A program made the position numbers and the translations under genes. Below are positions 1 through 32,793 of a stretch of 32,793 nt of DNA, in pieces (position 1 is the first letter of the stretch; each line of letters begins with the position of its first letter). The notes below the pieces were generated by a model. The model made no database searches. It was not told the DNA's origin and worked only from the letters and a program-made list of their open reading frames with translations. The stretch comes from Promethearchaeota archaeon (GTDB lineage Archaea > Asgardarchaeota > Lokiarchaeia > Sigyniarchaeales > Promethearchaeaceae): the NCBI GenBank assembly GCA_004524545.1, contig SDNX01000019.1, positions 1-32,793 of the forward strand, written 5' to 3'.

Positions 1-1062
1 AAGATGGGTATGAAATTTTCCAAATATAAAAAATATCAAAATTGGAATGCTGAACAACTATTGGATTCATTCTTTAAAGAACAGAAGATAAAGGCTTTAT
101 TAACAGGTATACTTGCAGATATCGTCACAAAACCTTGTGAATTTCCAGCTTTGGGAATACCTTATTATAATATTGAGTCCGCTTTTGATAAGAGAATATT
201 GACAGACGATATAGGAATGCTTGGAGAGCCCTCCTATCATTATATACGCGGTGGAGCAAACAAGATTATTTTAGAAATGGAAAAACTCATTGTAGAGCAC
301 GGAGGAACTATAAAAACTGGTGTTAAAGTAGAAAAGATCATAATTGAGGATAATGTTGCTTCAGGAGTAAAGTTATCTGATGGAACTCTAGACCAAGCGG
401 ACATTGTTGTATCAAGTGGGTCAATTCCCGATATTTTTGACGACGTTATTGGGAGAGAAAATTTACCTGACGAATTGAAGCAAAAAATTGATAATTTGCG
501 TTATATGGAATCGTGCTTTTTTGTTCACTTGGGAATAAATTTCAATCCGCTGCGTTCTCAATCAAAAGAACTATGCTACTATTATGGAACCTATGATATT
601 GATGGTTCTATCGAAGAATCTCGTGAAGGAATTTATCATGAGGGAAAAGAAGGATTCCTTATTTATGTTCCCTCTATTCACACACCTGAAATGGCGCCCA
701 AAGGAAAATACGCCGTAACTATTTATACTATTTGCCCCGATCGCTTGAAAGAAGGAACTTGGGAAGAGAAGAAAGACCATTATGCCGATCTTCTCATAAT
801 GGAAGCAGAAAAGAAGATCCCCGGATTATATGAAGGAATTGAGACGAAATTGGTTATGTCTCCTGTAGATTTCCGGAAACAAATAAATGCCAAAAGACAT
901 AGTTTCGGAGGATTAGCTCCAATTATGGGCCAATCGGGTCCAGCTCACAAGACGCCCATCAAGAACTTATGGTACATCGGAGCTTATAGCGAAAGTGGCG
1001 GGGGAGTTGCCGGTACTATGTGGGGAACGAGAAATGTAGCAAAAAAGATATTAGAAGAATGA
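1..1062 (+). CDS. FAD-dependent oxidoreductase, phytoene desaturase/amine oxidase-like (C-terminal part; 5' end outside window)
   Basis: ORF runs open at the window edge; C-terminal LWYIGAYSESGGGVAGTMWGTRNVAKKIL resembles the FAD-binding C-terminal motif of phytoene dehydrogenase/NAD(P)-binding Rossmann oxidoreductases; no N-terminal GxGxxG in window. Confidence 0.75.
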   Translation, partial: KMGMKFSKYKKYQNWNAEQLLDSFFKEQKIKALLTGILADIVTKPCEFPALGIPYYNIESAFDKRILTDDIGMLGEPSYHYIRGGANKIILEMEKLIVEHGGTIKTGVKVEKIIIEDNVASGVKLSDGTLDQADIVVSSGSIPDIFDDVIGRENLPDELKQKIDNLRYMESCFFVHLGINFNPLRSQSKELCYYYGTYDIDGSIEESREGIYHEGKEGFLIYVPSIHTPEMAPKGKYAVTIYTICPDRLKEGTWEEKKDHYADLLIMEAEKKIPGLYEGIETKLVMSPVDFRKQINAKRHSFGGLAPIMGQSGPAHKTPIKNLWYIGAYSESGGGVAGTMWGTRNVAKKILEE

Positions 1063-1066
1063 TTCC

Positions 1067-3142
1067 TTAATTTTTTGCAATACTGGAATTCCCAGGGGGA
1101 ATAAAATGGATAATATGGTTTTCATCAATTAATTTCACCCATTTTTTCACTTCTGCTTTTGCATTATTGATGAAGTGTGCTTTTATTTTCTCGGCAAGTT
1201 TTCCGCTAGCCAATCCATTTTTCTGAGGTTTAATTCTCACAAATATCTCTGTCTGGGATTTTATAGCACTTTGAGGTCCCGCAATTATTCGTGGAAAGTA
1301 TATGTTTTTATCCCCATCGACATCCTCATCCAATTGCCCCACAACTTCCAGAATCAATCCGATTGTGAGCTCTAGAAAGGGTGCGGGTAAAAAGTTCTTT
1401 TCTCCTTTAATGAAAAATGAGCCCTTAGCTAGATATTCACCAGGATTCGGGGATTTCGTCACTTGATCTGGGTTTACGTAGTATATTTTTGTACTCCCCC
1501 ACCCTTCTCTCCAAGCGTTCGAATAACTAGCAGCAAATGTTGCAGTTTCCTTGATTGTCAGCTCAGGAATCTTTGTATTTTCGGGATTTTTTAAAACTGT
1601 TGAGGGAGCACCTCTCAACTCAGTGTGGAAATATAGATCATTTTTTTCCAAGTGTTTCTTAACGATTGTTTCATTCGAAGACGCGTCTTTTCCACCAACC
1701 ACAATGTACCCATCTGAACTCTTAAACCACCGGAATTTTTCAAACCATTGTTTTTTGGGTTGTTTCACTAAACTTATTTGACGTTGCATAGTTTGCTCTT
1801 TTTCGATTTGTTTCTCTTCTAATATCTTCTGAGTTTTCTCTAAAGCTGATTTTGCTCCTTCTATACGTCGTTTATCTTTTTTTGCGAGTTTATAATAATA
1901 AGTTGCATTATCTGTCGCATTAATTCTGAAATCCAACCGAATGATTGTACCTTCAATTTTCACTTCAATTTTTGCTTCTTTTGGAAATGCCTTATGAAAG
2001 ATGAGAGCTTCCTCGATCTGCATTTCTTTTCCCTTTTTCAGACGTTCCAATATTGTTTTCCATTCAAATCCGCGTTTACGAGCATCTTTGATATTACTAA
2101 GCAAAGCATCAATTGCAGAAAGATGAGTAAAGATCAAATCTCCGAGTAATAAATGGTTCTCTCGATTATCCTTGGATGACGTGACTTGCTCCTCCTGTGA
2201 TTCATAAATTCTCTCAAACTTTCGCAAAGCTTTACTTGCTTTATCGGTTTCACTGGATAACAAAAATTTGGAATCTAATTTCGCAAAGTATTCATCCACA
2301 GTTTCATTGAAACTGGAATATTGTATTTTCTTCAGATGAGAATGGATTTCTAGATCAAATGGTTCAAAAAAAACGAATTCATCGTTATCATCTGTATATA
2401 TTAGGCCGGGGAAGGAATCTTGATTCAAGATTTTAATCAGTTTTTGAATTTCTGTATAAAGTGATTTAATTTCACTTTTTTTAAGTGAGTTTGCGTCTTT
2501 AGTCTTATCAATTTGAGCGCGTTTGCACATTTCCTCTGCAATATACCCTACTAGTCCACTATTTTTTGAAATTGTTCGAATGGTATCAATTTCGGATTGT
2601 TCTAAAATTTCAACTAAGTCTTCATATGTCATATTCATGAAATTTTTTTCTCGTTGAGGAGGTGGAATGTAATCGGCTTTGGCTAATATTCTACGATCTT
2701 TGAGAAGTTTATAATGTTTCGCCATAAAAATGCGATTATCTCCATCGATCAATAAGAAATTACCCCCCAGAAACATTTCTACGATAAATTTCCATGACTC
2801 TCCTTCCTTACTGGCGAGCTCAAAAATTAAAATTCTGTCGAGATGATATTGATATACTCTTTGTATTCTCCTCCCTTTCAAGTATTTACGTAATGCAGAA
2901 CAATACTGGGATGGCATGGGAGGAGTAGGATAATTATAAGAAGTTATATTCATCCTTTTAGAGGCGTCCAAGATGAGATCCTTTTTCCCTTCTTTGGTTC
3001 GACATCTTATCTTAAGGAGATTGTCAGATATTTCATACACATTATCAATAAACCCATCTTGGAGTAGCATATTTAGTTCTTTAGCAATAACAAATACATC
3101 TAGATTAGAGACATTATTCTTGCTAGATTGTTTCTTCGGCAT
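1067..3142 (-). CDS. NFACT family protein (Rqc2/NEMF homologue, ribosome-associated quality control)
   Basis: 691 aa; N-terminal NFACT-N-like region (LDVFVIAKELNMLLQDGFIDNVYEISDN...), central coiled coil, C-terminal NFACT-R/DUF814 (IVVGGKDASSNETIVKKHLEKNDLYFHTELRGAPSTVLKN). Confidence 0.9.
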   Translation of the reverse strand: MPKKQSSKNNVSNLDVFVIAKELNMLLQDGFIDNVYEISDNLLKIRCRTKEGKKDLILDASKRMNITSYNYPTPPMPSQYCSALRKYLKGRRIQRVYQYHLDRILIFELASKEGESWKFIVEMFLGGNFLLIDGDNRIFMAKHYKLLKDRRILAKADYIPPPQREKNFMNMTYEDLVEILEQSEIDTIRTISKNSGLVGYIAEEMCKRAQIDKTKDANSLKKSEIKSLYTEIQKLIKILNQDSFPGLIYTDDNDEFVFFEPFDLEIHSHLKKIQYSSFNETVDEYFAKLDSKFLLSSETDKASKALRKFERIYESQEEQVTSSKDNRENHLLLGDLIFTHLSAIDALLSNIKDARKRGFEWKTILERLKKGKEMQIEEALIFHKAFPKEAKIEVKIEGTIIRLDFRINATDNATYYYKLAKKDKRRIEGAKSALEKTQKILEEKQIEKEQTMQRQISLVKQPKKQWFEKFRWFKSSDGYIVVGGKDASSNETIVKKHLEKNDLYFHTELRGAPSTVLKNPENTKIPELTIKETATFAASYSNAWREGWGSTKIYYVNPDQVTKSPNPGEYLAKGSFFIKGEKNFLPAPFLELTIGLILEVVGQLDEDVDGDKNIYFPRIIAGPQSAIKSQTEIFVRIKPQKNGLASGKLAEKIKAHFINNAKAEVKKWVKLIDENHIIHFIPPGNSSIAKN

Positions 3143-3193
3143 TATTTATTAGTTGTAATGTGTTAGACTATACTAATTTTATCTTTTCAAACA

Positions 3194-3601
3194 GTGGATT
3201 ACATGGCGCGTAGAATCAGAAACAAGAGTAAACTCGCAGGAAAATACCTTGTAAAGCGGAAAAAGACAAAAGTTGAATTAGAAAAAGACGCTATTGTCCG
3301 ACAGAAAGAACTGTTCTACTGGGCTAAAGCGATTACTGGAGCAGTTGCTGGTTTCCTAGGTGTTTATGCATTTGAACTAGTCGGATGGTGGATGTTCATC
3401 TACATGATCTTAATGTGGTTTGGATTTCCGTGGATCCTAAGTTTTGGATTTTTCCGGTTTCGATACGATAAAGAGAACTGGTCGTGGAAGGAAATTCTAA
3501 AAGAAGGCGCGGGAATATTCTTTCTGACATTTATGTTGGTATCAACTGTCTTCCATACCATCAAATACTTCCCTATCTTTGATCATTTTATTGGACTATA
3601 G
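3194..3601 (+). CDS. small integral membrane protein, about 3 TM, basic N-terminal tail; possibly EMC6/OPTI-like
   Basis: 135 aa ORF; hydrophobic segments ITGAVAGFLGVYAFELVGWWMFIYMILMWFGFPWILSFGFF and AGIFFLTFMLVSTVFHTI; start may be the internal ATG at 3203. Confidence 0.7.
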   Translation: MDYMARRIRNKSKLAGKYLVKRKKTKVELEKDAIVRQKELFYWAKAITGAVAGFLGVYAFELVGWWMFIYMILMWFGFPWILSFGFFRFRYDKENWSWKEILKEGAGIFFLTFMLVSTVFHTIKYFPIFDHFIGL

Positions 3602-5654
3602 ATTTAGGAATATTGTATAATTCGAAAACTAACTCGTTAAGTTTTTTTATTTGAGATTGTATAAGAAGATTTACTCCTTTTTTTCCAGTTTGTGTATTTA
3701 TTTTTGTGTTCAACTGAGATTCGTATAATAATTGCTTCAGTTTAATTTGTTCCTCTTTATTTTCTGTAGATTTAACAATTTGGAACTCTTTCTCCAAATT
3801 TGCCACAATACGAGTTATTCTATCTATTATTTCATCAAATTCCTTTTGAGCGATTAAAGGTTCAAATTTTCCTGTTGTGGAATCAATTCTTCCTGGTAAA
3901 GGAATGTCTTTCACCATTATGCTGTTGATTGATAAAAAGTGGGAATTTACCATGTAGGATTGGAATTTTTTTGTGATATAGTAGTTTACCAAATCGGAAT
4001 TAATGATTGCACAAATCACTTCCAAATTTAAAAACTTAGATCCCCAGATTAACCCATATCCTCCCATGAATGAATACCCCACACGGTCAATTGCTGCAGT
4101 TAGATTACGAGAGTTTGCCTTTAAAATGAGTTTTGGGGCAGATTGGAAATTTGAAATCAAAGATGGAGAAAATACGCTATTTTTTAATTTATATTGTGGA
4201 AAGAGATACTCTTGGCCGTCTAAACCAACGGGAAGTTCCCAAAAAATGCAATACGGAGCAACATTTTTGGACATTATGAACTTTAAAGCGTTATTATGTT
4301 CTTTTTTGTCCTCAAAGACGTTTTTTATAACTTGATGATAATACTTCGATCGAGGGGTACCGCTAAATAAGAGTAGATCTGTATCTCGAAATCGACTGAA
4401 GTCATGAAAATGCGCTTCTAATTCATCTACTACTGGATTTAATATAAAATTAAACCGATATCCTTCATTAGAGAGGAATTTATTATAATTTTGATTTGTA
4501 AAGACTTTCCATTCAATTGTATTTGGAATTGAGTCAGAAGGATCATTTGGAAAATCTAACAATCTATGAATCCAGTTTTGATCTAGATAAGAGAATTGAG
4601 AGGTTCTAATGAAAATAAGGGTATCATTAGGATTATCTCTACTTAGCCGATTCAAATGTTCTAGCAAGTCAGGAACTTTAGTTTCAAAAGCAAAGGCAAT
4701 TTTTCGTAAAATGGTGATGAGTGGATATGTAAATACCTCAAATAGATCACTACATCGAGATATATCAATAAACTCCAGAGGAACACAATGTATAAGCATT
4801 AATAATCTTAACTTCCCTCCATATTTTCGTAATAAATATTTCTCAGGAGTTATGAATCCAAGTAATCCGCCTTTTGGTAGTAATTTTATGCATTTTTCGA
4901 AAAAACAAACGTAAATATCAAAATCATATTTCGCGCTAAGGAAATGACTCCGAAGATAGCTATTATAAGTAGATTCCAGCTTGTGAACGCGAACATAAGG
5001 TGGATTCCCAATAACTATTTGTGGAGTGAAAGGGATCTCTGCCTTTAAGAAGTCTTGATGTATGAAATTTTGACTAATTATCTTTGAACAAATTATAAAA
5101 TCAGTCGTACAATTTCGAATAAGAAAAATTAATCCGATTATGCTTCGAAACAATGTACGTCCTTGTGTATTTGTCTGATCATCAATCTCACAACCGAACA
5201 TTGATGAGAGGATGGTCTGCAAACTAGTAAGAGAGGTTTTTTCTTTTAATTCGATTTTAATTAGTAAAAATAACATATCCACAAGAAAGTAACCAAGTCC
5301 TGCACTAGGATCTAAAATAATGGGGACCTTTCCTTCAGAAAAATCGATTTTTCCTTGTTGATATAGTACACGTTGGTTAATGAAACGACATATTGATTTT
5401 GGAGTAAAATACCTACCAAATTTCCGATTACCCTCTTGATTGGAAGGGTGAGTGTTCGATAGGAAATCTGTTAAAGAGGTCACAATACGATGAAATTCCA
5501 ATGGTTCCATAATTTGATTTCTTAGAAATCTCTCTCGATTTTTCAGGTAGAAATCAAGAATACCTCTATAGAAGTGAATGAAATCTATGGAATTCTCATA
5601 AAATGAAATAAGATCATGCAGTGTGGAATTAGAATTTAATGTGATGATAGACAT
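3588..5654 (-). CDS. Eco57I/TaqI-like class I N6-adenine DNA methyltransferase with C-terminal target-recognition-like domain
   Basis: Motif I ILDPSAGLGYFLVDML, motif IV VIGNPPYVRVHKLE; C-terminal GYGLIWGSKFLNLEVICAIINSDLVNYYITKKFQS...INSIMVKDIPLP resembles TaqI-like specificity domains. Confidence 0.88.
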   Translation of the reverse strand: MSIITLNSNSTLHDLISFYENSIDFIHFYRGILDFYLKNRERFLRNQIMEPLEFHRIVTSLTDFLSNTHPSNQEGNRKFGRYFTPKSICRFINQRVLYQQGKIDFSEGKVPIILDPSAGLGYFLVDMLFLLIKIELKEKTSLTSLQTILSSMFGCEIDDQTNTQGRTLFRSIIGLIFLIRNCTTDFIICSKIISQNFIHQDFLKAEIPFTPQIVIGNPPYVRVHKLESTYNSYLRSHFLSAKYDFDIYVCFFEKCIKLLPKGGLLGFITPEKYLLRKYGGKLRLLMLIHCVPLEFIDISRCSDLFEVFTYPLITILRKIAFAFETKVPDLLEHLNRLSRDNPNDTLIFIRTSQFSYLDQNWIHRLLDFPNDPSDSIPNTIEWKVFTNQNYNKFLSNEGYRFNFILNPVVDELEAHFHDFSRFRDTDLLLFSGTPRSKYYHQVIKNVFEDKKEHNNALKFIMSKNVAPYCIFWELPVGLDGQEYLFPQYKLKNSVFSPSLISNFQSAPKLILKANSRNLTAAIDRVGYSFMGGYGLIWGSKFLNLEVICAIINSDLVNYYITKKFQSYMVNSHFLSINSIMVKDIPLPGRIDSTTGKFEPLIAQKEFDEIIDRITRIVANLEKEFQIVKSTENKEEQIKLKQLLYESQLNTKINTQTGKKGVNLLIQSQIKKLNELVFELYNIPKSIVQ

Positions 5655-6162
5655 TATCGTAAATATCCCTCACAGAATAGTTACTCATCCCTGAAAACAA
5701 TTCGATTTCATTAGACCAATAAGATTCAAGTAACCATTGATCAAATTCGGTTTCAAATTCAAGATAATACCATTCCATAAATGCTTTTTTCACTGTTTTT
5801 ATATCGATATACTCTTTTTCACCATTATTTTTGAGATCCAAAAGGATTCTTTTTAGTGCGGGGAGGAAACTTTTTCTATCAATTTTAACCCGCTCACCAT
5901 ATGTACCTTCAGACAAAGGAGTGGGACCATCGAGCTGAGGATTTTCTTTTTCAAATGGGATTCTATCGATAAAATCCTTGTTGCTCTGCACTGTTTTTGT
6001 AAGGAATTTAATGGATTTATTGATATCTTTAAGAGATTTAGACATTATTTTATAATTGGCTTGTAATTTATCGGTAATTTTGGATAAGTTCTGTATTTCT
6101 CTTTGAATCTTATCGATATCACTGTTAGAAGAATCAGAATCTTGTTTTTTTTGTGCACCCAT
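5629..6162 (-). CDS. coiled-coil protein translationally overlapping the downstream methyltransferase
   Basis: 177 aa; N-terminal heptad-rich helix; overlaps the MTase start by 26 nt on the same strand; no family recognised. Confidence 0.65.
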   Translation of the reverse strand: MGAQKKQDSDSSNSDIDKIQREIQNLSKITDKLQANYKIMSKSLKDINKSIKFLTKTVQSNKDFIDRIPFEKENPQLDGPTPLSEGTYGERVKIDRKSFLPALKRILLDLKNNGEKEYIDIKTVKKAFMEWYYLEFETEFDQWLLESYWSNEIELFSGMSNYSVRDIYDNVYHHIKF

Positions 6163-6226
6163 GGATGTAATGACTATAACAACCCCACGCTATATACTTT
6201 CATGGAGATATTGTTGAGAGAAGTAG

Positions 6227-6394
6227 TTAAGATTTAATTTTAAAAATTTTTTCACCATTGTACTCCTTGAGTAAAAAGTCACGAATTGCAATTCGAATGG
6301 TTTCTGATCGATTGGGATAAATTTCCTGTTCAACTAAGTGTTCAATCCCATCAAGATATACTTGAGGAATATTTAATGTTACCAGCTTCACCAT
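6227..6394 (-). CDS. ribbon-helix-helix (CopG/CdrS-like) DNA-binding protein
   Basis: MVKLVTLNIPQVYLDGIEHLVEQEIYPNRSETIRIAIRDFLLKE; RHH pattern with PNRSE-IR-AIRD; start moved to the internal ATG at 6394 (the track's ORF starts at 6451). Confidence 0.8.
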   Translation of the reverse strand: MVKLVTLNIPQVYLDGIEHLVEQEIYPNRSETIRIAIRDFLLKEYNGEKIFKIKS

Positions 6395-6467
6395 ACCTTC
6401 ACTTAGTTGGTAAAAGAAAAAAAGCAATTTTAACCCAAATGTTATTTGCATAATATTGGGAAGTATT

Positions 6468-6905
6468 TTAGTATCGTTCTACCCGAACTTGAACTCCCCA
6501 AAGATATAGTGTGGCAAGAATAACTCCTATCAAAGACACGAAAAAGACGGGTAAACTTAAAATCCCTTGAATTATCGCCATAGCACCTATAATGAATACC
6601 TCTCTTAAAGCTGAGGGTTTTCCTCGTAATTCCATTGCATTAGCGAGACCAATTAAAGTGAAAGTGTAAAATACAACTATGAACAAGGATTTCATTAGGA
6701 TTAGAAGAACATCAGCTGCAGTTCCACTTTCTGGGGTTATATTTATCAAAGATCCATTGAATAGGAGCGAAAGAACGAAACAAATTCCTCCAACAATCAG
6801 AGATCTAATAGAAGAATTGTACATTTCCGTTTTTTGATCCGACATTCGTTGACGGGTATCTTGCTCTTCTTGGACTTGTTTTTTTCCTTTCTTGTATTTT
6901 GGCAT
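6468..6905 (-). CDS. hypothetical membrane protein (about 4 TM)
   Basis: 145 aa; charged N-terminus then hydrophobic segments SLIVGGICFVLSLLF, LILMKSLFIVVFYTFTLIGLA, EVFIIGAMAIIQGILSLP, FFVSLIGVILATLYLW. Confidence 0.65.
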   Translation of the reverse strand: MPKYKKGKKQVQEEQDTRQRMSDQKTEMYNSSIRSLIVGGICFVLSLLFNGSLINITPESGTAADVLLILMKSLFIVVFYTFTLIGLANAMELRGKPSALREVFIIGAMAIIQGILSLPVFFVSLIGVILATLYLWGVQVRVERY

Positions 6906-6919
6906 TTTTTTCTATCCTC

Positions 6920-7738
6920 CTATATTTTCATCCGGGATTGATACGAAATCACAACGATCACAATAAATCCGATTCCTACCACGGAGAATGCTATATAAGT
7001 CAGAATTAGCATAACCTTCCTTATTTCTGGGGGCTCGACATAAGGTATATCAATGGATGCAAAAGAGAGTAGAACCGTACTTGTTGTTTGAATCGTTGGA
7101 TCTTCACCTTCTGGATGGTTTCCAAATTGTATCGTTATCGCGTAAGTTTCATCAAAATCAAGCGAAGTATCATTATGGTAATCAAAAATATATTGTGCCG
7201 ATGTGCTGGTAGTGAGTCGAAATTCATAATAACTATAGGAATTTGCAGCCGTAGAAACATTTGCAGCTCCTATAAAATTGGATACAGAATCATTGAGATA
7301 CTCTCCACCATCATAGTGTTGATCTTCAGTGAAATAGGATCGCGTATCGGAATGTGAAAAATTCCTGGTTTGGATCAGTTTTGCATCTTTAAAATCTTCA
7401 ACTTCTGAATCGGTTGAGTTAGACAGGAGGAGTTTCACAAATTCATCATCGTTATGGTTAACCACACGAACTTCGACTAATACATACAAAAATGAGCTAT
7501 TAATCATAACATATAGTCGAAGATCGGGGGATTCATTATCAGTAGTATTTGCACCACTCCAGTAACTATCCTTTTTTCCATCAATAGTCGGGTGTTGTCC
7601 AATTGGTGCAGTGAGTTCTTCCACATCCCAAGCGGAACCTAACTTGATACATTGATTAAACACAACGATAGCACATAAGCTTATGAGAATGATAACCGTA
7701 ATAGTAGATTTCTTCCGTAGTCTCGACATTAACGCCAA
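6920..7738 (-). CDS. predicted surface protein: N-terminal signal/TM, CBM9/DOMON-like beta domain, C-terminal TM anchor
   Basis: N-terminal hydrophobic stretch STITVIILISLCAIVVF; IDGKKDSYW...DLRLYVMINSSFLYVLVEV pattern; C-terminal VMLILTYIAFSVVGIGFIVIVVISYQSRMKI. Confidence 0.65.
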   Translation of the reverse strand: MALMSRLRKKSTITVIILISLCAIVVFNQCIKLGSAWDVEELTAPIGQHPTIDGKKDSYWSGANTTDNESPDLRLYVMINSSFLYVLVEVRVVNHNDDEFVKLLLSNSTDSEVEDFKDAKLIQTRNFSHSDTRSYFTEDQHYDGGEYLNDSVSNFIGAANVSTAANSYSYYEFRLTTSTSAQYIFDYHNDTSLDFDETYAITIQFGNHPEGEDPTIQTTSTVLLSFASIDIPYVEPPEIRKVMLILTYIAFSVVGIGFIVIVVISYQSRMKI

Positions 7739-7921
7739 TCCAGTATCCTTTGAATAATTAGGAAGGATTTATTGTCCTTGAATTAAAAAGCCTTTGATAC
7801 GATTAGTTATTGATTCAATGCGATCAGCCCTATTGTATAACGATTAATGAAGCATCCAACTGAAAATTTTTATGAAAAGAAAACAATTGCTTCTCAATAC
7901 CATCTATCTAAATTCATTTTA

Positions 7922-7958
7922 GATGAATAAACTGTCAAAGGATGAATAAAAACTGTCA
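7922..7958 (+). repeat. near-perfect tandem repeat (gatgaataaactgtca / gatgaataaaaactgtca) at the 5' end of porGD
   Basis: Read directly: copy 1 at 7922-7937, copy 2 at 7941-7958, differing only by 2 extra A residues. Confidence 0.85.
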
Positions 7959-8885
7959 GATTATGTAATTAGCATAAGATTTCACGCACGTGGTGGACAA
8001 GGCGGTGTTACAGCCTCCCAATTGTGCGTTGACTCTTTTGCAGGATTTGGAGTAAACCAACCTCGGTTTGGTGCCGAAAGAATGGGTTCTCCTACCGAAT
8101 CATATGCGCGTTTGGGAAAAAATAAGAATTTGATTAGAACAAATACGCAAGTATACACACCCAATTATGTAGGGGTGCTGGACGATACTTTATTGGAAGA
8201 TATTGATGTTGCTGCTGGTATGACCCCCGGAGGGTGGCTGATTGTCAACACTGATATGTCATTCGATGAAATCAAATCTAAGATTAGCCGAGATGACATC
8301 AATCTTGCGAAATTAGATGCAACTGGTCTTGCACTTGAAGTTTTAGGAAGAAATATTACCAACACGGTCATTTTAGGGGCTCTAGTAAAAGTATCAGGAA
8401 TTTTCACGTTAGACCAATTAAAGGATGCGATTTTTAAAACCTTTAAAGCAAGTATCGCTGAAAAAAATGCAAGGGTAGTAGAACGTGCCTTCGAAAAAAC
8501 AGAGATCCTTGATATGGGTTTTAAATTGGATTATGGTGCAGATACCAAAAAACCTTGGAGTCACACTGGATTAGGCAATCCAGGATATAAGGAACGTGAC
8601 CTCGCAGGCGTATGGTACACTCCCGGTGGTTCCGAAGTAGTAAAAACTGGTTCTTGGGGTGTGTCTGTTGCACAGTGGAATAAAGAACTTTGCATCAATT
8701 GTCAAAAATGTTTTATGGTATGTCCAGATTTAGCCATTATCCGAGAATTAGGAGAAGATGGAGAGTATCACATGGCTGGAGTAGACGAATATCATTGTAA
8801 GGGTTGCATGAACTGTGTGTTAATCTGTCCCAAGAAAGCATTAACTGAAAAAATGAAGAAAGAACCCACAGGAGGTAAAAAATAA
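7953..8885 (+). CDS. porG-porD fusion: pyruvate (2-oxoacid):ferredoxin oxidoreductase, fused gamma and delta (4Fe-4S) subunits
   Basis: Conserved gamma motif IRFHARGGQGGVTASQLC precedes the ORF-track TTG start at 8022; GAERMGSPTESYARL; C-terminal two 4Fe-4S motifs CINCQKCFMVCP and CKGCMNCVLICP; exact start uncertain (see findings). Confidence 0.85.
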   Translation: MSDYVISIRFHARGGQGGVTASQLCVDSFAGFGVNQPRFGAERMGSPTESYARLGKNKNLIRTNTQVYTPNYVGVLDDTLLEDIDVAAGMTPGGWLIVNTDMSFDEIKSKISRDDINLAKLDATGLALEVLGRNITNTVILGALVKVSGIFTLDQLKDAIFKTFKASIAEKNARVVERAFEKTEILDMGFKLDYGADTKKPWSHTGLGNPGYKERDLAGVWYTPGGSEVVKTGSWGVSVAQWNKELCINCQKCFMVCPDLAIIRELGEDGEYHMAGVDEYHCKGCMNCVLICPKKALTEKMKKEPTGGKK

Positions 8886-10102
8886 TGTCTGTAGAACCAA
8901 TGAGCCCATTCTTTAGAGAAATAACTGAGAGAAAACAATTAAACATGACGGGAAATTACGCAGTTGCAGGTGCCGTATCACAAACCGATCCTGATGTAAT
9001 TTGTGCTTTCCCAATTACCCCCCAGACACAATCTGTTGAGGGATTAAGCGATGTGGTTAATCATGGATTCCTTAAATCAGCATTTGTCAATGTCGAATCC
9101 GAATTAGCAGCAATATCATATAGTACAGCTGCTTGTGCTGCAGGGGCACGGACTTTTACAGCAACTGCAAGTCAAGGGTATCTGTTAATGTGTGAAGGAT
9201 TACCTATGCCTGTGGGATGGAGATTACCCTTAACGATGTTAATATCCGCTCGTGCATTCAACTCTCCGAATTTGAGCATCTGGAACTCGTGGGAATATAC
9301 ACTCATGGACTTTGGATGGAATGCGATAGTTTCAGAAAACGTACAAGAAACTTATGATGCGGCGATTATGGCATCGAAAATCGCAGAAGATTCATTGTTT
9401 CCAACGATGTTCGTGCATGATGGATTTATCATTTCACATTCAGCACAGAATTTCGAAGCATTAACTCATGCTGAGGTAATGAAATTTACTCCTAAAAAAA
9501 ATCGTCATATATTCAGCCCCGATAATCCTGGAACGTGGGGGAGCATTGTTACTCCAACATTTTTCATGGAAGGAAGAAGGGGGTTAGACAAAGCAAAAGA
9601 GGGCGTTTTAGGAATAATGAGTAAGACCTACAAAGAGTATGGAAAATTATCCGGAAGGCATTATGACCATGTAGAAGGATTCAATCTAGATGCTCCTTCA
9701 AAAACTGCGTTTATTACGATGGGATCAATGTGTGGAAACATCATCAGTTGGATGGAAGATAACAAGGATTATGGATTGATTAAGATCCGAACTTGGAGGC
9801 CCTTCCCTTATGAAGAACTCCAAAAGATGATCGAGAAACATAACATCGAGAAACTCATCGTATTAGAGAAGGATGATTCCCTAAACAATATTTTACCTCC
9901 ATTAGCAACCGCTATTGCTACTGCAACATACCCATTAGGTACGATACTCCGAGCTTTCGTTGTTGGATTGGGTGGAAGAGATGTTACCAAAGATGAATTT
10001 AATGCAGCAGCAAAGAAAATGGAAAAAGTCAAAGATATGAAAGGACGTCTCTATTATTACCTTGGCGTTCGAGAAACAAAAGACAAACTGGAGGAAATCT
10101 AA
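8885..10102 (+). CDS. porA: pyruvate:ferredoxin oxidoreductase alpha subunit
   Basis: 405 aa; GNYAVAGAVSQTDPDVICAFPITPQTQSVEGLSD, ESELAAISYSTAACAAGARTFTATASQG; TAATG overlap with upstream porGD. Confidence 0.92.
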   Translation: MSVEPMSPFFREITERKQLNMTGNYAVAGAVSQTDPDVICAFPITPQTQSVEGLSDVVNHGFLKSAFVNVESELAAISYSTAACAAGARTFTATASQGYLLMCEGLPMPVGWRLPLTMLISARAFNSPNLSIWNSWEYTLMDFGWNAIVSENVQETYDAAIMASKIAEDSLFPTMFVHDGFIISHSAQNFEALTHAEVMKFTPKKNRHIFSPDNPGTWGSIVTPTFFMEGRRGLDKAKEGVLGIMSKTYKEYGKLSGRHYDHVEGFNLDAPSKTAFITMGSMCGNIISWMEDNKDYGLIKIRTWRPFPYEELQKMIEKHNIEKLIVLEKDDSLNNILPPLATAIATATYPLGTILRAFVVGLGGRDVTKDEFNAAAKKMEKVKDMKGRLYYYLGVRETKDKLEEI

Positions 10103-11194
10103 ATGGCAGTCAAATCAAATATCATTGATGTAAATGATTTATTAAAAAGGCAAGAGCGCCACACTGTCTTATATTTCAACTATGATAATGAGGCATTCAT
10201 GAATACGGGGATCCAAGAAAGTGGTTCTACACCTTTTGCATGTTCCACAACAACAGGACCTGGTGGAGAAGAAATTAAAGGGAAGGTGGGTGTAAAACAA
10301 GACATCTTAAACCCTATGGCATTTCTGGGAACAAAGTCATCCTTCTTTGCTTCGGCAAGTTTAGCCTATCCTTTGGATTTCATGGGAAAAGTTATTGAAG
10401 CGATGAAAACCCCTGGTGGAGGATTTATTCAATCATTCTCTCCTTGTCCACGGGGTTGGAGATCTGATGCTCATGATTCTTTTAAGATCGCAAAATTAGC
10501 AACGGATTCTGGGTATTATCCATTAATAACCATTCGTGTCAAAGATGGAGTCCCAAAATGGAGTTATTCTCGACCACTTAAATTCAATCGAGAAAAATTC
10601 CTAGAATTTATTAAAACCATGGGGAAATACAACCATTTATTCAAACCCAAATTTGAAGAGGATTTGATTAATGAGCTGATTCAACAAACTGAAGCAAGAT
10701 TAGGAAATATGGTTGCTCTTGTAGACAATTTGGGAGCAGAAGCACCTATGGATGTCTATAAAATGAACGTGAAGCAGTTTGCACCTCAGACTCATTTAGC
10801 TCCTGGATATGGGTTGTGTCCTGGATGTGGTGCGGGATCCATTGTACATCTTTTGACTCTTGCTGCAACGCAAGTCGCAAAAAACAATATCTTGTATGTA
10901 AATAACACTTGTTGTTTGGAAGTTGCTACCAGTAAGGATGATCTAACCTCATGGAAATCTTCATGGATGCATCATTTGTTCGAATCAGGAGCTACAGTGG
11001 CAGATGCAGTTGCAACTACCTATAGGATGCTCCGATATAAAGGAATCTGGAAGAAAGAAATACCATATGTAATCCACCTTGCTGGTGATGGATCTACTTA
11101 CGATATCGGATACCAATTCTTAAAATCAGCTATTGTGAGGTCATCCTCATTTACCATACAAAATAGATATTGCTCAGATGATTACTGCGAGTAA
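10103..11194 (+). CDS. porB: pyruvate:ferredoxin oxidoreductase beta subunit, apparently circularly permuted
   Basis: C-terminal-half motifs (YDNEAFMNTGIQESGSTPFACSTTTGPGG, PCPRGW) come first, N-terminal-half motifs (LCPGCGAGS, NNTCCLEVAT, GDGSTYDIG) come last; GGAGG 8 nt upstream of the ATG. Confidence 0.9.
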   Translation: MAVKSNIIDVNDLLKRQERHTVLYFNYDNEAFMNTGIQESGSTPFACSTTTGPGGEEIKGKVGVKQDILNPMAFLGTKSSFFASASLAYPLDFMGKVIEAMKTPGGGFIQSFSPCPRGWRSDAHDSFKIAKLATDSGYYPLITIRVKDGVPKWSYSRPLKFNREKFLEFIKTMGKYNHLFKPKFEEDLINELIQQTEARLGNMVALVDNLGAEAPMDVYKMNVKQFAPQTHLAPGYGLCPGCGAGSIVHLLTLAATQVAKNNILYVNNTCCLEVATSKDDLTSWKSSWMHHLFESGATVADAVATTYRMLRYKGIWKKEIPYVIHLAGDGSTYDIGYQFLKSAIVRSSSFTIQNRYCSDDYCE

Positions 11195-11203
11195 TTTCTT
11201 TTT

Positions 11204-12055
11204 CTATATATATTTTTGCCAAGCAAAGAAATTGATGTTATGTTCTGATAAAATACGATTAATCTCATTTAAGATATCAGGATTAAACTCCCAGATTCTT
11301 TTATTACTGAAGGATGCACATCTAATGTTTTTCAAATTCAGATTTTTTTGCAATAAATATCCGTAAAACGCTACTTGTGGGACGGAGGGCATAAAATTAT
11401 TTTCAGGTTTATAGTCAAGTATGAATAATACATCATCTACAAAACGAAGTAAATCAATATGACCGGTGACTACCTCAGGAGTAATGGGGGGATTTCCCCA
11501 AATAGGAATTTCCATTGCCATTGCATGGGGATCTTTTTCTAAAATCCGAGTTTGGATGTCATTGTGAGATGGTTTTGGTTTTTGTTGGTTCACATGCTCT
11601 GCGAATAAGTGTTTTGCAATTTTCGTCAAGGGGTGGATACTGAGAGTTTCTTGAATGTGACCTTCCCGTATCAAAGATTTTCCAATTTCTGCCACAATTC
11701 CTCGTTTTAAACGATTCAAACGAAATTGAGATATTCGCTGTACAGACCTGTCATTAAAAAATTCCTTTGGATAATGTCCTTGTGCAATAGTGGATAAGTA
11801 TTTATACAAAACTTGTGTTTTTGTGTTTTGACTCAAAGCACTATATCGATGTCTCACCCATTTAAAGGTGTACCCTATGCCTTGATGAACCATCTCTTTT
11901 TCAATTATTTTTTTTTGGGATTCTCCAAAACAATGAATAACTACATCCCAATCGAATCCGTACTGTGTACAAATTTGCATTCGAGTTAGTCCGTTTTCCT
12001 TTGCGTCTAGAATTGTTTGTTTAATTTCTTGTGGAATGGATTCGAACGGATTCAT
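11204..12055 (-). CDS. PD-(D/E)XK nuclease-like protein
   Basis: 283 aa; MAMEIPIWGNPPITPEVVTGHIDLLRFVDDVLFILDYKPEN = E...GxxDLL...DYK signature; N-terminal HTH-like TRMQICTQYGFDWDVVIHCFG. Confidence 0.65.
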   Translation of the reverse strand: MNPFESIPQEIKQTILDAKENGLTRMQICTQYGFDWDVVIHCFGESQKKIIEKEMVHQGIGYTFKWVRHRYSALSQNTKTQVLYKYLSTIAQGHYPKEFFNDRSVQRISQFRLNRLKRGIVAEIGKSLIREGHIQETLSIHPLTKIAKHLFAEHVNQQKPKPSHNDIQTRILEKDPHAMAMEIPIWGNPPITPEVVTGHIDLLRFVDDVLFILDYKPENNFMPSVPQVAFYGYLLQKNLNLKNIRCASFSNKRIWEFNPDILNEINRILSEHNINFFAWQKYI

Positions 12056-12180
12056 TGGTATTCTCAGTCATATTAGTTTCGGGGAGTATAAAATATATTA
12101 TTGTCACGGTATTATTATAGGACAGCGTTTACGAAAATAAAATGAATTAAAAGAATTTTTGATTTTGTCGGTAGTGGGTC

Positions 12181-12582
12181 TTAAAAACGGGGAAACTGAG
12201 AAGCGATACGTTGAGAAGCGACTCGAAAAATTTTCACAGTTTTCATCATATTTTGTATATTTTGAGCAGCACCAACCAGTACGAATCTTCCAGCGTTAGA
12301 AACAACGATATATCCATTTCCAGCGCGAACGATAACTTCTGATAAATTTTCGTTAAAGACTGTTTTTGTAACCATGTTGGATGTCGATGTCAAGGCGGAA
12401 GCGATTCCACATAATGCATCTGAATCAATCGATCGATTTATCGCTGCATAGGCTATTTGATAGCCTGAGTCTGTAACTAAAGCGATAGCTTCTATATCTG
12501 AATTTGATGTGACGTACGCGATTTCGGGTTCTAAACGGTTAATATCTTCTGGCCCGATTCCAATATCTCCGCCGAATTGCAT
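12181..12582 (-). CDS. Roadblock/LC7 domain protein
   Basis: 133 aa; SDIEAIALVTDSGYQIAYAA...SEVIVRAGNGYIVVSNAGRFVLVGAAQN fits the Roadblock/LC7 pattern. Confidence 0.8.
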   Translation of the reverse strand: MQFGGDIGIGPEDINRLEPEIAYVTSNSDIEAIALVTDSGYQIAYAAINRSIDSDALCGIASALTSTSNMVTKTVFNENLSEVIVRAGNGYIVVSNAGRFVLVGAAQNIQNMMKTVKIFRVASQRIASQFPRF

Positions 12583-12741
12583 TATTTTGTTTCCTTGTTT
12601 TTTTATCTATTACTATAATATGTGTTAAGTTACGTGCTAAAAAAATTATGCTATCTATTATACATACCTCGGTGTGGATCGCTTTCATCACGGAGTTAAG
12701 GGCATAACTCTCAGATCGTCTTGATATCGTCATTGGTACAC

Positions 12742-13011
12742 TTACTCATTTTCGATACAAACTAAAAAACTATTTCCCCTTTCAGTTATGTAATATTCTT
12801 CTTGGGTTTGAAAAATCAGATCAAGGCTCGAAAGAACAGGCAAACGTCCAGTTATGCATTCTGGAGGAACTCCTGATAATAAGCGTATAGAAACTTTGGA
12901 GTTTGCCCCCCGAGAAATTGCGATTAATATTTGAATTCCCATTTCTCCTAAAATATACTTATACTTTACGAAGTCATCATCAGTATCAGGAACACGAGAA
13001 TGCTTTGACAT
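12742..13011 (-). CDS. small winged-helix-like protein
   Basis: 89 aa; GEMGIQILIAISRGANSKVSIRLLSGVPPECITGRLPVLSSLDLIFQTQEEYYITERGNSFL resembles an archaeal wHTH with a wing; same strand, 9-nt gap to the neighbouring ORF. Confidence 0.6.
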   Translation of the reverse strand: MSKHSRVPDTDDDFVKYKYILGEMGIQILIAISRGANSKVSIRLLSGVPPECITGRLPVLSSLDLIFQTQEEYYITERGNSFLVCIENE

Positions 13012-13020
13012 ATAAAACTC

Positions 13021-13464
13021 CTATTCAATATATTGTACTTGAACTTCCGTGATGCTTTCAACAGAAGCAAAACGTTCTTTGATTAGATCTACGGAAACTT
13101 TCAACTTATTTTTCTCTATATACGATTCATAGATGCAAAAACGCTGCTCTATACACACTCCAGACATGAATAAGTCGTCCGGTAATTTCAATTCCTTGGT
13201 GATCTCTCGAATTTGTTCAATTGTGTTGACGGAGAAATCGGTTAATTTAAGTAGTATTTTAATTACTTCACTGCCTTCTAAAGGAAATATATCAATTTTT
13301 AATGCACGTGGTTTTGGAGAAAATACAATAAGAACATGTGTTAAAGATGGGGATGAAGTCCAAGATTCTTTGAAAAAAGAATCGAACATTTTTTTTGGTA
13401 ATGATATGTTCCCCAACGTGTTTTTCTCAACAACTTTCCCCCAGCTTAATTCCTTTTCCGCCAT
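13021..13464 (-). CDS. hypothetical protein in the Roadblock/longin-like cluster
   Basis: 147 aa ORF tightly packed between same-strand neighbours (gaps of 9 and 1 nt). Confidence 0.6.
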   Translation of the reverse strand: MAEKELSWGKVVEKNTLGNISLPKKMFDSFFKESWTSSPSLTHVLIVFSPKPRALKIDIFPLEGSEVIKILLKLTDFSVNTIEQIREITKELKLPDDLFMSGVCIEQRFCIYESYIEKNKLKVSVDLIKERFASVESITEVQVQYIE

Positions 13465-13465
13465 T

Positions 13466-14746
13466 TTATTCTTCCTTATTTGTACTGCTTTTTTCTTTTG
13501 ATATTTTTTTCAACTTATTAAATACTTCTTCACCAAGATTTTCCAATCCTGAATTTTCTTTAGGTTCGGGCAATTTTGTTTTAATTAAAGTTCGGGTGAC
13601 TTTGTTATTCGTATCGTTTGATACGATATTAGAAATATCAGGTTTTTTCGATTTGAATTTCATTAAATATTCTGGAAAGGAGGTTGTGAATTGGATATCA
13701 TCAATTAGAAGCACTTTCAATTCTCCCTTATAGTTGAATTCGTCGATTATTTTCTGGGTGGTTAGGACATTTAGGATATCCATTAAATTTTTGATAGGTT
13801 CGCTGTCAAGTTTATTGATAATTCGGTCTTTTGTAATTGGACCCGCTCGTAATTGCAATAATACATCATAGATGCCGGGTTTTGCAACGAGTTTAACTAA
13901 TTCTTTTGAATCTTCTGGAGACTCCTTGTAATTATTGAAAAAGTTCCCGACACGTTCCGTAAATTCATCCATAAGTTCCATTAATTCTGGTTTCTCTTGG
14001 ATTAACGTAATTATGCATTCAGGCGGAGTTCTTTGGACTTTTACTATCTTTACAAGTAGAACATAAGTTACGTGTTCAATCTCATTCTGAACTATAAACT
14101 TCTGGTTTTCCAGTTCATATAGGACTTCCTCTAATACCAATTCTGGAAAATGTTGAGTATACCACTTAGCGATTATTTCCTTTTCCACAGGACCACGTGA
14201 TAGGAATCGAATAATCTCATCTACTGATTTTCGACTGAGAAGCTCCGCAGTGATTTCTTCTTCAGTTTTCTCTCGTGAAAATGATACTATATTCCAGTAG
14301 AGATCCCGCAGTAATCCTTTCAATATACTATCATTTTTTACAATATCAGCTTCATCATTTTGTTCTACGGGGAATTCCCCGGATGGAGGACCGTCTAAAT
14401 AAAACGATTTATAGACATTGGGTGTTGATTTTAATGTGTTTGCAAAATCGATGCATTTTACTAGTATTTCATGCTGAATTTGTGTCGTTATTGGATTAGT
14501 GAAACACACTGACATAAGCAGCATCTCTTTATGACCTCGTGCCCATCTAGATGCTACTTCAAAGAAATAATTGAACAGATAGAGGTTTTCAAGTGAATGA
14601 CTGAAGAATCCCTCTTCAAATTTCATGTCCATGAGGTCCGGTATTTTTGTTAATTCATCTGGTGGTAAATTTGATTCGGGGTATTCATAATAGATTGTTG
14701 GGCCAATTTTCCTATGGAACCAGCTTAAAGTAATTGTAATTGTCAT
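13466..14746 (-). CDS. large cluster protein, possible N-terminal longin-like domain plus winged-helix-like region
   Basis: 426 aa; ITLSWFHRKIGPTIYYEYPESNLPPDELTKIPDLMDMKFEEGFFSHSLENLYLFNYFFEV is longin-like in pattern; adjacency to Roadblock. Confidence 0.6.
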   Translation of the reverse strand: MTITITLSWFHRKIGPTIYYEYPESNLPPDELTKIPDLMDMKFEEGFFSHSLENLYLFNYFFEVASRWARGHKEMLLMSVCFTNPITTQIQHEILVKCIDFANTLKSTPNVYKSFYLDGPPSGEFPVEQNDEADIVKNDSILKGLLRDLYWNIVSFSREKTEEEITAELLSRKSVDEIIRFLSRGPVEKEIIAKWYTQHFPELVLEEVLYELENQKFIVQNEIEHVTYVLLVKIVKVQRTPPECIITLIQEKPELMELMDEFTERVGNFFNNYKESPEDSKELVKLVAKPGIYDVLLQLRAGPITKDRIINKLDSEPIKNLMDILNVLTTQKIIDEFNYKGELKVLLIDDIQFTTSFPEYLMKFKSKKPDISNIVSNDTNNKVTRTLIKTKLPEPKENSGLENLGEEVFNKLKKISKEKSSTNKEE

Positions 14747-14903
14747 TGTATTTCTACGTGTACTGTTGATTTGATCGGGTGTTCGTTTATTCTATCTAGT
14801 AAAGATAAGTCGAATATTTAACTAATTATTATTTGGAGAGAAAGCCTATACTAAATAACTTAGGATTTCTATTGATTCCTATCTTTGGAGAGTTTTTTAT
14901 AAT

Positions 14904-15632
14904 ATGATTCACCTAATTGGATTTGATTTGGATGATACCTTGTTTAATGCAAGTGAGTTAGCTACTCAAGCCCGAATCGGAGGGTTAAAAAAAATCCAAG
15001 AATGCGGACTAAATTTCTCATTACAAGAGGGAATCAATGGATTATTTGATATAGTAAAGGAATTTGGTAGTAATTATACACACCATTATGATACATTATT
15101 GGAAAGAATGAAAAAAGACCCTGTGAAATATGAAATTACCATACCTGATTTTAAAATTCCAAAATATGTTGCTGCAGGAATCATGGGATATCATGAAGTA
15201 AAGGTAAAAAATATTAAACCATTTGAAGATGTGCTGGGTTGCCTAGTTACCCTTAAAAAAATTGGATATCCAATGATTTTGATCAGTGATGGACGACCAA
15301 TTAAGCAATATGAAAAATTACATCGACTGAAGATAGAGCAATTTTTTACTGATATATTCATTTCCGAAGAAATAGGTTTACAAAAACCAAATCCCGAGTA
15401 TTTTAAATATTGCTTAAATGAAATGGATGTTCTACCAAGTGAATTTATGTATGTAGGAGACCGTATGGATCACGATATTAAACCCGCAAAGGATATAGGA
15501 ATAAATACTGTGCTAATTCATCGAAAGGGAAAATATGATCCAATTATAAGTGGAAAATCGTATCCTTACCAAGCGGATTACGAAATTTCCTCTCTCGAGG
15601 ATTTATTACCTATTGTGAAATCTATCTCTTAG
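14904..15632 (+). CDS. HAD-superfamily hydrolase
   Basis: FDLDDTLFN (motif I), ILISDGRP (motif II), LQKPNPEYFKYCL (motif III), MYVGDRMDHDIKPAKDIG (motif IV). Confidence 0.9.
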   Translation: MIHLIGFDLDDTLFNASELATQARIGGLKKIQECGLNFSLQEGINGLFDIVKEFGSNYTHHYDTLLERMKKDPVKYEITIPDFKIPKYVAAGIMGYHEVKVKNIKPFEDVLGCLVTLKKIGYPMILISDGRPIKQYEKLHRLKIEQFFTDIFISEEIGLQKPNPEYFKYCLNEMDVLPSEFMYVGDRMDHDIKPAKDIGINTVLIHRKGKYDPIISGKSYPYQADYEISSLEDLLPIVKSIS

Positions 15633-15703
15633 ATTCCTAGATTTTATAGAAGAAGTTTTCTAATTTTACAATATATTTAGATAAAATTCGAGTAGTGAAA
15701 ATT

Positions 15704-15997
15704 ATGGGAAAACCAAAATCATCAGGCGGTAAAATGCGTGCAAAGCACATTTTAGTTCCAAAACATGGACAACTTCTCAAGATAATGGAAAAATTAAATG
15801 CTGGACAAAAGTTTGAAGATCTAGCTCGAGAGTTTTCCGAATGTCCCTCAAAAAATAAGGGGGGAGATTTGGGATTTTTTGAACGGGGAAAAATGGTGCC
15901 AGAGTTTGAACGAGCAGTTCTTTCTTTAAAAATAGGAGATATTTCCGAACCAGTAAAGACTCAATTTGGATGGCATTTAATAAAAAGGACTGGGTAG
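15704..15997 (+). CDS. parvulin-type peptidyl-prolyl cis-trans isomerase
   Basis: MRAKHILVPKHGQ...FEDLAREFSECPSKNKGGDLGFFERGKMVPEFERAVLSLKIGDISEPVKTQFGWHLIKRTG. Confidence 0.93.
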   Translation: MGKPKSSGGKMRAKHILVPKHGQLLKIMEKLNAGQKFEDLAREFSECPSKNKGGDLGFFERGKMVPEFERAVLSLKIGDISEPVKTQFGWHLIKRTG

Positions 15998-16006
15998 GTA
16001 TTATTT

Positions 16007-16831
16007 TTGCCAAAATCCATTAAAATTTCTTTAATTCAATGTGATATCCAACCGCTTCAAGATGAAATGGATACAAATATTGCTAATTTAGTGGGAGAGG
16101 CGTTAAAAGAAAATCCAGATCTATTATTGCTTCCGGAAAGGTGGAGAAATGTACCCCCTAAAGAACAATTTTTAAACGCGATTGAAAAGGAACGTGGACA
16201 TTCATATCACCTTCTACAAAATTTAGCTAAAAATAATGATGTACACATAATAACGGGGGGAATTTGGGAAGAACGTGAGAATAGCAAATATTATATCACC
16301 AGTTACGTTTTTGATAATAAAGGAAATGAACTTGGTAGACAAGATAAACTCCACTTATATAGTTATGAACCGAAAATATTTACTCCGGGAGAATATCTTC
16401 AAATTTTTTCACATGAACCAACACACACCAAGTTTGCAGTGTTGATTTGTTTCGATATCGCATTTTTTGAGACCCCACGGTTAGCAATTGAGCATGGTGC
16501 AGAGCTTCTACTTAGTCCGACTTTAATACGAGCGGATGGAATGTACAATTGGAAAATTTATTTGCAAGCACGAGCCTTAGAAAATCGGGTTCCGGTTGTA
16601 GCATGTAATCCAGTGGGATCGATTTTTGGAAACACCTACACAGGTAAATCAAAAATAATATCGTTTAAGCGGGGTCATACTTCTCCTTCAGTATTAAAAA
16701 TTAAAGAAGGTTTAGAATCCAGAAGAGATATAATTACTGAGAGAATAAATCTTTCGTTTCCCAATTTAATTCGCAAAAGACGATTAAGTGAGAAACGAGA
16801 ACAATCATCTATCAAAGTGGTAAAAAGTTAA
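16007..16831 (+). CDS. carbon-nitrogen hydrolase (nitrilase superfamily)
   Basis: Catalytic-triad contexts LLLPERW, RQDKLHLY, VLICFDIAFFE; TTG start. Confidence 0.85.
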   Translation: MPKSIKISLIQCDIQPLQDEMDTNIANLVGEALKENPDLLLLPERWRNVPPKEQFLNAIEKERGHSYHLLQNLAKNNDVHIITGGIWEERENSKYYITSYVFDNKGNELGRQDKLHLYSYEPKIFTPGEYLQIFSHEPTHTKFAVLICFDIAFFETPRLAIEHGAELLLSPTLIRADGMYNWKIYLQARALENRVPVVACNPVGSIFGNTYTGKSKIISFKRGHTSPSVLKIKEGLESRRDIITERINLSFPNLIRKRRLSEKREQSSIKVVKS

Positions 16832-16867
16832 TCGAGTCCTCATAATAAAAAATAAAAATTACATCGT

Positions 16868-16876
16868 GTTTATACG
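16868..16876 (+). promoter_or_regulatory. candidate TATA box for pyrI (spacing consistent with a leaderless or short-leader transcript)
   Basis: gtttatacg, about 23-26 nt upstream of the ATG at 16895. Confidence 0.35.
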
Positions 16877-16894
16877 TCTAGGAACTGATCGGAT

Positions 16895-17344
16895 ATGACA
16901 GAATTAACATTACGTATTGAGAAAATCAAAAGTGGAACTGTAATTGATCACATTGAACCAGGAAAAGCAATTCGAGTACTAAATATTTTGGGTTTAGAAG
17001 GACAGGATGGTAGGTTGATTACTGTAGCTATTAATGTGCAATCCAAGAAGTTAGGTGGAAAAAAAGACATCATTAAGGTCGAAAATGTATTTCTCGATAA
17101 TGAACAATTGAATCAAATTTCTTTGCTATCACCAAAATGTTCTATTTCTTACATAGAGAATTTTGAAGTCTCTAAGAAATTCATATTGAATCTACCTGAA
17201 ACTTTTATTGGGCTGTTTCCTTGCTTGAACGAGAATTGCATATCCAATGTTGCGGCAGAACCGATGAAGTCCGAGTTTCAAGTGATTTCAGAAAAACCCG
17301 TAAAATTAAGATGTGTATATTGCAGTCGAATAAATCGATTCTAA
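16895..17344 (+). CDS. pyrI: aspartate carbamoyltransferase regulatory subunit
   Basis: KIKSGTVIDHIEPGKAIRVLNILG; zinc-ligand pattern CLNENC...LRCVYC. Confidence 0.93.
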   Translation: MTELTLRIEKIKSGTVIDHIEPGKAIRVLNILGLEGQDGRLITVAINVQSKKLGGKKDIIKVENVFLDNEQLNQISLLSPKCSISYIENFEVSKKFILNLPETFIGLFPCLNENCISNVAAEPMKSEFQVISEKPVKLRCVYCSRINRF

Positions 17345-17859
17345 ATTTTATAAATTTCTAATGCGTTTGTAATTGGACGATTTGCAAATATTTTCTTAAT
17401 GAACCCAATTTTATGTCTCCCATTTTGGATAATTGCATCAAAATCTTCCTCAATGTCCATAAACAATGATTTATAGTTGAGACTGTTTTCTTGACGAATT
17501 CTCAATTGAAGAAGTAGCGTTCCTACTTTTCGTTCAATTAAGCCAAGTTGAGCTTTGCAAGCGTTTTCTAACCGTTTATTAAATAGAGAAATACGATCAT
17601 TTTCTCCATCATTGGGATTTTCTGGTTGAAATCGTGCTATTATTAGAGCAATGTAAATATCTTGAACGGTCTTGATTAACAAAATGTTATTTTTTGCCTT
17701 GATACTATCCAAGGCTCCAAATTTAGAATCCAGATATCCAAATAAGACTGTTAAAAACCCAGTAGTCAACTCATCGTCATCACACAATGTCGATTTTTCG
17801 TAATCTTTCGAAAATAAACATATTCCCGATCTCTCAAAGATCAAAAGTTTTTGAATCAA
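17341..17859 (-). CDS. hypothetical protein, possible longin-like fold
   Basis: 172 aa; IQKLLIFERSGICLFSKDYEK...FGYLDSKFGALDSIKAKNNILLIKTVQDIYIALIIARF. Confidence 0.6.
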   Translation of the reverse strand: MIQKLLIFERSGICLFSKDYEKSTLCDDDELTTGFLTVLFGYLDSKFGALDSIKAKNNILLIKTVQDIYIALIIARFQPENPNDGENDRISLFNKRLENACKAQLGLIERKVGTLLLQLRIRQENSLNYKSLFMDIEEDFDAIIQNGRHKIGFIKKIFANRPITNALEIYKI

Positions 17860-17957
17860 TATCCTCTACTTCTTTTTCTCGAGAATTATTTAAAGACCGT
17901 AATTATACCTCAAGATACATACGAAGGTAGAGATTTTATTATTCATAATACCAGATT

Positions 17958-18407
17958 TTGTTGGTGGATGAAGTGTCATTAATATATAGAATTGCCGGAT
18001 TAAATGAATTCGAGATAACTTTTGAAGAATATTGTGTACCGTGTAAATTTCAGAGACGTTGTCGATATGGTAAATCTGCTCCTTTGACGCTTGCAATCGA
18101 TTGTAAAGATCTTTTACAAGCTTATGAGAAAGAACGTTACGAACAAATGAAAATCGCCCAAAAAGAAGCAGATATTGAGGATACTTATGAGCAGATTGAA
18201 TCGCGCATTAAAGTAAACACCCGTCAAATATTCTCAAATATATGGAAAAAGAAAATTAAAGAACATAGTGAAGAAATCTTATGTATAAATTCTCGAAAGC
18301 TGGATTCCATGCTAACTTCCCAACGGGGAGGAGAATGGTGGGCAGAATTCGCTAAGGTAATGAAAAAAATATATCAAGATTGTAAAAAACAAACCTCATT
18401 ATCATAA
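17958..18407 (+). CDS. hypothetical protein with N-terminal Cys cluster
   Basis: EYCVPCKFQRRCRYGKSAPLTLAIDC followed by a helical region; TTG or GTG start. Confidence 0.55.
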   Translation: MLVDEVSLIYRIAGLNEFEITFEEYCVPCKFQRRCRYGKSAPLTLAIDCKDLLQAYEKERYEQMKIAQKEADIEDTYEQIESRIKVNTRQIFSNIWKKKIKEHSEEILCINSRKLDSMLTSQRGGEWWAEFAKVMKKIYQDCKKQTSLS

Positions 18408-18421
18408 ATGAAATATCTGAA

Positions 18422-18496
18422 CGGATCCGGCAGGATTCGAACCTGCGATCACCGGATTAGAAGTCCGGTGCCTTATCCTGGCTGGGCAACGGATCC
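18422..18496 (-). tRNA. tRNA-Arg (TCT)
   Basis: Reverse complement GGATCCG..GCCC..GGC..CCGGA-CTTCTAA-TCCGG..GCAGG-TTCGAAT-CCTGC-CGGATCC-G folds as a cloverleaf; no intron; CCA not encoded. Confidence 0.95.
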
Positions 18497-18652
18497 AGAT
18501 TTTCTCTAAATTTAGAGTACCTCATTTAATACTCGATTGTTTTAATTTTTTACTAAATTCGAGGATTAAGTTCAGATTTACGAAACATAGATTAGTTTTT
18601 AGGAATAGTTGAACACTTTTCTATATTACAAAACCAGAGTAATGGTGTACAA

Positions 18653-19744
18653 ATGCCAAAATCCCCAGATCCACAGTTAATTATGGAACGAAATCGATTA
18701 CTTGAAGAAGTTGAACGTTTGAATGAAAAACAACGTGAAAATGATGCAGAAATTCGATCTCGAGGAGAAAAACTAAGTGAATTGGCTTCAGAACTTGATA
18801 GTTTGAAGAAAACCTATGACACAACCAAAACTGAATTAGACTCAGCAAAAGCAACCGTTAATAGATTAGAGATACAGCTAGAAACGACAAGCAAAGAAAA
18901 GGATACACTCACAGATAGTTTGAATAACCTCACAAGTTCATATAAGACTATTTCCTCTACAACAGAAAATTATAATGATGCGAGAGAGAAGATTGCTGAA
19001 TTAGATGCTCAAATTTCTAAGTTAGAAGAAAAAAACCGCGAATTGAATGAGAAAATATTTGCTCTAACCCAAGAAAAAGATGGATTATTAAAAGAAAAAC
19101 TCGAATTTATGGAATCCGTAATGAATGAAAAAATGGAATTGCGAAGTTCTGTCACTAAAATGGAGCATCAACTTCAAATTCAAAAAGAGAAAATTAAAGA
19201 ATTACGCCAAAAAGTCAGAGATAGCGGAGAAGGATTACTCGGAAGCACTATGCAAATTGAACGATTGAAAAAAGAAATTGATACAAAAGCAGCACAAATA
19301 GAAGATATGCGTTCCGATGGAGGAGTAATTAGTGATGAAAGTGGTATACTTAATGATATGGCTTCGTTAGTAGAATTTACTCAAAATGGGATCAAAAACG
19401 TGTCGCGCTCACTACGATTAGTGTGCCCCAATGTTGAATTTTTAGTCGATAATGGAATAGTAGATGCCATTAAGCAAAATTCCAAGAGCCTAATTTTCAA
19501 TTTGGCAGTTCCTATAGGTACTAAATTAAATCAAGGATTAATTGATGATTTAAAGCAATCGGGAGTACGTATCACTAATACTCCAGAAAAAAATATTTTT
19601 GCTATGAATCTTGATAATGCAAAAATTGCTTTGGGAATGGTTTCCGGAATAAAAGCTCGAGTTTTATTTACAGATATTCCTGAACTCGTCAGTCTTTTAA
19701 CAGAAGCATTAATGACACCCTTTGTAAAGGGTGCAAAAGTCTAA
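18653..19744 (+). CDS. long coiled-coil protein with a small C-terminal globular domain
   Basis: About 200 residues of heptad-rich coiled coil then PNVEFLVDNGIVDAIKQNSKSLIFNLAVP...GVRITNTPEKNIFAMNLDNAKIALGMVSG. Confidence 0.75.
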   Translation: MPKSPDPQLIMERNRLLEEVERLNEKQRENDAEIRSRGEKLSELASELDSLKKTYDTTKTELDSAKATVNRLEIQLETTSKEKDTLTDSLNNLTSSYKTISSTTENYNDAREKIAELDAQISKLEEKNRELNEKIFALTQEKDGLLKEKLEFMESVMNEKMELRSSVTKMEHQLQIQKEKIKELRQKVRDSGEGLLGSTMQIERLKKEIDTKAAQIEDMRSDGGVISDESGILNDMASLVEFTQNGIKNVSRSLRLVCPNVEFLVDNGIVDAIKQNSKSLIFNLAVPIGTKLNQGLIDDLKQSGVRITNTPEKNIFAMNLDNAKIALGMVSGIKARVLFTDIPELVSLLTEALMTPFVKGAKV

Positions 19745-20931
19745 TTTTTCTTTCTAATTTTGACATCAATACAGATATTATTCTGATTGGGTGAGTACGA
19801 AAACACTATTCTTTTTTGAACGATTTCCTTGACACATATATTATTATCTTGCAAATTACTTATAAGAATCAGTTCAGTGTCTTCTAATGGATTAGAACTC
19901 TTTAGAAAGGTATAAAGTATTAAGTAAGTATTATCATTTCTCACGTAAGGAACAATATCGGGGATGAATTCGAAAACACGTTCAGGAAGATTCATGATGA
20001 TGTAATCTGTCTTATTTAGGCAAAATTTACCCTCATTTGAATTGTAAAAGTCTCGAAAATCGCCCAAGAATGGATAAATTGATCCAATTAAGCGTTTACT
20101 ATTCAATACTACATTTTTCTTAAAATAATCGAAGGCATCAGGGTTTTTTTCTACACCAAAAATTTTTACATCATGGTTATGCGCTATCTGAACAGAAAAA
20201 GGTCCACATCCTGCAAAACAATCTAAAATTAGTGAATTTTTTTTAATTTCTAACGAACTTACACGATTACGTTCAAAACTAAGTCGAGAAGAAAAAAACA
20301 TTTTCGTGGGATCCACATGAAACATGCAATTGTTCTCCTTATGGAGGGTAGATGTTTGATTAGATCCAGCTATCATTTCATATTTTCGCACCCTGTATTC
20401 TCCTGAAATATTCCCCCCTTTTCTGAGCACAGTTGTGATATTTTTGTGAAGTTTGATGATAGTTTCCCCAACCAGAGAGAGGATATTTTGCACTTCTGAC
20501 ATTGAACCGACAATCTCAGAGATTTCCCCCCAACGGTCTAATTCTAAAATTGCAAGATTTCCTATTGTATCAAAAGCTTGAGGAATATACTCTAATATAT
20601 CCGGAGAGAGAATTTCTCGTAAATTTTCGTGTAAATTCGTTGTTGTTCGGGTTAAAAGCCACTCATTCTTCCATGGCAATGAAATTATATCAATTTCCTC
20701 AGCGATTTCTTTTTTCAACAAATGAAGAGATTTTTCTTTTAATTCCAGATTAGTAATTAAAATTGGAACATGTCTCGTTTCTTCTTCATCGATTTTCATA
20801 ATCTTAACTTCAGGATCTCGTATAATTCCTGCTGATTGAGCAAATTCCGTTCTTAAAAAATCCAATAGAGATTCTACTACATAGACTGGTGAAATAATGA
20901 AATATTGGAATTCTTTTCGCGCTTCACTCAA
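19741..20931 (-). CDS. Trm5/TYW2-family class I SAM-dependent tRNA methyltransferase
   Basis: FHVDPTKMFFSSRLSFERNRV, ILDCFAGCGPFSVQIA, GVEKNPDAFDYFKKNVVLN, DYIIMNLPE. Confidence 0.87.
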   Translation of the reverse strand: MSEARKEFQYFIISPVYVVESLLDFLRTEFAQSAGIIRDPEVKIMKIDEEETRHVPILITNLELKEKSLHLLKKEIAEEIDIISLPWKNEWLLTRTTTNLHENLREILSPDILEYIPQAFDTIGNLAILELDRWGEISEIVGSMSEVQNILSLVGETIIKLHKNITTVLRKGGNISGEYRVRKYEMIAGSNQTSTLHKENNCMFHVDPTKMFFSSRLSFERNRVSSLEIKKNSLILDCFAGCGPFSVQIAHNHDVKIFGVEKNPDAFDYFKKNVVLNSKRLIGSIYPFLGDFRDFYNSNEGKFCLNKTDYIIMNLPERVFEFIPDIVPYVRNDNTYLILYTFLKSSNPLEDTELILISNLQDNNICVKEIVQKRIVFSYSPNQNNICIDVKIRKKN

Positions 20932-20932
20932 C

Positions 20933-21367
20933 TTAATTCTCTTCTATCAAATAAATTTGGATTAATGCTTTAACGGATGAATCTTGAAGTAACGATACGA
21001 TGTTTCTATTAATATCAATTGCTGCTTTTGTACAAGCAATCATGATTGTGCGATCACAAATATAGGTACTTTTACGGAAAACCATGTCATGAGGATGAGT
21101 TAAGAGAAGATTGGGATGTCCATATCCAATAAATTCATCTGTATGCACATTGGATGTTAGACGTACTAAAAATTTATGATCCCCCCGTAAAAATTGCTTG
21201 GTTTCCTCATTAAGGTTTAAACAACTCTTCGATGATCTCATTCCTAGGACACATGTACCCCGAAGTGTCAATTGAGAATCATTTGTAAATTCTAAGGTGG
21301 ATTTATGAGTGGATTTTAAATTTTCATGTCCTTCTACGATAAATTCTTCTAATAACACAGTTTTCAT
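20933..21367 (-). CDS. DUF371 family archaeal protein
   Basis: VEGHENLKSTHKSTLEFTND...LTLRGTCVLGMRSSKSC...GYGHPNLLLTHPHDMVFRKSTYICDRTIMIACTKAA. Confidence 0.85.
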   Translation of the reverse strand: MKTVLLEEFIVEGHENLKSTHKSTLEFTNDSQLTLRGTCVLGMRSSKSCLNLNEETKQFLRGDHKFLVRLTSNVHTDEFIGYGHPNLLLTHPHDMVFRKSTYICDRTIMIACTKAAIDINRNIVSLLQDSSVKALIQIYLIEEN

Positions 21368-21550
21368 ACTCTAGCCAGTTTGAATAGGTAATATGTAGAT
21401 TATTATCCATCTGGTAATTAGGGTTTTTATGACGTCATCTCGGAACATGTACGTCGATAAAATTTTAATAAGATGATACTTAATGTAATGCATATCTTTG
21501 TATTAAATAACTCAAAGATTGGATTATTTGCTATAAAAACACTCACTTTT

Positions 21551-21626
21551 GGGCGTGTAGCATAGCCTGGATTAATGCGCTCGGCTGATAACCGGGAGAC
21601 CGGGGGTCCGAATCCCCCCATGCCCA
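21551..21626 (+). tRNA. tRNA-Ile (GAT)
   Basis: GGGCGTG..GCA..TGC..CTCGG-CTGATAA-CCGGG..GGGGG-TCCGAAT-CCCCC-CATGCCC-A; cloverleaf with GAT anticodon; CCA not encoded. Confidence 0.94.
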
Positions 21627-21684
21627 TCATTTTTAAATTTATAGTTAGATTTTTAATTTTCATTTTGAGAAACTATTTGTGTAG

Positions 21685-21692
21685 TTAAATAC
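21685..21692 (+). promoter_or_regulatory. candidate TATA box for the class II aldolase gene
   Basis: ttaaatac, about 24 nt upstream of the ATG at 21712. Confidence 0.35.
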
Positions 21693-21711
21693 AATTTTTC
21701 AGCTGAGTATC

Positions 21712-22437
21712 ATGAAAACGAGTGAACGAGAACTTATCTGGTCATTAAAAGAACGATTATGCGAAGTTGCAATCCGTACAATGGAACTTGGTTTTAATAT
21801 CGGTAGTGCAGGAAATGTGAGTGTTAGGATCCCTGAAAAAGAAGAAGTACTTATTACTCCCTCCCAAGTGGATTATGATCAAATTACTCCTTATCAGATT
21901 GTCCATATTGATTTTGAAACCAAGCAGTTAGATGGAGATTGGACACCCTCATCTGAGAAAATGATGCATACTGCAGTATATAAAGCACGTCCAGATGTAC
22001 AAGCTATAATTCATATGCATAGCCGATATGCATCAGTACTGAGCTCGACTGGTAATGGGATTCGTCCACTCTTGGAAGAAATGATCATGTCTTTAGGGGG
22101 AGAAATACAACTCGCGAAATTTTCAAAGGTTGGTTCCAAGGAATTAGGAGATAATGCAGTGGAAGCGTTGGGAACAAGAAAAGCAGTCTTATTAACCAAT
22201 CATGGAGCGCTAGTTTGCGGGAAAAGTCTAGAAGAAGTCTTACGACTAGCTCAAGTGGTGGAAGAGCACGCAGAATTATATTATCTTGCATTATCCTTGG
22301 GAAAATCAAAAATATCAGAAATTCCTGAAGAAGCTCAAAAATACCATAAAATGATTTATGATGCATTTAATCGGGTGAAGAGAGAGAAGAAACCAAAAAA
22401 ATCCGATAAGAATCAAGTGAAATCAGAACGAATGTAA
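21712..22437 (+). CDS. class II aldolase/adducin family protein (fuculose-1-phosphate aldolase-like)
   Basis: GFNIGSAGNVSVRIP, ITPSQVDYDQI, PSSEKMMHTAVYKARPDVQAIIHMHSRYASVLS, LLTNHGALVCGKSLEEVL. Confidence 0.9.
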   Translation: MKTSERELIWSLKERLCEVAIRTMELGFNIGSAGNVSVRIPEKEEVLITPSQVDYDQITPYQIVHIDFETKQLDGDWTPSSEKMMHTAVYKARPDVQAIIHMHSRYASVLSSTGNGIRPLLEEMIMSLGGEIQLAKFSKVGSKELGDNAVEALGTRKAVLLTNHGALVCGKSLEEVLRLAQVVEEHAELYYLALSLGKSKISEIPEEAQKYHKMIYDAFNRVKREKKPKKSDKNQVKSERM

Positions 22438-23279
22438 GAAAACACATAATCCAGATTTTCTTTTATTTTTTGGGTGTTATATCCCTGCCCTCTATCGAGA
22501 TTAATTCTTCTTTGAACCACTGCAGCAGCTTCTGTTCGTACATACTCTAGAAATGATGGAATTATTTGTGTGATGGGTATGTCTTGAAATTCAGGGGACA
22601 AAAGGATTCTTCGGATCAAATAAACTCCAATTTTTGCCTTTTCTGTTAATTTTAACCCCTCAATTACTCCTGGATAAGCCCCTAAAATAGAAAAATATAA
22701 GGTTGCAAATACTTTAAGGAGACTTTTTTCATCCGATACCCCCAATTCCTCAAAATCTACTCCATAAATTGTATCTTGATGTAAAATAAAATTTCGGATA
22801 TGACAATCCAAGGGAACTAACTTATAGACATTTGAGAATCTAATAACCCATTGCAATAAATCAGTTATTACTTGTTGTAATAAAGGTTGATTCCACGGAT
22901 CTTCCATTTGTGTGGTAAACATATCCATTGTATTTTCCCCTTGGATGTATTGAGTAATAATATAGTCGTCACCTTTATGGATAAGCTCTGGAATTGCATA
23001 TTTTATCTCAGGAAGGTTATCCGATTTAGAAAAAATATTTTTTTGTCCAAAAGAATAAATTTTTTTTTCGTTTTGTAATGAATCTGCCGAGGAGAACAGT
23101 TTTAGCACAATAGGTCTTTTTGCATTCGGGGATATCGAAAGAACGAGATTTTTCTTACTTTTTTCTATCTTGCATATTTCGGGACAGATTGATTGGGAAT
23201 CGAAAACATTTGTTTCTTCAAGAATTTCGCGGATTCTATGGTTTTGAATGTCAGTGAGATCGGGCAGATTGCATTCCAT
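22413..23279 (-). CDS. protein-kinase-like/APH-fold protein
   Basis: YIITQYIQGENTMDMF (hinge-like), VPLDCHIRNFIL (catalytic-loop-like), IYGVDFEELG (DFG-like). Confidence 0.6.
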   Translation of the reverse strand: MECNLPDLTDIQNHRIREILEETNVFDSQSICPEICKIEKSKKNLVLSISPNAKRPIVLKLFSSADSLQNEKKIYSFGQKNIFSKSDNLPEIKYAIPELIHKGDDYIITQYIQGENTMDMFTTQMEDPWNQPLLQQVITDLLQWVIRFSNVYKLVPLDCHIRNFILHQDTIYGVDFEELGVSDEKSLLKVFATLYFSILGAYPGVIEGLKLTEKAKIGVYLIRRILLSPEFQDIPITQIIPSFLEYVRTEAAAVVQRRINLDRGQGYNTQKIKENLDYVFSYIRSDFT

Positions 23280-23393
23280 ACTAGTTCTTAGATTCTAAAT
23301 CTGTTAAATATATCACATAGCCAATGGTATGTGTATCATCCCCATGATACGTCTCCTCATTAATTAAATAGATGATATTTTTTTTGAGAACAA

Positions 23394-23609
23394 ATGGAAG
23401 CCTATAATCTAGTAAAAATTATTCAAGAGTATCAAGTAGAAAAACAGAAAATTAACCAAATCAACCAGATGCAAGAATTAGTTGACATCATGCTACGACG
23501 CGCGATTACTCGCAAAGATGAGGGGCAACTCCGTGAGATGTCAAAGCGGATTTCATCTTTCTATCTCAAGGAGCTTTTCCCCCAGAAAATAGATGATTTT
23601 GCTTACTGA
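23394..23609 (+). CDS. small hypothetical protein
   Basis: 71 aa ORF in an otherwise empty gap directly upstream of glmS, same strand. Confidence 0.45.
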   Translation: MEAYNLVKIIQEYQVEKQKINQINQMQELVDIMLRRAITRKDEGQLREMSKRISSFYLKELFPQKIDDFAY

Positions 23610-23653
23610 TCCTATGCTTTTTTTCCTAGAATATCTTATAGAAGACGATATTC

Positions 23654-25504
23654 ATGTGTGGAATTTTTGGAATAATCTCTAATAAGTCGAATTTAGAAGT
23701 CGGGAAACTAATTCGGGAAGGGTTAGAGAGACTAGAGTATCGTGGATATGATTCTGCTGGAATTGCTGTAGTCAATAATGGAGCTATTGAATTACGGAAA
23801 AAATCTGGTCGTATCGCAGATATTAATAAAAATGGGTGGCTTGATTCAATCCCAGGCCAATTTGGTGTTGGACATACCCGATGGGCAACCCATGGTAAAC
23901 CGGTTCAACACAATGCTCATCCACATCTCGATTGCACAGGGAAAATTGGAATTGTGCATAACGGAATTGTAGAAAATTATCAAGATCTGAGAAAAGAACT
24001 ACTTCTTCGCGGTCATGATTTTAAATCTGATACAGATACGGAAGTATTCACGCACCTGATTGAGGAATTTATTGCCAAAGGCTTTGATCTCAAGGATTCG
24101 GTGATCCAAACAGTAAAGAAGTGTCGTGGAGCCTATGGAGTTGTTGTAATCCATGCAGATACCCCTGACTATATGATCGTAGCGCGCAAGGAATCCCCAT
24201 TGGTTTTAGGAATTATCCCCGGAGAATCTACGTATTGTGCAAGTGACATTCCCGCCTTTCTTCCCTTAACTCGAGAGGCAATTATTCTAGATGATGACGA
24301 GGTAGCAATATTAAAGCCTGGAGAAGTGGAAATTTATGGAGTACACGAAGGAAAGAAAAAAAATATATCTCCATTCGAAGTGAGTTATTCCATTGATGCG
24401 GCACAAAAAAGTTTAGATGGAGTCCAATTCCCGTGGTATATGATTAAAGAATTGCATGAAGTCCCCCAAAAAATCAAAGAACAGGTACAAATCCCGCAAA
24501 CTGATCTGGATGGATTTTGCAAGGCAATTATGGATGCTGATCATGTATTTATCACTGCTGCTGGGAGTTCTTACTATGCGGCACTCGCAGGAAAATTTCA
24601 GATAACACGTTGTGGGGGACCTTATATAGACGCAGTTTTATGCTCTGAATTTGTAGATCTTGTTCCAAAATTATCGAAAAATTCTTTGGTCATTGCGATT
24701 TCCCAATCGGGAGAAACAGCAGACACAATAGAAGCAGTGCGCTATGCTCGGGATAAATGGAATGCGAAGATATGTTCAATTGTAAATGTGGTGGGATCCT
24801 CACTCACTAGGTATTCTGATCATGTTCTCATTACCACTGCGGGGCCAGAAATCGCAGTTGCTTCTCAAAAAGCATTTTGTACTCAAGTAACAGCATTGAG
24901 TTTAATAGGATTGCGAATTGCAGAACTTCATAACACCATTTCAAAAAATGAGGTGACTATGTATAAAGAAGCATTAGCAGCCACTTCCAAAATTACCCAA
25001 CAGATACTCGTTGAACAAGGAAAGATCAAAGAAATCGCAGGTAAATTAATGGATTTCGAAAATGTATATTTCTTGGCTCGAGGAATTTCTTCTGCTGCGG
25101 CCTTAGAAGGTGCATTGAAGTTAAAAGAAGTAGCATATATTCACACCGAAGCATATGCAGCTGGTGAAAGTAAGCATGGGCCAATTGCGCTTATCGAAGA
25201 CGGATTCCCTGTTATCTTCGTTTCACCTCCAGATGAAACCTATGATAGAATGATAGGTAACGTAATGGAAATGAAGAGTAGAGGTGCGGTTGTATATTCA
25301 ATCGTTTCAGCAACCGACGAAAAAATCACTTCAATCTCGGATTACACTATTCGGATTCCCTTTTTGGATTCAAAATATGCAATTGATACCTGTGTGGTTC
25401 CTTGTGCATTCGTTTTACAATTAATGGCATATTTCATTTCCATAAAAAAAGGATTAGATCCCGATAAACCCCGCAATCTCGCCAAATCTGTTACAGTTAA
25501 ATAA
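23654..25504 (+). CDS. glmS: glutamine--fructose-6-phosphate aminotransferase (isomerizing)
   Basis: MCGIFGIIS N-terminal nucleophile; GHTRWATHGKP; SIS-domain motifs SQSGETADTIEAVRYAR, ESKHGPIALIEDG; C-terminal DPDKPRNLAKSVTVK. Confidence 0.97.
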   Translation: MCGIFGIISNKSNLEVGKLIREGLERLEYRGYDSAGIAVVNNGAIELRKKSGRIADINKNGWLDSIPGQFGVGHTRWATHGKPVQHNAHPHLDCTGKIGIVHNGIVENYQDLRKELLLRGHDFKSDTDTEVFTHLIEEFIAKGFDLKDSVIQTVKKCRGAYGVVVIHADTPDYMIVARKESPLVLGIIPGESTYCASDIPAFLPLTREAIILDDDEVAILKPGEVEIYGVHEGKKKNISPFEVSYSIDAAQKSLDGVQFPWYMIKELHEVPQKIKEQVQIPQTDLDGFCKAIMDADHVFITAAGSSYYAALAGKFQITRCGGPYIDAVLCSEFVDLVPKLSKNSLVIAISQSGETADTIEAVRYARDKWNAKICSIVNVVGSSLTRYSDHVLITTAGPEIAVASQKAFCTQVTALSLIGLRIAELHNTISKNEVTMYKEALAATSKITQQILVEQGKIKEIAGKLMDFENVYFLARGISSAAALEGALKLKEVAYIHTEAYAAGESKHGPIALIEDGFPVIFVSPPDETYDRMIGNVMEMKSRGAVVYSIVSATDEKITSISDYTIRIPFLDSKYAIDTCVVPCAFVLQLMAYFISIKKGLDPDKPRNLAKSVTVK

Positions 25505-25574
25505 TTATAGAATGTTATAGGCACATATTTTTATCCACACATTCTTTTTTGTTGTTATCCATAAATAAAAACGG

Positions 25575-26918
25575 ATGAACCCAATGGGAAAGAAACGATC
25601 GATAGAAGAGATCAAGAAAAAGATCTCTGATGGTTCTGCTGTGATAATGACGGCACAAGAATTGTGTCAAGTCGCAAAAACGGGGAAAAAAATCTCTTTT
25701 GAAGATGTGGATGTAGTAACAACTGCAACAAAAGGATTAATGAGTGGAACATCTGCGATCTTGGCCTTTCGCATTGGAAATCCGAAAGAGTTTGTCAAAG
25801 TAAAAAGTCTTTCCATGAATGACATTCCGTGTTATGTCGGACCATGTCCTAATGAAACATTGGGATTAGTAGATTTGATTATTTATGCGACGGATACCAG
25901 CACGTCAAATCCAGATTATGGAGCAGGCCATTTATTACGAGATTTAGTGGCACATAAACCAGTGAATGTAAAAGCGAAGACAATCGAAGGAATCGAAATA
26001 AAAAAAAATCTCACAATCAATGATATATATTTCGCAAAAATGCTCGGAATTCGTCATGGATTTAAAAATTACAACGCATTTATTAATCCGAGTGAAGAAC
26101 CAATAAAATCTATTTTTACAGTGATGGATATGGCTCCAAATTTGAGTGAAATTTCATTTTGTGGAGTTGGAGCAATCAACCCTTTAGAAAATGATCCTAA
26201 TTTTGACGTGCTCGGAATAGGAAGCCCTGTTCTTGTCAATGGTGCTCTGGGATATATAATTGGTTCGGGAACGCGATCCTCTCAAGAACGCCCTAATCTA
26301 ATGACAATTGCTTCACTTTTTGATATGAAACCTGAATATATGGGAGGTTTTAAAACTGCAAGAGGACCCGAGGTGATTTGCACGATCGCTGCTGCAATCC
26401 CCATTCTTAATGAAGAAGTTTTCAATAATCTGAAAATGGAGGATAAAAATGTCGCTCTTAACTTGGTGGATATTGTAGGCCGAAAAGTGATTACTACAGT
26501 TGATTACGGTCAAGTTTGGGGTAAAAAATCAATTGATTTAGTTATTCGTACCAAGGATAATTTCCAAAAACTTCACTGTGAGAATTGTGAAATGAATTCA
26601 GAATGCCCCGCTGAAAAACTTTGCCCAACAGAAGCATTTTCCACAAAAACGGGAATTAATCGATTATTATGCTTTAATTGTGGCACTTGTGTTTGGACAT
26701 GTCCCAAAGAAGTTGCTGAGGGACGGTTAGGGGAAATTGAATGGAATGGAAAGATAACTCCTGTACGATTAAGACAATCGGATAGGAATGGTGCAATTCG
26801 ACTTATGAATGAGTTGAAGGTTCAAATCATTCGCGGATATTTTCCTGTTACTCTACCTACTTCTAAACCCGAGATTTTTACCGAGAAACTCGAAGACGAA
26901 CGAGAAGAGGGTAATTAA
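25575..26918 (+). CDS. DUF39 (homocysteine biosynthesis, HcyBio/COG1900) protein fused to a C-terminal ferredoxin-like domain
   Basis: KRSIEEIKKKISDGSAVIMTAQELCQVAKTGKK...VVTTATKGLMSGTSAIL; C-terminal CENCEMNSECPAEKLCP and CFNCGTCVWTCPKE. Confidence 0.88.
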   Translation: MNPMGKKRSIEEIKKKISDGSAVIMTAQELCQVAKTGKKISFEDVDVVTTATKGLMSGTSAILAFRIGNPKEFVKVKSLSMNDIPCYVGPCPNETLGLVDLIIYATDTSTSNPDYGAGHLLRDLVAHKPVNVKAKTIEGIEIKKNLTINDIYFAKMLGIRHGFKNYNAFINPSEEPIKSIFTVMDMAPNLSEISFCGVGAINPLENDPNFDVLGIGSPVLVNGALGYIIGSGTRSSQERPNLMTIASLFDMKPEYMGGFKTARGPEVICTIAAAIPILNEEVFNNLKMEDKNVALNLVDIVGRKVITTVDYGQVWGKKSIDLVIRTKDNFQKLHCENCEMNSECPAEKLCPTEAFSTKTGINRLLCFNCGTCVWTCPKEVAEGRLGEIEWNGKITPVRLRQSDRNGAIRLMNELKVQIIRGYFPVTLPTSKPEIFTEKLEDEREEGN

Positions 26919-26993
26919 TCAAATTTCTTCTTTTTGTAGGGTTTTTATTCTATCGCATTTGATAATCAGTTAACACTGCTTTGAGAGTTAACT

Positions 26994-28433
26994 ATGCGAA
27001 ACACAAAATGGTTATCAAAATCAGAAATCAAAGAAATGTTGGATTATACTCTTTCTGATGAGGAAATTGATGAAGCAAAAACACATCTACTCACTCCTGT
27101 GTTCGAACGTGTTTTTGCAGATTCCGTAGGCACAGGAACGCCGTATTTTAAAGTAAGAGGAGACGAGCGGAACATTATGGATTGTACTTCCCAAGCTTGG
27201 GTCTTAGCTTTGGGTCATGGTGCAATTGATCCGATTTATGCAGCATTCTATCAAGCTGAAAAGTTTTCTCATCACCAATATGGATTTTTAGATGAAACAC
27301 GTGCAAAACTTGCTAGTAAGATCGCATCTATTGCACCAGGCAAATTGCTTGGCGGAAAAGTTGCCTTCAACAACATGGGAGGGAGCGCAACCAACGAAGC
27401 AGCAATTCGATTAGCGTATGTTTCCCAAAAAAGGAACCAGAAACAACAAATTGTAGTTTTCTCCAGAGCATATCATGGAAGCTCGTTAGCAATGACAGGT
27501 GCTACCCAATATATTCGTATTGCCACCAGATATCGTTCCTTTGGATTGGATAGGTGGGAACGTGCATTTTTCCCTTACTGCTACAGATGTCCGTGGAATT
27601 ATAATAATGGATTGGGGGGGAAGAAAGATAAAAAATGCAAATTAGAATGCTTGAATCTTTTCCAAAATTATGTGGAGGAGACTTCTAATCAAGAAGTTGC
27701 AGCAGTTTTATTAGAACCGATGCAGGGTGCTGGAGGCCAGATTCCTGCTCCAGTTGAATGGTTACAAGGTCTGAAAGAGATATGCAGTAAAAATAAAATC
27801 CAAATAATTTTCGATGAATTCCAAACGGGATTTGGGAGAACCGGTCATATGTTTGCTACAGATTATTACAACGATATTGGGAAAAGTGATGTCGCTCCTG
27901 ATATGATGACACTTGCCAAAGCAGCAGGTGGAGGTCTTCCATTAGGAATCTTGCTTGCATCCCCCGATTACAAACAATTTTCCGAAGCTGAAGAACATAG
28001 TACATTTTCATCCACCCCCGTTCCCATGGCTGCATGTCTTGTAGTACTAGAGATAATGGAGAAACATAAAATCCCAGAAAACGCACGAAAGATGGGTAAT
28101 TTAATTACAAAACGTGTGTTAGAACTCAAAGAAACTTATCCTGTAATCGGGGATGTGCGTGGACCGGGTCTATTCATCGGAGTCGAATTAATTAAAGATC
28201 CAAAAACACGTGAACCATATACAGAACTTGCAGAAGCTATGAAAAAAGACTGTTGGAACCATGGTATATATTTCCAAGGAATGATGCCTATCATCAAACC
28301 TTCAGGCGAAATGGTTCGGAATGTTATTAAAATCAAACCTCCATTGATTATTAATGAAGAGGAAGCAGACATCATCTGTGAACGATTCGAAGCAACTTTA
28401 AAATCGTGTCTGAATGATTTAAATAAAAACTAA
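26994..28433 (+). CDS. class III PLP-dependent aminotransferase
   Basis: NMGGSATNEAAIRLAY, FSRAYHGSSLAMTG, IIFDEFQTGFGRTGHMFA, MTLAKAAGGGLPLGILLAS. Confidence 0.93.
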   Translation: MRNTKWLSKSEIKEMLDYTLSDEEIDEAKTHLLTPVFERVFADSVGTGTPYFKVRGDERNIMDCTSQAWVLALGHGAIDPIYAAFYQAEKFSHHQYGFLDETRAKLASKIASIAPGKLLGGKVAFNNMGGSATNEAAIRLAYVSQKRNQKQQIVVFSRAYHGSSLAMTGATQYIRIATRYRSFGLDRWERAFFPYCYRCPWNYNNGLGGKKDKKCKLECLNLFQNYVEETSNQEVAAVLLEPMQGAGGQIPAPVEWLQGLKEICSKNKIQIIFDEFQTGFGRTGHMFATDYYNDIGKSDVAPDMMTLAKAAGGGLPLGILLASPDYKQFSEAEEHSTFSSTPVPMAACLVVLEIMEKHKIPENARKMGNLITKRVLELKETYPVIGDVRGPGLFIGVELIKDPKTREPYTELAEAMKKDCWNHGIYFQGMMPIIKPSGEMVRNVIKIKPPLIINEEEADIICERFEATLKSCLNDLNKN

Positions 28434-28446
28434 CCAAGGTGTCAGT

Positions 28447-28911
28447 ATGATCGAAAAAATCAGTCAAATTGGAATTGTAGTTCCCGATATGGATAAGGCG
28501 ATCAAATTCTATAAGGATGTGATGGGATTAGATTTCAATGTTCTCCCACGAGAACCCGAAACATGTATGCTCCACGGAGAAGAAACGCATTTTCAATTGA
28601 AAACCGGATTTACGTTTCTAAATGGATTACAATTAGAATTGATTCAAGTAATGAATGGTACTTCGGCTCATTCTGAATTTCTTGAGAAAAACCCTCAGGG
28701 TGGAATGCACCACGTAGCGGTTTATGTTGAAGATTTAGAAGAGGAAGTCCAGAAATATACCGACGCTGGTGTAGAATTGATTGCTAAAGGTGAATACATG
28801 AGAAGTAAGTGGGCGTATTTAAATTCAACCGAACAGGTCGGATTACTTCTAGAATTAATCGAATTACCAAAGAGAAAAAAGAAGGAAAAGAAACCGAAAA
28901 AAGAGGAATAA
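28447..28911 (+). CDS. VOC/glyoxalase family protein (methylmalonyl-CoA epimerase-like)
   Basis: KISQIGIVVPDMDKAIKFYKDVMGLDF...GGMHHVAVYVEDLEEEVQKYTDAGVELI...LLLELIELP. Confidence 0.85.
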   Translation: MIEKISQIGIVVPDMDKAIKFYKDVMGLDFNVLPREPETCMLHGEETHFQLKTGFTFLNGLQLELIQVMNGTSAHSEFLEKNPQGGMHHVAVYVEDLEEEVQKYTDAGVELIAKGEYMRSKWAYLNSTEQVGLLLELIELPKRKKKEKKPKKEE

Positions 28912-28912
28912 A

Positions 28913-30406
28913 TTAATTTTTTACTGTTTGTTTTGCAGCTATTTGTTCTTTCACTTTTTTCAGACGTTCTCCATGGAGTGGGAAGAAACTCAACAATAGA
29001 ATCACGATTAGGATTCCGGCAATTGTGAATCCAATCATTAGCCATCGGATACCTACTTGGAGTGCTGCACCTTGTATATCGCTGGGATTAATAATATAGG
29101 TAGCCCATCCTTGACCAGCAAAAACTAATGCAATAGCACCTATGCTAAAAATGGTGGAATATCGATTTATTAAAGCATTTATGCCGTAGTATGCTCCTTC
29201 TCTCCGAACGCCGTTATTAATCTCGTCTTCATCAATTATATTCCCCATAATAACATCCACGAAGAACATCGCACCAGATAACCCGATTCCATTTACACCC
29301 ATAAATATTACTGCCCATGTGTTATGAGACAAACCAAGCCATGCACCACCCTCCCTCAAGAATGTAAAGGGAATTAATGCGACAATCCATATTGCTTCAG
29401 ATACAATGAACGCATTTCTCATCCCAATTTTATTCCCTAATAAACGCATTAGTGGAAAAAATGCAGTTGCACTGAGGAATGCGGTTAAAAGCATAATAGT
29501 TAACATGAAATCGCCTTCCTGGAATCCCAGAACGAATTGTCCATACAGTGGAATCGCTGTGGTTAACGTTTTAAACACAAACCAATTAAATAGATTGGCC
29601 AGAATGAATATAATGAAGGCTTTATTCTTGAACGTCATTTTAAGTGAATGGAAAACACCAGGATCAGATTCTTTTTGAGTAAGCTCAACAGGGTCTTCTT
29701 TCATACCGAATTTAAAAAACATAAATCCTCCAATTAACACAAGAATTGCAACAACTCCTCCGGTGATCCAGTATCTCGGCATAAGTTCAGCCCTAGCACG
29801 ATCAAGAAATATTTGTGGTAAGTTCTCTAAAATGACTGTAGGAGCCACTTCACTCCCTATGAACAAAGTTGGCATTACAAAACCTATTAGAACCCCAATT
29901 ATGGTCATAATATTCTTCCACATATTCGCGCGACTTCTTTCTTTCTCTGTTTTGAACATTTCTGGAAACAATGCAAGTTGATTCGTAGAAAAGATGGTAT
30001 AGAAAAGATCATATAACATTATGATTACGATAAAATACGTAGTTTTGACCCAATCTGGTTGAGTATGGAGTCCTGGAAAAAAGAACAGGAAAAAATTGAC
30101 CAGAGCAAAAGGGATAGTAATTATCAATATCCAAACTCTTCTTCTACCAAATTTTGATTTGGTCCTGTCCGAGATTGGTCCCATTATCGGATCGTTTATG
30201 CTGTCCCAAACAGCGAAGATGAAAAATCCAAGAGCCAAGGATTCGATTTTTATGCCTATTACTGAGTAGAAATAAATGAAAATCAAGAATTGGAACATTT
30301 GATGGCTCATTTGGTCGGTCATGGCGCCTAAACCGAACGCTAGAGTTGTTCCAAGCGGTTGACGATGCTCATCCCTATTTTTCCTTTTTTTTTTTTCTTC
30401 AGTCAT
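28913..30406 (-). CDS. MFS transporter, GPH (MelB-like) family
   Basis: 497 aa, about 12 TM; FAVWDSINDPIMGPISDRTKSKFGRRRVWILI signature. Confidence 0.88.
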   Translation of the reverse strand: MTEEKKKRKNRDEHRQPLGTTLAFGLGAMTDQMSHQMFQFLIFIYFYSVIGIKIESLALGFFIFAVWDSINDPIMGPISDRTKSKFGRRRVWILIITIPFALVNFFLFFFPGLHTQPDWVKTTYFIVIIMLYDLFYTIFSTNQLALFPEMFKTEKERSRANMWKNIMTIIGVLIGFVMPTLFIGSEVAPTVILENLPQIFLDRARAELMPRYWITGGVVAILVLIGGFMFFKFGMKEDPVELTQKESDPGVFHSLKMTFKNKAFIIFILANLFNWFVFKTLTTAIPLYGQFVLGFQEGDFMLTIMLLTAFLSATAFFPLMRLLGNKIGMRNAFIVSEAIWIVALIPFTFLREGGAWLGLSHNTWAVIFMGVNGIGLSGAMFFVDVIMGNIIDEDEINNGVRREGAYYGINALINRYSTIFSIGAIALVFAGQGWATYIINPSDIQGAALQVGIRWLMIGFTIAGILIVILLLSFFPLHGERLKKVKEQIAAKQTVKN

Positions 30407-30630
30407 AATTGTTCACTGATTTCATTGATGTTACGAAATCCATTAAAAAGATTTTGCTAATTTACAATTTTATTATTCTTCTGGTAGGATAAAGAATGAT
30501 GCATCTTAAGACAACCCAGTGCCGACAAAATATATATTCCCAAATGATACTGGAAATTAATATCGCAATGACACATGTGCATTACATAGAAAATACATTT
30601 CAAAATATATAAATTCGAGTGAAAAAAATC

Positions 30631-30825
30631 ATGAAACTCATAACTGTACACATTCCGGAGGCGTACTTAGACGCTATCAACCAACTAATCGCGGCTGATG
30701 CTTACCCCAATCGTAGCGAGGCAATCCGCGTAGCAATTCGAGACTTACTCAAAAACGAGCTTGGAGGATTTATTAAATATTCTCAGGAAAGATCAGCGAA
30801 AATTCCGAACTTGATGGAAGAGTAA
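30631..30825 (+). CDS. ribbon-helix-helix (CopG/CdrS-like) DNA-binding protein
   Basis: MKLITVHIPEAYLDAINQLIAADAYPNRSEAIRVAIRDLLKNEL; ATG at 30631 preferred to GTG at 30619; TATA-like aatatataaa about 25 nt upstream. Confidence 0.85.
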   Translation: MKLITVHIPEAYLDAINQLIAADAYPNRSEAIRVAIRDLLKNELGGFIKYSQERSAKIPNLMEE

Positions 30826-30905
30826 TTATCTAAGTTTCACATCAAATTTTTCAAATTAAAAATAAAATAGAGTAAAAAAATATTATTTTTAAGTATTATT
30901 TCTGT

Positions 30906-32255
30906 TTACCAGTGACCTTGTGCGATCATAGCTTTTGCTACTTTCATAAATCCGGCGATATTAGCGCCCATAACATAATTTTCAGGCTGATTGAACTTCT
31001 TACTGTAGTCATAAGCCGTTTTGTGTATGTTTATCATTATTTCATGCAATCGAGAATCTACTTCTTCACGACTCCAATGCATAAAGGTAGCGTTTTGAGC
31101 CATTTCTAAGCCAGAAGTTGCAACTCCACCAGCATTGGCTGCTTTACCGGGAGCAAATGCAATTTTCTTCTCTAAAAAGAGATCTGTGGCTTCTAATGTC
31201 GTCGGCATATTTGCACCTTCACATACTGCAATTACCCCATTGTCAATCAATGCTTGTGCGTCTTTCTTATCAATTTCATTTTCGGTAGCGCTTGGAAAAG
31301 CGATATCACATTTTACTCCCCATGGGCGTTTACCTGGTATATATTCTACGTTAAACTCATCTGCATATTCCTTAATCCTTCCCCGTCTCACCTGTTTAAG
31401 CTCCAAGAAGAAATCAAATTTCTTGCCGGTAATTCCATCAGGATCGTATATAGATCCACTTGAGTCAGAGAGTGTTACTGGTTTACCTCCAAGTTGATTT
31501 ATCTTTTCAACCGTATATTGAGCTACGTTCCCTGATCCTGACACACAACATATCTTGCCTTTCAAATCAGTATTTCTGACTTTGAGCATTTGTTCAGCAA
31601 AATAGACTGATCCATATCCCGTGGCTTCAGGTCTAATACGACTTCCACCCCATTCTAAAGATTTACCAGTTAGAACCCCCTCAAAACTCTGAGTTATTCT
31701 CTTGAATTGTCCAAATAAGTATCCTATTTCGCGTCCACCTACTCCAATATCGCCAGCAGGTACATCCACTTTAGCTCCAATATGACGATATAATTCAGTC
31801 ATAAAAGATTGGCAGAAAGCCATTACCTCATTATCGGATTTCCCTTTTGGATCAAAATCGGATCCTCCTTTCCCACCGCCCATTGGCAGGCCTGTAAGAG
31901 AATTCTTGAAGATTTGTTCAAATCCGAGAAATTTAATAATTCCTATGTATACACTGGGGTGAAATCTTAACCCCCCTTTGTAAGGACCGATTGCGCTATT
32001 GAATTGAACCCGGAATCCTCGATTTACTTGGATTTTTCCAGCGTCATCAACCCATGGGACGCGAAAAATTACTTGTCGCTCTGGTTCTACTAAACGTTCT
32101 AAAACACTATTTTCTTGAAAGATCTTCGATTTTTCGATAACAGGACGAAGATTTTCAAGTACTTCTTTTACTGCTTGATGGAATTCAGGTTGCGAACGAT
32201 TTTTGTTTACAGTACCTTCATACACTTGAGTTATATAATCTGACATTTTTTTCAT
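30906..32255 (-). CDS. gdhA: glutamate dehydrogenase
   Basis: 449 aa; YKGGLRFHPSVYIGIIKFLGFEQIFKNSLTGLPMGGGKGGSDFDPKGKSDNEVMAFCQSFMTEL; NADP-type family features; AFAPGKAANAGGVATSGLEMAQN. Confidence 0.97.
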   Translation of the reverse strand: MKKMSDYITQVYEGTVNKNRSQPEFHQAVKEVLENLRPVIEKSKIFQENSVLERLVEPERQVIFRVPWVDDAGKIQVNRGFRVQFNSAIGPYKGGLRFHPSVYIGIIKFLGFEQIFKNSLTGLPMGGGKGGSDFDPKGKSDNEVMAFCQSFMTELYRHIGAKVDVPAGDIGVGGREIGYLFGQFKRITQSFEGVLTGKSLEWGGSRIRPEATGYGSVYFAEQMLKVRNTDLKGKICCVSGSGNVAQYTVEKINQLGGKPVTLSDSSGSIYDPDGITGKKFDFFLELKQVRRGRIKEYADEFNVEYIPGKRPWGVKCDIAFPSATENEIDKKDAQALIDNGVIAVCEGANMPTTLEATDLFLEKKIAFAPGKAANAGGVATSGLEMAQNATFMHWSREEVDSRLHEIMINIHKTAYDYSKKFNQPENYVMGANIAGFMKVAKAMIAQGHW

Positions 32256-32378
32256 GAAATCCTATAATATTTGGTGAATTTTTGTTAGAGCTATAGGAAT
32301 TTAAATGTTTGATCCATGTTCTATTTGTAGTTAAGAAAATCTTCCTCTGCCCCACGCAATTCCCACAACTATTGGATT

Positions 32379-32793
32379 CTATCGCCAATAACAAAAACCC
32401 TCTTGTGAGAAACTATTCATATGGATTTTGATTTTTCTTTTGGAGGATCCCATGTTCTTATTGTCGATGACTTTGATTGCATGCTCCCAATTCTTTGCTT
32501 CCGGTAAAATTTGGCCAAGAATATTGGGAACTGAATCGAAGAATTCATAATTAATGAGATTATGATCCTCATCCATTCTTTGGATAGCAAAATAGAGCAC
32601 ATTTAATTCCACGATGTTGTTAAAGAAATGAGTTCCGAGAGAGATGTCAGGCACCAAACCTTCATGCATTTCGGCAATTTCACCAATTACGGAAACTCCG
32701 TTTATCTCAGCATAATTGACGGGAATTCCTAAACTGGGAGAGGAAGTTCCCCATCTTCCAGGACCTAGTAACATTATTTTCTGGCTACTATCT
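32379..32793 (-). CDS. PEP synthase/pyruvate phosphate dikinase-like PEP/pyruvate-binding protein (C-terminal part; 5' end outside window)
   Basis: SQKIMLLGPGRWGTSSPSLGIPVNYAEINGVSVIGEIAEMHEGLVPDISLGTHFFNNIVE; frame stays open to the window end. Confidence 0.7.
   Translation of the reverse strand, partial: DSSQKIMLLGPGRWGTSSPSLGIPVNYAEINGVSVIGEIAEMHEGLVPDISLGTHFFNNIVELNVLYFAIQRMDEDHNLINYEFFDSVPNILGQILPEAKNWEHAIKVIDNKNMGSSKRKIKIHMNSFSQEGFCYWR

Follow-up and report, generated by a model that had tools for sequence, protein, structure and literature searches.

A circularly permuted, probably functional PorB with a split ThDP-binding motif in a 2-oxoacid:ferredoxin oxidoreductase operon of Lokiarchaeia

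The window, i.e. the whole stretch of DNA analysed here, is a contig of 32,793 nucleotides from a Promethearchaeota archaeon of the class Lokiarchaeia. It carries an operon in the order porGD-porA-porB, in which the beta-subunit gene porB is accompanied by the genes of the alpha, gamma and delta subunits (Table 1). The porA stop codon occupies positions 10100–10102 and the porB ATG follows at 10103, with a GGAGG upstream at 10090–10094. This is the arrangement given by the original prediction, which had also been right about the reading frame with its translation and about where Cys115 (10445), Cys239 and Cys242 (10817 and 10826), Cys270 and Cys271 (10910–10915) and GDG (11084–11092) lie. The gene order was kept in relatives wherever the contig was long enough, except at loci where an element was apparently inserted inside porB (L085/L130 and L088). 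Since the TTG at 8022 that the ORF finder chose as the start of porGD would cut off a conserved N-terminal ISIRFHARGGQGG, the true start is probably the CTG at 7953; at the aligned position, L034 has CTG and L035 has TTG. A frameshift as the cause of the missing porG N-terminus was rejected in favor of this likely CTG start. On the minus strand, 10 bp behind porB, lies a convergent gene (11204–12055) with weak similarity to PD-(D/E)XK nucleases, and ORFs resembling it are found behind porB in L034 and, apparently, L035.

Table 1. Genes of the operon and parts of the permuted PorB, with positions in the window
Feature	Position	Strand	Basis
Permuted porB, 363 aa	10103..11194	+	Swapped profile and structure-sequence matches
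porGD, fused gamma and delta subunit, probably from CTG 7953	7953..8885	+	POR and Fer4 Pfam matches
porA, alpha subunit with POR_N and PFOR_II domains	8885..10102	+	Equivalents of T31/E64/R114 of D. africanus PFOR kept
GGAGG ribosome-binding site of porB	10090..10094	+	Sequence
New N-terminal cap, residues 1–21	10103..10165	+	Conserved in relatives
Canonical C-terminal part of PorB, residues 22–210	10166..10732	+	Profile/PDB chain matches
Linker from old C-terminus to old N-terminus, about residues 211–226	10733..10780	+	Gap between two profile domains; beta strand in model
Canonical N-terminal part of PorB, residues 227–347	10781..11143	+	Profile/PDB chain matches
New C-terminal tail, residues 348–363	11144..11191	+	
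N29 of YDNEAF, putative Mg2+/ThDP-ligand half of motif	10187..10189	+	Invariant; aligns with DTEVYSNTG in 7plm/1b0p
N34 of NTG, equivalent of catalytic Asn	10202..10204	+	Invariant; aligned
Cys115, putative fourth ligand of proximal [4Fe-4S] cluster	10445..10447	+	Invariant; aligned
Cys239 and Cys242 (CPGC), putative cluster ligands	10817..10828	+	Invariant; aligned
Cys271, putative cluster ligand	10913..10915	+	Invariant; Cys270 not
GDG, residues 328–330, pyrophosphate/Mg half of ThDP motif, near C-terminus	11084..11092	+	Alignment

In PorB profiles and in PFOR beta structures, the C-terminal part is matched by residues 22–205 of the porB product and the N-terminal part by residues 226–348. 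Compared separately with the NCBIfam PorB profile (NF008819), the two parts of the chain matched its opposite halves in swapped order: residues 19–201 fell on profile positions 118–297 (9.6e-39 when taken alone), and the C-terminal part of the ORF fell on positions 4–119 (2.8e-19 when taken alone). The beta subunit of the Methanosarcina PFOR (PDB 9bt4_C) was matched as two swapped domains, and that of the Moorella oxalate oxidoreductase (5c4i_C) as two stretches swapped in the same way. We also built a profile of canonical Asgard beta subunits from 30 rows, a few of them duplicated, with which the permuted proteins formed two domains; in the relative L040, profile positions 127–315 lay on residues 16–205 and positions 13–135 on residues 227–352. 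PorB homology thus extends over the entire chain, both parts matching PorB profiles and 9bt4_C significantly and in swapped order. Instead of the canonical order CxxC, CxEV, GDG...DNE/NTG, C..GW, the motifs run DNE/NTG, C..GW, CxxC, CxEV, GDG, in a single intact chain, which is the layout of a natural circular permutant. The profiles, 9bt4_C and the canonical Asgard profile all agree with the proposal from which this work started, namely that the halves are swapped and that the cut lies inside the ThDP motif.

The cut falls within the loop that leads from the helix behind GDG to the strand bearing the second Mg/ThDP ligand. Around this point the canonical consensus reads GDGGTYDIGLQALSGALER to the left and GHDFVYICYDNEAYMNTG to the right. 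The left part ends the permuted chain; the right part, from the strand onward, starts it. At the other junction, the short linker connects what was the C-terminal helix to the former N-terminus. For the N-terminal cap and the C-terminal tail, no homology to canonical PorB was detectable in a profile scan. The protein as a whole reached an NCBIfam score of 198 bits against a cut-off of 405 bits, and had no significant Pfam match. Pathway reconstructions may therefore miss the catalytic beta subunit, and the permuted gene is an annotation blind spot.

We next consider the residues expected to hold the cofactors. In an alignment of 44 homologues, the other members of which are 46–87% identical to the PorB of the window, C115, C239, C242, C271, D329, N29 and N34 were invariant. 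The four cysteines align with the ligands of the proximal [4Fe-4S] cluster of PFOR: we take C115 to be the equivalent of Cys1071 in the D. africanus enzyme, C239 and C242 of Cys812 and Cys815, and C271 of Cys840. The residues predicted to bind ThDP and Mg, namely the Asp of GDG, the residue of the DxE position and the Asn of NTG, are represented by D329, N29 and N34, which presumably correspond to residue 963, Thr991 and the catalytic Asn996. Retention of all four cluster cysteines and both ThDP elements, as first suggested, is therefore borne out by invariance and alignment to PFOR. Two assignments were refined. The pair Cys270/271 lies where it had been placed, and the ligand in it would be Cys271, as Cys270 is not invariant. 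The N half of the ThDP motif is indeed at the N-terminal end, yet the Asn that would bind Mg is N29 of YDNEAF rather than the Asn of NTG, N34, which aligns with the catalytic Asn.

An AlphaFold2 model of PorB, computed from the 44-sequence alignment, was of moderate confidence, with a mean pLDDT of 73 and a pTM of 0.83, and with pLDDT below 50 around the cofactor loops. When the model was searched with Foldseek, all 23 significant matches were chains of PFOR or oxalate oxidoreductase, the best being 9bt4_C. The TM-scores against 9bt4_C were low (0.39–0.47), as expected, since the search is sequential, i.e. not permutation-aware. The ORF very probably encodes a functional, naturally circularly permuted PorB of a 2-oxoacid:ferredoxin oxidoreductase, most likely acting on pyruvate, together with PorGD and PorA from the same operon. 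In the mechanism that we propose, the permuted chain would refold to the ordinary PorB fold, such that GDG from the C-terminal end meets DNE...NTG from the N-terminal end and Mg-ThDP is bound, and Cys115, Cys239, Cys242 and Cys271 would hold the proximal [4Fe-4S] cluster. By analogy with the family, PorA would complete the active site and the 2-oxoacid would be decarboxylated on ThDP. From the PorB cluster, electrons would be handed on to the two clusters of PorD and then to ferredoxin; the acyl group would be taken up by CoA.

The permuted porB was found full-length and collinear, directly behind porGD-porA, in 71 of 86 Lokiarchaeia genomes (Loki-, Hel- and Sigynarchaeota), a count that includes one fragment and several genes cut at contig ends. 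Among the genomes carrying it are the single-contig genomes G004, G006 and G007 and the chromosome CP070831.1. In the remaining 15 Lokiarchaeia genomes, some of them >90% complete, the permuted gene was not matched; in the other 146 Asgard genomes no permuted porB was found, only the canonical half-match. These data bear on whether the order could stem from a chimeric assembly or from a local rearrangement that took place recently in a single metagenome-assembled genome (MAG). Such a suspicion could be raised by the source of the window, a 32.8-kb contig from a MAG that comprises 154 contigs and is 76% complete. However, the same permutation occurs at 46–87% identity in dozens of independent assemblies, single-contig ones among them, and the permuted proteins form a single ancient clade. 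An assembly chimera, which had been named as the finding that could overturn the prediction, was thus rejected, and we regard the chance of a chimera or recent rearrangement as negligible. One contig, L136 (G019:C281), has two porB genes that both group with those of G120, a genome of another family outside the class; it is probably mis-binned.

In close pairs of permuted porB genes, dN/dS was about 0.05–0.08. Between the window and its nearest relative, pN was 0.086 and pS 0.756, the latter near saturation, and both halves of the gene behaved alike; for the N-terminal residues 1–20, pN was 0.063 and pS 0.83. The permuted porB is under strong purifying selection. A gene in decay, or a non-catalytic fusion of fragments that persists as a pseudogene or regulatory relic, might be considered in view of the 3'-end duplicates and disrupted copies seen in some relatives. 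Against this stand the intact ORF, the invariant cofactor residues, the low dN/dS and the conserved operon with its ribosome-binding site. We therefore rejected the pseudogene interpretation and consider decay or loss of catalysis highly improbable. Purifying selection, the conserved operon, the single clade, the conservation across Lokiarchaeia and the swapped profiles instead support what had been surmised at the outset, a functional permuted gene and not debris.

To place the permuted proteins in a phylogeny, their halves were put back in canonical order, and a tree of 15 permuted and 27 canonical sequences was computed. The permuted proteins, with records of Helarchaeota, Sigynarchaeota and Lokiarchaeota among them, formed one clade with 100/100 support. 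Given this clade, the presence in 71 of 86 genomes and the dN/dS of about 0.05–0.08, the permutation arose once, in the Lokiarchaeia stem before the split of the Loki, Hel and Sigyn lineages, and has been inherited vertically as a probably functional permutant. The closest canonical proteins found are PorBs of other Asgard archaea, with roughly 38–42% identity over each half. Most simply, an ordinary PorB gave way to the permuted one in the stem of the Lokiarchaeia; we infer this replacement only tentatively, since the tree poorly resolves where the permuted branch belongs among the canonical types. As for the route, a tandem duplication of porB followed by loss of the outer halves had been suggested. 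If so, the cap and the tail might retain traces of the trimmed duplicate. When they were scanned against the canonical continuation by profile, no duplication remnants were found: no in-register offset did better than about rank 26 among roughly 310 positions, while known flanking segments ranked first. Origin by duplication and trimming is possible but unsupported, since neither cap nor tail carries a trace of such sequence.

Canonical porB genes occur elsewhere in the window's genome, in POR operons other than that of the permuted locus. They lie on G000:C25 (L144) and G000:C48 (L145), each in a POR-type operon of four genes whose beta subunit is canonical. Of the possible substrates, pyruvate is the most likely for the permuted enzyme, a reasonably probable assignment that draws on PorA, which has the equivalents of Thr31, Glu64 and Arg114 and lacks the Arg31 of oxalate oxidoreductase. 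Oxalate oxidoreductase itself was rejected on this ground, the window PorA having PITP where 5c4i_A has PIRP. Work on a non-pyruvate substrate (branched-chain, phenylglyoxylate-like, oxalate-like or another short 2-oxoacid) is a less likely option, for which several observations speak. PorA and PorGD are divergent, the identity to PorA of canonical Asgard operons being about 35%; the fusion of gamma and delta is shared with oxalate oxidoreductase; and the genome holds several further POR alpha genes. In addition, the PorA loop after R114, NSWEYTLMD, is unusual and differs from the loop of DHQD type in pyruvate enzymes, which leaves room for a different 2-oxoacid. On the other hand, the best profiles are those of pyruvate synthase PorA and PorB, and the Thr31 equivalent is present where the oxalate enzyme chain has Arg. 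Moreover, the two canonical Lokiarchaeia beta subunits, sampled in five genomes, fall in a separate group of the tree, and at least one of them reaches the cut-off for 3-methyl-2-oxobutanoate dehydrogenase beta. The permuted operon is therefore the best candidate for the pyruvate enzyme.

Among known systems, the PFOR beta of Methanosarcina acetivorans (9bt4_C) is the best match in sequence and fold, with both halves, the cluster cysteines, GDG and DNEAYMNTG aligning; unlike the permuted PorB, it has the canonical order with a contiguous GDG...DNE...NTG, and lacks the N-terminal cap and the linker. Second best over both halves is the oxalate oxidoreductase beta of Moorella thermoacetica (5c4i_C). 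This enzyme resembles that of the window in having gamma and delta fused in one chain (OxalOxreddelta profile), but its beta is in canonical order and its PorA-type subunit reads YPIRPYT (Arg31) where the window has FPITPQT. The most similar unpermuted relatives found are canonical PorBs of other Asgard archaea (e.g. L138, L139 and L142), for which gamma and delta are separate genes in the loci examined. Domain order varies among ThDP enzymes, in which PYR and PP domains may be swapped or placed on separate chains, and the GDG...N motif is their contiguous signature. Such shuffling also rearranges modules, but it moves whole domains and leaves GDG...N contiguous, whereas the permuted PorB is cut inside the PP domain and inside the motif. 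No description of the permuted PorB was found in the searched literature on circular permutation in connection with PFOR, ThDP or Asgard archaea, in agreement with the original prediction. This is probably the first case of natural circular permutation within a ThDP-binding PP domain, with GDG...N split to opposite chain ends; it would have been fixed once in the Lokiarchaeia stem, where its product would be the main pyruvate:ferredoxin oxidoreductase beta, the part that canonical PorB plays in other Asgard archaea. An enzyme that works with its motif split would show that the PP domain can be permuted even at its catalytic centre. The permuted PorB offers a clean system for testing how proteins of core metabolism fold and evolve, and it is a clade marker for Lokiarchaeia, archaea near the ancestry of eukaryotes.

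The permuted porB of the window has none of the intron-like inserts, element insertions or displaced 3' copies found in relatives. In four loci (L093:4088-4140, L075:3019-3070, L085:4091-4140 and L090:4082-4140) the gene is interrupted at codons 36–39 by 30–31 nt, the excision of which restores the conserved NTG-(I/V/L)QESG. An intron hairpin is common to L093, L075 and L085, two of which also have the exon-intron helix. The L090 insert folds into a near-textbook bulge-helix-bulge (BHB), in which the central helix has 4 bp, the 5' bulge 3 nt and the 3' loop 4 nt. In L093, excision of 31 nt restores the frame (AATACTGGA^...^ATTCAAG), while excision of 30 nt does not. The inserts are possibly archaeal BHB-like mRNA introns in Asgard archaea, and would offer a test bed for Asgard mRNA splicing. 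In archaea, splicing of pre-mRNA was first discovered for the cbf5 gene of crenarchaea (PMC2738675).

Inserts of this kind, together with the permuted tRNA genes that occur in archaea (PMC3218864), raise the idea that canonical order is restored after transcription, by a circular RNA through BHB splicing or by protein splicing. We find this very hard to credit, because the frame runs from a start backed by a ribosome-binding site via a conserved linker to the stop and the N-terminal cap is itself constrained; an unsystematic look at the gene ends noticed no splice motif. A protein translated in permuted order remains our preferred reading.

Mobile cassettes target both ends of porB in some relatives. 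In the MAG E44_bin85, only the first 35 codons of porB follow porGDA (L094:3989-4096), and a complete porB with its own 5' end lies on another contig without porA (L088:3875-5074). It seems that an element was inserted at codon 35, where the intron-like inserts also lie, and brought with it a substitute for these 35 codons. L085 and L088 encode large proteins upstream that are related to each other, sharing zinc-binding repeats and a QHY-containing region that, at a guess from the motif, recalls Vsr-type homing nucleases. At the other end of the gene, displaced copies of the porB 3' end, about 30–115 codons long, were present in L052, L058, L070, L087, L131, L132 and L135. They lie roughly 0.7–2.5 kb behind the gene, after inserted cargo such as genes for a PIN domain, an FrhB-like protein and others. 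Many contigs break in the permuted porB, and the displaced copies suggest that its 3' end is an integration hot spot.
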